DNA of 64,000 nt from Lentisphaera araneosa HTCC2155 (lineage in GTDB: Bacteria > Verrucomicrobiota > Lentisphaeria > Lentisphaerales > Lentisphaeraceae), in assembly GCF_000170755.1 (NCBI RefSeq), contig NZ_ABCK01000001.1:124001-188000 (forward strand), given 5' to 3'. Positions 1-64,000 of this stretch are shown here, piece after piece. Position 1 is the first letter of the stretch, and every line of letters starts with the position of its first letter. The notes under the pieces are model-generated. The model worked only from the letters and a program-made list of their open reading frames with translations, did not search any database and was not told the DNA's origin. Position numbers and translations under genes: made by a program.

Positions 1-1121
1 TTACAGAGGTCTTGGGCATTTTTAACACTGTCTGTACCAGGAATATAAAAGAGTTTAGCTTTTGTTTGTTCTAAGCTTAGTTCCACAATTAGGCGCTCAC
101 ACATGTGGTACACAAGTGTGGCACAAGTAGCAGAGTCGACACCACCTGAGAGGGAAAGAATAAAGCCTTTGCTCCAACTCTTTCTCATGTAATCATAGAG
201 TCCGAGGGTTTCGGCTAAGAGAAATTCTTCATGAGCTTCTAATTGTTTGGAAGCGGGAAAGTTGGAAACTTGATCTGATTTTACTTCTTGGAAATCATGT
301 GAGAAATGAACGATGCAGGGAGAAGAAGTGTATTTCTCTTTTGCGGATACAGCAATATTAAATTTGTGGGTTCTGAAATCATCTAAATGAAGGCGTTCGG
401 ATTCATAGATTAGTTTATTTGGGTCAGAGTAAAAAACAGCGCCATCGTAAATAACTCGGCCAGCTTCATTGCCATTGAGGTTAGCATAAAGGTAGTGACA
501 GTCGAAGTTTTTGGCACCATCAATGATCAGTTGTCGACGTAGATTTTGTTTTCCTAAAGCAAAGTGAGAAGCACTCGGGTTGAGGATAAGGTCGAGTTGA
601 AGTTCGCTAAGGTGTGAGTCAAAGCGAGTCTCTTCCCAGGCATCTTGGCATATTTCAAAAGCAAAACGGAAGTTGTTTACTTGGAAAACACAGTCGCCGA
701 CAGGAACCATTTGGCCGGCAATATGAATCTTTTCGACATGACGATCGGGCCATGGTTCAAACCAACGTTTTTCATAATGTAGGCCATCATTAGCCAGGTG
801 CTTTTTACAGTAAAAACCGATAATTTTTTCATTTGCGATGATCGCAACGGCATTATAAAGTTTTGATTTCACTTCGAGAGGAAGGCCAATGGCAATAATT
901 TGATTTTTGCTATGAGGGAGTAATTCGAGAAGAAGTTCTTGGCTTCGTTCGCGCAAGTGAGGGCTTAAAAATACATCTTCACAACCGTAGGCCGTTAGAG
1001 ACATTTCGGGAAAAAGAATAAAGTCACTCGAGGGGCATTCAGCAATGGCCGATTTAATTCTATTGAGATTGTTTTCCCAATCGAGTGGAGTTTGGTTTAT
1101 GGTGATGGCAGAGAGCTGCAT
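1..1121 (-). CDS. nadE: Glutamine-dependent NAD+ synthetase, 3'-truncated by window edge
   Basis: Makes NAD+ from deamido-NAD+, ATP and glutamine in the cytoplasm, the last step of NAD synthesis. An N-terminal nitrilase-type glutaminase domain (about residues 1-270) shows the E-K-C triad: Glu in FPEMSLTAYG, Lys in YCKKHL and Cys in FEICQDAWE. The ATP-pyrophosphatase synthetase domain then begins with SGGVDSA near residue 325. The reading frame runs off the left edge before the end of the synthetase domain, so about half of that domain is missing here. The start is the ATG at 1121, with AAGGA about 12 bases upstream. The two-domain form is the glutamine-using type rather than the short ammonia-only NadE. 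Confidence 0.93.
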   Translation of the reverse strand, partial: MQLSAITINQTPLDWENNLNRIKSAIAECPSSDFILFPEMSLTAYGCEDVFLSPHLRERSQELLLELLPHSKNQIIAIGLPLEVKSKLYNAVAIIANEKIIGFYCKKHLANDGLHYEKRWFEPWPDRHVEKIHIAGQMVPVGDCVFQVNNFRFAFEICQDAWEETRFDSHLSELQLDLILNPSASHFALGKQNLRRQLIIDGAKNFDCHYLYANLNGNEAGRVIYDGAVFYSDPNKLIYESERLHLDDFRTHKFNIAVSAKEKYTSSPCIVHFSHDFQEVKSDQVSNFPASKQLEAHEEFLLAETLGLYDYMRKSWSKGFILSLSGGVDSATCATLVYHMCERLIVELSLEQTKAKLFYIPGTDSVKNAQDLC

Positions 1122-1221
1122 TTTTTAAGTTTTCCTTGGTGAATTTTGGCGAATATACACCTTTTTGAGCGGAAAGAACTCGTGGAGGTGTTAGCTTTTA
1201 AGAAAAATAAGGAAATTTATT

Positions 1222-1521
1222 ATGGCAGTAGAGTTAAATTACTTAGAAGGTCGCAGACTTTGTGTGGTGTTTTGTAAGCTTGAGGAAGAAGATGAGAAGG
1301 GCAAGTGCACCAATATGGAAGAGCCCAAATTCCAAATTAAAACAATGCATGGTCGCGCCAACGTACTCAATAATCAGTACTTAGAATGTGTAACTTCTGA
1401 AGGCGGAAATTTTAAAATTCCTCCGAGTGCTTATGACAAAATTTTTCCGAGTGATGGGACCGATATTCTGAAAGATGCAGAATATTTTGTGATGGTAAAA
1501 GTTTCGGGAATGGACTTATAG
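1222..1521 (+). CDS. Small hypothetical protein (99 aa)
   Basis: I do not recognise this family. It is a 99-residue soluble, mildly acidic protein with no signal peptide or membrane segment. It has two cysteines near the start (LCVVFCK), one in GKCTN and one in LECVTS. The ATG has a good Shine-Dalgarno (AAGGA, about 9 bases upstream). It is transcribed divergently from nadE, with about 100 bases between them, and converges on the esterase gene with only 19 bases between stops. Start signal and codon use support a real gene; function is unknown. Confidence 0.6.
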   Translation: MAVELNYLEGRRLCVVFCKLEEEDEKGKCTNMEEPKFQIKTMHGRANVLNNQYLECVTSEGGNFKIPPSAYDKIFPSDGTDILKDAEYFVMVKVSGMDL

Positions 1522-1540
1522 TCTTTGTTGACCTAGCGTT

Positions 1541-2392
1541 TTAGGTAAGTGTTAAACTCTCTGGCGTATAGCCTTTACCTAAGAGCTGATAGTCAAAGAA
1601 ATTTCTCACTTCTTTATCTAGAATGGGGTGAGTGAATTTATGCTCGTAGTTATTTAGGGTGATAAGCTTACAATCGACACCCAAGCCGATAGCTTTATTT
1701 AAGTACGCTAAAGATTGATTATAGGGAACAGCTTCGTCTTTGGTGCCATGTGCTAAGAGGATGGGACAAGTCTCCTTGTTGAGGTGCTCATAGGGACTTG
1801 CATCAAGTAAAAGTTCCGGTGCTTGCAAAGGATCTTGACCAATCAGTTGAATCACTGGAGAGTCGGGTAGTATATGACTCTTTAGTTCATGCTCTTCGTA
1901 TTCAAGAATATCTAAGAGGGGTCTGAAATGAGAAGGTGGGCAATAGGCAAGAACGGCATTGATTCGAGAGTCGTTGGCAAGATGCAAGGCGAGGTGAGCC
2001 CCAGAAGAGGAACCCCAGATAGCTACTCTGTCTGTGTCAATGCCATATTTATCGGTTTGCTTAAGTGCATAGTTGAGAGCCGCTAAGCAATCGTCTTTTT
2101 GAGCTGGCCAAGGAGCCTGTTGACTAAAGCGGTAATTGATGGCGATGGCGACAAACTCCCCAGATTCTACATAGGGGATAAGGTGAGGGATTTGTAGGTC
2201 TTTATCGCCGTGGTGCCAAGCTCCACCATGTATATAGATAATGAGTGGGAGTTTTTTATCTTGTTGTTTGGGTTTGAGAAGGTGAAAGCTTTGACGGATG
2301 TCCTTTGAGTCTTCGGAATAAAATATATCATTATGAAATTCTATATTTTCAGGGATTTCTAAAAGTATTTCTGGGCGTTGATAAAGTTGCAT
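1541..2392 (-). CDS. Alpha/beta-hydrolase esterase (BD-FAE / lipase-like)
   Basis: Predicted cytoplasmic carboxylic-ester hydrolase of the alpha/beta-hydrolase fold. An oxyanion-hole motif HGGAW lies near residue 55, the nucleophile elbow G-S-S-S-G near 127, a probable acid in GTKDEAVP and the catalytic His in NYEHKF near 250. This order and the 283-residue length fit the hormone-sensitive-lipase/BD-FAE group, which includes acetyl-xylan and other carbohydrate esterases. There is no signal peptide. It lies between a small unknown ORF and pabBC on the same strand as the latter. Substrate cannot be told from sequence; a polysaccharide de-esterifying role is only a guess from the sugar-degrading context of the window. 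Confidence 0.85.
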   Translation of the reverse strand: MQLYQRPEILLEIPENIEFHNDIFYSEDSKDIRQSFHLLKPKQQDKKLPLIIYIHGGAWHHGDKDLQIPHLIPYVESGEFVAIAINYRFSQQAPWPAQKDDCLAALNYALKQTDKYGIDTDRVAIWGSSSGAHLALHLANDSRINAVLAYCPPSHFRPLLDILEYEEHELKSHILPDSPVIQLIGQDPLQAPELLLDASPYEHLNKETCPILLAHGTKDEAVPYNQSLAYLNKAIGLGVDCKLITLNNYEHKFTHPILDKEVRNFFDYQLLGKGYTPESLTLT

Positions 2393-2442
2393 TTCTTTCC
2401 TTGTTAATCACTACACTGAAAAATTATGATACCTGATTGAAC

Positions 2443-4188
2443 TCAAGTCAAATTTTCAATTGATTTTACTTGTCCCCAGTTACGTACAGAGTTTCCTAGG
2501 AAAACTGACTGAGCATTCTTTAAGTCTTTAAGGCTTAGAGTTTTTTCAATGACATCTTCGTTTTCGGTGAGCACTTGTCTAGTAATGCTTGGAAGGATGC
2601 CAGATTTTAATTTGGGGATGACTTTTTGTCCTGCGTGGTCAATGATCATCAAAGCGCTAATTGAGCCTTCGCAAACTTGCCCCTTTTTGTTGAGTATGAT
2701 GACTTCATCGTAATCATATTCTTGTGCAAATTTATAGGCTTTGTTATAAATATCGCGACGGTCAGTTTTGTGATAGATATAGGGGTTTTTGGAGTTTATA
2801 GAGTCTTCTTTATAAATGGCTACGCGTAAGTCCTGCCAAAAGGGTTGCTCGAGCTTTTGCTGAGTAATAGTTAAGTCACCGTTGATGTTAATGGAGACAC
2901 GTATTTTGGCGTAATTGGTTTTATTAGCTGTAAGCTGAGTTTCCAGTTTAGATAATTCACTACGACAGTGATCGACATTAAAAGGTCTTAGTAACCATTG
3001 GCAGCTATGATCTAAGCGCTTCAGGTGTTTCTCTAAATGATTAAAGTTTCCTTTACGTGACCAGAGAAAGCTAGTGAATACTTCGTTGGGTGGCGGGGGA
3101 AAGTTCAAGAAAGAACTTTTTAGAAGACATTCATCCCATTCTGGACCAGAACCAGAGTCAGCAACAATGCCACTGCCGATTCCTAGAAGGGTTTTGTCTT
3201 TATGGCATTCAATGGTGCGAATGCAGACATTGAAGTCAAAATCGCCATTGGGTTGAAGGTGAAAAATAGAACCCGTGTAAATACCGCGGGGAGAACTTTC
3301 GAGTTCTTCAATAATTTCCATAGCACGTATTTTTGGTGCACCAGTAATGGAGCCTGGAGGGTAGGTGGCATCCAAAATATTATATAAACTTAGGGCGGGG
3401 TTCAATTGTCCTTCAACAGTGCCAGTCATTTGATGTAGTGAGGGGTAACGAGTGACTTGGAAGAGGTCTTTGGTTCTTACGTTTTGGCATATGCGGGATA
3501 AATCATTGCGCATGAGGTCAACAATCATGATGTTTTCCGCACGACCTTTAGGGCATTGACTCAGGTCTTTACGGCGTTTTTCATCTTGATCCCAACGGCC
3601 GGCTCGTTTAGAAGTGCCTTTCATTGGTTTTGTTTTTAGCGTATTGCCACGTCGACTCAAAAAAAGTTCGGGTGAGAGCGAAATGATTTGGAAATCATCG
3701 GTTTCAATATAAGCGGCGTAGGGGACGGGGTGGTTTTTAATGAGATGAAGGAAAAACTGCTCCGGAGAGTTATTGAGTTCTAGTTCACACCTGAAAGTGT
3801 AGTTAACTTGGTAAATATCCCCGTTTGTAATGTAGTTAAGTGATTTTTCAATGGAGTCACAGTACTCAGCTTTATCAATAGATGGCGCCACTGAAACTTT
3901 GTTGAGTTGTTCATTCGGAGTAGGGATTTCTTCTAATTGCTTTATGGAATCAAAAGTTAAGGCCATGGCCAAGGGAAGCTTATCATTTTCAATAATTCTG
4001 TGCTTCTCATCAAAAGCAATCGATGCTTCATAGGATAAAAAACCTAGAGTATGAAAGCCGTTGTGGGAGTTGCCTTCAAGTTGTGAGATGAAATCTTCAA
4101 TATCCTCGGAACGTGTACAGCTATGTGTTTCTCTAATTTGATCAGAGTAAAAAAGTTTTCCTTCGTTAAGAAAATAAGCTTTAGTCAT
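2443..4188 (-). CDS. pabB: Fused aminodeoxychorismate synthase component I / aminodeoxychorismate lyase (PabB-PabC)
   Basis: Makes p-aminobenzoate for folate. The N-terminal two thirds (to about residue 350) is a chorismate-binding enzyme: PYAAYIE, SLSPELF, KPMKGT (the PabB-type lysine motif, near residue 186), DLMRNDL, YPPGSITGAPK and IGSGIVADS. The C-terminal part (about 365-580) is a class IV PLP aminotransferase/lyase with the PLP lysine in YHKTDRR and VCEGSISAL. So the protein converts chorismate plus ammonia to ADC and then releases pyruvate. I place the start at the ATG at 4188; a longer form would begin at a TTG at 4212. The ATG overlaps the stop of the upstream lipoprotein gene by a few bases, so the two may be cotranscribed. 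No pabA (glutaminase) is in the window. Confidence 0.9.
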   Translation of the reverse strand: MTKAYFLNEGKLFYSDQIRETHSCTRSEDIEDFISQLEGNSHNGFHTLGFLSYEASIAFDEKHRIIENDKLPLAMALTFDSIKQLEEIPTPNEQLNKVSVAPSIDKAEYCDSIEKSLNYITNGDIYQVNYTFRCELELNNSPEQFFLHLIKNHPVPYAAYIETDDFQIISLSPELFLSRRGNTLKTKPMKGTSKRAGRWDQDEKRRKDLSQCPKGRAENIMIVDLMRNDLSRICQNVRTKDLFQVTRYPSLHQMTGTVEGQLNPALSLYNILDATYPPGSITGAPKIRAMEIIEELESSPRGIYTGSIFHLQPNGDFDFNVCIRTIECHKDKTLLGIGSGIVADSGSGPEWDECLLKSSFLNFPPPPNEVFTSFLWSRKGNFNHLEKHLKRLDHSCQWLLRPFNVDHCRSELSKLETQLTANKTNYAKIRVSININGDLTITQQKLEQPFWQDLRVAIYKEDSINSKNPYIYHKTDRRDIYNKAYKFAQEYDYDEVIILNKKGQVCEGSISALMIIDHAGQKVIPKLKSGILPSITRQVLTENEDVIEKTLSLKDLKNAQSVFLGNSVRNWGQVKSIENLT

Positions 4189-4843
4189 TTTTTCGTATAA
4201 TGATATCGTCAATATACACGGGGATACTGCGTACGGGGTAGGTTAAAACACTAACTTGACCTTTTAAATCTAAATTTTGAAAGTTACCACTTATCATCCA
4301 GCTTTTTGGAGATGTACCTTCTTCATAAGCTACACATTGTAGTGTTGATGTCGATCCAACAGTTTTTAAATCTAATCGAATTTTGTACCAAGTATCTGGA
4401 AGCATTTTCATTTCTACTTCGTCATAAGTTATACCATTATAGATGATTCTAAGTTTACCCATTTGATCACCCGTTGGGTATAGATGAACTTTAAATCCGG
4501 CAATGCCACCACCACCGACACCTGCGGCCACGGTATTGTTCGCCGTAGATAAGTAAAAGAAACTGGCTTCAAGAGTATAATTACTTAGTTTTTCTGGACC
4601 AAATAAGAGGGCGTTTTCGGTATTGCCATTAAAGCGACTTGTGAGAGCATTGCGGTCTCCAAGTGGATCTAAAACATAATTACCAGAGAGAACAAAGAAA
4701 CTATCTTTATAATCCTCGAGGTTTTTATGGTCAAAACTTTCAGAAAAAATAATGTCTTTATTATTGGAGTTTACAGATGATTTGTACATATTGCCACAGG
4801 AGGCAAACAACAAAGTGGTGAGCATTAAGAGAGTGATTTTCAT
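4181..4843 (-). CDS. Lipoprotein with concanavalin-like (DUF1080-type) domain
   Basis: A 220-residue secreted lipoprotein: hydrophobic N-terminus followed by the lipobox L-F-A-S-C at residue 16. The rest is beta-rich, with the pattern of a LamG/3-keto-disaccharide-hydrolase-like jelly roll (ESFDH, YTLEASFFYL, DTWYKIRLDL, VYIDDIIIRKN). Such domains bind or cleave sugars at the cell surface in Planctomycetes and Lentisphaerae. No catalytic motif is evident, so I assign only a fold guess. A glycine run (VGGGGIAG) is conspicuous. It sits directly upstream of pabBC with an overlapping stop/start, probably an incidental operon. Confidence 0.7.
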   Translation of the reverse strand: MKITLLMLTTLLFASCGNMYKSSVNSNNKDIIFSESFDHKNLEDYKDSFFVLSGNYVLDPLGDRNALTSRFNGNTENALLFGPEKLSNYTLEASFFYLSTANNTVAAGVGGGGIAGFKVHLYPTGDQMGKLRIIYNGITYDEVEMKMLPDTWYKIRLDLKTVGSTSTLQCVAYEEGTSPKSWMISGNFQNLDLKGQVSVLTYPVRSIPVYIDDIIIRKND

Positions 4844-4915
4844 GAAAGCGAGTTCCTTTTTCTAATTGGCGCTGAATTTATCACCATTGAGAGGAACATA
4901 AAATCACTTTAATAC

Positions 4916-5944
4916 TTAAAGTGATGAAAAAGTATCAATTCTCATTGTTGCCGTTTTTGTGAACTTCTTATTGAAACTTGGACGTATGTTCATGTTTTCA
5001 ACGCTACTTAAGGTCGTTTGAAGTAATTTAATCACCTCTGACCAAGTCTGAGGGCGTTCATCAATATCGTAAGCCATGATTTTGTGAACGGCTTTACGAA
5101 CACTAGAGGGCAGACCTGGTTGAATTTGTCCGATGGGGATGGCGTCAGCTTCGAGTTTTTTTACTAAGACTTCCATGGCCTTATAATCATCATAAGGTGG
5201 AACGCCACTAAGGCAATGATAGAGTGTCGCACCGAGTGCGTAGATGTCGCAACGGTGGTCAAGCTCTTTTCCTGCTGCTTGCTCGGGACTCATAAAATGT
5301 GGGGATCCTAAAATCATGTCCTTTTGGGTTATATCACTAGGTTCTTCCAAGCACTTCGCAATGCCGAGATCAGTTAAGAAAGCTTGTTTAGCAGTTGGAT
5401 CAATGAGGATATTGGATGGCTTGATATCACGATGGATAAGCAAGTTTTCTGCCCAGGCATACTGCATAGCAGAAGCAATTTGTAAACAATAAGTCAAAGA
5501 TTCGGAAACCTCGAGAGGTCCACCAACTTGGATGAGGTTTTTACAGGTTTTTCCTGTGATCATATCCATGGCTAAGTAATAGTCATTATTAAATTTTCCA
5601 GCGTAAAATACATGGATGAAGTTTGGGTGGCGGTAACTGGATAGTAATTCTATTTCACGGCGGAAGCGCTGATGCTCTTCATGATCAAGCTTATCATGAC
5701 GAATAATCTTAATGGCACTAATTCGGTTCATCAGTTCATGTTTAGCAGAATAAACCTCAGCAGTACTTCCCGAGCCAATCAGCGCATCTATTTTAAAGTC
5801 GCCGATATAAGTACCCGTTGCGTAATCGGGCGCTGGTGCATGAAAATCACATTTGCATTTTGGGCAGGTGATTTCAGCGCCACGTAAATGTTCGTTAATT
5901 GAGAGTTTAAGTCCACAGACGTGACAGTAAAATTTATAATCCAT
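4916..5944 (-). CDS. Zinc-ribbon Ser/Thr protein kinase (Hanks type)
   Basis: A cytoplasmic eukaryotic-like Ser/Thr kinase of 342 residues. The N-terminus is a zinc ribbon with Cys at 7, 10, 27 and 30 (C-x2-C-x16-C-x2-C). The kinase domain starts near residue 50: G-loop GSGSTAEVY, catalytic Lys in AIKIIR, catalytic loop HRDIKPSN near 172, DLGIAK in place of the usual DFG, and the GSPHFMSPEQA activation segment. There is no transmembrane helix, unlike the related kinase at 34350-35507, whose ribbon has the same cysteine spacing. The DLG variant keeps the metal-binding Asp, so it should be active. Upstream is the end of the xyl operon on the same strand, separated by a hairpin. Targets are unknown. 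Confidence 0.92.
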   Translation of the reverse strand: MDYKFYCHVCGLKLSINEHLRGAEITCPKCKCDFHAPAPDYATGTYIGDFKIDALIGSGSTAEVYSAKHELMNRISAIKIIRHDKLDHEEHQRFRREIELLSSYRHPNFIHVFYAGKFNNDYYLAMDMITGKTCKNLIQVGGPLEVSESLTYCLQIASAMQYAWAENLLIHRDIKPSNILIDPTAKQAFLTDLGIAKCLEEPSDITQKDMILGSPHFMSPEQAAGKELDHRCDIYALGATLYHCLSGVPPYDDYKAMEVLVKKLEADAIPIGQIQPGLPSSVRKAVHKIMAYDIDERPQTWSEVIKLLQTTLSSVENMNIRPSFNKKFTKTATMRIDTFSSL

Positions 5945-6030
5945 GAAATGGCCATTTAAAAAGGTTATCTATAATAATGATTTTGCATCAAAATAGACTT
6001 ATTTTCAAGGGACAAAGGAAAAATAGAGTG

Positions 6031-6058
6031 TCATCAATACTCATAAAAGTATTGATGA
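6031..6058 (-). terminator. Hairpin downstream of xylB, probable terminator
   Basis: Perfect inverted repeat with 11-bp arms (TCATCAATACT and AGTATTGATGA) around a 6-base loop, 22 bases past the xylB stop. Read on the minus strand it is followed within about 8 bases by a short T run (ATTTTT). The stem is AT-rich and the T run is not immediate, so it may be a weak terminator. Confidence 0.5.
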
Positions 6059-6080
6059 GCATTGACTGTTTTATTTAGAT

Positions 6081-7589
6081 TTACTTTAAAAGTTGGCCGT
6101 ATTTAACAAGTTTTTGTTCGTAAGCTTCTTTGTTAGCTTCATTAGGTAAGAGTTGAGACTTTGCAGCGGTAAACATACTGTTTAGTTCGGACCATGCTTG
6201 CTTTGAAGAAGCGTTGGCGGCCCGCATGGCGGCGCCTAAGGCGGCAGAGTTACTGATTTCAATTCTTTCGACTTTAGCTTGGAAAACATCAGCAATCATT
6301 TGAGCGATAGCCGTGTTTTGCGAAGCACCGCCAGTCAAGCGGATCGTGCTAATAGATTTTGCGTGCTTGTTGGCATAATAACGAAGGTTTAAAATCTGAC
6401 TTTCAATGAGTCCTACTAAAGCCTTTGTCGCTGTGAATTCAGCCAGTTTATCTGAATCAATTTGAGCGGGGCAATGTGGGTACATTTCATCAACGATAAA
6501 AGGGAGGTAGTTTTCTTCTAAACATGGAGTGTTTTCGGCAATTAAGTTTTCGCCTTCTTGCCAGTCTAAACCAGTAGCTTTTAAGGCTGCTTCTCGGCTA
6601 AGCGAACCATTTCTAAAACAAATGAGACTCATGTAGCCGCCAGCAGGATTGCCAAAAATGTGTCCAACACCTTTCGTATCTATAGCTTCATTACCAATTG
6701 CACCAAAGAAAGTATCCGATGTGCCCATGCTGATAACTACTGTCCCTGGATCTGTGGCACCACAACCAATAAGACTGTTAGGGTTATCGCCTGACGATAA
6801 ACAAATGTCGCAATTAGCATTGAGTGAATATTTATCAACAAAGTAAGGGGAGACTTTGCCCGCCACACTTGCTGCAGGGGCAAGAGAGGGGAGTTTGTCT
6901 TTGAGATCGGGAGCACAGGCATCAAGTAAATCTTGATCCCATTGACCCGTAGATAAATTCATTAAGTTCATGCCAGCGCCATCTGAGGTGTCAATAGAGA
7001 CTGATTTACCTGCAAAAATAGAAGCGCAGAAAGAACTTGCTAAATGGATGTGTTTTGTGTCCTTGTAGGCTTCTGGGGAGTTTTTGTAGAACTTTCTGAT
7101 CTGAGAAGCTGTGAAGCGTTCGCAGTACAAAGAACCTGAAAGTTCCGTAACGGAGCCTTTTAAGTTATTTTGCATTTCTTTACATTCTTCACTGGTCGAG
7201 TTATCCATCCAGATAGGAACGATAGGGCGGCTGAAGCTTGGCGTGAGGCTTTTGCTAAGTTCGTCAGAAGCTTTTAACTCGGTCAAGATTTGAGTGAAAT
7301 TATCCTTGAGGTAGACAGAGGCATGTTGATGGCCAGAAATTGAAATGGTTTCAATTTTAGGAGCATAGGCTTCTAGAGCCAACATCATTTTATCTATCGC
7401 CACTAAATAGAGCTGAGGATAAGAGTAGAACTCTTGGTTCTTGCCTCTAATAAAGCCATTCTCAGTTTCAAATTCTGGAAAGCTTTCAGCAAAATTTATA
7501 GATTCCTCATGGATTATTTTTCCTGCAGCACTATCGATGAGTACTGCAGAGAGGCTTTGTGTACTTAAATCAAGACCGAGACAAATCAT
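6081..7589 (-). CDS. xylB: Xylulokinase (FGGY family)
   Basis: Phosphorylates D-xylulose to xylulose 5-phosphate, feeding the pentose phosphate pathway. FGGY-family signatures: N-terminal phosphate loop GLDLSTQS, the substrate aspartate in DGAGMNLM, the ATP-domain segment GDNPNSLIGCGA, VISMGTSDTFFG, and the C-terminal adenosine motif LTGGASQNTAIAQM. The 502-residue length is normal for the family. The start lies 3 bases after the xylA stop, so the two are translated from one message. No pentose transporter is in the window, so uptake must be encoded elsewhere. Confidence 0.96.
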   Translation of the reverse strand: MICLGLDLSTQSLSAVLIDSAAGKIIHEESINFAESFPEFETENGFIRGKNQEFYSYPQLYLVAIDKMMLALEAYAPKIETISISGHQHASVYLKDNFTQILTELKASDELSKSLTPSFSRPIVPIWMDNSTSEECKEMQNNLKGSVTELSGSLYCERFTASQIRKFYKNSPEAYKDTKHIHLASSFCASIFAGKSVSIDTSDGAGMNLMNLSTGQWDQDLLDACAPDLKDKLPSLAPAASVAGKVSPYFVDKYSLNANCDICLSSGDNPNSLIGCGATDPGTVVISMGTSDTFFGAIGNEAIDTKGVGHIFGNPAGGYMSLICFRNGSLSREAALKATGLDWQEGENLIAENTPCLEENYLPFIVDEMYPHCPAQIDSDKLAEFTATKALVGLIESQILNLRYYANKHAKSISTIRLTGGASQNTAIAQMIADVFQAKVERIEISNSAALGAAMRAANASSKQAWSELNSMFTAAKSQLLPNEANKEAYEQKLVKYGQLLK

Positions 7590-7592
7590 CGT

Positions 7593-8903
7593 TTATCCGA
7601 GGTGAATATTGTAGATGTTTTCGTAGAGCTCTTGTTGACCAGAAATTTGCTTAGGCTCACCATTGCTTGCAGCTAAATTACGAAGGTCAGTTAGGCTGAG
7701 TTTGCCCGCTTCGAATTCAGAACCTTTTCCTGAATCAAATGAAGTGTAACGAGCTTGTTTCATTTTTGGGATATCACCAGCATTCATTTCCTCTGCAATG
7801 ACAAGTGCTCTTGCGAATGCATCCATTGCTCCAACGTGACCATAGAAAATGTCTTCTAAATCGGTTGAATTACGACGTGTTTTTGCATCAAAGTTTAAGC
7901 CGCCTGGAGCAAGGCCACCCTGTTCAAGAACGATTCTCATGATGTCTACTGCACCATCAAGATTAGTTGGGAACTGGTCAGTGTCCCAGCCATTTTGGTG
8001 ATCGCCACGGTTAGCATCGATTGAACCGAGCATGCCTGCATCAGAAGCTACTTGGATATCATGAGCAGGGTCGTGACCTGCGAGAGTGCCATGGTTAGGT
8101 TCATGATTAATTTTGAAATGATCTTCTAAGCCATGTTCACGAAGGAAGCCAATAACTGTTGCTGAATCAACGTCATACTGGTGTTTAGTCGGCTCCATTG
8201 GTTTTGGCTCAATAAGGAATTGGCCAGTGAAATCAATTTCTTTAGCATAGTTAACGCATTGGCGTAAGAATTCTGCAAAGTGAGCTTTTTCACGTTTCAT
8301 GTTTGTGTTAAGAAGTGAATCATAACCTTCACGGCCACCCCAGAATACATAGTTTTCGCCACCGAGGAACTTAGTTGCGTCAATGGCTGCTTTTACTTGT
8401 GAGGCGCCATAACATACAACATCAAAATTAGGGTTAGTAGCTCCGCCATTCATGTAACGTGGGTTAGAGAAGAGGTTAGCTGTACCCCAAAGAAGCTTTA
8501 CACCACTTTCATCTTGTTTATCTTTAGCGCGTTTCACTAAATCCCAAAGGTTTGCTTCTGATTCCTCGACAGAATTACCTTCTGGAGCCATGTCACGGTC
8601 ATGGAAGCAGTAGTAAGGAACACCAAGCTTTGTGAAGAATTCAAAGGCCGCGTCCATTTTTTCATAGGCTTGTTCCATAGGGTTAGAGTTATTTAGCCAT
8701 GGGAGTTGTTGTGGCCCAGGGCCGAAGGGGTCGGCACCAGTTCCGCAAAAAGTATGCCAGTAACAAACAGCAAAACGGAGGTGCTCTTTCATAGTTTTAC
8801 CGGCAACGACTCTATTTTCGTCGTAGTAGCGGAAGGCGAGCGGGTTATGGCTAGAGGTGCCTTCGAATTGAATTTTTTCGATATTGGGGAAGTAAGTTTT
8901 CAT
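7593..8903 (-). CDS. xylA: Xylose isomerase
   Basis: Interconverts D-xylose and D-xylulose with two divalent metals. Family landmarks: [17 protein letters not shown], the ring-opening His in [42 protein letters not shown], the metal-binding Glu in [28 protein letters not shown] and [19 protein letters not shown]. The usual NIEANHATLAGH segment is [12 protein letters not shown] here; the Glu and His are kept, the Ile-to-His and Ala-to-Pro changes are mild oddities. Length 436 is typical of class II enzymes. AAGGA lies 8 bases before the ATG. The divergent LacI regulator and repeated TGTTAA sites upstream point to repression relieved by pentose. Confidence 0.97.
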
Positions 8904-8926
8904 AGTTTTTTCCTTTGTTTACATAT

Positions 8927-9059
8927 TGTTAACTGATTCACAATAATACATAGAATTTAGGAAATCAACACCAGATGATAAAAATCATGTTAAATTATTT
9001 ATGTTAACTATGTTAAATAGTGACTTGTAAAACAGTTTTGAGTTTATTAATTATGTTAA
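8927..9059. promoter_or_regulatory. Cluster of TGTTAA operator-like repeats between xylA and the LacI-type gene
   Basis: The 180-base divergent promoter region holds the heptamer ATGTTAA four times, at 8987-8993, 9001-9007, 9010-9016 and 9053-9059, plus TTGTTAAC at 8926-8933, just upstream of xylA. The pair at 9001 and 9010 are head-to-tail at 9-bp spacing. Repeats of one word on one strand between a sugar operon and its LacI-type gene are best read as binding sites for that regulator or a second protein. LacI sites are normally palindromes with a central CG, which is not obvious here. The region is AT-rich, so some copies may be chance. Confidence 0.45.
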
Positions 9060-9083
9060 ATAAAATTAAATGGTAGCAATAAT

Positions 9084-10115
9084 ATGAGTCAAAAAGTAAG
9101 TTTACAGGATGTGGCAAAAGTAGCTGGGGTTTCTGCCATGACAGTTTCACGAGTCATTAATAATCACCCACGCGTCTTACCCAAAACAGCCGAAAAAGTT
9201 CAAAAAGTCATTAAAGATTTAGGTTACACAGCAGTCCCCTCACTACGAAAAAGAGGAAGAAGAAGTCGAGCTCACACAGGAATTCATACAGGACAAATAG
9301 CTTTAGTACTTCTCGGCATGGAAGAGAGTTTTGCTAATAACCCAGTCATTGGTAAAACACTTCATGGTATTCGTAGTCATTTAGCATCAAACGATATATC
9401 AACTGTCTTAGTTCCTGTTCAAGATCAAAAGCAAATACCAGATATACTTGATAGACGAAGTATAGATGGAATGATTGTTACAGGTGAATTTCCTAAGGAC
9501 TCATTCAAAGAATATTTTGAGAACATGCCTTTAGTGTATGTCTATTGTTTGAGTAATGAGATAGAGATGTCCTATGATCAAATTATGCCTGATAATAAAA
9601 AAGTAGCGGAACTCGCCGCTAAAAATTTTCTAGCAAGTGGCGTAAAACATTGTGCTTTCTTTGATCCTTCGCCGAACCACCCTGAGTTTAATATTCGTGG
9701 CCAAGAGTTTTTGAAGTTGATTCAAGAAGCAGGTGGAAAAGTTGATATGTATTTGGACAAAGATTTATCAGCTGCCCCGGAATCAGCTGAACAAGATGTG
9801 GATCGCTTAAAGTTCAAGAAAATGATTGATCGGTTTTTATCAGATAAAAATAGGGCTAAAGCAGTCTTCTTACCTTCGGATTCAGTTACGGCAATTTTTT
9901 ACAGAGAATTAAGAAGTCAGGGCTATGACCCCAAAGACTATAAAATCATTTCTTGTAACCAAGAAAAACCCTACCTTGAAGGTCTCTATCCAAGGCCACA
10001 GTCAATTGATATCCAATCAAAAAAAATTGGTGTACGAGCAGCGGAGAGGTTGTTGGAGCGTTTGGGTGATAGTGAGTTAGGTACCGAAACTATTCTGGTT
10101 GACCCCAAGCTATAA
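9084..10115 (+). CDS. LacI/GalR-family transcriptional regulator, probable xylose regulator
   Basis: A DNA-binding sugar-responsive repressor or activator. The N-terminal LacI helix-turn-helix is clear (LQDVAKVAGVSAMTVSRVIN, residues about 6-25), followed by the hinge (KTAEKVQKVIKDLGY). A periplasmic-binding-protein-like effector domain fills the rest (IDGMIVTGEF, AVFLPSDSVTAIFYRELR, QSIDIQSKKIGVRAAERL). Length 343 is standard. It is divergent from xylAB, hence the inferred role in xylose control. Its stop is 2 bases from the stop of the convergent wzy-like gene. An Arg/Lys-rich stretch (RKRGRRSR) between hinge and core is longer than usual. The ligand is not shown by the sequence. Confidence 0.93.
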   Translation: MSQKVSLQDVAKVAGVSAMTVSRVINNHPRVLPKTAEKVQKVIKDLGYTAVPSLRKRGRRSRAHTGIHTGQIALVLLGMEESFANNPVIGKTLHGIRSHLASNDISTVLVPVQDQKQIPDILDRRSIDGMIVTGEFPKDSFKEYFENMPLVYVYCLSNEIEMSYDQIMPDNKKVAELAAKNFLASGVKHCAFFDPSPNHPEFNIRGQEFLKLIQEAGGKVDMYLDKDLSAAPESAEQDVDRLKFKKMIDRFLSDKNRAKAVFLPSDSVTAIFYRELRSQGYDPKDYKIISCNQEKPYLEGLYPRPQSIDIQSKKIGVRAAERLLERLGDSELGTETILVDPKL

Positions 10116-10117
10116 GT

Positions 10118-11947
10118 TTATATTTCTCTCACAGCAGAAATCTCGAAATCAATTGGGGCATGTTCTAGAGAACGGATTCTCTCATATTCTTCTGCGGTAA
10201 GTTGAAGGACATCCATAGCTTCAGATTTATGCTGGTGTTTTTCCTTGTCTGTGAGTAATTTATAGTAAAATCCATAGGCTTTTTGAGCGTCGTCGTCACG
10301 ACCAAGCTGATCTCTAATCATAAATAAAGTGTACCAACAATCTTTATTGATGGGGGCATAGTGAGCTGCTTTCCTGAAACATTTTTCTGCAAAATCCATA
10401 CGGAAGAAGTCTTCAGGTTCTTCTTCCAATACTTTTAAGCCTAGAAAATACCATTGATGCCAGACCACAGGAGATTTAGATATTCTTTTACTTAAATCAT
10501 CTGCGGATAATTGTGAACTCTCAATCACAGTATTTCTATTTTTTAGTTCATCTCCCAAATTAATCCAAATATAAACTGTACTTACTATAAGTATGACAGG
10601 AGTAAATAAAAAACATTTAGAAAGATATAATAATTTTTTAGAGTGATAGTGTTTTCTATAGATTTGACCTTTGTAAAGCATTAAGCCATAAAAAATGGCA
10701 ATATGAAAAGCATATATCGGGATGTGAAAACCGTAGTCGTAACTAGCGTGACAGATAAATACAATGAGGCCTGTAGAGCAGAAGGACGCTATGTACTTAC
10801 TAACTTTTTTCTTTCGTACGTTGTCTATTACTTTATTAAGGTAAATTCCATTTAAAAAGATAAGTAGAATAAAAAAGGGAATGCCAAATTCCTGTAAAAT
10901 GTGAAAATAAGTGTTTTCAGAATGGTGAAACACTCCATTACTATATATATGTCCAGTATATGATGGAGAGATATTGCGATAGGAACCTGGTCCAGTACCG
11001 ATGGGGAACTCTTTGACTATATTTGGTACTGTAGCAAAGAGTTTGTAACGTATATCTTGATTCAAATCTCTAGTATTTATTTCATCTTCGAGTTTCAAAG
11101 GTGTTAATGTAGAAAAAATTAGAACAATAAATAAAATAAAAAAAGTCTTTAAAGGTCCTGAATCTTTTCGTTTAAAAGTAAATAAATAAGATGTGACTAT
11201 GGAAATGACGCCTAATAAACAAGCTCCCATTGAAGACGATAACATTATCCCAAAAATTAAAAGAGCGCTTGTTATTAAAGAAAGAAGTAGATATTTGTAT
11301 TTTTTCCTTTCTAAACTTTTGAAGAAATGGCAAATCGGCAGGCCTAGTATAGCTGCACAATAAGCTCCAAAATGATTTGGGTTAACAAAAGATCCAAAAC
11401 TTTTACCTGTTTGACTATCCCATGCCCACCAAATAAAACCGCCTGTGTTTCTGATTTCTTGTTGATATAAAACGGCAAATACGTTAATGATGGTCATGCT
11501 AACAATTGCATAACTTAAATATAGTTTATGGCGATGTTTAAGGTTTGCGCAGAGGTAAACTATAGGGAAAAGGTTGGTGACAAGTATGAAAATGCTTAAA
11601 GAATTGTTGAGGTTAAGTGTATTTGAAAAATTATATTCTAGCATTTTGAAAAATGCTAACTGACTTCCTTCTGTCAAAAGGCTTTCAGTAGAATAATAGT
11701 ATATGGCCACTGCCTCGTTAAAATTGAAAAGAGGTAAGAAAAATAGACTTATTAAAATTAATGATAAACCAGAAGTAATAGCTAAAGGTAAATGACAAAG
11801 GCGTTTTTCTTTGAAGTTTATGTAATTATGGTATAAAGCTGTGGAATTCAAGGCAAAAGAACTAATAAATAAGCTCTCTATGATTAACCCACCGCCACAT
11901 AAATGAATCATCAAGAGTACTGCTATGATGACTGATAAAGAAATCAT
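10118..11947 (-). CDS. O-antigen ligase/polymerase family membrane protein with C-terminal TPR
   Basis: A polytopic inner-membrane protein of the Wzy/WaaL (Wzy_C) superfamily, which polymerises or ligates undecaprenyl-linked glycans on the periplasmic face. About ten to twelve hydrophobic segments span residues 1-460. The family motif GSFVNPNHFGAY is near residue 190, and a large periplasmic loop carries GTGPGSYRNISPSY and HSENTYFHILQEFG, typical of O-antigen ligases. Residues about 480-600 form a soluble tail with TPR-like helices (CFRKAAHYAPINKDCWYTLF). Its start overlaps the uppP stop by 4 bases (ATGA), so it is the last gene of a wzc-uppP-wzy operon. Whether it is a polymerase or a ligase cannot be decided from sequence. 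Confidence 0.85.
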   Translation of the reverse strand: MISLSVIIAVLLMIHLCGGGLIIESLFISSFALNSTALYHNYINFKEKRLCHLPLAITSGLSLILISLFFLPLFNFNEAVAIYYYSTESLLTEGSQLAFFKMLEYNFSNTLNLNNSLSIFILVTNLFPIVYLCANLKHRHKLYLSYAIVSMTIINVFAVLYQQEIRNTGGFIWWAWDSQTGKSFGSFVNPNHFGAYCAAILGLPICHFFKSLERKKYKYLLLSLITSALLIFGIMLSSSMGACLLGVISIVTSYLFTFKRKDSGPLKTFFILFIVLIFSTLTPLKLEDEINTRDLNQDIRYKLFATVPNIVKEFPIGTGPGSYRNISPSYTGHIYSNGVFHHSENTYFHILQEFGIPFFILLIFLNGIYLNKVIDNVRKKKVSKYIASFCSTGLIVFICHASYDYGFHIPIYAFHIAIFYGLMLYKGQIYRKHYHSKKLLYLSKCFLFTPVILIVSTVYIWINLGDELKNRNTVIESSQLSADDLSKRISKSPVVWHQWYFLGLKVLEEEPEDFFRMDFAEKCFRKAAHYAPINKDCWYTLFMIRDQLGRDDDAQKAYGFYYKLLTDKEKHQHKSEAMDVLQLTAEEYERIRSLEHAPIDFEISAVREI

Positions 11948-12771
11948 TTAGCGTGCAGTATTAAGCCTAGTATTGCAACAAAAAAACAGTAGTAAGCAAA
12001 AAGTTCCATTTTCTGCTTTCTTATGAGAGCCATTAAAAACTTTATAGCAAAGTAGCCAGAAATTGCGGCACTCATCATAGCAACCAAATAATTTATTATT
12101 TCAGTTTGTTTAATGTTCTCGCTTAATAAATCTTTGATTTCTAGAATAGTAATACCCGCAATAACTGGGATAGACATTAAAAAAGAAAATTTAGCTGCGA
12201 GTTCAGATTTGATACCTAAAGCCTCCGCAAGAGAGATAGTTGTGCCTGAACGAGAAATCCCGGGTAAGATAGCAAAGGCTTGCCCTATACCAATAAGTAG
12301 GCTGTCTTTACTTGTCATGAAATCTTTTTTAGGTCTTTTTTTAGACCATTTTAAAGAAAGAAGTATGAAACCTGTGATTATTAAACATGTAAAAACTACG
12401 TACAAGTTATGGTAGAATTTCTCTAAATAATCTTTGAAGAAAAGACCTATAATTAGTGCAGGGACCATTGAGATTAGTATATAAATATTTAAGGAGCGAT
12501 ATTGTTCTTTTTCTGTTTTATTAGGCATTTTTTTAGCCCAATGTTTTGGAAGGTTTGGTAACTCTTTCAATAGTAAGAGTATGTCTTTGTAGAAGCATGA
12601 GCATACTGCAAGTAGTGTGCCAAAATGCACAAAGACTTCTAAAGCAATTCCGTCTTTTTTAAGTCCTAGTATGTCACCAAAAATAACTAAATGACCTGAA
12701 CTTGAAACTGGAAGAAATTCTGTTAGACCTTGAACAAGGCCAATGATAAGCATATTGATAAAATCGTTCAT
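11944..12771 (-). CDS. uppP: Undecaprenyl-diphosphatase UppP/BacA
   Basis: Inner-membrane phosphatase that recycles undecaprenyl diphosphate to the monophosphate carrier used for peptidoglycan and surface glycans. Signatures: LVQGLTEFLPVSSSGHLV (residues 10-27), with the catalytic Glu and Ser, and PGISRSGTT near residue 172, with the essential Arg. About eight membrane helices; 275 residues, normal length. It lies between the wzc-like gene (15-base gap) and the O-antigen ligase-like gene (4-base overlap). That context suggests a carrier supply dedicated to the exopolysaccharide machinery rather than only a housekeeping copy. The family also gives bacitracin resistance. Confidence 0.96.
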   Translation of the reverse strand: MNDFINMLIIGLVQGLTEFLPVSSSGHLVIFGDILGLKKDGIALEVFVHFGTLLAVCSCFYKDILLLLKELPNLPKHWAKKMPNKTEKEQYRSLNIYILISMVPALIIGLFFKDYLEKFYHNLYVVFTCLIITGFILLSLKWSKKRPKKDFMTSKDSLLIGIGQAFAILPGISRSGTTISLAEALGIKSELAAKFSFLMSIPVIAGITILEIKDLLSENIKQTEIINYLVAMMSAAISGYFAIKFLMALIRKQKMELFAYYCFFVAILGLILHAK

Positions 12772-12786
12772 ATTTTGTTTTTGTTT

Positions 12787-14913
12787 TTAATATTCTTTTT
12801 TATAGTTATAGCCTTTATAGCCATACGTGTAACCGTAGCCATTGGGTGAGTGCACTGTTCCGGTGTATTTAGTATCTTGGCTTCTGAAACCATTGACAAC
12901 AAATCCTAATAGCTTTTCCTTAGGCAGTCGTTTTACAGTTGCAGAAACATTTGGTGCTAAAGTTTTTCCTGCGCGAACAACAATGACAGTTGAGTCGGCT
13001 ACTTCAGCAAGATGAACTGTATCGATAACGCGAATAGCGGGAGCTGAATCAATAATAATTAGGTCATATTTGTTTTTTAACTCAGAGAAGAGTTCTTTGA
13101 TTTTTTTACCATCAATAAGCTCAGTAACATATTCATCCGATGTGCCTGCGGGTAAGTAATCCAAATCACCTACAGGTTTTTTGATAATATATTTTTCAAT
13201 ATTCATAGTGTCATTTTTTAAGTAATCCATTAAGCCTTCTTTAGATTTATTGGGGAATATTTTTCTAAGTGTTACACGTCTAAAATCACCATCTATTAAT
13301 AGTACTTTCTTGTCAGTCCAAGAACTGCATAATGCGGTGTTTAATGAAGTGCAAGTTTTACCTTCGCTTGGACCGGAGGAAGTAAATAGAACTATTTTTC
13401 CATCCATATTTTTATCCATGAACAAACGTAAACTTCGATATGATTCAGCCAATACGGAACTTTTAGAAATTTCATTTAAAAAGAAAGGATTTTGCTTTGC
13501 GAACTTAGCAGGGAAGTGAGGGATTGTTGCAAGGCAAGGTAGGTGGTTTTCACGAGAAATGCGAGAGAAATTATATCGTTTTATTTTTAAGAAGAAGTTA
13601 AATAATATTAAGGCTGAACTGATTCCAAAACAAACAACAAATCCTTTAATTATATATTTAGATTGTTGGGGTGAAACTGGACCATCATATAGAAAAGGCT
13701 CTCGTAGCATGCGTGTAAAATATTTATCTCCGCCACTACTAGATATAGAAACTAAGGTTTCGTGTAAACTAGCTCTTAAATCATTTAGTCTTTGTTGTTT
13801 ATTAACAAAACCTTCCAGGGTTGAAATGACATTAGCATTTTGCCCAAAAGTATCCTCTATTCGGTCAGCACGTAATAGATAATTTCTGTTTTGAGCCTCT
13901 AGTGTTTTTACTTTTCCTCTAAGTCCACTTAGTATGTTTTTTCTAAATACTTCTTGTTCAACTTCAATGATCTCCAATTCATCAGTAACAGCTATAACTT
14001 TTGGGTGAGACAATTTATATTTCTTTAACATGATTTTAAGTTGAGCTTCAATTCTGAATCTTGATAATTTATGGTCCTTCCATTGTTGAATATCTTGCTC
14101 GAGTCCTGTTTGCCCTATTGATAGACGGTTGTTGCCGTGTCCTACTATTTCTATTATCTGGTCAAACACTTCAGATGCTAGCGACGTTTCTTTGTCTAAT
14201 CTTATAAGTTCAGGTTTTAGAATATCTAGTATGAATTGATTTTTATTGGCTTTTTCAAGTAAGTTAGAGATATATTTTTGATCAAATTCAGTTTTTGTTG
14301 AAACAAAAACAAAATTATGACGAGTTTTAAATTCAATAATTTCTTTTTCAACATCATCAATTTGTTTATCCAATGATTGAATTTTTTGTTCTAGCTGTTC
14401 TCTGCTTGCTTCAACCTCGCCACTGTTGGTGTTCACCCTAAGGTTTTCATATGCAGGAATCAATTGTTTGAGGTATTCAAGAGAAGCTTCTTTATTATGG
14501 GAATCTACAGATATATCTATTAAATCATACTGAGCACCTTTCACTGGGTTTAGATTTAGTTGGAATGATGTTAAGTTAATTTGTTTAAGTTTAGGGAATT
14601 TTTCCAATACAGAGTTTCTAATTGGGGTATTTAGTTTTGAGCTTCTAAGCATAAGCATATGCTTTTCCATCGGGTCCTCTTCCCAATAGTCATCTTTGAT
14701 TCTTTCTGCAACTTGAATAGCTTGATTTTCAAAGATTTCGAAACGACATTCAGCGCGGTATTTCTTGGGTAAAGTCATACTATATGCCATCATGGCACCA
14801 GCGCCGATTAGGGATATAGGACTTATTATCCACCAATAATGAAGTAGAACTTTTAGATATTGAAGGAATTCAATATCCTGAGAAAATTCATTTTCATTAA
14901 TTTGTTGATTCAT
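12787..14913 (-). CDS. Wzc-like polysaccharide co-polymerase / BY-kinase
   Basis: Inner-membrane tyrosine autokinase that controls chain length and export of capsule or exopolysaccharide. The N-terminal Wzz domain has a first membrane helix near residues 30-50 (WWIISPISLIGAGAMMAYS). A long coiled-coil periplasmic region follows to about 400, then a second helix near 425 (YIIKGFVVCFGISSALILF). The cytoplasmic kinase has Walker A SSGPSEGKTCTS near 513, Walker A' VLLIDGDFRR near 540 and Walker B LIIIDSAPAI near 625. The last 25 residues hold eight tyrosines (YGYTYGYKGYNYKKEY), the autophosphorylation cluster. GGGAG is well placed before the ATG. It heads the operon with uppP and a Wzy/ligase gene; no glycosyltransferases or Wza are adjacent. 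Confidence 0.93.
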   Translation of the reverse strand: MNQQINENEFSQDIEFLQYLKVLLHYWWIISPISLIGAGAMMAYSMTLPKKYRAECRFEIFENQAIQVAERIKDDYWEEDPMEKHMLMLRSSKLNTPIRNSVLEKFPKLKQINLTSFQLNLNPVKGAQYDLIDISVDSHNKEASLEYLKQLIPAYENLRVNTNSGEVEASREQLEQKIQSLDKQIDDVEKEIIEFKTRHNFVFVSTKTEFDQKYISNLLEKANKNQFILDILKPELIRLDKETSLASEVFDQIIEIVGHGNNRLSIGQTGLEQDIQQWKDHKLSRFRIEAQLKIMLKKYKLSHPKVIAVTDELEIIEVEQEVFRKNILSGLRGKVKTLEAQNRNYLLRADRIEDTFGQNANVISTLEGFVNKQQRLNDLRASLHETLVSISSSGGDKYFTRMLREPFLYDGPVSPQQSKYIIKGFVVCFGISSALILFNFFLKIKRYNFSRISRENHLPCLATIPHFPAKFAKQNPFFLNEISKSSVLAESYRSLRLFMDKNMDGKIVLFTSSGPSEGKTCTSLNTALCSSWTDKKVLLIDGDFRRVTLRKIFPNKSKEGLMDYLKNDTMNIEKYIIKKPVGDLDYLPAGTSDEYVTELIDGKKIKELFSELKNKYDLIIIDSAPAIRVIDTVHLAEVADSTVIVVRAGKTLAPNVSATVKRLPKEKLLGFVVNGFRSQDTKYTGTVHSPNGYGYTYGYKGYNYKKEY

Positions 14914-14947
14914 ATTGGCTCTCCCACAATGAAATAGAGCTCATAAT

Positions 14948-14966
14948 TAATACACACAGTGTATTA
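14948..14966. promoter_or_regulatory. Palindrome upstream of the wzc-like gene, candidate operator
   Basis: Perfect inverted repeat TAATACAC-aca-GTGTATTA (8-bp arms, 3-base spacer), 35 bases upstream of the wzc-like start codon. The position and size suit a dimeric repressor site controlling the exopolysaccharide operon. No regulator gene is adjacent. The rest of the 14914-15201 gap is AT-rich and shows nothing else that I can support. Confidence 0.4.
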
Positions 14967-15201
14967 TTAGTACCCTCAGATTACACGATAAGCATAATGT
15001 AATGCTGTAAATGTTAATTACTGAATATTAAATCACTAAAAGTCTTAATTTTATTGAAAAAAATTTATTCTAGTTGAGTGGCAGAACGAAGATTTTTTAA
15101 CATATATGATTAATTATTTGTCATGAGTATAAAATCTCTTTAAGCTTGACTTTTTAATCATAGCTGAAATCTTCAGAAAAATTTAATTAAGGAATCAATT
15201 G

Positions 15202-15855
15202 ATGAGTGAAATAGAAGTTTTCTATGATATTATTTCTCCCTATTCATTTTTAGCATTGGAGCTCCTAGATAGATCGAGTTTAAAGGATGAACATGATGTC
15301 ATTTTAACTCCCGTCGCTTTAGGGTCAATTTTACAAATGACAGGCAATCCTGGCCCTGCAGGAGTGGAAGCAAAAAGAGGAGAAGCTTTACGCGATTGCT
15401 GTATGCAGGCTCAAAGGCAGGGCGTTCAATTACTTGGGCCACCAGCACATCCATTTAATACTTTACCCGCATTGCGATTTATCACTTGTATTGAAGACCA
15501 AGCAGAAAGGTATGAAGTAGCGATTAAATTGAATCGCGCTTGTTGGTCTGAAGGAAAAGATATTAGTACAGATGAAGGGATCGAAGCCGTTCTCTGTGAA
15601 TTGGGGCTTATGAAAGATGAATGGAAGGATGTTTATAATTTTATCAAAGAGAATAAAGGAAGGCCGTTACTCAAGCAGGCAACGAGTCGTGCTCTAGAAC
15701 TCAAGGTTTTCGGTGTACCTACTTTTCGAATTGATGATGAAATGAATATTTGGGGATCAGATAGATTTGAATTGATTGAAGATTATATCAAGCGACCTGA
15801 TTTTTATAGCTTTGAAGCGTATGAAAGAATGTTAAATATTAACTCGGGAATGTAA
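15202..15855 (+). CDS. HCCA isomerase / DsbA-family thioredoxin-fold protein
   Basis: A cytoplasmic thioredoxin-fold protein related to 2-hydroxychromene-2-carboxylate isomerase and kappa-class glutathione transferases. The N-terminal FYDIISPYSFLALE carries the serine that binds glutathione in HCCA isomerases. An all-helical insert follows, then the cis-Pro region VFGVPTFRIDDEMNIWGSDRFELI, closely matching the family end motif. No C-x-x-C pair is present at the active site, which argues against a DsbA oxidase. I chose the ATG at 15202, with AAGGA 8 bases upstream, over the TTG one codon earlier. It opens a co-directional run that reaches the ebo genes. Substrate is unknown; a role in degradation of aromatic compounds or conjugation to glutathione is only inferred. 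Confidence 0.85.
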   Translation: MSEIEVFYDIISPYSFLALELLDRSSLKDEHDVILTPVALGSILQMTGNPGPAGVEAKRGEALRDCCMQAQRQGVQLLGPPAHPFNTLPALRFITCIEDQAERYEVAIKLNRACWSEGKDISTDEGIEAVLCELGLMKDEWKDVYNFIKENKGRPLLKQATSRALELKVFGVPTFRIDDEMNIWGSDRFELIEDYIKRPDFYSFEAYERMLNINSGM

Positions 15856-15859
15856 GGTC

Positions 15860-16405
15860 ATGGATTACGAAGATTGCGCTCTCTATATATATGCGCAGGA
15901 CAGCAACTGGGTGCCAGAAGCTAAGCTGATGAACTTTTTGTTGACGATGAATGAGGCCTACGATTATGCCGGCAACAAAGAGGCGGTGTTTTATAATGGA
16001 TTACTCAAAAGCGATGATGATACCTATATGGATTTTGAGGTCGAAGAAAAGCAATTAAGAGAATTATTAGCCTTGTATAAACACTCAAATGTGGGTTTGT
16101 TAGACTGGTTAGGTGATGAGTTGTTAAAGTCTGTTGCGGATGATTTTGACGATGTGGCTCATCAAGAGGGACTGAGTATTGATGGTATCTCATACTTATT
16201 AGGTGAGCACGAGATTCTCAATATTGAGAATAAAAGAATTGTAAAAACAGGTTTTTCCTTTTCTTTTTACTGTCCTAATGCTCCCCAAGGAGATCTTGCA
16301 CGACTGAATAAAGCTTTGAGAAGCGACGATGAATTCATGGCTCATTTCAGCCAACTTCAGGATATCATTGCTACGGAATGTAATTTTGTTATCGGACCTG
16401 CTTAG
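15860..16405 (+). CDS. Hypothetical acidic protein (181 aa)
   Basis: I do not recognise this family. It is an acidic soluble protein rich in Asp/Glu (LKSDDDTYMDFEVEE, DDFDDVAHQEG), with no signal peptide or membrane helix. It begins 4 bases after the HCCA-isomerase-like stop, and its own stop abuts the TTG start of the PHP gene, so it is translationally coupled on both sides. The AAGG before its ATG is unusually close (2 bases). Tight packing in the operon supports a real gene. It has two central cysteine-poor helices and a late FSFYCPNAPQGD turn. Confidence 0.65.
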   Translation: MDYEDCALYIYAQDSNWVPEAKLMNFLLTMNEAYDYAGNKEAVFYNGLLKSDDDTYMDFEVEEKQLRELLALYKHSNVGLLDWLGDELLKSVADDFDDVAHQEGLSIDGISYLLGEHEILNIENKRIVKTGFSFSFYCPNAPQGDLARLNKALRSDDEFMAHFSQLQDIIATECNFVIGPA

Positions 16406-17254
16406 TTGAATTTAAAACAACCAGTAGATTTACATTGCCATTCAAATATCTCGGATGGCAAATTGACGCCAGTTGAGCTTACAGAGTTAATGAGTCAGCA
16501 GGGAGTTAAATTATTTTCTTTAACAGATCATGATACGACAGCCGGTTGCAAAGAAGCGGCTGATCATGCAAAGAAATTAGGTCTGCAATTTATACCTGGT
16601 GTTGAGGTTTCGAGTGATTTTAATGACAAATCGCTTCATATACTTGGCCTAGATATAGATTTAGATAACGAAGATCTCCAGTCTTTTTTAGATAACAATC
16701 GTCGATTAAGGCGCGATAGAGTTGAGAAGATTTTAAGTCGCTTGGAACATTTCAACATCAATATACGCGAAGAGTTAGGCGAATTTAGTGACGGTCAATC
16801 ACCCGGAAGAACTCACTTTGCTGAAGCACTTGTAAGCAAAGGATATGCTGAGGATAAAGGAGAAGCTTTTCGTCGTTATTTACTCAAGGGTGGTGCGGCA
16901 TATGTAAAGTGTCCTTGGCCAGGAATTCAAAAGACTATAGAGACCATTCATAAAGCAAACGGTAAAGCGGTCTTGGCTCATCCAGGACGCTACGGTTATT
17001 CATTGCCTGGCTTGCGAGGCTTATTTCGTCAATTTCGCGATGCAGGGGGTGATGGAGCTGAAGTTTCGAGTGGACCGCAGGCTTTAGGAGTCGTGCAACG
17101 CTTATCTCAGCTTTGTTCAAAATTTGGTCTTATGGTTTCTGGTGGTTCAGATTTTCACGATCCGTCATCTAAATGGGTAAAGGCAGGGGAGTACCAGCAA
17201 ATCCCCAAGAGATTAACGCGCATTTGGGATGAGATGGAGTGGTTAGTTGAATAA
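16406..17254 (+). CDS. PHP-domain metal-dependent phosphoesterase (YciV/RNase AM-like)
   Basis: A cytoplasmic metal-dependent phosphoesterase of the PHP superfamily. All the metal-binding motifs are visible: DLHCHSNISDG (residues about 8-18), LTDHDTTAG, PGVEVS, LAHPGRYG and GGSDFHDP. The layout (a PHP barrel with a helical insert carrying GRTHFAEALV) matches E. coli YciV (RNase AM, formerly TrpH), which removes nucleotides from 5' ends of RNA and acts on 3',5'-bisphosphonucleotides. The start is a TTG directly after the TAG of the previous gene. Its stop overlaps the next gene's TTG start by 8 bases. Length 282 is typical. Neighbourhood with a pseudouridine synthase would fit an RNA-related role, but that is weak. 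Confidence 0.9.
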   Translation: MNLKQPVDLHCHSNISDGKLTPVELTELMSQQGVKLFSLTDHDTTAGCKEAADHAKKLGLQFIPGVEVSSDFNDKSLHILGLDIDLDNEDLQSFLDNNRRLRRDRVEKILSRLEHFNINIREELGEFSDGQSPGRTHFAEALVSKGYAEDKGEAFRRYLLKGGAAYVKCPWPGIQKTIETIHKANGKAVLAHPGRYGYSLPGLRGLFRQFRDAGGDGAEVSSGPQALGVVQRLSQLCSKFGLMVSGGSDFHDPSSKWVKAGEYQQIPKRLTRIWDEMEWLVE

Positions 17255-17942
17255 TCTTCCCGAAGTGATTGAAGAATTTGAAGACTTTATACTCGTCAAT
17301 AAAAAGCCTGGAGAAAATTTCCATAGTGAATCTGGAGAAGAGGGGCTCTTTCATCAACTTAAGGAACATTATGGGGAACTTTACCCAGTTCATCGCTTAG
17401 ATAAAGTAACCAGTGGCTTATTGTTGATGGCTAGAAATCTGCAAAGCTGTCAAGAATTAAATCAATTATTCGAAGCCCAAAAAATAGAAAAGTTTTACCT
17501 AGCGATATCCGATAGGAAGCCCAAAAAAAAGCAAGGATGGGTCATTGGGGATATGGAGAAATCTCGGCGCGGAGGTTGGAAGCTTTGCGAGTCTCGCAAG
17601 AACCCAGCAGTGACGCAATTCTTTAGTTACTCAATAGGGCAAGGGAAAAGAGTCTATCTACTTAGACCAAGGACAGGCAAAACACATCAATTAAGAGTGG
17701 CGATGAAAGCGATAGGTGCACCCATATGTGGCGACCCTAATTATTATCCAGGCCTGATTAAAGGTCATGAAGAAAGGTGTTACTTACATGCCTACGTAAT
17801 TCGGTTCACCCTAAAGGAACGCGAGTATCAATTTACACTAAAACCTCATATGGGAACATATTTTTCCGATGAAACTTTTTTAAAAGTTTTAGAGGAGCAG
17901 TATCTTAAGCCATGGGATTTGAATTGGCCTGTAAAGAAATAA
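17247..17942 (+). CDS. RluA-family pseudouridine synthase
   Basis: Isomerises uridine to pseudouridine in rRNA or tRNA. The catalytic motif HRLDKVTSGLLLMA lies near residue 48, with the nucleophilic Asp in HRLD. LRPRTGKTHQLRVAMKAIG and PICGDPNYY are standard RluA-family elements. No S4 domain precedes the catalytic domain, and the protein is short (231 residues), like the small RluA/TruC branch. The start is a TTG overlapping the PHP stop by 8 bases, so translation is probably coupled. The target base cannot be assigned from sequence. Confidence 0.92.
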   Translation: MNNLPEVIEEFEDFILVNKKPGENFHSESGEEGLFHQLKEHYGELYPVHRLDKVTSGLLLMARNLQSCQELNQLFEAQKIEKFYLAISDRKPKKKQGWVIGDMEKSRRGGWKLCESRKNPAVTQFFSYSIGQGKRVYLLRPRTGKTHQLRVAMKAIGAPICGDPNYYPGLIKGHEERCYLHAYVIRFTLKEREYQFTLKPHMGTYFSDETFLKVLEEQYLKPWDLNWPVKK

Positions 17943-17953
17943 GAGAGAGTTGG

Positions 17954-18835
17954 ATGAAGAAGAATATTTTGAAGGATTGGGCCGAACTTGTTCGCTTTCC
18001 AAATCTATTTACTGTACCAGGGGATATTTTACTGGGCATGTGTGCGGTCTCCAGTATAGCGACTTTAAGTTTAAGCAGTTATTTATATGTCTTGCTCATT
18101 TCACTTCTTCTGTATGCAGGAGGAATGATTCTCAATGATATTATGGATTATGATGAAGATAAGCAAGCTCGCCCACATCGAGTTCTTCCATCTAAGCGAA
18201 TTACTATAGATACCGCAAAACTTGCTGTTGCAAGCTTTTTTGCGATTGCGCTTCTTTTAAGTTATTTTCACAGTCAAAGCGTATTCGTTATTTCTCTTAT
18301 TCTTGTAGTGGTTATTTACCTCTATGATGGTCCCAGCCGAAAAGTTCCTCAGTTGGGTTTTTTCAGTATGGGAGCCTGCCGATCATTAAATATTCTCTTA
18401 GGTGCGGTCGCGATTAGTGATATAAACTTTACGGCTCTATTAGTTGCCTTTTGTGAAGGTGCGTACATTTACGGTGTTTGCGTCATTGCTCATAATGAAA
18501 CTAAAAGTCTTCCGAAACCATTTTGGTGTAAGTTTCCGCTAATAATTGTAGGAGTGACAGTCGCTTATTTATGTGTCTATACAAATTTTGCATGGTTAGG
18601 AGTGATTGCTGGGCTCTTCTTGATAGCGACCACTTACAATATCGTTAAAGATTTGAATAACTTGTTGCCCGTAGCTAAAATACCGCCTTATATAGGTAAG
18701 CTTATTCGTAACTTAATACCTCTACAATTTTGTTTAGCTTTGTGTGTAGCTCCTCAGTATTGGTACCTATGTCTCATACTGATGTTGAGCCTACCCCTAT
18801 GTGTCCGTTTGGCAAAAAAGATAACAATGAGTTAG
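17954..18835 (+). CDS. eboC: EboC: UbiA-like prenyltransferase of the ebo cluster
   Basis: A membrane-embedded UbiA-superfamily protein with about eight hydrophobic helices. The first Asp-rich motif ND-IMDYDED lies near residue 59 (family pattern NDxxDxxxD); the second, around YLYDGPSRK, is degenerate but placed as expected. Followed by eboD and eboE, this is best called EboC. The ebo operon is known from many bacteria, cyanobacteria (near scytonemin genes) and some eustigmatophyte plastids, and is thought to prenylate or traffic a small metabolite toward the periplasm. I chose ATG 17954 (AGAGAG upstream) over the ATG at 17912, which would overlap the rlu gene. It starts 11 bases after the rlu stop. 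Confidence 0.83.
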   Translation: MKKNILKDWAELVRFPNLFTVPGDILLGMCAVSSIATLSLSSYLYVLLISLLLYAGGMILNDIMDYDEDKQARPHRVLPSKRITIDTAKLAVASFFAIALLLSYFHSQSVFVISLILVVVIYLYDGPSRKVPQLGFFSMGACRSLNILLGAVAISDINFTALLVAFCEGAYIYGVCVIAHNETKSLPKPFWCKFPLIIVGVTVAYLCVYTNFAWLGVIAGLFLIATTYNIVKDLNNLLPVAKIPPYIGKLIRNLIPLQFCLALCVAPQYWYLCLILMLSLPLCVRLAKKITMS

Positions 18836-18907
18836 TATACAGATTGTTCTATTTTGGCGTAAAACAACAAAAAGTTGCCGAGATTATCCTATATGACTGT
18901 CTAAAAA

Positions 18908-18925
18908 ACACATAATGTTATGTGT
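18908..18925. promoter_or_regulatory. 18-bp palindrome between eboC and eboD
   Basis: Perfect inverted repeat ACACATAA-tg-TTATGTGT in the 242-base gap between eboC and eboD, 152 bases before the eboD start. There is no T run after it, so it is more likely a protein-binding site than a terminator. If so, eboDE may have their own controlled promoter. The rest of the gap is AT-rich and unassigned. Confidence 0.4.
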
Positions 18926-19077
18926 ATATAATTAGAAGTAATAAAGAGCAAATTATACATATTTGAATAAATATAACCATAAAACACTTGCTTAATAAAT
19001 AGCCGATTAAGTTTATAATAGATTATTAGAGATTTCGGCATACAATTAATTGAGTACAAAAATTAAAGAGTTTTACT

Positions 19078-20232
19078 ATGAAATATAAACAGAGTTTCCA
19101 AGTCGATTATACATATGAAGTGCACTTCACTCATAATGTGTTTAGTTCAGATAATGAAACATTGACCGAAGTCTTTGGTGATTCGGGTGCAAAAGCCATG
19201 TTTTTCATAGATGAAAACGTCCACAAATCCTTTCCGACACTCAAACAGGATATTCAGCATTGGTGTGAGGAACATCCTCAGAACATTAATCCAAGCCTTC
19301 CGATTCATGTCGTACCTGGCGGCGAGAAAATTAAAAATGATTTCAGTGTTGTTGAAAAATTGATTTCAGCAATGCTGGAAGGTGGAATATGTCGCCACTC
19401 CTATGTGGTGATCATTGGTGGTGGCGCTGTATTAGATGCAGTGGGTTTTGCGGCCGCTATTTTTCATAGAGGTGTGAGACAAATAAGAATACCGACCACA
19501 ATTTTAGCCCAAGATGACTCAGGAGTTGGCGTAAAAAATGCCGTGAACTTTTTGGGTTCTAAAAACTTATTGGGAACCTTTGCACCTGCCACGGCAGTCA
19601 TAAATGATTCTCTATTTATCAGTTCTTTGAGTGAACGCGATCGTTTAGCGGGAATCGCAGAAGCATTTAAGGTCGCTTTGATAAAGGACGAACACTTTTT
19701 TGACTACTTAAAAAATAATACCGAGGGTATTAAATCTGGTGACCCACTCGTTATTGAGAATTTGATCAAACGCTCGGCAAAATTACATATGGATCACATA
19801 TGTCAAAATGGTGACCCCTTTGAAAAAGGCTCATCACGACCTTTAGATTTTGGTCATTGGTCAGCACATAAACTCGAAGCTTTAACTGATCATGCGCTCT
19901 CTCATGGAGAAGCGGTAGCGATTGGTATCTGTGTAGATATGTTAATTGCTTCGATGTTGGGTATGGTTGAATTAAAAACGAGTTTAGATGTTATCGGAAC
20001 TTTCCAAAAGACGGGTTATGCCATTTGGCATCCTGCTTTAGAGCAAAGGAACTCCAAAGGTGAACTTGCCGTCGTCAGAGGCTTAACTGAATTTAAAGAA
20101 CATTTGGGTGGAGAACTCACGATTCCTATGCCAACTCGGATTGGTAAAATGACAGACATCCATGAGCTTTCTCCAGAGATAGTTCGCGAGGCATTAATTC
20201 AATTAAAAGAACTCGCGGGCGTATGCAAATAA
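19078..20232 (+). CDS. eboD: EboD: 3-dehydroquinate-synthase-like protein of the ebo cluster
   Basis: A cytoplasmic sugar-phosphate-cyclase-fold enzyme resembling 3-dehydroquinate synthase. The NAD-binding segment GGGAVLDAVGFAAAIFHRG is near residue 114, followed by IRIPTTILAQDDSGVGVKNAVN and the metal/active-site region DFGHWSAHKLE and SHGEAVAIGI. In true AroB the first segment usually reads GGGxxxDxxGFxA and the next TTLLAQVDSSVGGK; here Q-D-D-S-G-V-G-V-K replaces it. This argues for the specialised ebo paralogue rather than the shikimate enzyme, as does its position next to eboE with a 10-base overlap. Its substrate in the ebo pathway is not established. Confidence 0.88.
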   Translation: MKYKQSFQVDYTYEVHFTHNVFSSDNETLTEVFGDSGAKAMFFIDENVHKSFPTLKQDIQHWCEEHPQNINPSLPIHVVPGGEKIKNDFSVVEKLISAMLEGGICRHSYVVIIGGGAVLDAVGFAAAIFHRGVRQIRIPTTILAQDDSGVGVKNAVNFLGSKNLLGTFAPATAVINDSLFISSLSERDRLAGIAEAFKVALIKDEHFFDYLKNNTEGIKSGDPLVIENLIKRSAKLHMDHICQNGDPFEKGSSRPLDFGHWSAHKLEALTDHALSHGEAVAIGICVDMLIASMLGMVELKTSLDVIGTFQKTGYAIWHPALEQRNSKGELAVVRGLTEFKEHLGGELTIPMPTRIGKMTDIHELSPEIVREALIQLKELAGVCK

Positions 20233-21323
20233 GTTCTGGGCAACACTTATCCTTTTGCCTCAATGTTTTTGCTCTAGATGATTTAGAGAAGATTTTTGCG
20301 GTTCTCGCAAATGAATGTCAATCAATAAAATCCCAAGTAAGTGAAAAACAGCCTATGGGCCTGGGCCTATGGCTTAGTGCACAGGTTGCGGATGAGTTAC
20401 AAGACGAAGAGAAACTCAAATCACTTCAAGTTCAGTTAACAAAGTTTGATTTTTATGTATTCACTTTAAATATCTTTCCCTATGGAAATTTCCATGAAAG
20501 CCCCGTTAAAGAAAAAGTTTATTACCCTGATTGGGGTGATCAGAAACGTTTAGATTATACTTGTAAGGCCGCTGAAATTTTAGCTAAACTTTGTCCTGAT
20601 GAATATGGGACGATGAGTACTGTTCCTGTGACTTTCGGCAAAGAACTACCACTAGAGGCAGTTGATACTATTCGTCAATGCAGTCAGTATTTACAGGCTT
20701 TAGAAAGCAGGACTGGAGTGAAAATTGAATTGGCTTTTGAGCCCGAACCCGATTGTTACTTAGAGACCTGCGATGAAGCACTTCGTTTTTTTGAAGAACT
20801 TCGTTCGCAATTAACAAAGGGTGAGATGGAGTATTTGGGTGTCTGCTTGGATACCTGTCATTCAGCTTTACAATACGAAGATCCAATAGAGAATTTAGAA
20901 AAATATGTCAATGCGGCTGTGAAAGTTTCCAAAGTTCAAATTTCGGCAGCCCCGGTGATTATGTGTGGTAGTGATAGTGATAAAGAAATTTTAAGACCTT
21001 TTGCAGAGCCAGTTTATTTACATCAGACAAGAGTAAAAGATAGTGAAGGACTTGTGACATTTTATAAAGACCTTCCCGAGGCTCTATTGAATGGTGATGC
21101 GGGTGAATGGCGTTGCCATTTTCATATTCCATTACATTTTACAGGGAATGGGGTACTTCAATCGACGAACAAAGATTTATCAAGGAGCTTTTTTGCTTTG
21201 GCTCAAAAGCATTGTCGTCACTTTGAAACGGAAACCTATACTTACTTTGTTCTTCCCAACGCGTCCGAAAGCGTTAGCGATTCAATAAGCCAAGAGTTAA
21301 TGTGGGTGAAAGAGAGATTATAG
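20223..21323 (+). CDS. eboE: EboE: metabolite-traffic protein, xylose-isomerase-like TIM barrel
   Basis: The third ebo gene. A 366-residue soluble TIM-barrel of the sugar-phosphate isomerase/epimerase type. The beginning HLSFCLNVFAL, the early MGLGLWLSAQVA and TLNIFPYGNFHESPVKEKVYYPDW are characteristic of EboE as I know it, as are the barrel elements AFEPEPDCYLE, GVCLDTCHSALQYEDP, QISAAPVI and RCHFHIPLHF. The His, Asp and Glu residues in these segments could bind a metal. The start overlaps eboD by 10 bases, a sign of coupled translation. Reaction unknown; ebo genes are tied to precursor export. The usual partners eboA and eboB (TatD-like) are not seen in this window. Confidence 0.88.
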   Translation: MQISSGQHLSFCLNVFALDDLEKIFAVLANECQSIKSQVSEKQPMGLGLWLSAQVADELQDEEKLKSLQVQLTKFDFYVFTLNIFPYGNFHESPVKEKVYYPDWGDQKRLDYTCKAAEILAKLCPDEYGTMSTVPVTFGKELPLEAVDTIRQCSQYLQALESRTGVKIELAFEPEPDCYLETCDEALRFFEELRSQLTKGEMEYLGVCLDTCHSALQYEDPIENLEKYVNAAVKVSKVQISAAPVIMCGSDSDKEILRPFAEPVYLHQTRVKDSEGLVTFYKDLPEALLNGDAGEWRCHFHIPLHFTGNGVLQSTNKDLSRSFFALAQKHCRHFETETYTYFVLPNASESVSDSISQELMWVKERL

Positions 21324-21327
21324 CAGT

Positions 21328-21819
21328 TTAACTAAACTGTTTTCTTTTGACGCGCTTTTTTGTCCCAGAAGTACAATTGTCGAGTGATTGGAGAAGTTCC
21401 TGGACATAGCTACTCTCGGTTTGTGAATTAGAAATCCAATCATCAAAATTCTTAGCCACTTTTTGTACGCTCATATTTTCGGTGAATAAAATCCATATGC
21501 TATCATTATCAGCGTGGTCGATGTATAAGAATTCTTTATGACTTCTTCCAATAACTGTGGAGTTGAGTAAACGTCTAGGGTGAATAAAACCAAGATCTGA
21601 GATGATGATGTTATCTTCGGACGTTTCAATACAAGCATTTATGTGTTGATTCATAATGACTTGCATATCAAAGAATTCGGAAAGTTTTTTAGAAGATGAA
21701 AAGAGTGTCCAAGTCCTCAGAGTTGTTTTGTATTGACTCATGTACCTTGGGAAAATGTATATGTCAGTGTGATTATGGTTCTTGATAAAATCTGAGTATC
21801 TTGATGTTTGTGTTTTCAT
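21328..21819 (-). CDS. Hypothetical protein (163 aa)
   Basis: I do not recognise this family. A soluble 163-residue protein without signal peptide; the C-terminus is strongly basic (KKRVKRK). It is rich in aromatic and hydrophobic beta-like stretches (TDIYIFPRYMSQY, FLYIDHADNDSIWILF). It converges on eboE with 4 bases between stops and stands alone on its strand. A basic tail after an alternating beta pattern could mean nucleic-acid contact, but that is a guess. Confidence 0.6.
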   Translation of the reverse strand: MKTQTSRYSDFIKNHNHTDIYIFPRYMSQYKTTLRTWTLFSSSKKLSEFFDMQVIMNQHINACIETSEDNIIISDLGFIHPRRLLNSTVIGRSHKEFLYIDHADNDSIWILFTENMSVQKVAKNFDDWISNSQTESSYVQELLQSLDNCTSGTKKRVKRKQFS

Positions 21820-22004
21820 TTACCTGTCCTTTTTTAATTACCAAACCTGCGCCTTAGTAATTTAATGAATGACAAAATAAATCTAAAAGCAAGAGGTTTT
21901 TTTGTTAAAAAATCATTAGCAAAAAAGATTTGTACTTAGAGTGCTTTTTTCTTAATTGAAAATTTATGTTAAATATTATTTTTTTGACAAAAGTACTATT
22001 TCTT

Positions 22005-22021
22005 ATCCAAATTATTTGGAT
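22005..22021. promoter_or_regulatory. Palindrome upstream of the ROK kinase, candidate operator
   Basis: Inverted repeat ATCCAAA-tta-TTTGGAT (7-bp arms) lies 76 bases before the ROK kinase start. A TTGACA hexamer at 21984-21989 just upstream could be a -35 box, which would put the palindrome over the -10/start region, as for a repressor. No clear -10 box at 17 bases is visible, so the promoter part is weak. Confidence 0.4.
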
Positions 22022-22096
22022 TGAGACTGGTGAAAGTTCCTCTTTTAATTTAAACTCTAGTGACTGATTAATTAACCCAATGATTAGGTAACTATC

Positions 22097-23059
22097 ATGA
22101 AAAAGATTTTAGGCTTTGACTTAGGTGGTACAAAAGTACTTGCAGCCGTTCTAGATAATGATTTTAACATACTCTCGCGAGTAAAAATGAAGGCCAATGC
22201 TGACTTAGGTGTTAAGTCAGTATATAAAGTGATATGTGCGGTCATTAAAGATGCCTGTGATGAAGCTGGTATAGATGTGTCTGACTTATCGGCAATTGGT
22301 GGTTGTGCACCGGGCTTAGTCGAGCCAAAGACAGGTTTGGTCTATGATACGCCTAATTTAGGCTTTAAGAATTTCCCATTACAAGAGAAGCTTTCTCAAG
22401 ACTTTAATATTCCAGTGCACATTGAGAATGACGTCAATGCAGGCTTATATGGTGAGCTTCATTTTGGGGCCGCAAGAGGAATGGAAAATGTCTTAGCGCT
22501 TTCTCCAGGAACAGGAGTCGGAGGTGCGATTGTCATTGATGGTAAGTTAATTAGAGGGAGTCGCGGTGGTGCAGGAGAGTTTGGGCATATTATCGTTCAA
22601 CCTGATGGGCCCCTCTGCGGATGTGGCCAGCGTGGGTGCTTAGAAGCGATATCGAGTCGTACGGCTCTTTCCCAACAAATATTATCTTTTGCCGTTAGAG
22701 GGAGGGTGCCTTTAGTGATCGATGAAGCAAAAGGCAATCTAAAAAAAGTGAAGAGTGGTTTAATAGCACGAGCCTACAATAGTGGTGATGAGGATGTACA
22801 GGCTATTGTAGATTATGCGGCGCGTTATTTAGGTGTGGGCATGTCAAATTTAGTTAATTCATTTAATCCAGAAGCGATTATTTTAGGAGGGGGATTAATA
22901 GAAGCACTTCCTGAGCCCTTTTTGAAAATCTCTACTAAAGTAATGCGAGAAAAAGCCATGGGAGTTAATGGAGAAAAAGTCAAAGTCTTAGCAGCTGAAT
23001 TAGGTGATGATGCCGTTATTAAAGGCTCAGCGCAACTTGCAGCTGAATTAGTTCGCTAG
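22097..23059 (+). CDS. ROK-family sugar kinase (glucokinase-like)
   Basis: A cytoplasmic sugar kinase of the ROK family; most likely phosphorylates glucose or another hexose/N-acetylhexosamine with ATP. Phosphate loop GFDLGGTKVLAAV (residues 5-17), substrate/catalytic segment ENDVNAGLYGE, LSPGTGVGGAIV, and the zinc site GEFGHI...CGCGQRGCLEAISS near residue 173 with three cysteines and the upstream His. The late GGGLIEALPEP segment is also standard. No HTH domain, so it is a kinase rather than an NagC/XylR-type repressor. AGGT lies before the ATG. It stands alone; substrate preference cannot be told. Confidence 0.92.
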   Translation: MKKILGFDLGGTKVLAAVLDNDFNILSRVKMKANADLGVKSVYKVICAVIKDACDEAGIDVSDLSAIGGCAPGLVEPKTGLVYDTPNLGFKNFPLQEKLSQDFNIPVHIENDVNAGLYGELHFGAARGMENVLALSPGTGVGGAIVIDGKLIRGSRGGAGEFGHIIVQPDGPLCGCGQRGCLEAISSRTALSQQILSFAVRGRVPLVIDEAKGNLKKVKSGLIARAYNSGDEDVQAIVDYAARYLGVGMSNLVNSFNPEAIILGGGLIEALPEPFLKISTKVMREKAMGVNGEKVKVLAAELGDDAVIKGSAQLAAELVR

Positions 23060-23226
23060 TTTTTATGCCTTAGATTATACCAAGTAAACAAGATCCATAA
23101 AAGTAGATGGATTAAAGCGATAATAAGATAGGTTTTACTTAGTTGACCTTGAGCAGAAGAAAATGCAAAAAACCATATCACTGTACTAAGGAAGAATATT
23201 CTGCTGGGAAATACGTTTTTCTTCAT
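23056..23226 (-). CDS. Small two-helix membrane protein (56 aa), hypothetical
   Basis: A short open frame too small for many gene finders. It begins MKKNVFPSRIFFLSTVIWFF and ends TWYNLRHKN, with two hydrophobic stretches (about residues 10-25 and 33-50) joined by a polar loop (SSAQGQLSK) and basic ends, an ordinary layout for a small inner-membrane protein. The start ATG at 23226 is immediately preceded by an in-frame stop, so the frame is fixed there; GAGAG lies a few bases upstream. Its stop overlaps the ROK kinase stop on the other strand. I see no known family. It lies between the glutamate synthase terminator and the ROK gene. Confidence 0.5.
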   Translation of the reverse strand: MKKNVFPSRIFFLSTVIWFFAFSSAQGQLSKTYLIIALIHLLLWILFTWYNLRHKN

Positions 23227-23321
23227 TTACTCTCATTTGCTTTTCACAAAGATATATTTCTGCAAGATATTTATCCAAGTCCAAGTGAGTACGTTTTTTC
23301 TAGGAGGAGATAAAAAATAAT

Positions 23322-23357
23322 AAAAAAAAGGCCTTTGCGATCACCGCAAAGGCCTTT
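23322..23357 (-). terminator. Rho-independent terminator of the glutamate synthase fusion gene
   Basis: Strong hairpin with 13-bp arms (AAAGGCCTTTGCG and CGCAAAGGCCTTT) and a 5-base loop, 20 bases past the stop. On the minus strand it is followed directly by a T run with TTATTATTTTTTATC after it. A classic intrinsic terminator. Confidence 0.9.
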
Positions 23358-23377
23358 GTTACTTTAGATAAGTCGAA

Positions 23378-26300
23378 TTAGTAAACGTCTCTGACGTAAC
23401 GTTTATCTGCTTTCATTTTATCCACATAAGCAATGGCCTCATCATCTGACATCTTACCGTGCTCTGCAATTACATCATGAAGGGCTTGATCCACGTCTTT
23501 AGCCATTCTGTAAGCATCACCACAAACAAAGAAGTAACCGCCTTCTTCAAGCCACTGGAAAAGTTCAGCACCATTTTCGCGCATGCGATCTTGGACATAG
23601 ATTTTTTCTTCTTGGTCACGCGAGAAGGCTAGGGAGAGCTTCTCTAGGTAGTTATTGTCTTGTAAATCTTTGAGTTGCTCCTTATAGAAGAAGTCATTCG
23701 CTTCATTTCTATCACCAAAGAAGAGCCAGTTTTTACCATTTGCTTGGCGCATCTCACGCTCTTCTAAGAAAGCGCGGAAGGGAGCAATGCCCGTTCCAGG
23801 ACCAACCATAATCATTGGTAAACCATCATTTTCTGGTACAGCAAAAGCTTTATTGGCATGCATGTAGCAGAGGATGTCTGTTTCATTTTCAACAACGCGA
23901 TCTGCAAGGAAAGTTGATGCAACACCATGACGAGTACGGCCGTGACTGCTATAGCGAACGCTACCCACGGTTAAGTGAACTTCACCAGGGTGTTTCTTTG
24001 GACTCGAAGAGATTGAGTAAGCGCGTGCTTGAAGCTTCTTTAAGAGCGGAATAAAGCTTTGAGCCTCAAGACCGTGTTCATAGTGAGCTAAGAAATCGAT
24101 GAGGTCACGTCCCCAAAGGAAATTACTTAAAGCATCTTTATCTTCCACAAGGCTTAATAATTCTTTATCTTGTGAATTTTGAGCCACTTTATTAATAAGA
24201 TCTTTTGTGGGGGTCTTAATTTCGAATTTATGAAGAAGGGCGTCACGGAAGCTAACTTTACCATCTTTACCAAGGTCAAGGATTTTTTCAGGATCCTCAG
24301 CAAGCACTTCAATAATGTCGTCGACTAAAGATTCCTCGTTTACTGGGATCACATTTAAGGCATCGCCAGCTTTGTAGTCATAATCAGAACCATCTAGGCT
24401 AATTTCATAGTGAACGACTTCTTTGCTCGATTCATCAGAGGTTAAAGTGACTTTCTTGAGAAGTTTAGCAGGGAAGGGCTTTTTCTTGCCAAATGCATTA
24501 TCATCCTTTTTAGTCGCCACATTGGGGCCGCCGGCTACATCGCCAGCAGATTGATCACCAAGAGCCGATAGTGCTGGAAGAGATTCGCAAGCCCACTCTT
24601 CAAATGGATCTTCAAAATCAACATCACAGTCAACGCGTTTAAAAGCACGAAGAGCACCTTGTTTCTCTAGAACTTCATCCCACTGTTTGCCCGCTTCACA
24701 GAAGAGGTCGTAAGAGCTGTCGCCTAATGAGCAGATGGAGAAGAACATACCTTCAAGAGAAGGTGCATCAGCCGAAGTCATGGCCGTGTAAAGTGCTTGA
24801 GCATTATCAGGTTGCTCACCTTCACCATAAGTAGATGTGATGATTAGGACACGTTCCATTACTTTTAGATCGTCTGCAGAAATATTGCCCATATCATGAA
24901 CTTGAGCTAGCATGCCAAAGTTCGCTGCTAGAGCCGCACAATCATTGGCTAATGATTCCGAATTACCTGTTTGCGTACCAAAGAGGATATTAAGCTCTTT
25001 ACCTTTAGGGGAAGAATCTTCAGAACTCGCCACACCAAAACTGAGGCCATTGAAATAACCATTAAGCCACTTTAATTGACCTTCACTAAAGGGGACGTTT
25101 TCTGGGATGAGTGGTAGGCCCGTTTCTTTATTAAGCGCATCTTTTACCAAAGCAAGTGATACTTGTGCCGCAAAACCTTTGAGGAAAGTCATGCGAGCTG
25201 CGATGGCTTCTTGGTTCTTGAGATCTTGTTCCATGATCCAAGCGTAGGAACCAAGGGAGTTGTTTTCTAAGACATCACGTAAGTAAAGGGCTTTCTTATA
25301 ATCGTACACGCGCTTGTCAGCTAAACTTTTCGCAAGAAGTTCATCATCAAACTTCGAGAGAACATCACGAGAAACTTTAAGCAGCAACTCCATGAGCCCT
25401 TTATCTTCTGTAAAGATAATATTTTTGATGTACTTCGCTAAGGTTTCGTCTTTGAGTGCGAGCTCAAATTTGTTCATCTTATCTAATGTGATCGTCGACG
25501 CTTTACAGAAAATAGAATAACGAGAGATTAGACGGAAAATTAAAGCCGTATTAGTGTCGCCCAAAGCAGGTGTTTGACCATTAAAGAGGCGAGTCTCATT
25601 TTTGTATGCATCTTTGATTTGCTCAATCTGAATATGAGTATAGTTGCTTGCGAGTTCCTCGAGCATTTCTTTACGAGAAGAATTTTTAAGCAAACATTCC
25701 CAAGTTTGAGTCTCAAATAAGGCTAAAGGAATAGCGTAGTAGAAGTTAGCTTTTTCTTCTTCCCATTTATTTAGGATCTTTTCAGCAATTTCAGATTGGT
25801 TATATTTAACTTGTTCTTGAAGTAGGTAATGAACAATTTTTGCATGAACTTCAGAGTCCTTGCTCCCGTCAAATTTCTTGATGATGACAGAGTCTTGATT
25901 GTAAAATACGGGAAGTTTGTTGTCTGGATCGTACTGGTAGGCATTACCACCAGACATACCGTTGCCCCATCCTTTACCAAATGTACCCAAGTTGAGGATT
26001 GTGCCAGAAGTCATGTATTCACAGAAGAAATCACCGACGCCTTCCACTACGGCCATGGCACCTGAGTTACGAACAGCAAAACGGTCACCAGCTTCACCAT
26101 TGATATAACAGCGACCACCAGTGGCGCCGAAGAGGGCGAAGTTGCCGATGAGCACGTTTTCACCCGCTAGTGAAGAACCCCCACCAGGTGATTTCACTGT
26201 GATGATACCGCCAGATTGAAGTTTACCCACGCCATCATTACAGGTTCCGAAGTGTTGGAGTAGCATACCGTTATTGAGTAGAGCACCATAGGACTGACCT

Positions 26301-29300
26301 GCAGAACCGTTGGTTTGAATCGTCAGACTTTCAGGAGCGAGGTAACGTCTGCCAGTATCGTTTTGAATAACAGCTATCGAACTATTAAAATCACTATCTT
26401 TAAAACGGTGATTAACAATGCGTTCAATATCTACAGAGAGTTGACCACCAACAGATTTATGACGATTGTTGAGTTTGTATTCAGCGCCTTTAAGGAGGAG
26501 TTTAGTCTCTTTGCCATAGAGGAGCTCTTTTTCAACTTTACCTAAAATCTTGTCATCAATAGAGAAGTCAGCTTCTAAGTAAATAGGATCTTCAATTTTA
26601 ACTTCATCAACTTCTGCTAAAAGAGCTTTAAAGTTGAGTTGTCCAATGATTTTATCGTGATTGACGAGGTGAAGTAATTCAGTTTTACCGCGAACCTCAT
26701 CAATACTCTTGTGACCAAGGTACGCTAAGAGCTCACGAACTTCTTGAGCGACATTGAGGAAGTATTGAGCAAGAGCACGAGCATCACCTGTGAATAATTC
26801 AGGGTTAGTTGTGATACCTGCAGGACACTTGATGTTACAGTTTTTAGCCATAACACATTTGAGCATCATCAGTGCTGAAGTGCCGAATTCGAAGGAATCA
26901 GCACCAAGGATCGCAGATTTGATGACATCAATGCCCGTTTGGTGAGCATTTGATGAACGTAAAATAACTTTGTCGCGAAGACCGTTGAGGGCGAGTGCTT
27001 GGTGAACTTCAGCAATCCCGAGTTCAGCAGAGCGACCCGTGTTTTTAAGTGAGGTTACCGCAGCGGCGCCTGTACCACCAGTATTACCGGCCACGTTAAT
27101 GACATCGGCGCCCGCTTTAGCTACACCAACGGCAATCGTACCAATTCCCTCAGAGGATACGAGTTTAACAATCACTTTGGCACGTGAAGCTTTACAGTCG
27201 TGGATGAGTTGTCCCAAGTCCTCGATTGAGTAAGTATCGTGGTGAGGAGGTGGAGAAACGAGTTCAATTTTGGGGGTACCACCACGGCTAGAGGCAATCA
27301 TTACAGTGACTTTGAACGAAGGAAGTTGACCGCCTTCACCTGGTTTTGCGCCCTGCGCAATTTTAATCTCTACTTGCTCTAAGTAAGGGTCGGCAAAATA
27401 ACCAGCCCAAACGCCGAAACGCCCAGAGGCAACTTGCTTAATGGAACTCGCTTTAATTGTGTTGTAACGTACGCGTTTTTCGCCACCTTCACCGGAGTTG
27501 GAGAGTGCGCCAGCAATATTGGCACCCTGTGATACAGCTTCGTGCGCTTCGGCAACGAGTGCTCCATGAGACATGGCGGCAGATGAGAAAGTAGCCGTCA
27601 CTTTGTGGGCATCTTGAACGAGTGATTTATCAATCGAGTCTTTCGCTGTACGGATATTATTTAAATAGAACAAGATATCTTCATCAGAAGTTTGAATAGT
27701 TACAGAAGAATCTTGAACCTTAGCCTGAATAAGTGAGCCAAAACGCTCTTCAAAGTATTCTTTTAGCCATTGGACACGTTCGTCACTACTTAAGGACATG
27801 GTAAGCTTAAAAGTATTGTCCTTGACTGGTTTTACGCTTAAGCCTTTTATTTTAAAACAGTTGTTACCTTTTAGGGCCTGTTTGTTAAGGATAGCTTTGA
27901 ACTTTACAGCATCTTTCGCTTTGTTGATGTCTGCAGGGAAATACATGATATCACGTAGAGCAGCAGGGCGAACTTTACGTTCAGTATAAACGTTTCCTGC
28001 GAATTGACGATAGGCTTGAGTGATGCGATGTGAGTCAATTTCTTCAGGAGTTCTTTGACGCTCACCATACTTTTTGTAAGTGAGGTGGCCCAAAGGATCA
28101 TCTTCGGGGTGTGGCGCTTCGGTCAAGAATTCATCAATATCGGAAGTGTAGTCCTCAGAATCGGCAATTTCAGTGTCGCGAATGAGGTTGCGATCAAGAA
28201 CGCTTGCGATGGAACGCATAGCCGCTTGGTGCATCGATAATTCGGCATCCGCAAAAATGTCTGATAAAGCTGCAATCAAGTCACTTTCGTGCATGATATC
28301 TTTGCCAATTCTTTTGTAAATTTTCTTGAGATCAGCAAGAGCATTAGGGAAAACTTCTTTGAGTTCGAAACGTTCAAAAATATCTTCGAGTTCTTCGTCG
28401 ATTGAATAAAGAACTTCTTCTTCAGTCATGTTGATGTACTCTCGTACTGCCACTAAACCAAATGAGTGACCTGCGCCACCTTGGCGTTCTTTGAATAAGC
28501 CTAAGTGAGGAATATCGTTTTCATCTTTGATGCCAAAAGCTTTGAAGTGCCATTCACTTGCGGAGGCCGCAATTTCTGCGTAGCCTACACCACCGACTGG
28601 CGAAGTAATATTAGGGAAGTGTTTCTTAAGTTGAGGGTCTTCTGTATTTAAGTAGTTCGATTCGAAAATTTCGCCGCCGATGTAAGATTCAGCCGTGCAG
28701 AGACCAAATTTACCCATGATTTTCATGAGAGATTTTGCGATAGCTTTTCTGTAGTTAGAGAGCGCTTTATCAACTTCATTAGGCATTAAGCTTTGAGCAC
28801 GATCTTCAATAGTGAGCGGGCAAATAGCTGATGAACCAAAACCGAGTGCAGTAGCGACATCATGAGATGAAGCAATTTGTCCCGTTTCGGCAATGAGTGA
28901 AGAATTAAAACGCAAGCCTTGCTCAATAAGGTGCTGATTACTTGCGGCAATCGCAAGCAAGAGTGGGATAGCAGCTTTTGATTTGGAGATATTCTTATCA
29001 GAAAGAATAATAATGCCATTCTTTGCTCTTGCAGCGACTTCGACTTCTTTGCAGATTTGCTCGAGAGCAGAATTGAGCTTGCTCTCATTTTCTTCTTTAT
29101 CTTTTGAAGGAGTATAAAGAATATCTACAGTGCAAGTTGTCAGATCTTTTTGGGCGCGAACCGAACTCAGTTCAGCAAGAGTCAAGTAGGGGTTTTGAAT
29201 GACGATTTGCTTGGAGTCAGATTCAGAAAAGTTAGGTTTTGCGCCGAGGGAAACACGTAAAGTCATACCATCTTTTTCACGAATGGAATCCAATGGCGGA

Positions 29301-30826
29301 TTAGTAACTTGAGCAAAGCGTTGTGAGAAATAACGCGACATGCCGCCTTCGTCAGCATTGAGTACATTGAGTGAAACGCCATAACCCATGGCAGAGATTT
29401 TTTCTGCTGCACCTTGGATCATTGGATCAAGTAAAAAGCGGAAGGATTCTTGATTCATGCCGTAAGCTACAGCACGTTCATAAGTGTCGAGTTCACTATT
29501 TTGTTCGGGTAGTTCTACTTTAGGAAGGTCTTCGAGAGCTAATTTTTTCTTTTCTAAAAGTACTTTATAATCTGCTTTTTTCGCAAGACTTTTTTCAATA
29601 GTTTCTGTGGTGTATGATTCGCCTGTTTCGTGGTCAAAATACAACATGCCACCAGCTTCAATACGCCCGCGAGTGACAACTTCCTCTGGGGGGAAATCAA
29701 TTTGGCCAGCTTCAGACATGACGCAAACGTATTCAGTCGTTTCAATAGAGCGGAGGGGACGTAAGCCTAAGCGGTCGAGGCGAGCACCAACTTTTGTGCC
29801 GTCGGAAAAGAGCAGGGCTGCGGGACCATCATTCTTCTCTTCATATAAGGAGAAATATTCGTACATGTCGCGAATGAGCGGGTCAATATCTTGTTTGTTT
29901 TCCCATGCAGGAGGCATCATTGCGAGCACCGCAGTGGCGATATCCATTTCATCTTCGATGACTCGACGTTGGAGAGTTTGGTCAAGTCGAGCTGAGTCAG
30001 ATTGACCTTTGGGGAAGATGACTTTCTTATTTTTTTGCTTGGCAATCGCATCTTCAGATAGACGGTTTTTCTTATCTGTATTTAGTTCGCCGTTGTGCGC
30101 CATGCGACGAAAGGGCTGAGCCATGAAAGTTGCTGGAGCCGTGTTGGTGGAGAAACGTGTGTGGAAAAGGAAAACGCGAATTTCCATATCTAAATCAGAA
30201 AGATCTTTGAAGTAGGGAACGACTTCGCCTGAGTTAAGGCGACCTTTATAGACGATTGTTTTTGAACTCAAAGACATGGGGTAAAAGCCATTGAGCGCTG
30301 AGTCAGAGTAACCTGCAGATTCGATTTCTGTTAGAGCGTCATTAATGAGGTTTTCGAAATCGTTTTGTGTCTTGCATGATTCTGGTTTGGCAAAAATGAT
30401 TTGATAGATCGGTAATTGGGCTTTTGCAGAAGCTTCGTTGAGAGCTTTAATATTGACCGGTACGTCACGCCATTTGAGAATAGTGATTTTATATTTATCA
30501 AAAACAGTTTCAATGATTTCTCGAGCTTTGTTATCTTGACTATGGTCTTCAGGAAAGAAGAAGTTACCGACGCCAAATTCACCTAGTTGAATCTTGTCGT
30601 CCTCAAGAACTTTCTGGAAAAACTTCAGAGATAAATCAATATTGACACCTGCGCCATCACCGATACCTTCGGCACTCATGCCGCCACGGTGAGGGATAAC
30701 ACATAGGGCTTCATGTCCCTTGAGTAAAACATCATGGCTTTGTAGACCATCTTTGCGAGTTATAAATCCGACACCACAGTTGTCATGATACTTGTCGGCA
30801 TCATACAATAATTTATTTTTTATCAT
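23378..30826 (-). CDS. Glutamate synthase large subunit fused to CysJ-type diflavin NADPH reductase (2482 aa)
   Basis: One uninterrupted frame encodes two enzymes. Residues 1 to about 1640 are a glutamate synthase alpha subunit: class II glutaminase with the N-terminal Cys17 (DNCGVGFI), HRGGMSAEG and HTRFSTNTAPATFMAQPF, then the FMN synthase barrel (SNSGEGGE near 1108, AKPGEGGQLP, ELVSPPPHHDTYSIEDL, NTGGTGAAAVTSL), an iron-sulfur motif with Cys 1324, 1330 and 1334, and the GXGXG domain (GSAGQSYGALLNNGML near 1512). A helical linker of about 280 residues leads to PFSEGQLKWLNGYFNGL. From about 1945 comes a flavodoxin (GTQTGNSES, STYGEGEQPDNA), then the FAD/NADPH module: RAYSISSSP, GTGIAPFRAF, FFGDRNEANDFFYKEQL and FVCGDAYRMAKDVDQAL, all as in CysJ. 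The normal partner GltD is absent nearby, so I infer that NADPH electrons pass FAD to FMN to Fe-S to the synthase FMN within one chain. Clear SD (AAGG) before the ATG. Confidence 0.93.
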   Translation of the reverse strand: MIKNKLLYDADKYHDNCGVGFITRKDGLQSHDVLLKGHEALCVIPHRGGMSAEGIGDGAGVNIDLSLKFFQKVLEDDKIQLGEFGVGNFFFPEDHSQDNKAREIIETVFDKYKITILKWRDVPVNIKALNEASAKAQLPIYQIIFAKPESCKTQNDFENLINDALTEIESAGYSDSALNGFYPMSLSSKTIVYKGRLNSGEVVPYFKDLSDLDMEIRVFLFHTRFSTNTAPATFMAQPFRRMAHNGELNTDKKNRLSEDAIAKQKNKKVIFPKGQSDSARLDQTLQRRVIEDEMDIATAVLAMMPPAWENKQDIDPLIRDMYEYFSLYEEKNDGPAALLFSDGTKVGARLDRLGLRPLRSIETTEYVCVMSEAGQIDFPPEEVVTRGRIEAGGMLYFDHETGESYTTETIEKSLAKKADYKVLLEKKKLALEDLPKVELPEQNSELDTYERAVAYGMNQESFRFLLDPMIQGAAEKISAMGYGVSLNVLNADEGGMSRYFSQRFAQVTNPPLDSIREKDGMTLRVSLGAKPNFSESDSKQIVIQNPYLTLAELSSVRAQKDLTTCTVDILYTPSKDKEENESKLNSALEQICKEVEVAARAKNGIIILSDKNISKSKAAIPLLLAIAASNQHLIEQGLRFNSSLIAETGQIASSHDVATALGFGSSAICPLTIEDRAQSLMPNEVDKALSNYRKAIAKSLMKIMGKFGLCTAESYIGGEIFESNYLNTEDPQLKKHFPNITSPVGGVGYAEIAASASEWHFKAFGIKDENDIPHLGLFKERQGGAGHSFGLVAVREYINMTEEEVLYSIDEELEDIFERFELKEVFPNALADLKKIYKRIGKDIMHESDLIAALSDIFADAELSMHQAAMRSIASVLDRNLIRDTEIADSEDYTSDIDEFLTEAPHPEDDPLGHLTYKKYGERQRTPEEIDSHRITQAYRQFAGNVYTERKVRPAALRDIMYFPADINKAKDAVKFKAILNKQALKGNNCFKIKGLSVKPVKDNTFKLTMSLSSDERVQWLKEYFEERFGSLIQAKVQDSSVTIQTSDEDILFYLNNIRTAKDSIDKSLVQDAHKVTATFSSAAMSHGALVAEAHEAVSQGANIAGALSNSGEGGEKRVRYNTIKASSIKQVASGRFGVWAGYFADPYLEQVEIKIAQGAKPGEGGQLPSFKVTVMIASSRGGTPKIELVSPPPHHDTYSIEDLGQLIHDCKASRAKVIVKLVSSEGIGTIAVGVAKAGADVINVAGNTGGTGAAAVTSLKNTGRSAELGIAEVHQALALNGLRDKVILRSSNAHQTGIDVIKSAILGADSFEFGTSALMMLKCVMAKNCNIKCPAGITTNPELFTGDARALAQYFLNVAQEVRELLAYLGHKSIDEVRGKTELLHLVNHDKIIGQLNFKALLAEVDEVKIEDPIYLEADFSIDDKILGKVEKELLYGKETKLLLKGAEYKLNNRHKSVGGQLSVDIERIVNHRFKDSDFNSSIAVIQNDTGRRYLAPESLTIQTNGSAGQSYGALLNNGMLLQHFGTCNDGVGKLQSGGIITVKSPGGGSSLAGENVLIGNFALFGATGGRCYINGEAGDRFAVRNSGAMAVVEGVGDFFCEYMTSGTILNLGTFGKGWGNGMSGGNAYQYDPDNKLPVFYNQDSVIIKKFDGSKDSEVHAKIVHYLLQEQVKYNQSEIAEKILNKWEEEKANFYYAIPLALFETQTWECLLKNSSRKEMLEELASNYTHIQIEQIKDAYKNETRLFNGQTPALGDTNTALIFRLISRYSIFCKASTITLDKMNKFELALKDETLAKYIKNIIFTEDKGLMELLLKVSRDVLSKFDDELLAKSLADKRVYDYKKALYLRDVLENNSLGSYAWIMEQDLKNQEAIAARMTFLKGFAAQVSLALVKDALNKETGLPLIPENVPFSEGQLKWLNGYFNGLSFGVASSEDSSPKGKELNILFGTQTGNSESLANDCAALAANFGMLAQVHDMGNISADDLKVMERVLIITSTYGEGEQPDNAQALYTAMTSADAPSLEGMFFSICSLGDSSYDLFCEAGKQWDEVLEKQGALRAFKRVDCDVDFEDPFEEWACESLPALSALGDQSAGDVAGGPNVATKKDDNAFGKKKPFPAKLLKKVTLTSDESSKEVVHYEISLDGSDYDYKAGDALNVIPVNEESLVDDIIEVLAEDPEKILDLGKDGKVSFRDALLHKFEIKTPTKDLINKVAQNSQDKELLSLVEDKDALSNFLWGRDLIDFLAHYEHGLEAQSFIPLLKKLQARAYSISSSPKKHPGEVHLTVGSVRYSSHGRTRHGVASTFLADRVVENETDILCYMHANKAFAVPENDGLPMIMVGPGTGIAPFRAFLEEREMRQANGKNWLFFGDRNEANDFFYKEQLKDLQDNNYLEKLSLAFSRDQEEKIYVQDRMRENGAELFQWLEEGGYFFVCGDAYRMAKDVDQALHDVIAEHGKMSDDEAIAYVDKMKADKRYVRDVY

Positions 30827-31229
30827 TCTATAGACCTTACGAGATTTTATCTGTACAAGACAGACCCACCTTTAGTTTTTATATAAAGGTTTGATTAAAT
30901 TTTATAAATCCAATAGGTCAATGGAAATAAATATTACAATATTGTTGGAATCGTTTTTTTGTGAAAAATACATATAAAATGATTTATTATATATGTAAAA
31001 CATTGAATACAAGTAGTTTAAATTTATGACAAAAGTCTGTTTTTGGCACTTGTGAATTGTCGTGTTTTACAAAATAGTTATTTTGAAAAATGTACCAAAT
31101 AGGATATTAATTACGTTTATGTAATAAATTAAATAATACTTACATCTATGATGTTATTTTCGAGGTCGTTTCTTTATAAGTAAAAAGACTTGATTCTAAA
31201 TTTAGTCAGAAAGTACAAAGGAAGATAAC
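30827..31229. other. 403-base AT-rich intergenic region upstream of the glutamate synthase fusion
   Basis: No ORF with a start signal, tRNA or clear hairpin is visible. It must contain the promoter of the large glutamate synthase gene and the 3' end of the FHA-cyclase transcript. Several TATAAT-like and TTTATA words occur, but in such AT-rich sequence I cannot choose one. A TTGGCAC word at 31044-31050 resembles half of a sigma-54 promoter but lacks the second half at the right distance. Confidence 0.4.
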
Positions 31230-32171
31230 TTAACTCTTTGCCACAGGTCGGAAAGGGTTGGGTGTTTCTTTAAGCCAGTTAGCTAATTCATCGAAGGACA
31301 TGGATGAGACCATGAGACGGCGTGTTTTACCTTTAACCGCAATTTTGTATTCCCGTTTGAGAGCTTCTGAATCACGTAGAGAATAAAAACTCTGACACAT
31401 GACAACGTTTCCATGAAGAGTTTTTGAAGCTTCTTCGAGACGAAATGCCGTGTTCACCACATCGCCCAAAATAGTGTTTTCACTCATAGCTACCGATCCC
31501 ATGTTAATCCCACAGCCTATATCGATATCCTTTGGAATTCCTGGATGGATTTTGGGCAAGGTTTTGGTTAATTGATGAATATCATAAGCAGCATCTAAAA
31601 TGAGGGGTACTGCAGCTGGGTCGGGACGTTTAAGTTCCCACTTTGCGAGAACGCAATCTCCAATAAACTTATCGACGACTCCAAAATTTCTTTCAATGAT
31701 ATTTCGAGTTGCTTTGAACCAATAAGTCATGGCCTTGGTAAGTGTTTCAATAGGAAGAGTCTCAGACATTTGTGTGAAGTTTCGTATATCGGCAACTAAA
31801 ATAATCACTGAACGTATTTCCGAATTAAGCTTAACCTCTCCATAGTCGTATGAATCAATATCACCAGTTGGAGCATTTTTATGCTTGTGAAAAATTATTT
31901 TTGTAGTACCGATAGTCACAGTATCTTGATCAGAAAGTAGTGTAGGATTAATGACTCTCTGATTGTTGAGATAGACCCCATTGCGACTGCCCATGTCAAT
32001 AAGGTAGTAATTATCTTTACCAACGTAATTAATTACGGCGTGATTACGTGAGCATAATGGGTCAGAGAGTTGAACAACATTAGTCGAATCTCTTCCTATA
32101 GGAGTTATAGGAAGACAAGGAACTTTTTGCGAAGATTGATCGCTATTAAAAATTTCTACAAATGAAGTCAT
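31230..32171 (-). CDS. FHA-domain class III adenylate/guanylate cyclase
   Basis: A soluble class III nucleotidyl cyclase with an N-terminal forkhead-associated domain. FHA (about residues 15-95): PIGRDSTNVVQLSDPLCSRNH and LIDMGSRNGVYLNNQRV, which bind phosphothreonine. Cyclase (about 120-300): the first metal Asp in LVADIRNFTQMSE, the second in KFIGDCVLAKW, and GINMGSVAMSENTILGDVVNTAFRLEE, the strand pair that holds the base and transition-state residues. I chose the ATG at 32171 (MTSFVEIF); a longer frame would start from a GTG at 32207. The FHA links this enzyme to Ser/Thr phosphorylation, and two Hanks kinases are in the window (4.9 kb and 34.4 kb). It probably makes cAMP; the purine specificity is uncertain. 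Confidence 0.9.
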   Translation of the reverse strand: MTSFVEIFNSDQSSQKVPCLPITPIGRDSTNVVQLSDPLCSRNHAVINYVGKDNYYLIDMGSRNGVYLNNQRVINPTLLSDQDTVTIGTTKIIFHKHKNAPTGDIDSYDYGEVKLNSEIRSVIILVADIRNFTQMSETLPIETLTKAMTYWFKATRNIIERNFGVVDKFIGDCVLAKWELKRPDPAAVPLILDAAYDIHQLTKTLPKIHPGIPKDIDIGCGINMGSVAMSENTILGDVVNTAFRLEEASKTLHGNVVMCQSFYSLRDSEALKREYKIAVKGKTRRLMVSSMSFDELANWLKETPNPFRPVAKS

Positions 32172-32598
32172 ACAAAAATATACCTTATGTTCATCCCTAA
32201 TGCACACATTAAGCCAATTATCTCCAGATTAAATTGATCTTTAATATATGAAATTAGTCATTTTTTTTGTATTTAAAGAATAATGAAATTTTCTTAGTGG
32301 TTTAACACAAGATAGATATTTAAGATTTTATACTTTTTAAGTGTGAATGATTAGCATAAATATATAATTTTTTCTTAAAATCAATAATTCCTAATGAAAA
32401 TATGGGGCAATAGTTAGAGTTCATATTTATGTATCATAATACGTTGTTTTTGGAATCTTTATTACAAGAATTTTAGAATCTCTAAAGCCATGAAAAATAG
32501 GCTGTTTCAAAAATATTGTAAAAAAAAACTATTTAGACAAGACGCATAACTATATGGCTTTATAGTCCTCGGATAATTATAAAGTATTAGGTATAAAA
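32172..32598. other. 427-base intergenic region between FHA-cyclase and nhaD
   Basis: The divergent promoter region of the cyclase and nhaD. It is very AT-rich with no credible ORF. A weak AGCC/GGCT hairpin near 32486-32505 has no T run. The nhaD ribosome site is probably AGG in TTAGGTATAAAAATG. I see no known riboswitch; any sodium or pH control of nhaD is not readable from sequence. Confidence 0.4.
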
Positions 32599-34104
32599 AT
32601 GATTAACTCATTGTTCTTGGCGAGTTCTTCTGGACTGAACGCCACAGACCACCCCTTAGGCTATTTAGCGATAGCTGTTTTTGTGCTCTCTTATGCATGT
32701 GTGATCTTTGAAGAAATGCTTCACATGAAGAAGTCAAAACCTGTTATGTTAGCTGCTGGTCTAATTTGGATCATCGTAGGTATGATTATTTATACTCAGA
32801 CTGATGATACTCCAGTCCAATCAGCTTCAGTTGAGCAGGTGCAATTGGTGGCTTCAAGCGAAAGTGTAGATAATCAGGCAAATCCTCCAGAAATCACTAA
32901 AGAAATCACGACAGAGCATGTAGAAGAAAACTCACATGATCATGTTGAAAAAGAAGTTGTTAAGACAGAGAGAGAAGAAGCCTTTTTCCACTATAACAAA
33001 GAAATCAAACACCTCTTAATCGAGTTTGCCGAGTTGTTCTTCTTCCTCTTTGTGGCAATGACTTTTATTCTCACCATGGAAGAACGCGGTGTATTCCGCG
33101 TACTACGTGCCTACCTAGTAGGTAAAGGTTACAGCTTTAGACAGTTATTTTGGATTACGGGTATCATTTCCTTCTTTCTCTCGCCGATTGCCGATAACCT
33201 TACTACAGCCTTGATTATGGGCACAGTGGTTTCTCGTATGGCGGACGGCAATAAAAAGTTTTTAGTTCCCGCATTCGTCAATATTGTTGTTGCCGCGAAT
33301 TCAGGCGGAGCATTCTCACCATTTGGTGATATTACTACGCTTATGGTATGGCAAGCAGGTAAGGTTACTTTCTTTGAATTCTTTGCTCTCTTTTTCCCTG
33401 CAGTGGTTAATTTTATCATTCCCGCCGCAATTCTTTATTTTTTCGTTCCTAAAGAAAAACCAGAGCCACTCAAAGAAGAAGTTAAAGTCTATTATGGTGC
33501 TAAAACCGTTAGTCTTCTATTCTTAGTAACAGTGGCATTGTCAGTGACCCTCCACAACATGTTCCACATGCCTCCTTTCTTAGGCATGATGACAGGTATG
33601 TCTTTCTTACTCATTTATAACTACACACAGATTGTTAGAAACCGCGAAAAGCACAATGGTCAGCCTGAGATTAATGTTTTTAAATACATTGAGAAAACTG
33701 AATTTGATACACTCTTCTTTTTCTTCGGCGTCATTTTCTGTATTGGTGGTTTAGCCTACATTGGCTACATCGACAAATTGGCTTCTGTGATGTACGCAGC
33801 AGAAGATAAAACAATGGCTAACGTGATTGCAGGACTTCTATCAGCAGTCATTGATAATATCCCAATGATGTTCGGTGTCTTGAAAATGGATCCGACTATG
33901 AGCCATTATCAGTGGCTAATGATCACCTTAACGGCAGGTGTGGGTGGTTCAGTATTAGCTTTAGGTTCTGCCGCTGGTGTAGGGCTCATGGGTGTAGCTC
34001 GGGGTGAATATACCTTCATGGCTCACCTCAAGTATTCTTGGGTTATTGTCATCGGTTATGCTGCAGCAGTCTACACACATTATTTAATTAATTACCCTGG
34101 ATGA
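32599..34104 (+). CDS. nhaD: Na+/H+ antiporter NhaD
   Basis: Inner-membrane sodium/proton antiporter of the IT superfamily that expels Na+ or Li+, as expected in a marine cell. About twelve hydrophobic segments are separated early by a hydrophilic, acidic loop (about residues 75-130, EHVEENSHDHVEKEVV) that is not in the core of the family. Conserved pieces: LTMEERGVFRVLRAYLV, FFLSPIADNLTTALIMG with the key Asp-Asn pair, NSGGAFSPFGDITTLMVWQAG, FFGVIFCIGGLAYIG, VIDNIPMMFGVLKM and GSAAGVGLMGVARGEYTFM. Length 501 is normal. Stand-alone gene, divergent from the FHA-cyclase. Confidence 0.95.
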   Translation: MINSLFLASSSGLNATDHPLGYLAIAVFVLSYACVIFEEMLHMKKSKPVMLAAGLIWIIVGMIIYTQTDDTPVQSASVEQVQLVASSESVDNQANPPEITKEITTEHVEENSHDHVEKEVVKTEREEAFFHYNKEIKHLLIEFAELFFFLFVAMTFILTMEERGVFRVLRAYLVGKGYSFRQLFWITGIISFFLSPIADNLTTALIMGTVVSRMADGNKKFLVPAFVNIVVAANSGGAFSPFGDITTLMVWQAGKVTFFEFFALFFPAVVNFIIPAAILYFFVPKEKPEPLKEEVKVYYGAKTVSLLFLVTVALSVTLHNMFHMPPFLGMMTGMSFLLIYNYTQIVRNREKHNGQPEINVFKYIEKTEFDTLFFFFGVIFCIGGLAYIGYIDKLASVMYAAEDKTMANVIAGLLSAVIDNIPMMFGVLKMDPTMSHYQWLMITLTAGVGGSVLALGSAAGVGLMGVARGEYTFMAHLKYSWVIVIGYAAAVYTHYLINYPG

Positions 34105-34208
34105 GGCTTTAGTGCCTAATACTTGCTTTTATTTTTGATAGCTTATTAAAATATTCGATATAAGTAAATTTGAAAATGGGAGTTATGATCCAGTTTTTTA
34201 ATAAGCAC

Positions 34209-34252
34209 TATAGGAACCATATTCGTGAACTGTAGGGTTCTATAGAGCCCTA
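34209..34252. repeat. Overlapping inverted repeats downstream of nhaD
   Basis: TAGGGTTCTATAGAGCCCTA (34233-34252) is a 20-base palindrome with a single G-T mismatch. Its left half can instead pair with TATAGGAACC at 34209-34218 (GGTTCTATA at 34236-34244, one bulge), so two mutually exclusive stems exist. No T run follows directly. It lies between the convergent ends of nhaD and a kinase gene and may act as a transcript end or RNA-stability element. The remainder of this 245-base gap is unassigned. Confidence 0.35.
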
Positions 34253-34301
34253 TGTAGAGAATTATGCTTTTACTTGCACTGTTCGATATTTGCTTAAACT
34301 G

Positions 34302-34333
34302 AGAAAAAAAAATGACCTGTATTCCCAGGTCAT
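34302..34333 (-). terminator. Rho-independent terminator of the second zinc-ribbon kinase
   Basis: Hairpin ATGACCTG-tattcc-CAGGTCAT, 17 bases past the kinase stop. On the minus strand it is followed at once by a run of nine or more T. Clear intrinsic terminator. Confidence 0.85.
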
Positions 34334-34349
34334 CATAAATTATCTTGTC

Positions 34350-35507
34350 TTAAAGTAAGTTCAGGAAATCAGGTATGCGACCGATGTAGTAGAGGTAGCA
34401 CATAAGCACCATAAAGCAGAAGAAGGTATAGATAGCAAAACCTAGACCGCTATTTTGTCTTCGAATAGTTTTATTGGCAGCAGCAGTGTGTTGCACAGTT
34501 GCTTTATTTGCTTTGATCGCATTCTTTTTCTTCTCGGGAGCAGGTTTGGACGCAGCTTTGGCAGAACCTTCACTACCGAGTGCTTTATCGAGAAGTAGCA
34601 TAAGTTTTTCCCAACTCTCGTAACGATCGTCTGGGTTCTTGGCGGTCATTTTACCTATAATAGTATGGATCTTACTTGAGAAACTTTTATTGGGTGCCAA
34701 TTCCTCAAGACTAGGGATAGGTGAGGAAACCTGCATCTGGAGGACTTCCTGAGGCGTTCCTTGGTAAATCCTTTTGCCACTTAGAGCATAAATCATTACT
34801 AAGCCCAAAGAGTACATGTCCGTATGGAAATCGACTTCTTTCATCGTGGCTTGTTCAGGACTCATGAAATCTGGAGTACCATTGATATAACCGGAATCAT
34901 CGACACCACCTTGCATAGCGAGGCCAAAATCCATTACCAAATAACGTCCCTTGCTATTGCAACGAATGTTTTCTGGTTTTATATCGCGGTGAATCATATT
35001 GTGGTCATTCCAAGCATAGGAAAGTGCTTGAGCAATTTCTTTAACGAGTGTTAAAGCACCTTTTTCATCTAAAGTTTTGTTTTCATTAACAACATCAGAT
35101 AGGTCATGTCCATCGACGTACTGCATGGTGATAAAGAAAATGTTATTTTTGCAACCTGCATTGTAGGTCGTGACAATGTTGGGGTGTTGAAGCGCAGCCG
35201 AGTTTTGTACCTCTTTGATAAATAAATCAACGGTACCTTCTGTATGTAGTTGATCAGGACTAATAGTTTTTAAAGCGACCTGACGATTCATTAATAAGTG
35301 TTCAGCTAAGAACACAAAACCCATTGATCCTTTACCAATAAATTCCTTAATAATATGATCGTCGATTATATTTCCAACTTCCAATTCACCTTGAAGAGGT
35401 ATTTGAAACTCAGAAGAACAACTAGGGCAGTTCACTGAGTGACCACATTCCGCACTATCGGCGGCAAATACTTCGGCACATGCGGGGCATGATACTTTTA
35501 TGAGCAT
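34350..35507 (-). CDS. Zinc-ribbon Ser/Thr protein kinase, membrane-anchored
   Basis: A second Hanks-type kinase. The N-terminal zinc ribbon has Cys at 7, 10, 27 and 30, exactly the spacing of the kinase at 4916-5944. Kinase landmarks: G-loop GKGSMGFVFLA, Lys in VALKTI, catalytic loop HRDIKPENI, DFGLAM and GTPDFMSPEQAT. A Lys/Ala-rich, probably disordered linker (APEKKKNAIKANKATVQ) leads to one C-terminal membrane helix (GFAIYTFFCFMVLMCYLYYIG), so the kinase is cytoplasmic and tail-anchored. The longest frame begins with TTG at 35519; I prefer the ATG at 35507 because GGA lies 7 bases upstream. Substrates are unknown. Confidence 0.92.
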   Translation of the reverse strand: MLIKVSCPACAEVFAADSAECGHSVNCPSCSSEFQIPLQGELEVGNIIDDHIIKEFIGKGSMGFVFLAEHLLMNRQVALKTISPDQLHTEGTVDLFIKEVQNSAALQHPNIVTTYNAGCKNNIFFITMQYVDGHDLSDVVNENKTLDEKGALTLVKEIAQALSYAWNDHNMIHRDIKPENIRCNSKGRYLVMDFGLAMQGGVDDSGYINGTPDFMSPEQATMKEVDFHTDMYSLGLVMIYALSGKRIYQGTPQEVLQMQVSSPIPSLEELAPNKSFSSKIHTIIGKMTAKNPDDRYESWEKLMLLLDKALGSEGSAKAASKPAPEKKKNAIKANKATVQHTAAANKTIRRQNSGLGFAIYTFFCFMVLMCYLYYIGRIPDFLNLL

Positions 35508-35666
35508 ATCCATTTCCAAATGACTATTTTAATACCTTTAAATTCTAGCATGATTTAAGAAAAAAACTATTAAGCATAAGCTAGCTTAGGTCTAAAAAAG
35601 GTGGTGATTAAGCATTTTTATGTATAAAATGATTGTTTAGATCTGAGCGATTTAATAAAGTAAACT

Positions 35667-37061
35667 TTATGTCTCATAAGTTCGAGTGCCCATAATAGCG
35701 CTACCAATGCGTAAAATATGAGATCCACATTCGATAGCTTCATCAAAATCGCCCGACATGCCCATACTCAATTTCACATCATTTTCGAAATACTTGCTAT
35801 GTTCGACACTTTGTTCTTTTAACTCTTTAAACACTTTTAAGTTTTCTTCTTTACTCGCACTCAAAGGCCCCATGGTCATTAAACCAATTAAGTTAATGTT
35901 TTTGAGTTCTGAGCAAGAGATGAGGAGCTTTTCTAGAGAAAGGGTACTGATCCCGCTTTTTTGAATTTCTCCTGTTAAGTTGAGCTGAATGAAAATATCG
36001 ATCTGTTTGCCTTCTTCTTCAGCAATGCGATCGATGCGTTTCGCTAGGGAAGTATTGTCAACTGAATGGATAGTTTTAGCCACTTTGACGGCCTGTCTCA
36101 CTTTATTGGACTGCAAGGGCCCAATGAGGTGCCAGTGAATATCTTGGGGCAAGCTTTCCGCTTTTGTTAAAAGCTCCTGCACACGATTCTCAGCAAATTC
36201 ATTTTGACCATGTTTATAAAGGGCAAAAATTTTATCGGCGGGATGATTCTTAGTGACAGTTAATAATTGAATATCAGTCATGTCTCTTTGATGTTTTTTT
36301 GCGGACTCCGCAATATCGTTAAGGACATTGTCGTAACGTTGGGGGACTTCACTGTTTTCGACAATAGAGTCGAGGATGTGTTTAACCATATAACAGGAGT
36401 TTTCAGCAACTAAGGGCAAAAGTGTATTAAAATCGCAAGCGGCGTTACCATCGGCACGATCTGAGATTGTCCGAATAACGAGAAAAGGGATTTTATGGCG
36501 AGAAGCCACGAAAGCTAAAGCCGCGCCTTCCATTTCGACGGCATCGCCTGCAAGTTCTTCTGTGAAGTAAGGCTTCACGTGTTCATGTGTGATGAATTGG
36601 TCACCAGTTAAAATGCGGCCTTTGAAAGTCTTGTGATTCTCTGTGTGAAAGCTTTCTGCCATATTGCACAAAAAGTCACAGGCATGAAAAACCTTTTCTT
36701 TTGTATAAGGTATTTCACCTCGCTCAAAACCTAATGCATTCAATTCTAGATCATGTTGAATAAATTCCGTACCAATGACCACATCTCCCGTATCATATTC
36801 TTCATTCAAGGCGCCTGCCACACCAGTAAAAATGAAGTAGTCCGGTTTCCAAATGTCTGCTATATGTTGAACGAGCATTGCTGCTTGGACTTTGCCTATA
36901 CCAGATAGAGCTAAGAGGCAGTTAATGTTTTTATAGGAACATTCTTCATATTGAAAAGGCCCATGATTGATCGACTTTGCTGAACCAAGTTGAGGTTTAA
37001 GTTTTTCCAGTTCTTCGGGCAAAGCACCAATGATGGCGATTCTGACTTGATCTAGAGACAT
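35667..37061 (-). CDS. Fused MTA/SAH nucleosidase (MtnN/Pfs) and YggS-type PLP-binding protein
   Basis: Two enzymes in one chain. Residues 1 to about 235 are 5'-methylthioadenosine/S-adenosylhomocysteine nucleosidase: ALPEELEKL, ALSGIGKVQAAM, FTGVAGAL, DAVEMEGAALAFVA with the ribose-binding Glu, and RTISDRADG with the catalytic Asp. Residues about 240-464 are a YggS/PLPBP protein: LLTVTKNHP with the PLP lysine (near 270), FAENRVQEL, WHLIGPLQSNKVR, IHSVDN, QLNLTGEIQKSG, LIGLMTMGP, LSMGMSGDFDEAIECGSHILRIGSAIMG. Both parts look intact. MtnN clears inhibitory SAM by-products and YggS controls PLP and amino-acid pools, so both touch sulfur amino-acid metabolism. I know of no characterised protein with this pairing. 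Confidence 0.92.
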   Translation of the reverse strand: MSLDQVRIAIIGALPEELEKLKPQLGSAKSINHGPFQYEECSYKNINCLLALSGIGKVQAAMLVQHIADIWKPDYFIFTGVAGALNEEYDTGDVVIGTEFIQHDLELNALGFERGEIPYTKEKVFHACDFLCNMAESFHTENHKTFKGRILTGDQFITHEHVKPYFTEELAGDAVEMEGAALAFVASRHKIPFLVIRTISDRADGNAACDFNTLLPLVAENSCYMVKHILDSIVENSEVPQRYDNVLNDIAESAKKHQRDMTDIQLLTVTKNHPADKIFALYKHGQNEFAENRVQELLTKAESLPQDIHWHLIGPLQSNKVRQAVKVAKTIHSVDNTSLAKRIDRIAEEEGKQIDIFIQLNLTGEIQKSGISTLSLEKLLISCSELKNINLIGLMTMGPLSASKEENLKVFKELKEQSVEHSKYFENDVKLSMGMSGDFDEAIECGSHILRIGSAIMGTRTYET

Positions 37062-37263
37062 AATTGAATCCTGATATTTTATGATATTTGTCTATAATAG
37101 GCTCATTTTTAAAAAGGGAAAAAGTTCAAACGCTTTTAATTTCCTTTTATTATCTAATTGTTGAAATCTCATTAAAAAAATGCTTTCTGTGTCTTAGTGA
37201 ATAGCCAAGTGAGTTGGGCACTATAATTTCTAGTGAACTAAACATGACAAGAAGGATTTAACT

Positions 37264-37704
37264 ATGTCTCATTATGAAAAAATCTGGTGGTTAGCAGATG
37301 GAAAACTTGGCGGTATGCCAAAGCCACCAGTAGAAGATATTGCACAATTAAAAGCATCTGGCCTTGGCGCTATTGCTTCTTTTTTAGAAGGACGTGATAA
37401 TTTAGCTGAGTATGAAGAGCATGGCATCGAGTACTTTTGGTCGCCAGTCGTCGATGATGAAGCGCCATCCCTAGAACAAGTCAAAGATTTTATTAACTTC
37501 GTTGATCAAACTCTCGAAGATGGCTTGTCACTTGCGGTACACTGCAAGGGTGGCAATGGCCGTGCGGGAACTATGTTAGCAGCTTATTACATTTCCAAAG
37601 GAAAATCAGCTGAAGAAGTTTTACAGTTTATGCGGGCCATTAATCCACGTGCAGTAGCCACGAAAACTCAAGAAGAGTTTTTAAGCCAGCTCGTCTTTGA
37701 TTAA
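37264..37704 (+). CDS. Dual-specificity / protein-tyrosine phosphatase
   Basis: A small cytoplasmic Cys-based phosphatase. The P-loop is HCKGGNGRAGT (C-x5-R), with Cys near residue 93. The general acid is probably an Asp in the preceding loop VVDDEAPSLEQ. TMLAAYYISKGKSAEEVLQFMRAINPRAV is the usual following helix pair. Length 146 matches the small CDKN3-like dual-specificity group. AAGGA lies 7 bases before the ATG. The GH31 gene starts 11 bases downstream, so they are probably cotranscribed. It could dephosphorylate proteins (for example a Wzc-like kinase) or a sugar phosphate; the sequence does not decide. Confidence 0.88.
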   Translation: MSHYEKIWWLADGKLGGMPKPPVEDIAQLKASGLGAIASFLEGRDNLAEYEEHGIEYFWSPVVDDEAPSLEQVKDFINFVDQTLEDGLSLAVHCKGGNGRAGTMLAAYYISKGKSAEEVLQFMRAINPRAVATKTQEEFLSQLVFD

Positions 37705-37715
37705 AAATTAATCCT

Positions 37716-40151
37716 ATGTTTTGCTTTCTCTACACAGATAATGTCGCAGTTTTTGCTCCGAGCGAAAATTGTGCTTATGGGAGTTCTTTGGCAATAGAGA
37801 AAGATATTACTTACTATAAAGATTTAAGTGAAGACTTTACTTTTACACCTGTGTTTTCGAACTCGCGAGCAGCTTACTTATCAATGCCACTTGTTAACGA
37901 AGAAGGGACTTTCCCTGTTCGCCAACGCAGCGAATTTAAAGGTTTAAATGGCTATGATTTTTATGGTGGAGGGGAGCAACTTGGTAAGCTAAGGAAAAAT
38001 GGTGAAGTTTTACCTGTGTACAACCGTGATAACTTCATGTATGAACAGGGGCAGAATTTATATCAAGCTCATCCATGGATTATGGCCGTGGGTCCAGATG
38101 GCGTGAGCTATGGCTTTTTAGCAGATAGTACTTATCGAGGCGAAATAGACCTCAGAGGGAATCAGCTCGCTTTTGAATTTGAAGGTGAATCTCACCGCAT
38201 CTTGGTCTTAAAAGGCGAGACGCCGAGTGAAGTCCTCAAACTATTAGCCGAACTTATTGGCAAAATGACCCTACCTCCTAAATGGGCACTCGGTTACCAA
38301 CAGTGTCGTTATTCATATGAGAATGAAGATGAAATGAAATCTATTATAGATGATTTTCGTTTGCGACAACTACCCTGCGACGTGGTGTGGTTTGATATTG
38401 ATTACATGGATCATTTCAAAGTATTCACCTTTGACTCCAAAGCGTTTCCAGATCCAAAGCGCATGAATACTTATGCACACAAGCACAACTTTAAAACAGT
38501 TTGGATGATTGATCCAGGAGTTAAAGTTGAAGAGGGCTATAATATTTATGAGGAGATTAAGCAACAAAACCTGTATCTCAAATATAGCGACACTCCACAA
38601 GGTTCTCACCATGATATCAAAATTGATTTAGACTTAAGTTCAAATTCTCAAGATGGACACAAGCTTATCGATGGTAAAATGAGCACAGCTTGGCAGGCTT
38701 CAACTTATGATCAAAAGCCCTCTATTATTTTAGATTTAAATGCAAGTAGTGAGATTTTGAGTGTAGAACTTTATTGGCAAAAGAGTTTTCCCTTAGACTA
38801 CACGATTCATCATTCCCTAGATAAGGTAAAGTGGTTTTTATTGGGGCAAGGAAAAGGCTTTATTTCAGGTGGTAAACATTCACTCCCATCGCATAAGCAA
38901 ACTCAAGCGCGCTATATAAAGCTTAGTTATAGCTCTGACCCAAATCAAGATTATTCGCTAGAACAAATCATGCTTAATGGTGAAAGTTTTCATCCACTCA
39001 ATGATATAACTAATGAAGATATGTTTGTTGGCAATGTGTGGCCAGGGCGCTGTGTATTTCCAGATTTTACTCGTCAAGACTGTAGTGATTGGTGGAGAGA
39101 TTTGTACCCTAAGTATGTGAGTTGTGGGATCGATGGTGTTTGGAATGATATGAATGAGCCTGCGGTTTTCGGTGGAGGACCTCAAATGACTGTGCCAGAT
39201 GAAGTGATGCATGAGGGTGGCTTAAGTATTCATCATCAGACTTTAGAAGCAGGACCACATAATAAGTACCATAATGTCTATGGGATGTTGATGGCCAAGG
39301 CGACGCGTGAAGGTATGCTTAAGGCTAATCCAGGCAAACGCCCATTTGTCTTAACGCGTGCCAATTACCTTGGCGGCCACCGTTATGCAGCTACTTGGAC
39401 GGGCGATAATAAATCTACACTCAAGCATCTGAAGTTGGCGACACCCATGTGTTTAAATATGGGCTTATCTGGGCAAGCCTTTGTCGGTCCTGATTTAGGT
39501 GGTTTTGCGGGGAACGCAAAAGCAGAGCTCTTTGAACAATGGATGGCTATTGGAGCTTTTTATCCATTCATGCGAGGCCATTCATCTAAAGGAACCAATC
39601 GTAAAGAACCTTGGGCTTTCGGTCAGTCAACAGAAGACTCTTGTCGTTTGTCCTTACATAATCGCTATCGTTTAATCCCTTATCTCTATACACTTTTCTG
39701 GGAGGCTTCAAATACCGGCTTACCGATTATGCGTCCTGCCTTTTTTGCGGACCTCGCAAATAAAAGTTTACGCAAGGAAGAAAATAAATTTTTACTAGGA
39801 AATGATTTACTCATTGTCCCTGCATGGGATAAGACAAAACGCTTTCCTAAGGGAGACTGGAAAGAGCTATCTACTTTGTGTACTGAGTTCATCAACGTTT
39901 ATTTACGCCAAGGAGCAATATTAGCTTTAGGAAAAGCCGTCAACTATGTTGAGGAACAAAAAAACTATGATTGGGAATTTATCATAAACCCGAACCAAAA
40001 TGGGAAAGCAGAGGGCTTAGTTTACCTTGATTCAGGCGAGGGCTGGGATTACCTCAAGGGTGAGCAAGAACTGATCCAATTATCATATCAAAAGAGCTTG
40101 TTGAAGTCTAGCAACAACAAGCTCAATATAAGTGAGTTCACACTGCTTTAA
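37716..40151 (+). CDS. Glycoside hydrolase family 31 with inserted F5/8C (CBM32-like) domain
   Basis: An alpha-glucosidase/alpha-xylosidase type enzyme, without a signal peptide. GH31 landmarks: DFYGGGEQLG at the N-domain/barrel junction, QCRYSYENEDEM, VWFDIDYMD (near 224), the nucleophile in DGVWNDMNEPAVF (near 472) and the acid/base Asp in ATWTGDNKST (near 562), then PFMRGHSSKGTNRKEPW. Between about residues 298 and 426, inside the (beta/alpha)8 barrel after MIDPGVKVEEGYNIYEE, sits an F5/8 type C-like domain: DGHKLIDGKMSTAWQAS, SIILDLNAS, YTIHHSLDKVKW, ARYIKLSYS and LEQIMLNGES. An insertion at that spot is unusual. The start has no clear SD; coupling to the phosphatase gene is likely. Substrate is unassigned; xylose genes elsewhere make alpha-xylosidase a possibility. 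Confidence 0.93.
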   Translation: MFCFLYTDNVAVFAPSENCAYGSSLAIEKDITYYKDLSEDFTFTPVFSNSRAAYLSMPLVNEEGTFPVRQRSEFKGLNGYDFYGGGEQLGKLRKNGEVLPVYNRDNFMYEQGQNLYQAHPWIMAVGPDGVSYGFLADSTYRGEIDLRGNQLAFEFEGESHRILVLKGETPSEVLKLLAELIGKMTLPPKWALGYQQCRYSYENEDEMKSIIDDFRLRQLPCDVVWFDIDYMDHFKVFTFDSKAFPDPKRMNTYAHKHNFKTVWMIDPGVKVEEGYNIYEEIKQQNLYLKYSDTPQGSHHDIKIDLDLSSNSQDGHKLIDGKMSTAWQASTYDQKPSIILDLNASSEILSVELYWQKSFPLDYTIHHSLDKVKWFLLGQGKGFISGGKHSLPSHKQTQARYIKLSYSSDPNQDYSLEQIMLNGESFHPLNDITNEDMFVGNVWPGRCVFPDFTRQDCSDWWRDLYPKYVSCGIDGVWNDMNEPAVFGGGPQMTVPDEVMHEGGLSIHHQTLEAGPHNKYHNVYGMLMAKATREGMLKANPGKRPFVLTRANYLGGHRYAATWTGDNKSTLKHLKLATPMCLNMGLSGQAFVGPDLGGFAGNAKAELFEQWMAIGAFYPFMRGHSSKGTNRKEPWAFGQSTEDSCRLSLHNRYRLIPYLYTLFWEASNTGLPIMRPAFFADLANKSLRKEENKFLLGNDLLIVPAWDKTKRFPKGDWKELSTLCTEFINVYLRQGAILALGKAVNYVEEQKNYDWEFIINPNQNGKAEGLVYLDSGEGWDYLKGEQELIQLSYQKSLLKSSNNKLNISEFTLL

Positions 40152-40683
40152 GGCTAAGGCTTTGTTTATATAAACTCAGTTTGTCGGCCATTTTTTCACA
40201 TGTAAGCCTTGAGGCCAAATAATAGTTAAGACTGCAGTTATAGTTTTTGCGAGAGGTTTTAGGGTGATCCATGCCTTGTTTTTGTAGAACTAAAATCTGT
40301 AAATGATCAATTATGATGTCGACCGAATGTGAGATGGCACGTATATAGTTGCGCATCAGTTCATAGTACTGTTTTTCCCAACGACTTAGATATAGAGCTT
40401 GGCAATTAAGTGGCTCACTGCTATTTCGTTTAAGTTCATCAATATCCATTTTTGCTTTTTGAGTATTAATGAGGATCGCTGAATAGTAATCCGCTGATTT
40501 CAACAAACGGGATAAATTCCCCTTAAGTCCATAGGAATTCGCTTTCATTGATTGATGAATAGCCGCATACTGATTTTCCGCTTCAGAAAGTCCATTTTCT
40601 AAATATTTTATTTTTTCATTAATTGAAGCGCGTTGTGATTTTTTGATTTTTTCTATGTAGTCTGATTTTAACATGATAGCCAT
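40138..40683 (-). CDS. Hypothetical helical protein (181 aa)
   Basis: I do not recognise this family. It is basic, mostly alpha-helical and coiled-coil-like (IEKIKKSQRASINEKIKYLE, SEAENQYAAIHQ), with no signal peptide or membrane helix. The longest frame begins at 40695, but GGAG lies 6 bases upstream of the ATG at 40683 (start MAIMLKSDY) and within the first codons of the longer form, so I prefer 40683. Its 3' end overlaps the end of the GH31 gene by 14 bases on the opposite strand. Function unknown. Confidence 0.6.
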   Translation of the reverse strand: MAIMLKSDYIEKIKKSQRASINEKIKYLENGLSEAENQYAAIHQSMKANSYGLKGNLSRLLKSADYYSAILINTQKAKMDIDELKRNSSEPLNCQALYLSRWEKQYYELMRNYIRAISHSVDIIIDHLQILVLQKQGMDHPKTSRKNYNCSLNYYLASRLTCEKMADKLSLYKQSLSLKAV

Positions 40684-40958
40684 GATTTTCTCCATACGAT
40701 TGTGTTATCTTTTATTCAATTTTTAAAAGCCTTAATAGTGGCTTAGATAAAAAATAGACTAAAAGATATATTTTTATGGTGATGGTGTGTTGGCTTCATT
40801 TTTTGACTTTGTATACTCGTTTTTATAGATCAATTCTTACAGATAATATATGCCTATAGCATATAAAAACCACTCGAATATTAATCAAATTTTAATATTT
40901 GTAAAAAACATGATCTATTTTATAGTCAAAGCCATATAAATAATAAACTGAAATTGTC

Positions 40959-41747
40959 ATGCTCAACTTAATTAAAGTAGAAAATTTTGAATTAGATTCC
41001 CTACAAATCTATCGACATCTAAGAGATAATGCGGTGACCGCAGACAATAGTTTTATCGCAGATAGCCCCAAAGTTGTCAATCTACTTATTGATTCGGGCA
41101 TTCGTGTGAAAAGCATCTTAGCCACAGAAGATTACTACGCCGAAGAACAAAGCAGACTAGAGGCTTTGCAGAAAGTTGATTTTTACGTAGCGGATAAAAC
41201 TATGATGAAAAAGGTGACAGGTTATAATATTCACCACGGGGTGATGATGCACGCCTTTCGTCCTGAAGAATACAAAATTAATCAGCTCGATGAACAAATC
41301 ATCATGCTAGCAGAGCTTTCTAAGAACGACAATGTGGGAACCATTGCGAGAAGCGCAGCAGCTCTTGGAGTCAAGTCCTACTTAGTTCCACGCCAAGGTC
41401 CACACCCATATGGTAGACGTGCTTTGCGGGTATCTATGGGATATATCAGCCGTTTAAAGGTTTCGGTATACGATGATTTATTGAATACCATATCCGAATT
41501 ACAAAGCTTAGGCTATCAAGTGATAGCAGCCGAAGCCAGTCAACACGCCATAGATTTATCCACTCTAGAAGTCCCCAATAAATGGGTTTTACTCATGGGA
41601 CACGAAGGCTTAGGGCTAAGCCAAAAAGTTCAAGAAGCTTGCGATTGTGTTGTGAAAATTGAAATGGACGAGGACATAAAAAGTTTTAATGTTGGTGTAG
41701 CGGCCGCTATCCTCATGTATCAAATGGCGATTAAAACTAAGGCCTGA
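40959..41747 (+). CDS. SpoU (TrmH)-family RNA 2'-O-methyltransferase
   Basis: SPOUT-class SAM-dependent 2'-O-ribose methyltransferase. The N-terminal domain is a substrate-binding region. The knotted catalytic domain shows motif 1 LSKNDNVGTIARSA, motif 2 LLMGHEGLGLS and motif 3 SFNVGVAAAILMYQM. These three are definitive for the SpoU/TrmH group, which modifies tRNA or 23S rRNA. The target is not decided by sequence; PYGRRALRVSMGY is the usual RNA-binding helix. The start ATG has no obvious Shine-Dalgarno. It converges on a lipoprotein gene with 1 base between stops. Confidence 0.92.
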   Translation: MLNLIKVENFELDSLQIYRHLRDNAVTADNSFIADSPKVVNLLIDSGIRVKSILATEDYYAEEQSRLEALQKVDFYVADKTMMKKVTGYNIHHGVMMHAFRPEEYKINQLDEQIIMLAELSKNDNVGTIARSAAALGVKSYLVPRQGPHPYGRRALRVSMGYISRLKVSVYDDLLNTISELQSLGYQVIAAEASQHAIDLSTLEVPNKWVLLMGHEGLGLSQKVQEACDCVVKIEMDEDIKSFNVGVAAAILMYQMAIKTKA

Positions 41748-41748
41748 A

Positions 41749-42657
41749 TTATTTTATATTGAGACTCTCAAGACTTTCTAGCTCGTCCTCTTTATAGGCT
41801 TCTTTCCTAGCTTTAGGTAGATCTTTGAGTTCTTTAATTTTTGTCAAAAAAGTGATGTCTCTATAAGGTTCAATAAGTGCGACTCGACCAAGTGTTCTTT
41901 CATGAGCTCGGCTTTGATAAAAACTACTTCCCATACTCAAAGTTTTTGAGTTTAAATACGAAATATATTGAAGTTCATCACTGGAAAACGTCAGTTTTTT
42001 ATTAGCTATAATGAGCTCGCTATCATCATACCTTAATCCACTCATGTCAGCAATCGGATCAGTTTTCTTCCACTTATTCAAATCAGAATTCACTGGCGTT
42101 TCAAGAGGAAAGATGATTTCATAGTTTTGGAAAAGTTGTAGATCACTATCAGATTTAATAAGATAGGAAAATTGCGCTTCTTTTGTTTTTTCACTGGGAT
42201 TATGAATCGTATCTGTAAGGGTTATTTCATGATTGTCGAGATTTATACTGAAGGTACTCTGTAAATAAAGATCCCCTTCAGGATTTTTTTCCTTGCTGAG
42301 CGTAATGATATGAAGCTCAGAGTCTCTTTTAAAAGAATAGGCATAAGGACTTTGCTGATAAAGCGTGCCATTCTCGGGTAATGCGACACCGTGATCTTGG
42401 CTTTGGGGGCCTGTAGAACTAATTCCACATCTTTGGATACTTAGATCATTGATCTTGATATTAGGGTAGACTTGATAGGCCTTTTCATTGATGAGAACAT
42501 GTAATTGATCTCCCTTTTTGACAATCTTCCAAGACTTATCTTTATGTGAACCAGAATGTTGCCAATTTTCACCTTCTATGGGAGATTCATCTATTTGTGT
42601 ACAGGAACAGAATAGAAGTCCAAAACATATGAGCGAAATGTGAAGCAACTTTAGCAT
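41749..42657 (-). CDS. Hypothetical lipoprotein, possible sugar-mutarotase-like fold
   Basis: A 302-residue secreted lipoprotein with signal and lipobox LLFCSC, so exported and lipidated at Cys19 or thereabouts. The mature part is beta-rich, with short alternating strands (LYLQSTFSINLDNHEITLTDTIHNPSE, FSYLIKSDSDLQLF) and a late FLTKIKELKD. The pattern recalls galactose-mutarotase-like beta-sandwiches, but no catalytic His/Glu set is obvious, so I give no function. It ends 2 bases before the pepP gene on the same strand and is probably cotranscribed with pepP and gcvH. Confidence 0.6.
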   Translation of the reverse strand: MLKLLHISLICFGLLFCSCTQIDESPIEGENWQHSGSHKDKSWKIVKKGDQLHVLINEKAYQVYPNIKINDLSIQRCGISSTGPQSQDHGVALPENGTLYQQSPYAYSFKRDSELHIITLSKEKNPEGDLYLQSTFSINLDNHEITLTDTIHNPSEKTKEAQFSYLIKSDSDLQLFQNYEIIFPLETPVNSDLNKWKKTDPIADMSGLRYDDSELIIANKKLTFSSDELQYISYLNSKTLSMGSSFYQSRAHERTLGRVALIEPYRDITFLTKIKELKDLPKARKEAYKEDELESLESLNIK

Positions 42658-42658
42658 A

Positions 42659-43957
42659 TCAAGATTGGAGACCCTCTATTTCATTAAGTTCTTTAGGACA
42701 AGAGAGTGTGAGATTTTCATAATCTCTATCTTTAATGTGAATATTATCTTCAATACGGATGCCAATGCCTCGCCATCTATCATCGACGGATTGATCATCT
42801 TTTGGAATGTAAATACCTGGTTCAATGGTAATCACCATGCCATCTCTAAGGGATGATTTTTTCCCTGTGTTTCTATAGGAAAAGGACGAATCACTCACAT
42901 CATGAACATCTAAGCCGAGATGATGACCAACTCCATGGGGGACGTATTTTCGAAAGATTTGTTTCTCTATTGCTTCATCAAAGCTTTCTTTGATAATGCC
43001 TAAATCGCAAAGTTCTTGGCAGCAGAGTTCTTGGGCTAAGACATTTAAGTCAAATAAAGAGATTTTGGTGTTGATACGTGAAAGGACTTTTTTCTGGACT
43101 CGTAAAGTTGCTTCGTAAAGGCCTTTGGCTTCGGGACTAAACTTACCTTTAGCTGGAAAGACTCTGGTGATATCTGCAGCATAACTTTGATAAGAACTAC
43201 CAGCATCAATTAAAATACATTCATCGTCCTGATACTCTCTGTTGTTAACTATGTAGTGCAAGCAGGTGGCATTGGCGCCAGAAGCAACAATGGGCGGGTA
43301 GGCCATATCTGCCTGGTTTTTCATAGCACAAAAATAGCGAAACTCAGCTTCCAGTTGACTCTCATTAGTATACTTGGGAGCCATTTGCATTAAGTGTTTG
43401 TGCGCCTGTGATGAGACCTTAGCTGATTGACGCATACAATCTAAGTCGAACTCATTTTTGATGATACGTAAGTCGTGAAGCTTGGTCTTTAGTTTATTAG
43501 TACTATAGCTCTCGCTATAGGTTTCAATAAGTATTTTGAGTTCGTCTAAAAGAGGGCTGAGAAAATTGGGAAAAAGTGCTTGGACTTTTCTATTGCGAGT
43601 CAGTTTAGGAATGACTTTAGAAAATTCTTTGTGAGAATAAGCCTCATCAGCTTGGAAAATTTCTTTGGCTCCTTCAGTTCCATAACGTGGACCATCCCAG
43701 AGTTCTTTAAGTGGGTCCTTGGGAGGAACAAAGAGCGTGAATAACTTGTCGGCTGCATCTAAAATGATCAGAGAGTCGGGCTCTAAGTAGGGACAAAGAT
43801 ATAAAAAATCCGAGTCCTGACGAAAATCATAGTGGACATCGGAATTTTTTTGGCGCAAAAAATTTCCTGGAATGACAAGAACTTCGTCCTCGTAAAGTTC
43901 CAGGAGGTTTTGGCGGTTTTGAGCACAAGCTCGAAGGTGAGCTGAGCTAGGAATCAT
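42659..43957 (-). CDS. pepP: Xaa-Pro aminopeptidase (M24B)
   Basis: Cytoplasmic dinuclear-metal (Mn) peptidase that removes an N-terminal residue when Pro follows. The N-terminal AMP_N creatinase-like domain (HYDFRQDSDFLYLCPYLEP, FVPPKDPLKELWDG) is followed by a pita-bread domain with the five metal ligands: LIDAGSSYQSYAADITRVF (two Asp), HGVGHHLGLDVHD (His), ITIEPGIYI (Glu) and RIEDNI (Glu). Length 432 fits PepP. Its ATG overlaps the gcvH stop by one base, so gcvH-pepP-lipoprotein form an operon. Role: proline-peptide turnover. Confidence 0.96.
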   Translation of the reverse strand: MIPSSAHLRACAQNRQNLLELYEDEVLVIPGNFLRQKNSDVHYDFRQDSDFLYLCPYLEPDSLIILDAADKLFTLFVPPKDPLKELWDGPRYGTEGAKEIFQADEAYSHKEFSKVIPKLTRNRKVQALFPNFLSPLLDELKILIETYSESYSTNKLKTKLHDLRIIKNEFDLDCMRQSAKVSSQAHKHLMQMAPKYTNESQLEAEFRYFCAMKNQADMAYPPIVASGANATCLHYIVNNREYQDDECILIDAGSSYQSYAADITRVFPAKGKFSPEAKGLYEATLRVQKKVLSRINTKISLFDLNVLAQELCCQELCDLGIIKESFDEAIEKQIFRKYVPHGVGHHLGLDVHDVSDSSFSYRNTGKKSSLRDGMVITIEPGIYIPKDDQSVDDRWRGIGIRIEDNIHIKDRDYENLTLSCPKELNEIEGLQS

Positions 43958-44319
43958 TACTTAATGAATTCTGCGTATTGATCAGCGGTCATTAGTGATT
44001 CAAGTGCGGAAGCATCAACGCCATTAAGCTTAAAGATCCAACCTTTATTTTCAGCATCTTCGTTGATGATTTCTGGCTCATCTTCTAAAACTTCGTTCAC
44101 TTCAGTGATAGTTCCGCCAATCGGAGCATAGATGTCTGAAGCCGCTTTTACTGATTCAACAACGCTGACAGCTGCACCAGCTTCTACGCTTTCATCAGTT
44201 TCAGGGAGTTCAACGAAAGTAACATCACCGAGTTCAGCTGCAGCGTGAACAGAAATTCCAACAGTTGCAACATCGCCTTCAAGGCTTACCCATTCGTGAT
44301 CTTTTGAAAAGTATTTCAT
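43957..44319 (-). CDS. gcvH: Glycine cleavage system H protein
   Basis: The lipoyl carrier of the glycine cleavage complex, shuttling the aminomethyl group between P, T and L proteins. The lipoylated Lys lies in VESVKAASDIYAPI near residue 59; YFSKDHEWV at the start and GWIFKL at the end are typical. Length 120 is slightly short of the usual 125-130. GGA is suitably spaced before the ATG. gcvT and gcvP are not in this window, so this gene is separated from its partners. It is the first gene of an operon with pepP and a lipoprotein. Confidence 0.97.
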   Translation of the reverse strand: MKYFSKDHEWVSLEGDVATVGISVHAAAELGDVTFVELPETDESVEAGAAVSVVESVKAASDIYAPIGGTITEVNEVLEDEPEIINEDAENKGWIFKLNGVDASALESLMTADQYAEFIK

Positions 44320-44386
44320 ATTTATTCCATCTTAGTTTTATTTATAGTTTTTCTACTTTAACTCAAAAGTTTTGGGCTGCCATATG

Positions 44387-44412
44387 CGAAAGCGAAAGAG
44401 GCTTCGTTTTTT
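44387..44412 (+). terminator. Terminator-like hairpin in the gcvH/HAD divergent region
   Basis: CGAA-a-GC...GC-TTCG, a six-pair stem with one bulged A and a purine-rich loop, followed at once by six T on the plus strand. No plus-strand gene ends upstream of it within 2 kb, so it may mark a short transcript or leader in this 204-base gap rather than a gene end. It could also be chance. Confidence 0.3.
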
Positions 44413-44523
44413 AAGTGAAATTTTTGTTTAAATCCTATATAGTATAGAAAGCAGATTAATTACTGAGTTAAGTAGATTATTTTAGAAAAGCTCAGGGAAC
44501 AATTCTAAGTAAAGGAGACTTAT

Positions 44524-45348
44524 ATGAGCCGGTTTGGTGTACTTTTGGATATAGACGGAGTCTTATGTGATCAATTGGGTTTGATGGCGGGTGCAAAGGA
44601 TTTTGTTAGCACATTGGTGAAAAAGAATATCCCCTTTATGTGTTTGAGTAATAATACTTTAAAAAGGCGTAGCGATATGTCGGAACATTTAAAGGAATTA
44701 GGATTGCCTATAAGAACAGATCAAATCTATACAAGTGCGATGGCAACAGCCCGTTTTCTTGCACAGCAAAATAGTGAAGCGCGTGTATATGTTTTAGGCA
44801 GTGGTGGTTTAATTACAGCTCTCGAAAAGAACAATTTAAATATAGTTGAAGAGAAGCCCCATTATGTAATCGTCGGGGAAGGGCGTGATTATACCTTAGC
44901 CATGCTCGATAAAGCGATAAAATTTTTAAAAGAAGGGGCTAGGCTCGTAACGGTTAATATGGATAATCAAAGAGCGACCGCTTTTGGTTTAAGAAGTGGT
45001 TGTGGTTCTATTGTGAAACTTCTCGAAGACGAAACTGATAAAAAGGCTCTTAACCTAGGAAAGCCAAGCCCCTTGATGCTGCGTTCAGCCAGAAAGCTCT
45101 TGGGCATGCGCGCCTCTTTTACGGTGATGATTGGCGATCATATGGAGAACGATATTTATGGTGGCATTCAGTTAGGCTATTATAGCGTTATGGTCATGAG
45201 TGGTCGAGCCTCAGAAGAAGAGATGAAAAACTATTCATTCTTACCGGATAAAATCATCAATAGCTTAGAAGACTTCTCAGTTGAAGATCTTGAGCAAATC
45301 ATCGATGATAAACCCATTGACGAGGATTATCTCATCACTTTTGGATAA
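44524..45348 (+). CDS. HAD-superfamily phosphatase (NagD-like, type IIA)
   Basis: A cytoplasmic HAD phosphatase. Motif I is LLDIDGVLCD with the nucleophilic Asp and acid/base Asp; motif II is the Asn/Ser in LSNNTLKRR; motif III and the LGKPSPLMLR segment follow, and motif IV is IGDHMENDIYGGI with the two metal Asp/Asn positions. The C2-type cap between motifs II and III and the length (274) put it in HAD-IIA with NagD and pyridoxal/p-nitrophenyl phosphatases. AAGGAG with ideal spacing precedes the ATG. Substrate is not readable; NagD-like enzymes take UMP and sugar phosphates. Confidence 0.92.
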   Translation: MSRFGVLLDIDGVLCDQLGLMAGAKDFVSTLVKKNIPFMCLSNNTLKRRSDMSEHLKELGLPIRTDQIYTSAMATARFLAQQNSEARVYVLGSGGLITALEKNNLNIVEEKPHYVIVGEGRDYTLAMLDKAIKFLKEGARLVTVNMDNQRATAFGLRSGCGSIVKLLEDETDKKALNLGKPSPLMLRSARKLLGMRASFTVMIGDHMENDIYGGIQLGYYSVMVMSGRASEEEMKNYSFLPDKIINSLEDFSVEDLEQIIDDKPIDEDYLITFG

Positions 45349-45366
45349 GTACTTCCCTGAATAAAA

Positions 45367-45399
45367 AAGCCCTAATGAAAGTTAATTTCATTAGGGCTT
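45367..45399. terminator. Bidirectional Rho-independent terminator
   Basis: Hairpin with 14-bp arms (AAGCCCTAATGAAA and TTTCATTAGGGCTT) around a 5-base loop, with A/T runs on both sides. It serves the HAD gene from the left and the response-regulator gene at 45420 from the right. Confidence 0.9.
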
Positions 45400-45419
45400 T
45401 AAAAAATATCTTGTGAGAT

Positions 45420-46112
45420 TTATTCTTCTGCTACTTTATAGCCGATACCTCGTACAGTAATGATATTGGGAGCAAAATCACCAACTTTACGTCTGATTGA
45501 AAGAATGTGCACATCCACGGTTCTCTCTGTAATAATAACATCTTCGCCACGGATTTTTTCTAGAATTGCTTCACGTGAATAAACGCGTCCAGGGTGTTTA
45601 CAGAGGAAAAATAAGAGCTTGTATTCAACTGGCGTTAAATTGAGCAGTTTTCCATCGAGTTTAACCGAGAAGTCAGCTAAGTTCATGACTAAACCTTTGT
45701 GAGTAATGACATCATCACTACTAAAGTCGGTGTGATCTAAATGAGCACGTCTGAAAGCTGCATTGATTTTTGCAACGAGAATCTTTGGATTGAAAGGTTT
45801 CGTGATATAATCATCCGCACCAAGTTCAAGACCTGTTAATTGATGATTTTCATCAGAGCGAACCGATAACATAAAGATGGGGATACTCGTGGTGGAAATG
45901 TGTTTCTTGAGTGCCTGACAAACTTCAGTGCCATCAATATCGTCCAACATACCATCAAGAAGAATTAGACTAGGGTGTTCATCTTCAGCTATTTGAATAG
46001 CTTCTTTACCTTTTGAAGTGATTTTCACATCAAAACCCGCATTGATTAGAGCATGCTTAATAAGCTCTTGAGTTACGAGTTCATCTTCGACTACTAAAAT
46101 ACTCTTCTTCAT
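45420..46112 (-). CDS. OmpR/PhoB-family response regulator (second PhoB-like copy)
   Basis: A two-domain DNA-binding regulator. Receiver domain with acidic pair VEDE, phosphoacceptor Asp in LILLDGMLDDID, and LGADDYITKPF with the conserved Lys. The winged-helix effector ends GRVYSREAILEKIRGEDVIITERTVDVHILSIRRKV. That recognition stretch is almost identical to the PhoB-like regulator at 48018, so both may bind the same sites. It lies 139 bases downstream of phoR's end, after a stretch with no strong terminator, so it may be on the pho transcript or have its own promoter. AAGG is well placed. Sensor partner is presumably PhoR or another kinase. Confidence 0.94.
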   Translation of the reverse strand: MKKSILVVEDELVTQELIKHALINAGFDVKITSKGKEAIQIAEDEHPSLILLDGMLDDIDGTEVCQALKKHISTTSIPIFMLSVRSDENHQLTGLELGADDYITKPFNPKILVAKINAAFRRAHLDHTDFSSDDVITHKGLVMNLADFSVKLDGKLLNLTPVEYKLLFFLCKHPGRVYSREAILEKIRGEDVIITERTVDVHILSIRRKVGDFAPNIITVRGIGYKVAEE

Positions 46113-46251
46113 AGTGACCTTCTCCCTGATTCACTGAATAAACTATATAATAACAATAGATTAGGCTTTTTGTTTTTCGAGCAGAAAAAAAATAAATAAT
46201 TCAAATGAATACTTAAATTTTTTGTACTATTGAGTATTTTTTTTCGGTCAA

Positions 46252-48021
46252 TTAACTTTTTTGAAGATTTTTTGGCAGGTAAAGACTAAAGGTACAACCA
46301 TTGCCCAAGCTAGAATCTAAATGGATTTTCCCATTATGGAGTTGGGCAATATGTTTAACAATAGCTAATCCTAAACCAGAGCCACCTGTATTTCGGTCAC
46401 GTGATTCATCCATACGGAAGAAACGTTCAAAAATTCGACCTTGGAATTTAGTATGTATACCTGGGCCATTATCAGAGACTCGAATAATCCAATGGTTCTC
46501 AGAGTCCGCTAAAGATAAAGTGACCAGTGGGGCATCTTTGTGGGAATAACGTATAGCATTCTCTAGAAGATTTCTGACAGCTAACTCAACTAGACTGTGA
46601 TTGGCTACAATAACTTGATCCTCAAAGCCACTTACTAAAGAAACGTTTTTCTTATTTATTTCATCAGAAGTTAGTGCAACAATATTCTGAAGGGTATGAG
46701 CAATGTTTTTCTCCATAAAACCAAAATTCTGATTTTTTTCATCAATTTCCAGCCTAGAAAGAATGAGCAGGTCTTGGATGATATCATTAATTCTATGCGT
46801 ATTCCGTTTAATAATATTATAGAAATATTTGATTTGATCGGGGTCATCGAGGCAATCTTCCATCGCTTCCAAAAAACCCATTGTAACGGTTATAGGAGTT
46901 TTAAGCTCGTGAGAAACATTAGAGACAAACTCTTTTCTTACATTTTGCAGCTTTCGCAAACGTGTAATGTCATTGATCACAATAAGAGACCCTTTGCTTC
47001 GGCTCCCAAGACTTATTCGCACCAGTTTAACGACCATATTAGTTTCTTTAGCATTGCGAAAGATATCTAAATTGTCTTCTGAATACGTGGATTCGGAATG
47101 TATAAAATCGTTAGAAAGGCGTGAAAGTTCAGAACTTTTATATGTTTGCATGATGAAAGCCCCCTTTACTTTTTTCGGGGCTTCAATATTAAAAAACTCA
47201 AAACTCAATTGATTGGCATTGATGATGCGATTTTCATCATCCACAATAATTACACCGAGCGGAATGGAGTTGAAGAATGTTTCCCAGTATTGAATTTCTA
47301 ATTTAAGTTTCTTTCTGACGCTTTTTGAGCGCTTGCGGAACTTTGTTTGTAACATGAGAATTTTCATTAACTGAGGGATACCCTCATAATTATCCACCTC
47401 TTTACTTGAAGAGGTAAAGGTCTTGCTGATAGTGATTAAATCGCGCTGTGTGGGTAAGCCAATAGATACCACAATGAGCAGGCTGATAATCGCACTTATA
47501 ATTAAACTGCGAAACAAAGACTGGTAGGCCATGCCTATGTATGGATTGGGGATCTCATAGGTTTTATCAATGATGATCATTTTTTTGAATTGATCATTTT
47601 TCACCGATAAAGGAAAGTAACAACGGACAAAAACTGTGCGATTTTCATTGTTATATGACGAAAAAGTTTGAGCCTCAGGCGATTGCAGGAGCTCTTCAAT
47701 CGCTTGTTTGTCCCTCAGTTGATGCTTCGTGGCAGTACTCGATGCCAACATGTTTCCCTTGATGTCAACTAGGTGAACATCAGCATCAAGTTTTTTAGAG
47801 AGAGAGAACAGAAATTCTCTATCTGCTTGAGAGCTCTTATGGGAGATTTGTTGCTGGAGTATAAGAGAAGCGGCTGAACTTTTTAATTCTTCTTCATGAT
47901 CAATCGTTTCTTTTTGGAGTAATTCAAAAACAAATGAGCACACAAAAAGTATGACAATTGACAATAGGAAAACACGACGACTCAGCCAATAAATATATGA
48001 AGCGGTGTTGACTGGCTTCAT
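46252..48021 (-). CDS. phoR: Phosphate-regulon sensor histidine kinase PhoR-like
   Basis: An inner-membrane sensor kinase of 589 residues. Two helices (RRVFLLSIVILFVCSFVFEL and SLFRSLIISAIISLLIVVSI) flank a periplasmic domain of about 110 residues, larger than in E. coli PhoR. A PAS domain (FFNSIPLGVIIVDDENRIINAN) precedes the HisKA H-box FVSNVSHELKTPITV; the ATP-binding N-box is ELAVRNLLENAIRYS, with DNGPGI and GGSGLGLAIVKHI. The start overlaps the upstream phoB stop by 4 bases. Placed directly after phoB in the pst-phoU-phoB-phoR order, it should sense phosphate through Pst/PhoU. Confidence 0.92.
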   Translation of the reverse strand: MKPVNTASYIYWLSRRVFLLSIVILFVCSFVFELLQKETIDHEEELKSSAASLILQQQISHKSSQADREFLFSLSKKLDADVHLVDIKGNMLASSTATKHQLRDKQAIEELLQSPEAQTFSSYNNENRTVFVRCYFPLSVKNDQFKKMIIIDKTYEIPNPYIGMAYQSLFRSLIISAIISLLIVVSIGLPTQRDLITISKTFTSSSKEVDNYEGIPQLMKILMLQTKFRKRSKSVRKKLKLEIQYWETFFNSIPLGVIIVDDENRIINANQLSFEFFNIEAPKKVKGAFIMQTYKSSELSRLSNDFIHSESTYSEDNLDIFRNAKETNMVVKLVRISLGSRSKGSLIVINDITRLRKLQNVRKEFVSNVSHELKTPITVTMGFLEAMEDCLDDPDQIKYFYNIIKRNTHRINDIIQDLLILSRLEIDEKNQNFGFMEKNIAHTLQNIVALTSDEINKKNVSLVSGFEDQVIVANHSLVELAVRNLLENAIRYSHKDAPLVTLSLADSENHWIIRVSDNGPGIHTKFQGRIFERFFRMDESRDRNTGGSGLGLAIVKHIAQLHNGKIHLDSSLGNGCTFSLYLPKNLQKS

Positions 48022-48707
48022 GCTTTGATTCTGTAACCCACTCCTCTTACAGTTTCGATATAACTTTCAAAACCGGGGATTTTACGTCTTAAGGATAGAA
48101 TATGAACATCTACTGTTCTCCCTGTGATAATCACATCATCGCCACGAATTTCTTCGAGAATTCTTTCACGTGTGTAAACGCGACCTGGCTTTTTACACAA
48201 GAAATAGAGTAGGTTATATTCTACAGCAGTCAGTTTCACTGGCTGTTCCTCGTAAGTTATAGAGAAGTCAGCCTTATTCATCACAAGTTTTTCATGACGA
48301 AGAATATCTTCATCATGGCTAAGGTCTTTATTTTGTGCAGCACGCTTAATTGTAGCACTTACTTTAGCGGAGAGAACTTTTGGACTAAATGGCTTTGTGA
48401 TGTAGTCATCGGCGCCTAAACGAATGCCAATGATTTGATCGGTTTCATCAGTACGAGCACTCAACATAATAATTGGGATATTTGCCGTTGATTTATCATT
48501 TTTTAAGCGGTAACAAATATCATTGCCATCCATGCCAGGAAGCATGCCATCAAGAATAATGAGGTCGGGCGCATGAGTTTCAGTCATTTTGATTGCCTTT
48601 GAACCATCACCGGTGCAAATGACGTCGTAACCTTCTTTACCTAAAGTCAGTTTAAGGAGCTCTTGAATATCGGGCTCATCATCAACTACTAAAACTCGCT
48701 TTGCCAT
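48018..48707 (-). CDS. phoB: Phosphate-regulon response regulator PhoB-like
   Basis: OmpR-family regulator of 229 residues. Receiver: VVDDEPDIQELL, phospho-Asp in LIILDGMLPGMDG, LGADDYITKPFSPK. Winged helix: GRVYTRERILEEIRGDDVIITGRTVDVHILSLRRK, ending RGVGYRIKA. It begins 2 bases after the phoU stop and overlaps phoR by 4 bases, so phoU, phoB and phoR are coupled. It probably activates the pst operon and the Na/Pi transporter through the 11-bp TTAACA ladders found upstream of both. Confidence 0.93.
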   Translation of the reverse strand: MAKRVLVVDDEPDIQELLKLTLGKEGYDVICTGDGSKAIKMTETHAPDLIILDGMLPGMDGNDICYRLKNDKSTANIPIIMLSARTDETDQIIGIRLGADDYITKPFSPKVLSAKVSATIKRAAQNKDLSHDEDILRHEKLVMNKADFSITYEEQPVKLTAVEYNLLYFLCKKPGRVYTRERILEEIRGDDVIITGRTVDVHILSLRRKIPGFESYIETVRGVGYRIKA

Positions 48708-48709
48708 CT

Positions 48710-49390
48710 TTAATCCTCGTCTTCTAAAATCATATTCTCGGGACTATGGCGAACAATTGATCCCGTAACCTTGTAATAAATATCTTCACAAATATTTGTA
48801 AAGTAATCGGCAATTCTTTCTAAAGTTCGTGAAATCGAGAAGTAGTAAAGCAATTGGTCCGTCATTTCAGGAGACTCTTGAATTTTTTCTTTTAATTCAG
48901 ATAAAAGACTCTTGTTGAGTGCGTCAATCGAATTATCAAGTTCACAAACTTGAATAACAGTTTCAATGTCGTCTTTGTAAGCACAATCAATCGTTAGATT
49001 CATCATATTAAGAACTTTCGGGAACATCTCTTGAAGTTTATCTGGAACATCAATAGCGCCCGCTTTAAGCGATTTTTTGATGTAGCGGCAGATGTTACTG
49101 CAAAGATCACCCACACGTTCCAAGTCATTATTGATCTTGAGGAAACTAATCACTTCACGTAAGTCAGAGGCAACTGGTTGATAGAGAGCTAAGATTTTCA
49201 AAGCATTCTCTTCGATAATAATCTCAGCGTCATTGATTTTTTGATCTGCTTTGATGACTTTATTTGCCAAAGCTTTATCCATATCTAATAAGGCTTTGTA
49301 CGTCATATTTAAACTAGAATTAACATCACCACCAAGTTCGAGGAGTTGATTTCTAAGAACGTTGATTTCTCTTTGCATATGTGTTTTCAT
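48710..49390 (-). CDS. phoU: Phosphate-transport regulator PhoU
   Basis: Cytoplasmic PhoU: an all-helical two-repeat protein that couples the Pst transporter to PhoR and dampens phosphate uptake. Repeat signatures: VIKADQKINDAEIIIEENALKILALYQPVASDLREVIS and LERVGDLCSNICRY, and again LYYFSISRTLERIADYFTNICEDIYY, each carrying the E/D-x-x-D metal motif. Length 226 matches the family. AGGAG precedes the ATG. Order pstB-phoU-phoB-phoR is typical. Confidence 0.96.
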   Translation of the reverse strand: MKTHMQREINVLRNQLLELGGDVNSSLNMTYKALLDMDKALANKVIKADQKINDAEIIIEENALKILALYQPVASDLREVISFLKINNDLERVGDLCSNICRYIKKSLKAGAIDVPDKLQEMFPKVLNMMNLTIDCAYKDDIETVIQVCELDNSIDALNKSLLSELKEKIQESPEMTDQLLYYFSISRTLERIADYFTNICEDIYYKVTGSIVRHSPENMILEDED

Positions 49391-49408
49391 TTTCTTCTCT
49401 CCTAAAAA

Positions 49409-50176
49409 TTAACCGAAACGACCGCTAATATAATCTTCTGTTTGTTTTTGACTTGGGTTTGAGAAAATTAACTCAGTTTGGTCATACTCAATAAGTTTCC
49501 CCATATAAAAGAAAGCTGTCTTATCTGATACACGTGCTGCTTGGTGCATGTTATGAGTTACTATAACAATTGTGAAGTCTTTTTTCAACTCATGAATCAG
49601 TTCTTCAATTTTAACTGTTGCTAAAGGGTCAAGAGCCGAACAAGGTTCATCCATGAGGATGATCTCTGGTTGACACGCAATGGCTCGCGCGATACAAAGA
49701 CGTTGCTTCTGACCACCAGAAAGACCGAGGGCATTGGCATCGAGACGATCTTTTACTTCTTCCCAAAGAGCCGCTGACTTCAAACTTTTTTCAACAACTG
49801 CATCTAATTCAGCTTTGTTACTGCGACCCGCAATTCTCAACCCATAAACAATATTTTCGTAAATAGATTTCGGAAAGGGATTGGAATGCTGGAATACCAT
49901 CCCAACACGACGACGCAAAGCGATAACATCAGTTGATTTTGAGTAAATGCTCGAACCATTAATGGTAATATCACCTTTGTGATTAATACCATCAACTAAA
50001 TCGTTCATGCGATTCATATTGCGAAGTAGGGTGGATTTACCACAACCTGAAGGGCCAATATAAGCCACAACTTCTTTTTCGGGAATATCCATGTTAACAT
50101 CGAAAAGAACTTGATGGGAACCGTAGGAGAAATCAAAGTTTTTGATTTGTATGAGTTGTTTATTAGCAGTGCTCAT
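49409..50176 (-). CDS. pstB: Phosphate ABC transporter ATP-binding protein
   Basis: Cytoplasmic ATPase of the high-affinity phosphate importer. Walker [14 protein letters not shown]-loop [10 protein letters not shown], signature [19 protein letters not shown], Walker [15 protein letters not shown] and the switch His in [13 protein letters not shown]. Length 255 is standard. It lies between pstA and phoU with short gaps. Confidence 0.98.
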
Positions 50177-50208
50177 GATTAATACCTATAAGTTTAATAA
50201 AAATTTTC

Positions 50209-51864
50209 TTAGAATGCGCCAGTCGCAAAACGTTTCTTTAGTCTTTGGCGAATTATAATACCTGCCAGGTTAAGACCTGTGACGGTGAGAATTAAAAAGA
50301 GTGTGGTCGCATAAACCATTGGCTTAGCCGCTTCTGAGTCAGGTGACTGGAAACCAAGGTCATAAATATGGAAGCCTAAGTGCATGAATTTCTGGTCGAT
50401 GTGCACAAAGGGGTAAGTGGCATTCACCGGCAAACTCGGTGCGAGTTTTACAACGCCCACTAACATCAGTGGCGCTACTTCACCAGCTCCACGAGCCATG
50501 GCTAAAATCATTCCTGTAATTATACCTGGTGTTGCAGAAGGCAGGATCACTGTCCAGATTGACTGCCACTTAGTTGCACCGCAGCCCATTGCACCTTCAC
50601 GAAGGCCATGGGGTACTGACGAGAGTGCTTCTTCAGTAGAGACAATAACCACTGGCAGAGTCATCAATGCGAGTGTTAATGAAGCCCAAAGTAAACCACC
50701 TGTACCGAAAATAGGTTCGCCAGTGGCGAGCTTCCAGTCTTTAAAGAAGAAGTCATCGATGTTTGAACCTATGAAATAAATAAAGAAACCTAAGCCAAAG
50801 GCACCAAATACGATAGAGGGCACACCAGCTAGGTTATTGATCGCGATGCGAACGGCACGAGTCACTAAGCTGTCTTTTGCATATTCGTGAAGATAGATAG
50901 CGGTAATGACACCAAAGAATGTCACGGGAATACACATAACGATCGTCATTACTAAGGTACCAATAATCGCAGGGAATATACCACCTTCAGTATTAGCTTC
51001 ACGAGGATATGCTGTAACATACTCATAAACATTTTCAAAGAACAAAGAGAGACGACTCATTGTCCCCAGTTGATTGGGGAAGTTGTAGCGAATGACTTCA
51101 CCAATAGGCATTTCGTAAGTCATACCATTAGGGTTAACCTGCACAGTTAAGCTATCTTTATCTTTTTCTTCGTAGAGATCATTTACTTTTTTGGCGTTCT
51201 CATCTGCACGAGCTTTGAGTTCTTTCATCTGAGCTTCTTCGGCAGAAGTGTCTTGCTCAGCTAATTGCTTCTTGTGAATGACGACTTTTAAATTTTTAAT
51301 TTCATTAGCTATATCTAATAGGATACCGCCAACAAGTTCTTCTGCTGCGTGTCTTTTATCAGCTGCATGTTGAATCGCATTATCAAATTCCTCAATAAAG
51401 TTGGCTGCAGAGGCTTCTATCTCTTTGCCATCAACCACAATTTTTAAAGGCTTGACAATCGCGCGAGATTCAGACTCACGTTCCATAATCATTACATTAG
51501 GATCGAGTTGCTCTGAAATATTTAATTGGCTCTCTTTAACGAAGATAAAACTATTGCCATAAGCATCCCTATTTGCAGTATAATACTGTACCGAGATAGG
51601 TTTTTCTTCTTTTGAGCGTCCTGGGATCTGTTGTTCAACTCTTTTAACTTCAATACCCCAGAAACTTGTGCTCGTACCCTTTTTATCACGAATAGCGAGT
51701 TCTTCAGGAACATTAACAGTAACAACGTCTTTAGGCCAGAAAACACTAAGGCCGTAGTAAAAGATAAGACCGAGAATGGATAATGTCATGATCAAGCCCG
51801 CTGAGAGCCCTAAACCGGTAATCCAGACGCGTGTTTCGCCTTTGATTTTATGTTCTTTAGACAT
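50209..51864 (-). CDS. pstA: Phosphate ABC transporter permease PstA with large periplasmic insert
   Basis: Inner-membrane permease with six helices in the C-terminal part and the EAA-like loop STEEALSSVPHGLREGAMGCGATKWQ. It is 551 residues, much longer than E. coli PstA (296). The extra residues (about 45-270) follow the first helix and include a Lys/Glu/Ala-rich coiled coil (KQLAEQDTSAEEAQMKELKARADE). Long PstA and PstC pairs of this kind are known from marine and Pseudomonas-type genomes, so this is an established variant. Its start is 3 bases from the pstC stop. Confidence 0.95.
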   Translation of the reverse strand: MSKEHKIKGETRVWITGLGLSAGLIMTLSILGLIFYYGLSVFWPKDVVTVNVPEELAIRDKKGTSTSFWGIEVKRVEQQIPGRSKEEKPISVQYYTANRDAYGNSFIFVKESQLNISEQLDPNVMIMERESESRAIVKPLKIVVDGKEIEASAANFIEEFDNAIQHAADKRHAAEELVGGILLDIANEIKNLKVVIHKKQLAEQDTSAEEAQMKELKARADENAKKVNDLYEEKDKDSLTVQVNPNGMTYEMPIGEVIRYNFPNQLGTMSRLSLFFENVYEYVTAYPREANTEGGIFPAIIGTLVMTIVMCIPVTFFGVITAIYLHEYAKDSLVTRAVRIAINNLAGVPSIVFGAFGLGFFIYFIGSNIDDFFFKDWKLATGEPIFGTGGLLWASLTLALMTLPVVIVSTEEALSSVPHGLREGAMGCGATKWQSIWTVILPSATPGIITGMILAMARGAGEVAPLMLVGVVKLAPSLPVNATYPFVHIDQKFMHLGFHIYDLGFQSPDSEAAKPMVYATTLFLILTVTGLNLAGIIIRQRLKKRFATGAF

Positions 51865-51866
51865 GA

Positions 51867-54089
51867 TTAAACTACCTTATATTTGTTGCGGATATACTGC
51901 CTCAGTATTTCTGCAATTGTATTGATGACAAAGGTCATAAGGAAAAGTAGGAGGGCACCTAGGAAAAGAGCTCTAAAAAGCGTTCCATCTTTAGGAGCTT
52001 CAGGTAACTCAGTTGCTAAGTTAACCGATAGAGTTCTCATACCGGAGAAAGGGTTGGTTTCCATAATCGATGTACCACCACAACAGAATAAGACAATCAT
52101 TGTTTCACCAACTGCGCGACCGAGGCCAATCATAATAGCGGAAAAAATACCTGCGGATGCAGTGGGGAGCACAACTTTTACTGCTGTTTGCCAGCGACTC
52201 GCACCAAGAGCAAGAGAACCTGATATGAGGTTTTGGGGTACATTGGATAGGGCATCCTCAGTAATTGTAAAGATGATAGGGATAACCGCAAAACCCATAG
52301 AGATACCAACGATGATTGCATTTTTAGATTCGTACTTCATTCCCAGTGAATGATTCCACCAAGATTTAAAACTATGATCAAAAATCATATTCTCAAAGAC
52401 GGGGCCGAGTTTCCATGCGACGATACCTGAAATCACGAGAACAGGAATCAACCAAAAGAATTCATATCCATTAGCACATTTAAGTTTTGAACCAAGAGGA
52501 ATCTTTGCTTGAATTCGTCCAAAAATCATCGTCATTAAGGGCAGTAAAACTAAGAGAGCAATAATAGAAGGGAATTTGTCTTCGACTTTTGGAGCTAACC
52601 AAATAGCACCAAAGAAACCAATAATAACGGAAGGCAAAGAAGCCATGATTTCCATCGTTGGTTTAACAATTTTTTTGAGGCTAGGGTGAAGGAACTGTGA
52701 TGTGTATAAGGCGGCGAATAAAGCGAGGGGAGTCGCAAATAACATCGCATAAAAAGTCGCTTTGAGTGTACCATAAACGAGGGGAATCATTGACATTTTG
52801 GATTCAGCTTCGTCAGTGCCTCCAGTGGACTCCCACTTATATGATTCTTCAGGAGCGCCTTCATAGTGAATTTTACCGAAGAAAGTTTTCCAGCTAGACT
52901 CGGGGTGGGGGTCATTTAAATTGTATTGCGATAAGTTATTATTTTCATCGAGGATAAAAATGTTATCATATTTCTTTGAGATGTTGATGCCAGTAATATT
53001 GGCTTTAGCAGTGTATTCCCAACGGGATTGTTCTGTAGTGAAATTATAGAGTCGAATCGTTTTATCAGAGCTGAGTAAAAAACTTTTATTACGTGTACTC
53101 CCACTATAGCGGAAGGTCTCACCTGCAGGCATGGCTTCGAGCTCGAGCTTCGTTTTATGAAAGAGTAGGGGAGTCTTTTCGTTTTCTTTATACATAGATA
53201 AGCCGACTACTGCGCCTTGCTTATCGACTGTAATTAATGACATATCGCCAAGAACTGGAGCAAGTACTGTGTTTTCCACATCTCCTAAAGCTTCTTCTTG
53301 GAATTTTTCAGGTTTGCTGCCTCGGCAGTGAAAGATAGTGAGCTTACCTTTGTTATCAGCTAAACTAATCATATTAGCTTGATTCGAAACGAGGATTGAT
53401 TTAACTCTATTCTCTAATTGTATGTCGTAAGTTTCTTCAATCTCTAAATCTCCGGCATTACCAAAAAGATCAACTTCTTGGGCAAGGTAAGCGACTTTAA
53501 CTTCTTCTTGTTCGCCGTTTTGGATGAGGGCCCCAACTAATTTATCTTCGTCTTGGGCACCGTAAGAGATGGCTGATATAGGGTGTTTGCTTTGGAAATT
53601 GAATTTGCCTGCGATACTCGGGGCAAAAACGGTCACCCATTCATCACCTTTTTCAACGCGCGAGTAATTAACGTCGATAATAAAAAATCGACCTTGGTTA
53701 GAGCCGGCAACAAACTGTTCTTTTGATTGATTGTAGTCAGCGGCACTGATGATTTCGTCTTTATTTAGGCCGAGAAATTCTTTTAAGGAAATTGTTTGTA
53801 AAACATCGCCAGTTTTGGCGGATTGGAATATGAGGTTTTCTGAATCAATTGTAGTAGGGACATTAGACCATTCGTCAAACCCCCAATCGTGGATTTTTGA
53901 GCTTTCAAGTTTTATCGTTTTTACATGTTCAATTTTAGCTTTCTGAACAAGAGGGGCTACTTCATAAGAAATGTAGACCAAAAGGCACATCACAGCTGCA
54001 ATGATACCCACGCCACAGACTTTTATGGCAACAGACATAAACTTATCTACGAGTAGAGTTCGCTTAGCTGTCTTAAGTGTAGATGACAT
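51867..54089 (-). CDS. pstC: Phosphate ABC transporter permease PstC with N-terminal propeller-like insert
   Basis: Inner-membrane permease paired with PstA. After the first helix (about residues 20-45) comes a roughly 350-residue periplasmic region of repeated beta strands, with WD40-like features (RLYNFTTEQSRWEYTAKANI, NIFILDENNNLSQYNL). The six-helix permease follows, with EAA loop ITEDALSNVPQNLISGSLALGASRWQ. E. coli PstC lacks the insert; long versions occur in several marine bacteria. The longest frame begins at a TTG at 54128; I chose the ATG at 54089, because AAGGA lies 8 bases before it and the upstream codons would fall within an intergenic hairpin. Confidence 0.95.
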   Translation of the reverse strand: MSSTLKTAKRTLLVDKFMSVAIKVCGVGIIAAVMCLLVYISYEVAPLVQKAKIEHVKTIKLESSKIHDWGFDEWSNVPTTIDSENLIFQSAKTGDVLQTISLKEFLGLNKDEIISAADYNQSKEQFVAGSNQGRFFIIDVNYSRVEKGDEWVTVFAPSIAGKFNFQSKHPISAISYGAQDEDKLVGALIQNGEQEEVKVAYLAQEVDLFGNAGDLEIEETYDIQLENRVKSILVSNQANMISLADNKGKLTIFHCRGSKPEKFQEEALGDVENTVLAPVLGDMSLITVDKQGAVVGLSMYKENEKTPLLFHKTKLELEAMPAGETFRYSGSTRNKSFLLSSDKTIRLYNFTTEQSRWEYTAKANITGINISKKYDNIFILDENNNLSQYNLNDPHPESSWKTFFGKIHYEGAPEESYKWESTGGTDEAESKMSMIPLVYGTLKATFYAMLFATPLALFAALYTSQFLHPSLKKIVKPTMEIMASLPSVIIGFFGAIWLAPKVEDKFPSIIALLVLLPLMTMIFGRIQAKIPLGSKLKCANGYEFFWLIPVLVISGIVAWKLGPVFENMIFDHSFKSWWNHSLGMKYESKNAIIVGISMGFAVIPIIFTITEDALSNVPQNLISGSLALGASRWQTAVKVVLPTASAGIFSAIMIGLGRAVGETMIVLFCCGGTSIMETNPFSGMRTLSVNLATELPEAPKDGTLFRALFLGALLLFLMTFVINTIAEILRQYIRNKYKVV

Positions 54090-54115
54090 ATTGTTTTCCT
54101 TTATAAAATAAAAAT

Positions 54116-54144
54116 ATGATGGGATCAATAATAGATCCCATCAT
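54116..54144 (-). terminator. Intercistronic hairpin between pstS and pstC (attenuator or processing signal)
   Basis: Inverted repeat with 11-bp arms (ATGATGGGATC and GATCCCATCAT) and a 7-base loop, starting 25 bases past the pstS stop on the minus strand. T-rich sequence (ATTTTTATTTTA) follows. Such hairpins after pstS give more binding protein than permease, by partial termination or mRNA stabilisation; that role is inferred here. Confidence 0.7.
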
Positions 54145-54169
54145 CAATTTTGTAAAAATCTATATGTGA

Positions 54170-55123
54170 TTAATTCAGGCTTTTTACAATCTTGTCAGCC
54201 ATTTTTGCAGGAAGTGGGTAGTAACCGTCTTTTGCAACGATCTCTTGACCTTCTTTAGAGAGAACAAACTTGAGGAATTCAAGTGTAAGTGTGTCAAGTT
54301 TTTGACCTGGTTTCTTGTTCACGTAGATATAGAGAACTCGTGCAAGAGGATATTTTCTGTTGAGGCAGTTTTTAATCGTTGGTTCGTAAAAAGTTTCGCC
54401 ATCTTTTGTAAGTGGCACAACGCGAACTTCAGAAGTTCTATAACCGATACCAGAGTAACCGATACCAGAGATTTCTTTAGCAATTGAGCTAATTACAGAA
54501 GAAGAACCAGGCATTTCTTTAACGTTAGCTTTGAAGTCACCCTTAGCAAGTGCGTGCTTCTTGAAGTAACCGTAAGTACCAGAAGCAGAGTTACGACCGT
54601 ACATTGAGATCGTTGTGTTTGCCCAGCTACCAGTCATACCAAGGTCACCCCAAGTTTTAACGTCTGAACCGCCGTGCTTATAAGTAGAAGAGAAGATACC
54701 GTCGAGATCTTTGAAGTTAAGACCTTTAATTGGGTTATCTTTGTGTACGTATACAGCGAGAGCGTCGATTGATACGCCAACTGGTGTTGGTTTGTAACCG
54801 AACTTTTTCTCGAAAGCGTCGAGCTCTTTTTCTTTCATCATACGGCTCATAGGAGCGAGCTGAGAAACACCTTCGATAAGTGCTGGAGGTGCAGTAGAAG
54901 AACCTTTACCTTCAACCTGAATTTTTACGTTAGGGTATTTCTTTTGGAAAGATTCACTCCAAAGAGCCATAAGGTTATTGAGTGTATCAGAACCTACAGA
55001 GTTAAGGTTACCAGAAAGTGAGCTAACTGGCTTGTAAGTTGCGAGGTTTTCGTCTACTGCAGAAGCAGTTGTTACAGTGAGGGCAGCTGCCGTGAAGGCG
55101 AATGCTTTTTTGAGGAAGTGCAT
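54170..55123 (-). CDS. pstS: Phosphate ABC transporter substrate-binding protein PstS
   Basis: Periplasmic phosphate-binding protein with a signal peptide (MHFLKKAFAFTAAALTVTTASA, cleaved after ASA). Phosphate-contact motifs: GSDTLNNLMALW, GKGSSTAPPALIEG, YGRNSASGTYGYF and ISGIGYSGIGYRTSEV. I chose the ATG at 55123: AGGA lies about 9 bases upstream and the encoded signal peptide is clean, whereas the ATG at 55144 has no SD. It is the first gene of pstS-pstC-pstA-pstB-phoU-phoB-phoR and lies 87 bases downstream of a Pho-box-like ladder. Confidence 0.96.
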   Translation of the reverse strand: MHFLKKAFAFTAAALTVTTASAVDENLATYKPVSSLSGNLNSVGSDTLNNLMALWSESFQKKYPNVKIQVEGKGSSTAPPALIEGVSQLAPMSRMMKEKELDAFEKKFGYKPTPVGVSIDALAVYVHKDNPIKGLNFKDLDGIFSSTYKHGGSDVKTWGDLGMTGSWANTTISMYGRNSASGTYGYFKKHALAKGDFKANVKEMPGSSSVISSIAKEISGIGYSGIGYRTSEVRVVPLTKDGETFYEPTIKNCLNRKYPLARVLYIYVNKKPGQKLDTLTLEFLKFVLSKEGQEIVAKDGYYPLPAKMADKIVKSLN

Positions 55124-55209
55124 GTTTGTTTTTCCTAGTTTCATTTTTAGGTTATGATTTAAGATGCATCACTATTACCGCATGCTTTGAGCTTCATCAA
55201 AATCTAAGT

Positions 55210-55249
55210 AGTCAAAGTCCGATTAAACCTTTGTTAAGCTTATGTTAAG
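55210..55249 (-). promoter_or_regulatory. Pho-box-like ladder upstream of pstS
   Basis: On the minus strand four 7-mers recur at exactly 11-bp steps: CTTAACA, CTTAACA, TTTAATC and TTTGACT (plus-strand starts 55243, 55232, 55221 and 55210). The two perfect copies are followed by TAAG and AAGG. Direct 7-mer repeats with 4-base spacers are the hallmark of PhoB/PhoP sites; a matching ladder is found upstream of the Na/Pi gene. Confidence 0.75.
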
Positions 55250-55283
55250 CGATTGAGAGACTCTTAACTAAGCTTCCAAGCAA

Positions 55284-55314
55284 GAAAAAAGGCCTGAACA
55301 GAATGTTCAGACCT
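55284..55314 (-). terminator. Rho-independent terminator of the Na/Pi cotransporter gene
   Basis: Hairpin AGGCCTGAACA-gaa-TGTTCAGACCT (11-bp arms, one mismatch), 31 bases past the stop and followed on the minus strand by a T run (TTTTTTC). It separates this gene from pstS, so pstS needs its own promoter. Confidence 0.85.
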
Positions 55315-55344
55315 TAATAAGTTCTATACTTTAAGTGTAATTCT

Positions 55345-57285
55345 TTATTTAATACCCGCGCGAGTTTCAGCAACGTGGAGAATCAAAGTCTTGATCTTTC
55401 TATAAGAATTAATCACATCAGTGAATGTTGTACTGAGTAAAGGGTCCATGCGCTTGTCAGAAAGGCGTTCCCAATGATTTGAACGGTATTTGCGGATCTC
55501 AGCAGTGATTTCTTCAGAACGAACCGAAGCTTCAGAGTGAATAGCTTGATCATTCTTATCAGGATTTTGAATCTTTTTGTAGAAAGTAGTAATCAGCTCA
55601 TGAAGCTCTAAAATCTCACTTTTCTGCTTATCATTAAATTCTAAGTTATTATCTTCAAGTCTCTTAAAGTGTTTAACAATAGTCATGATGTAATCAGAGA
55701 TCGATTCGTATTCATCGGCAAGTAGAAGTTGTTTTTTAGCTTCTTCTGATTCATCGGTGTTGAGAGCTTGGCTCATGACATCAGTTAAGAAGTCGGTCAC
55801 TTCAGTTTGAACTTTGTCTAATATATCTTCTGTACGGAAAATATTACGACTGAGTTTTTTATGATCGCCGTTGCCTTCAATGAAGTTTTTGAGGTCAACG
55901 AGCATAAGATCAGATTTATGTTCCATCTTTTTGATCTCATGCGCACTCTGCTCAATCGCTGCGAAAGGTGAATCGTACATCTGGAAGTCGAGATTCGTGA
56001 GGTATTTATCACCCGTAACCTTTTTGTCTTTAACGATGTTGTTAAGGATCTTAGCTGCTACAGCAGTGAAAGGTAAGAAGAAGAGAACATTAGCCACGTT
56101 AAAGATGGTGTGAACCATGGCAATACCTGCAGTCATGTATGGGAAAGTTAAGACTTCTTGGCCATCAATAACTTCAGTTACTGAAGCATTGATATCTGTA
56201 ATATCTTTGAAGCGACCCATGAACCAAGTGATGAATTCCATGTATTGAGAGAAAATGAGCGTGATCCAGAAAACACCAACTAAGTTGAAGAAAATGTGGA
56301 AGTAGGCCGCGCGTTTGGCGTTGGTTGAAGCACCAATTGATGCAAGGAAAGCGGTGATTGTGGTACCAATATTTTCACCGAGTACAAGTGCAGCTGCAGT
56401 TTCAAAAGGAATAACACCTGTGGTGGCGAGAGCAATGGTAATACCGAGTGTTGCCGAAGAGGATTGAACAATAACAGTTAGGATACAGCCAACAAGAGCA
56501 CATTTGAGAACGCCAATATAAGAACCCGCAGTGAAGTAAGAGAACGCTTTTTCAAATTCTTGTAATTCTTTCATCGGTTTGAAACCATTTTTCATCAGTT
56601 CAAGACCGAAGAAAACCATACCGACACCCATAATAGCCATAGAGATGAATTTAACTTTTTCTTTCTTATTAAAGAGGAACGTAAAAGCAGCTATCCCTAG
56701 AATAGGAAGACCCCATTTACCGATTTTAAGGGCAATAACCCAGCCTGTAATAGTCGTACCGATATTCGCACCGAGAATAACACCAATAGCTTGTTGTAGC
56801 GCCATAATACCGGAGTTAACAAAACCTACCGCCATTACAGTAGTTACTGAAGAAGATTGGACGAGAACTGTAAGAAAAACACCTGCAATACATGCGAGCA
56901 CACGGTTGTTTGTCACCATCTTAATACATTTTTTAAGGGAGGGGCCAGCAACTTTCTGAATACCATCAGACATGAAGCGCATACCTAATAAGAAGATGCC
57001 TAGACCACCTAGAAGTGAGAAAACCATTTTCTGAATGATTTTTGAATCGAGCTTTTTATATTCTTTCTTAAGACTTTTAACAAGGGGCTTAGTGTCTGCT
57101 TTCTCAGCACTTTCTAATTGAGCTTCTGATTCCAAGGCCATCTTTGAATCGACTGCTTGAGCGGCTGAATCTTCTGATTGACTTAATTCACTTTGAACAG
57201 CTTGTGGTGGTGCGGGTGTTTCTTGGGCAAATGTAGGTGAAATAACGCTAAAAAGAAGCGTTGTTAGAAGTAAGAATTTTTTCAT
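55345..57285 (-). CDS. Na+/phosphate cotransporter family protein with PhoU-like tail
   Basis: Inner-membrane Na/Pi cotransporter of the NptA/YjbB group. A signal-like N-terminus (MKKFLLLTTLLFSVISPTFA) and a polar Gln/Ser/Glu-rich segment precede the transport domain. Two inverted repeats each hold the family QSSS motif: TVLVQSSSVTTVMAVGFVNSG and TVIVQSSSATLGITIALA, with GANIGTTITGW and GENIGTTITAFLAS. From about residue 430 a PhoU-like helical domain follows (FRTEDILDKVQTEVTDFL, LADEYESISDYIMTIVKHFKRLE). It may import or export phosphate. A three-to-four-repeat Pho-box ladder at 57349-57377 places it in the phosphate regulon. Confidence 0.92.
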   Translation of the reverse strand: MKKFLLLTTLLFSVISPTFAQETPAPPQAVQSELSQSEDSAAQAVDSKMALESEAQLESAEKADTKPLVKSLKKEYKKLDSKIIQKMVFSLLGGLGIFLLGMRFMSDGIQKVAGPSLKKCIKMVTNNRVLACIAGVFLTVLVQSSSVTTVMAVGFVNSGIMALQQAIGVILGANIGTTITGWVIALKIGKWGLPILGIAAFTFLFNKKEKVKFISMAIMGVGMVFFGLELMKNGFKPMKELQEFEKAFSYFTAGSYIGVLKCALVGCILTVIVQSSSATLGITIALATTGVIPFETAAALVLGENIGTTITAFLASIGASTNAKRAAYFHIFFNLVGVFWITLIFSQYMEFITWFMGRFKDITDINASVTEVIDGQEVLTFPYMTAGIAMVHTIFNVANVLFFLPFTAVAAKILNNIVKDKKVTGDKYLTNLDFQMYDSPFAAIEQSAHEIKKMEHKSDLMLVDLKNFIEGNGDHKKLSRNIFRTEDILDKVQTEVTDFLTDVMSQALNTDESEEAKKQLLLADEYESISDYIMTIVKHFKRLEDNNLEFNDKQKSEILELHELITTFYKKIQNPDKNDQAIHSEASVRSEEITAEIRKYRSNHWERLSDKRMDPLLSTTFTDVINSYRKIKTLILHVAETRAGIK

Positions 57286-57348
57286 TTTCTTCCTGTGTTG
57301 TGATTCCTTGTCATCTCAGTTTTGAAGAACTCCGACTTAAGAATCTTT

Positions 57349-57377
57349 AGTTAAGAAATGGTTAGACAATTGTTAAA
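57349..57377 (-). promoter_or_regulatory. Pho-box-like ladder upstream of the Na/Pi cotransporter
   Basis: On the minus strand TTTAACA-attg-TCTAACC-attt-CTTAACT-aaag: three 7-mers at exactly 11-bp steps (plus-strand starts 57371, 57360 and 57349). A weaker fourth copy, CTAAACC, falls at 57382. Same period and near-identical word as the pstS ladder. It lies about 65-90 bases before the start codon. Confidence 0.72.
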
Positions 57378-57501
57378 GATTGGTTTAGCGGGAGTTACTT
57401 ACAGGCTGTATAACAAATTTCAAATGAACAAGTAAGGAAATAAATCAACACAAGGAATAATCTAGCTTATTTATAGTTGATTTGTATTCACGAAGATGAA
57501 C

Positions 57502-59664
57502 TTATGCTTTGATAAGCAATTCTTGAATGGCGGTCCATTCACTCTGTTCTTTAGTGAATAAGATTCTCAGCTTCTTGATGCTTAGCTCTTGGATATTTAC
57601 TTTCGAAACCCCATCAACAAAATCACTTATTTTATGGAAGTCTGAGCCATCACTCGAATAAAGTAACTCAGCTTCTTCAACTAAACTGCGCAGTGTTTTG
57701 GGAACACCTGAACGTATTTCTAAATGAGAGGCCTTGAGTGGCTCCTCAAAAATAAAATCGATAAATTCTCCCGGCATATAAGGAGTAGGGACCCAAACAT
57801 AAAGTTCTCTATTTCCTTTCCCCGCATTAGACTCTGGTTCCTGATAACGGGCTTTGCGATAAGTCTTGATTTGATAAGGATAATGACTGTACTGGCTTTC
57901 CTGGATGTCATCAAAATTCGGGACGCGACTGACGCTTGACCACGATCCACAAGGACTGAGAAGTCGAGCTTTAAAGTCACTAAGCTCATCAGTGCTGATG
58001 GGCATGGTGTAGACTTCACTCGATTGAGTCGGCGTCGAGCCATCAGTGCTGAAATACACTTGATCATTTGGATCTTGCTTAATAAGAGAAACCGTCTTGT
58101 TTTTATAAACGATTTGCGGCTTATTAATTCTCGATGGAAAACCCTTGCTCTTTAAGTCATGACAATGATAATTCTTATAGCGTTTCATTAAGTTGGGCCA
58201 ATTTTTCTCTGAACTCCAAGCCACTTCGCTAGCAGCTAAAAGTCGTGGAAATATTTGTTCCCAAATAAAATCTTTTTGATCTAAGTATTCAGCCCATAAA
58301 CAAATGCCATAGCCCTTAACGAGCGCAGTATTGTTTAAGTCCTCTAAAGGTTCATAAGAATAAACTTTCTCCATGTCCAAGAAGCCCGCCCAAGAATGGC
58401 CTCGTTCAAAGGGGCCTTGAGCCATATCAATATAGCAGTAGGGGCCCGGGCACAAAATAACTGGTATCTCTCGAGCTAAAGCTTCTTTTGCGGGATCAAC
58501 ACCTTCCCAGGACATAATCGTCGTGTCTTGAGGAAGATTGGGGTCGGCTAAACTTTCATTCCAAGCCACAACTTCTTTACCAAGTGACTTCACAGTTTGA
58601 TGAACTTGTCTAAAGAAATGATCTTGTAACTGCCGACTCGAATTAAAATGATTCGTCTCGATAGCCTTTTGACAAGATTCACAATTATCCCAATGCGCGC
58701 GTTCAACTTCATCATTGCCAATATGGATGTATTGAGAAGGGAAGAGTTCGGAAACTTCAGTTAAAATCTGCTTGAGAAAAACCAAGTTTTCATTTCTTGA
58801 AGGGCAAATGGTGTTGAGTTTAACGCCTTTATCTAAAAGTTGCTGAGAGACGGGACTGCAGCGCGTTTCAGGATATGAATTGACTATGGCAAGTGAATGG
58901 CCAGGAATATCAATTTCTGGAATGATTTCAATACCGAGCTGAGCTGCGTAGCTAATAAGTTCCCTTACTTCATCTTTACTATAAAAGCCTCCATAGCGTT
59001 TTTGACCCGATCCGCGATCGGGGGGAAGGATTTCATCGGGGCCACGCCAGGCACCTTTTTGGGTTAAATCGGGGAAAGCATCAATCTCTAAACGCCATCC
59101 TTCATCATCACATAAATGCCAATGAAATACATTGATTTTATAAAAGGATAATTGCTCAAAAAGGCGCTTAAGTGTCTCGATGGAGAAAAATTGTCTCGAG
59201 CAATCAAGGGTAAAAGAACGCCAGGGAAAGCGTGGGAAATCATTCAAACTCAATAGGGGGATGGCCACAGCCTTAATCTCACGAATCCCCACGGGAATGA
59301 GCTGTTTGATTGAATAAACCGCATACAAAAAGCCCGATGAATCATGAGCTTTGATCTGAATTTTATGGGAGTCTACATTGATTGCATAAGCTTCTTTAGC
59401 CATATCGGCCTCAACAAACTCAATCACTTGATCAGCAGAATCACTCGACTGAACACCAAGATTTTCCAAATACGATTTTAAATGGTTACAGGCAATTTCA
59501 GCCTCAGAACTTTTCACATCAAACTTCAAACAATCACTAAAAACAAAGTAGCCAGACCATACTTGCACATCCTGTGGCTTCGGAATGATGTTAACACAAT
59601 TCCAAGCTCGAGCACGCTCACGTATAAACTGACGAATTGTCCCTATAGATCTTTTATGTCGCAT
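57502..59664 (-). CDS. GH20 beta-N-acetylhexosaminidase
   Basis: Removes terminal N-acetylhexosamine (EC 3.2.1.52 family). An N-terminal GH20b domain (NIIPKPQDVQVWSG onward) is followed by the barrel: DCSRQFFSIETLKR, NVFHWHLCDDEGWRLEID, PEIDIPGHSLAI and the catalytic pair in HIGNDEVERAHW near residue 316. The usual sequence is HIGGDE; Asn replaces Gly here. A C-terminal CHB/HEX-like domain (VYFSTDGSTPTQSSEVYT) and an F5/8C-like end (SHLEIRSGVP, KLRILFTKEQSEW) follow. No signal peptide is seen, so it may be cytoplasmic. A perfect CATAATAT/ATATTATG palindrome overlaps the start codon. It lies downstream of the acyltransferase on the same strand (32-base gap). Confidence 0.93.
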   Translation of the reverse strand: MRHKRSIGTIRQFIRERARAWNCVNIIPKPQDVQVWSGYFVFSDCLKFDVKSSEAEIACNHLKSYLENLGVQSSDSADQVIEFVEADMAKEAYAINVDSHKIQIKAHDSSGFLYAVYSIKQLIPVGIREIKAVAIPLLSLNDFPRFPWRSFTLDCSRQFFSIETLKRLFEQLSFYKINVFHWHLCDDEGWRLEIDAFPDLTQKGAWRGPDEILPPDRGSGQKRYGGFYSKDEVRELISYAAQLGIEIIPEIDIPGHSLAIVNSYPETRCSPVSQQLLDKGVKLNTICPSRNENLVFLKQILTEVSELFPSQYIHIGNDEVERAHWDNCESCQKAIETNHFNSSRQLQDHFFRQVHQTVKSLGKEVVAWNESLADPNLPQDTTIMSWEGVDPAKEALAREIPVILCPGPYCYIDMAQGPFERGHSWAGFLDMEKVYSYEPLEDLNNTALVKGYGICLWAEYLDQKDFIWEQIFPRLLAASEVAWSSEKNWPNLMKRYKNYHCHDLKSKGFPSRINKPQIVYKNKTVSLIKQDPNDQVYFSTDGSTPTQSSEVYTMPISTDELSDFKARLLSPCGSWSSVSRVPNFDDIQESQYSHYPYQIKTYRKARYQEPESNAGKGNRELYVWVPTPYMPGEFIDFIFEEPLKASHLEIRSGVPKTLRSLVEEAELLYSSDGSDFHKISDFVDGVSKVNIQELSIKKLRILFTKEQSEWTAIQELLIKA

Positions 59665-59696
59665 AATATATATTATGTATAATTATCTATGTAGGC

Positions 59697-60665
59697 TTAA
59701 TCATATTTAGATTCTAGCGAAGCATAATATGGGTATTTAGATTTGTCTTCTTTATTACGGAAAGTACCCCAGCGATTATAATACCACACCCATTGATCTG
59801 GACGATTTCTTACGAGGCTTTCCATGTATTTGAGTAGTTTTGCTGAGTAATCATCTTCCGATTCACAGTCCTCGTAGGTAAAGGGTAGCTGCTTATATGT
59901 TATATAAAAACCTTTTTGAGTTCTATGGCATTCAATCATAATCATATCGGGGTTAAACTTTTTAGCAAAGGTGGCTGGACTTCGACTTATTGTGGCATCT
60001 AAACCAAAAAACTTAGCGTACACGCCACCTTGGTGAGTCTTGGTGTTTTGATCAACGAGTAAGCCGATGGATTGCTTAGTTCGCAAACTTTGAACAAGAG
60101 CTTTGACGGCACCCTTTTGATGCGTAATTTTAGCACCTGTGGCAGTTCGCCCTTGATACATAAGGTCTTCTAAAACATTATTTTTTATACGTGTTGCAAC
60201 AGAAGTTAATATCTCATCTGAAATAAGATGATAAGTTTGTGCCGTTACTTCCCAGTTGCCCATGTGCATGGTCAATAAAATACAGGGCTTTTTATTTTTA
60301 TTTTTTTCTCTTTTTTCTTTGAATTCTTTAATTGAAACATCGTCCCATTCGATAAATTGACTAATTTTATGTTCACGTCCCTTGAACCATAAAAACTCGA
60401 TAAAAACGTTAAATAAACTGGTCATAGAAGCAATTCCAATTTTACGAGCCTCTTTTTTACTCATGTCCGGAAAGGCAATATTGAGATTAGCCTTAACTAA
60501 CTTTTTGATACTGGGTACATTGTAGCCAATATATCCAAGAATAGTTCCAAGCCTTCTTGCACCTCGTAAAGTTTGGCATTTTACACAAAACATTAAGCCG
60601 TAAATTGCAGTGACCTCAAGAGGACGTTGAATTTTTTTTCTAATTTTTTTTAATTTTTTAGCCAT
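59697..60665 (-). CDS. LpxL/HtrB-like lipid A acyltransferase
   Basis: A membrane-associated acyltransferase of the late lipid A (lauroyl/myristoyl) family. The catalytic H-x4-E lies in LTMHMGNWEV near residue 134; LLVDQNTKTHQGGVYAKFFG and TISRSPATFAKKF are the usual following segments, and QWVWYYNRW is the C-terminal family motif. A very basic N-terminus (KKLKKIRKKIQR) precedes a hydrophobic stretch. Supports an outer membrane with lipid A. Its ATG is 2 bases after the rlmH stop, so the two are coupled. Other members of the fold are acyltransferases for ornithine or other lipids. Confidence 0.9.
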   Translation of the reverse strand: MAKKLKKIRKKIQRPLEVTAIYGLMFCVKCQTLRGARRLGTILGYIGYNVPSIKKLVKANLNIAFPDMSKKEARKIGIASMTSLFNVFIEFLWFKGREHKISQFIEWDDVSIKEFKEKREKNKNKKPCILLTMHMGNWEVTAQTYHLISDEILTSVATRIKNNVLEDLMYQGRTATGAKITHQKGAVKALVQSLRTKQSIGLLVDQNTKTHQGGVYAKFFGLDATISRSPATFAKKFNPDMIMIECHRTQKGFYITYKQLPFTYEDCESEDDYSAKLLKYMESLVRNRPDQWVWYYNRWGTFRNKEDKSKYPYYASLESKYD

Positions 60666-60667
60666 AA

Positions 60668-61117
60668 TTAAACGTGATGGTAAGGTGTACCTTTTTGGAT
60701 TGATAACATTCTGTAGAGTTGTTCTAAAAAGAAAACTCGCACCATTTCGTGTGTAAAAGTCATTTTCGATAAACTTAAGGTATGATTGGCCCTACTATAT
60801 TCTTCCTCTGTAAAGCCATATGCACTGCCCACGACAAAGATCAATTTTCCCGAACAGTGGTGTGCTTTTTTCTCAAGCCATTTAGCCCCTTCAACTGAAG
60901 CAAACTCAAGTCCTTTTTCATCGAGTAGAATCAATAAATCCCTTGAACTCACCGCTTGTAAGATTTTGCTATCTTTTCTTTTGTCGACCGCTTGATCAGG
61001 CAATTCCTTAAGAGTTAAATTAGCATAGGGCTTTAAACGTTTTAAGTATTTGTCGATTCCCGTTTGGATCCATTTTTCTTTCGTTTTTCCGATCACCAGA
61101 AAATCTACTCTAATCAT
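60668..61117 (-). CDS. rlmH: 23S rRNA (pseudouridine1915-N3)-methyltransferase RlmH
   Basis: SPOUT methyltransferase that modifies pseudouridine 1915 in helix 69. Signature segments: VDFLVIGKTKEKWIQTGIDKYLKRL, LLDEKGLEFAS, FVVGSAYGFTEEEY and the knot region LSLSKMTFTHEMVRVFFLEQLYRMLSI, with the terminal GTPYHHV. Length 149 fits (155 in E. coli). GGAG precedes the ATG. First gene of an rlmH-lpxL-like-GH20 run. Confidence 0.97.
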   Translation of the reverse strand: MIRVDFLVIGKTKEKWIQTGIDKYLKRLKPYANLTLKELPDQAVDKRKDSKILQAVSSRDLLILLDEKGLEFASVEGAKWLEKKAHHCSGKLIFVVGSAYGFTEEEYSRANHTLSLSKMTFTHEMVRVFFLEQLYRMLSIQKGTPYHHV

Positions 61118-61331
61118 ATTTATGCGCTCCGAAATAATATGCGCTAAAGTACAACTAAAGAATAATCTGTCTTGTATCTAAGGTGAAGTTTTCAGCATAA
61201 AAGTAAAAAATCTTTATTCATAAATACTTGTGTTACCACAGTAGATTTAAAAAATTGTTTTAAATGTTCATCAAGTTTTTGTTGTACTTTGTCTGGTCTT
61301 AGGTAAATTTGAACAATTATAAATTAAAAAA

Positions 61332-62078
61332 ATGTATCATATGAACAAACTAAAAAATCAATTCTTGGAACAGTTAGGTTCCTCTAATCAGCTGGAACTG
61401 CTTCTAAGTGAATCCATGGGAGTTTATTTCTTCGTAAAGGACACTCAAGGTCGAGTAATGATTGCCAATAAGCTGACCTACGTACGCTGCGGCTTTAAAT
61501 CAGAAGATGAGATCATTGGCAAAACGGATTATGATATCTTTGAGTTTGACCTAGCGGATAAGTACCACAAAGACGAACAAGAAATCATCGAAACCGGTGA
61601 AGCTGTCTTTAATATGGCGGAACTCGCCCCCAATAAAGATGGTATTATTGACTGCTATTTTTCCAATAAAATGCCCGTGCGAGATAAAGAAGGAAAGATT
61701 ATCGGTGTCGCCTCTACAACTTCCAGTCATGAATACATGAAAAAAATGTTGGGCTCTTACTTAACTATTTCCCCTGCTTTAGAGTTCATCAGAGATAACT
61801 TTAGAACAAATATGTCTGTCCCCGAATTAGCCGATAGACTGAAAATGACTCAGCGCAAATTTGGTGATACTTTCAAAGAAGTCCTCACAGTAACTCCACA
61901 GACTTACATCATTAAGATGCGCATTCACTATGCCTGTGTCGCTTTAATCAGCAGCAAAACAGCTCTTAAGCAAATTGCTGAAGATGTTGGTTTTTACGAC
62001 CATAGTACCTTTATTAGGCAGTTCACTAAACACATGGGAATGCTTCCTACTAAGTATCGTAAAGTCTATAAAAAATAA
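61332..62078 (+). CDS. PAS-domain AraC-family transcriptional regulator
   Basis: A DNA-binding regulator with a sensor. The N-terminal PAS domain (about residues 20-130) shows VYFFVKDTQGRVMIANK, GKTDYDIFEFDLADKYHKDEQEI and DKEGKIIGVASTTS. The C-terminal AraC domain has two HTH units: TNMSVPELADRLKMTQRKFGDTFKE and ALKQIAEDVGFYDHSTFIRQFTKHMGMLPTKYR. No membrane helix. Start MYHMNKL at 61332 or the ATG at 61341; neither has a clear SD. It converges on the sulfatase gene (64-base gap) and may control it, a common pairing in Lentisphaerae and Planctomycetes. Ligand unknown. Confidence 0.92.
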   Translation: MYHMNKLKNQFLEQLGSSNQLELLLSESMGVYFFVKDTQGRVMIANKLTYVRCGFKSEDEIIGKTDYDIFEFDLADKYHKDEQEIIETGEAVFNMAELAPNKDGIIDCYFSNKMPVRDKEGKIIGVASTTSSHEYMKKMLGSYLTISPALEFIRDNFRTNMSVPELADRLKMTQRKFGDTFKEVLTVTPQTYIIKMRIHYACVALISSKTALKQIAEDVGFYDHSTFIRQFTKHMGMLPTKYRKVYKK

Positions 62079-62142
62079 GTCTTTTACAAAACTCGACCAA
62101 GTTAGAAAAAGACTTAACTTATTCAACTAAATTAGCTAGAGT

Positions 62143-63687
62143 TTAAAACTCGCCGAATGTTCCCGGTTGCTCTTTGATATGATCACTTAAGAGTTTTTGC
62201 ATTGATTTGAGCTTTTGAGCATATTCAGGGTTCTTAGCCAAATTGATTTGCTCTTTGCGGTCTTTGCGAAGATCGTAGAGCTGATCTTTATCCCAATAAG
62301 CCTTGTAGTTTTTAGGGATTTTCTTTTCCAAGCCACGACCACCACGAGTGGAGGCAATATGATAAAGTGCTTTGTCTTTAATTTTGACGTCAAAATTCTT
62401 TTCACGATCGGGATGAATTCTCCAAGCAATATATTTGAATTCATCCTTAAGCACTGCTCGTGTGGAACCAATTTGTAAGAAAACAGCCTCATTCACTGGC
62501 TTATCATCACCTTTTAGGAGACTCACAAAACTTTTGCCATCCATTTTGGGCTGGAGCTCTTTGCGGATACCGCAGAGTTCATAAACTGTAGGTGCAAAAT
62601 CAATATTGGCGAGCAATTGATTTAAGCGACGACCACCCTTGAGGGGCTTGCCCCAAACAAAAGTTGGAGAAAGTGCCCCGCCCTCGTAGAGAGCTCCTTT
62701 AGCACCCATGCCATTATCGTTGAAGAAAAAGATGATTGTGTTATCGAGTTTGCCCATTTGGTCAATTTTATTGACTATAGCCGTGATGCCATCGTCCAAC
62801 CAAAGTGGATCTGAATGATCTCCTTTATAGGGAATGCCGGCAGCCTTTAAACGTTCGATAATTGATTCCCTTGAAGGCTGAACACGAAGTTTTTCTTCCA
62901 AAACTCCTGCAGCCGTGAAGCGCGGATCGGCCGAATACTTTTCACCTGCGGGGCCTGGTCCATGATTAAGTGTGGTACAAAAGTGGAGGTAAAAAGGCTT
63001 TTCTTGCTTTTCGGCGAGGTTTAAAAAATCAAGCCCAGCTTTAGTGACCCAATCCATATTGTGTGCTTCCATTTCGACAGGCATGTGTCCTGGAACATTG
63101 CCTGCGTAAATGCTACCTGCAAAATCAAAACCATTATTGAGTACACGTTGCACTTCGGCGGCCTGTTTTTTTTGTAGGTAAGCTTGTGTTTTAGCATCAA
63201 AGGGATCGGCATTTCTAAAAGGCTTAATACTTGGAACTTTAATAGCTTCATCGTGAATGACGTGATTTTTACCCGCAAAACCCGTGAAGTAACCATTAGC
63301 TTTCAGGACACTTCCCATATTCGCTTTGCCTGGAGTGATATGCACATTGAAGTGAGGGTTAGGCTGATTGCCGTAGTCTTTCATATCGCGCAAAAAACCG
63401 CTATCCAAACTACGACTCGGATATTCCCCACTCAAAATACTATAGCGACTGGGGGTGCAAACCGTCGAGGTGGCATACATGCGATCCAAAATAATACCTT
63501 CCGAAGAGAGTTTATCGATCGTGGGGGTTAAGTTACGTACTTTACCCTGGCCATCCCGTCCTTCGGGCAAAAAGTTAAACTCACGACGCCATTGATCATC
63601 AGTCATGATAAAAAGTATATTTGGGCGCTCTGCAGCAAAGCTTGCACAGCATAAAAAAAATAAAGTTGGTAAAAGCTTTCTCAGCAT
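62143..63687 (-). CDS. Secreted sulfatase (S1, formylglycine type)
   Basis: Hydrolyses sulfate esters, typically on marine polysaccharides or their fragments. Signal peptide MLRKLLPTLFFLCCASFA, then ITDDQ-like metal site (LFIMTDDQWRREF), the formylglycine signature VCTPSRYSILSGEYPSR with the modified Cys near residue 76, GFAGKNHVIHD, FYLHFCTTLNHGPG and NDNGMGAKGALYEGG with the Lys/His set. Cysteine-type, so it needs a formylglycine-generating enzyme (not in the window). AAGGA lies 7 bases before the ATG. The adjacent PAS-AraC gene is convergent. Substrate cannot be told. Confidence 0.95.
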   Translation of the reverse strand: MLRKLLPTLFFLCCASFAAERPNILFIMTDDQWRREFNFLPEGRDGQGKVRNLTPTIDKLSSEGIILDRMYATSTVCTPSRYSILSGEYPSRSLDSGFLRDMKDYGNQPNPHFNVHITPGKANMGSVLKANGYFTGFAGKNHVIHDEAIKVPSIKPFRNADPFDAKTQAYLQKKQAAEVQRVLNNGFDFAGSIYAGNVPGHMPVEMEAHNMDWVTKAGLDFLNLAEKQEKPFYLHFCTTLNHGPGPAGEKYSADPRFTAAGVLEEKLRVQPSRESIIERLKAAGIPYKGDHSDPLWLDDGITAIVNKIDQMGKLDNTIIFFFNDNGMGAKGALYEGGALSPTFVWGKPLKGGRRLNQLLANIDFAPTVYELCGIRKELQPKMDGKSFVSLLKGDDKPVNEAVFLQIGSTRAVLKDEFKYIAWRIHPDREKNFDVKIKDKALYHIASTRGGRGLEKKIPKNYKAYWDKDQLYDLRKDRKEQINLAKNPEYAQKLKSMQKLLSDHIKEQPGTFGEF

Positions 63688-63768
63688 AAATGAGTCCTTG
63701 TTTGTTTAGTTCTAATACTCATTAGAACAAAAGAATTTAACTGATCTTTGTAGTTGATTTGAGTAAAT

Positions 63769-64000
63769 TCAATTATTTAATTCGATGATGATGGGGTAAT
63801 GATCGGAAATCTTTTCCAAGTCTCCCTCTTTAGGGATTGCCGCCTGACTTAAATTTTTTGCGCTAATCGCATCAGATAAAATGAAATCGATCCTACGTAA
63901 ATACTTTTCTTGAATTTCCTTATTGGGGATTTTCTCTAAAAGAGTACTAGGAAAACTACCTTGTAAGTCTTTTTGCCCCTGCAATTGCTGATGGCACAAC
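63769..64000 (-). CDS. Endonuclease/exonuclease/phosphatase family protein, 5'-truncated by window edge
   Basis: Only the C-terminal 76 or so residues are visible. The ending EKYLRRIDFILSDAISAKNL, a variable loop, then ISDHYPIIIELN is the standard end of the EEP fold, with the metal-binding Asp and catalytic His in SDHYP and RRIDFIL. Such enzymes are DNases, phosphodiesterases or sphingomyelinases. The start lies past the right edge. Its stop lies about 80 bases upstream of the sulfatase start on the same strand. Confidence 0.85.
   Translation of the reverse strand, partial: LCHQQLQGQKDLQGSFPSTLLEKIPNKEIQEKYLRRIDFILSDAISAKNLSQAAIPKEGDLEKISDHYPIIIELNN

Follow-up and report, generated by a model that had tools for sequence, protein, structure and literature searches.

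Organisation of the phosphate genes

The window, by which we mean the whole 64-kb stretch of DNA that was analysed, carries a set of phosphate genes, all on the minus strand, headed by an nptA-like Na/Pi cotransporter gene (55345..57285). Its product (646 aa) scores above the cut-offs of both Na_Pi_cotrans (PF02690, 3.2e-61) and TIGR00704, which assigns it to the Na/Pi symporters; phosphate import is its presumed function. Its C-terminal PhoU domain is weak (PF01895, E 7.7e-4, 20.2 bits where 23.5 is the cut-off). Downstream of nptA lie pstS (54170..55144), encoding the phosphate-binding protein (TIGR02136), pstC (51867..54128), pstA (50209..51864), the ATPase gene pstB (49409..50176), phoU (48710..49390, TIGR02135 above cut-off), a gene for a PhoB-like response regulator of the OmpR family (48018..48707) and one for a PhoR/PnpS-like histidine kinase (46252..48021). 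The assignment of pstB is based on its sequence and operon position, a 90% identical protein being encoded in the pst operon of the congener G001. PstC (753 aa) and PstA (551 aa) are each extended by a long stretch at the N-terminus, which in PstC gives weak beta-propeller (WD40-like) matches.

Four related genomes (G001, G002, G004 and G005) share with the window the gene order pstSCAB-phoU-phoB-phoR, so that the PhoB-like regulator is encoded together with the pst genes, phoU and phoR. A second PhoB-like regulator gene, here called phoB2 (45420..46112), is found beyond the kinase gene; in G001 it is a neighbour of nptA. PhoB is the best-scoring family for both regulators, with scores below the equivalog cut-off of TIGR02154 (296.2 bits) in each case (240.6 bits for the PhoB-like regulator and 222.6 bits for PhoB2).

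Between nptA and pstS there is a hairpin resembling an intrinsic terminator (55289..55315, minus strand), with 12 pairs and a T-rich tail, making it likely that the two genes are transcribed separately. The first-pass annotation, which placed the repeats upstream of nptA in front of a separate transcript, is thereby supported.

Two four-unit ladders at promoter positions

Upstream of nptA, on the minus strand, we found a ladder of four short units repeated at 11-bp steps (57345..57388, the last 4-bp linker included). Three of these units, TTTAACA (57377-57371), TCTAACC (57366-57360) and CTTAACT (57355-57349), had already been reported in the first-pass annotation as an exact 11-bp series, which is correct for the minus strand (57377-57349); a fourth unit, CTAAACC (57388-57382), had been overlooked and lies one 11-bp step further upstream. 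A ladder of the same kind, CTTAACA/CTTAACA/TTTAATC/TTTGACT, precedes pstS (55206..55249, minus strand). The nptA ladder thus has two of the features by which a Pho box is recognised, namely units of about 7 conserved bp with a period of 11 bp, present at least twice (here four times) and common to a known phosphate-starvation gene of the same organism, in this case pstS.

At both promoters a TAN3A hexamer begins exactly 10 bp past the third unit, TAAAGA in the case of nptA (57344..57349, minus strand) and TACTTA in that of pstS (55205..55210, minus strand). As 10 bp also separate the Pho boxes from the -10 element in E. coli, according to part of the account in PMC1906773, these hexamers may be read as candidate -10 elements.

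The last nptA unit (CTTAACT) abuts the presumed -10, an arrangement that could also suit a repressor. PhoB might then bind the ladder and repress or tune nptA, with NptA serving for low-affinity transport when phosphate is plentiful, or else working as an exporter in the manner of YjbB of E. coli. In favour of such a role, NptA-type transporters are termed low-affinity in a passage of PMC12981677. Against it, the nptA promoter resembles that of pstS, which is a classic activated gene, in unit order, in spacing and in having TAN3A 10 bp past the third unit, and nptA of Staphylococcus aureus is described, in the relevant part of PMC13170248, as induced by low phosphate through PhoPR. We therefore regard repression or mere tuning as very unlikely and activation as the probable outcome of PhoB binding at nptA.

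Downstream of the ladder, the nptA leader (57286-57348) is conserved at 51 of 63 positions in three species and contains GTCGGAGTT...AAAACTGAGATGAC. An RNA element in this leader was considered and rejected, as a search of positions 54000-58000 against Rfam, with E values up to 1, gave no match there or elsewhere in the interval.

Rarity of the ladder

In the whole genome of 6,023,180 bases the pattern TTAACN6TTAACN6TTAAC, with at most one mismatch, occurs at exactly two sites, which are the nptA and pstS ladders. They lie about 2.1 kb apart, each in the promoter position of phosphate genes. The claim of the first-pass annotation that the two promoters share both the word and the period, and that chance is an unlikely cause of this, is thus borne out. 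The four-unit pattern (YTNAAY)x4, again with at most one mismatch, has three genomic sites (two in the backwards control), of which two are the same ladders and the third (L103) is on the strand opposite to that of the adjoining gene, which is TonB-receptor-like.

Scoring with a seven-column matrix gave a similar picture. The matrix was trained on 18 units from the pstS promoters of five relatives, with the window and all nptA sequence excluded, and when four units were scored across the window it ranked the pstS ladder first (28.7) and the nptA ladder second (25.9), the best other non-overlapping site reaching 14.9. Neither score was reached in any of 20000 dinucleotide shuffles, and other step lengths (7-10 and 12-16 bp) gave nothing comparable to 11 bp. 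A profile model built from the pstS/phoB ladders of 10 relatives likewise singled out the pstS and nptA ladders, with E values of 7.7e-6 and 0.013, as its only hits in the window. In the whole genome the same model placed pstS first (E 7e-4), and nptA was not listed, 150 of 2581 first-look candidates having been scored; with the 12.9 bits that it obtained in the window search, it would have ranked second.

The possibility that the nptA ladder is a chance resemblance in AT-rich intergenic DNA has to be weighed against these results. The three-unit pattern read backwards matches the genome at three sites, and such patterns therefore do arise randomly. However, the two forward sites both fall within about 2.1 kb of sequence at promoters of phosphate genes, no shuffle attained their scores, and the register of the ladder is kept in G001 (see below). 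A chance origin is thus strongly disfavoured, its probability being close to nil, and we reject it. The second Na/Pi paralogue of the same genome (L075) has no ladder (n4 686/2000 shuffles).

Conservation at nptA orthologues

Five other genomes of the family were searched (G001-G005, G002 being Lentisphaera marina IMCC11369), and nptA was found in all of them except G003. The first-pass annotation had made conservation of the ladder upstream of nptA orthologues a test of its proposal; the outcome is mixed, the ladder being full in one of the four orthologues, decayed in one and absent in two.

The full ladder is that of G001, where the units CTGAACC, TTTAACA, TATAATG and ATTAATA stand in register (0/2000 shuffles) even though nptA and the pst operon are on different contigs there. 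In Lentisphaera marina the ladder is degraded to two or three units, consisting of CCAAACC and two CTTAACA words, the latter 21 rather than 22 bp apart, and is not significant (n4 68/2000). The nptA gene of this species (L071:9997-11580; also L078) also looks broken, with an in-frame stop near codon 31 and about 100 codons lost between the two QSSS repeats. In the sister genus, represented by G004 and G005, nptA and pstS are transcribed divergently, and of the ladders only that facing pstS is clear; no ladder faces nptA in G005 (n4 1148/2000), and in G004 the nptA-facing signal (n4 18/2000) overlaps the pstS-facing ladder and is unconvincing as a ladder of nptA. At these loci (L006 and L007) the two genes share one intergenic region.

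In an alignment of nptA upstream regions from three species, the A-A core shows no variation in any of the four units, which follow one another every 11 bp. Invariant positions make up 18/28 of the units, 2/12 of the linkers and 17/42 of the sequence upstream, the units differing from the linkers with a Fisher p of 0.014 and from the upstream sequence with a p of 0.087. Together with the register in G001 and the state of the Lentisphaera marina locus, this argues for a ladder conserved within the genus, its decay in Lentisphaera marina appearing to accompany decay of the gene.

The placement of the genes is more variable. In the window the pst-pho operon stands between nptA and phoB2 (45420-57285), whereas in G001 nptA and phoB2 adjoin (L069 and L070), and the cluster has therefore been rearranged within the genus. 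A rival reading is that the ladder is bound mainly by PhoB2 (45420-46112), which would place nptA in a regulatory branch in part distinct from the pst regulon. In G001 phoB2 directly follows nptA and is 96.5% identical to that of the window, and in the translations the stretch RTVDVHILSIRRK of PhoB2, presumably the recognition helix, is nearly the same as the corresponding stretch RTVDVHILSLRRK of PhoB, so that both proteins could read the same word. For these two reasons PhoB2 is retained as a rival binder. On the other hand, the same ladder stands in front of the operon that contains pstS together with phoB, and is found at the pstS genes of relatives where no phoB2 is nearby. Terminator-like hairpins also follow nptA in both genomes (in G001 as judged by eye), and nptA and phoB2 hence need not be co-transcribed. 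We consider it unlikely that PhoB2 is the main binder, and the PhoB-like protein of the pst operon is preferred.

Occurrence of the ladder at other loci

All six family genomes have a ladder in front of pstS, with only two clear units in G003, and in G037 and G052, two other genomes of the class, a ladder precedes phoB-like genes. Of the held-out pstS-like loci, 3 of 18 have a ladder (L105, L111 and L113, n4 up to 3/1000), the other 15 being weaker or negative; a 19th locus gave no usable upstream sequence. Among more distant nptA homologues of the class, one in 25 has a suggestive ladder (L024, three units, 4/1000).

Outside the class, 13 of 14 nptA loci were usable, and these included one clear case (L092, four units, 0/1000) and one weak case (L090). 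The former belongs to a Nitrospirae MAG with an nptA-phoU-phoB-phoR cluster (L092:9888-14149) and has its four-unit ladder upstream of nptA, which suggests that the link between nptA and the ladder recurs.

With regard to a wider regulon, the doublet YTTAAYN5YTTAAY occurs at 38 genomic sites against 76 in the backwards control, and doublets are therefore uninformative. Scoring was carried out on 45 loci, 11 from a family-wide four-unit search and 34 from the genome itself, several of which repeat pstS; the eight of the 38 doublet sites without a locus were left out. Among the 45 scored loci, a three-unit score above 20 together with a downstream phosphate gene was found only at pstS promoters and at nptA. 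A site of G004 (L093) reached 21.1, no ORF being found downstream of it.

Predicted regulation of nptA

The nptA ladder is best read as a putative Pho box of the same type as the CTTAACCT boxes of cyanobacteria. With a promoter match beyond chance, PhoB/PhoR-like genes in the pst operon and the ladder recurring at the pstS and phoB genes of relatives, control of nptA by PhoB is the reading that we favour, and we estimate the probability that phosphorylated PhoB activates nptA together with pst at roughly 0.85. Because the same four-step repeat stands at nptA and at the pst operon, both would probably be induced jointly under phosphate scarcity.

Under such a model, low phosphate would lead the PhoR-like kinase to phosphorylate the PhoB-like regulator, both supplied by the neighbouring pst operon, and monomers of the phosphorylated regulator would occupy the four 11-bp units in a head-to-tail row. 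RNA polymerase would then be recruited to a promoter with its -10 immediately downstream of the ladder, the nptA transcript would rise along with that of pstSCAB-phoU-phoB-phoR, and sodium-driven phosphate import by NptA would be added to the ATP-driven Pst system.

A more elaborate arrangement may be imagined, with nptA and phoB2 as a second branch of phosphate sensing. In it, NptA would signal sodium-driven phosphate flux to the regulators through its PhoU-like tail, as has been proposed for NptA of S. aureus, and the shared ladder would allow the two PhoB paralogues of this marine PVC bacterium to balance uptake powered by ATP against uptake powered by sodium. We offer this as speculation and think it quite improbable.

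Comparison with known Pho systems

Searches of the open-licence literature brought up no paper dealing with a Pho box or Pho regulon in Lentisphaerota. The present analysis provides a well-supported predicted PhoB operator sequence for this phylum and predicts that its Pho regulon includes a sodium-driven phosphate importer. Within the PVC superphylum, a ChIP-seq motif is available for PhoB of Waddlia chondrophila (Chlamydiae), whose regulon is said to be specialised in part of the account in PMC4989314, where the authors also call for PhoB regulons to be defined in other PVC members. The likeness to our case is that of a PVC PhoB with a motif and involves no comparison of motif letters.

A close match in sequence is seen with the SphR boxes of cyanobacteria (Synechocystis sphX, pstS and phoA), which consist, as set out in a section of PMC1906773, of at least three tandem 8-bp CTTAACCT units with 3-bp linkers and so agree with our ladders both in the word and in the 11-bp period. 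They differ in phylum, in the number of units, which is four here, and in that an NptA-type transporter is among the targets here. With the pho box of E. coli, described in part of PMC4415409 as 11-bp direct-repeat units of 7 conserved and 4 less conserved bp bound head to tail, the ladder has the direct-repeat unit length in common but not the word, which is CTGTCAT in E. coli and YTTAAC here.

In terms of regulation, a close counterpart is Staphylococcus aureus, where nptA is PhoPR-dependent and NptA and Pst both rise at low phosphate, as reported in a portion of PMC13170248; there too an NptA with a PhoU domain and pstSCAB are both under a phosphate two-component system. The idea of Pho-controlled nptA is therefore already known, and what is added here is its predicted occurrence in Lentisphaerota with a defined operator. 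The evidence in S. aureus is experimental and ours is predictive, the phylum differs, and the likeness between the two rests on regulation rather than on the sequence of the Pho box.
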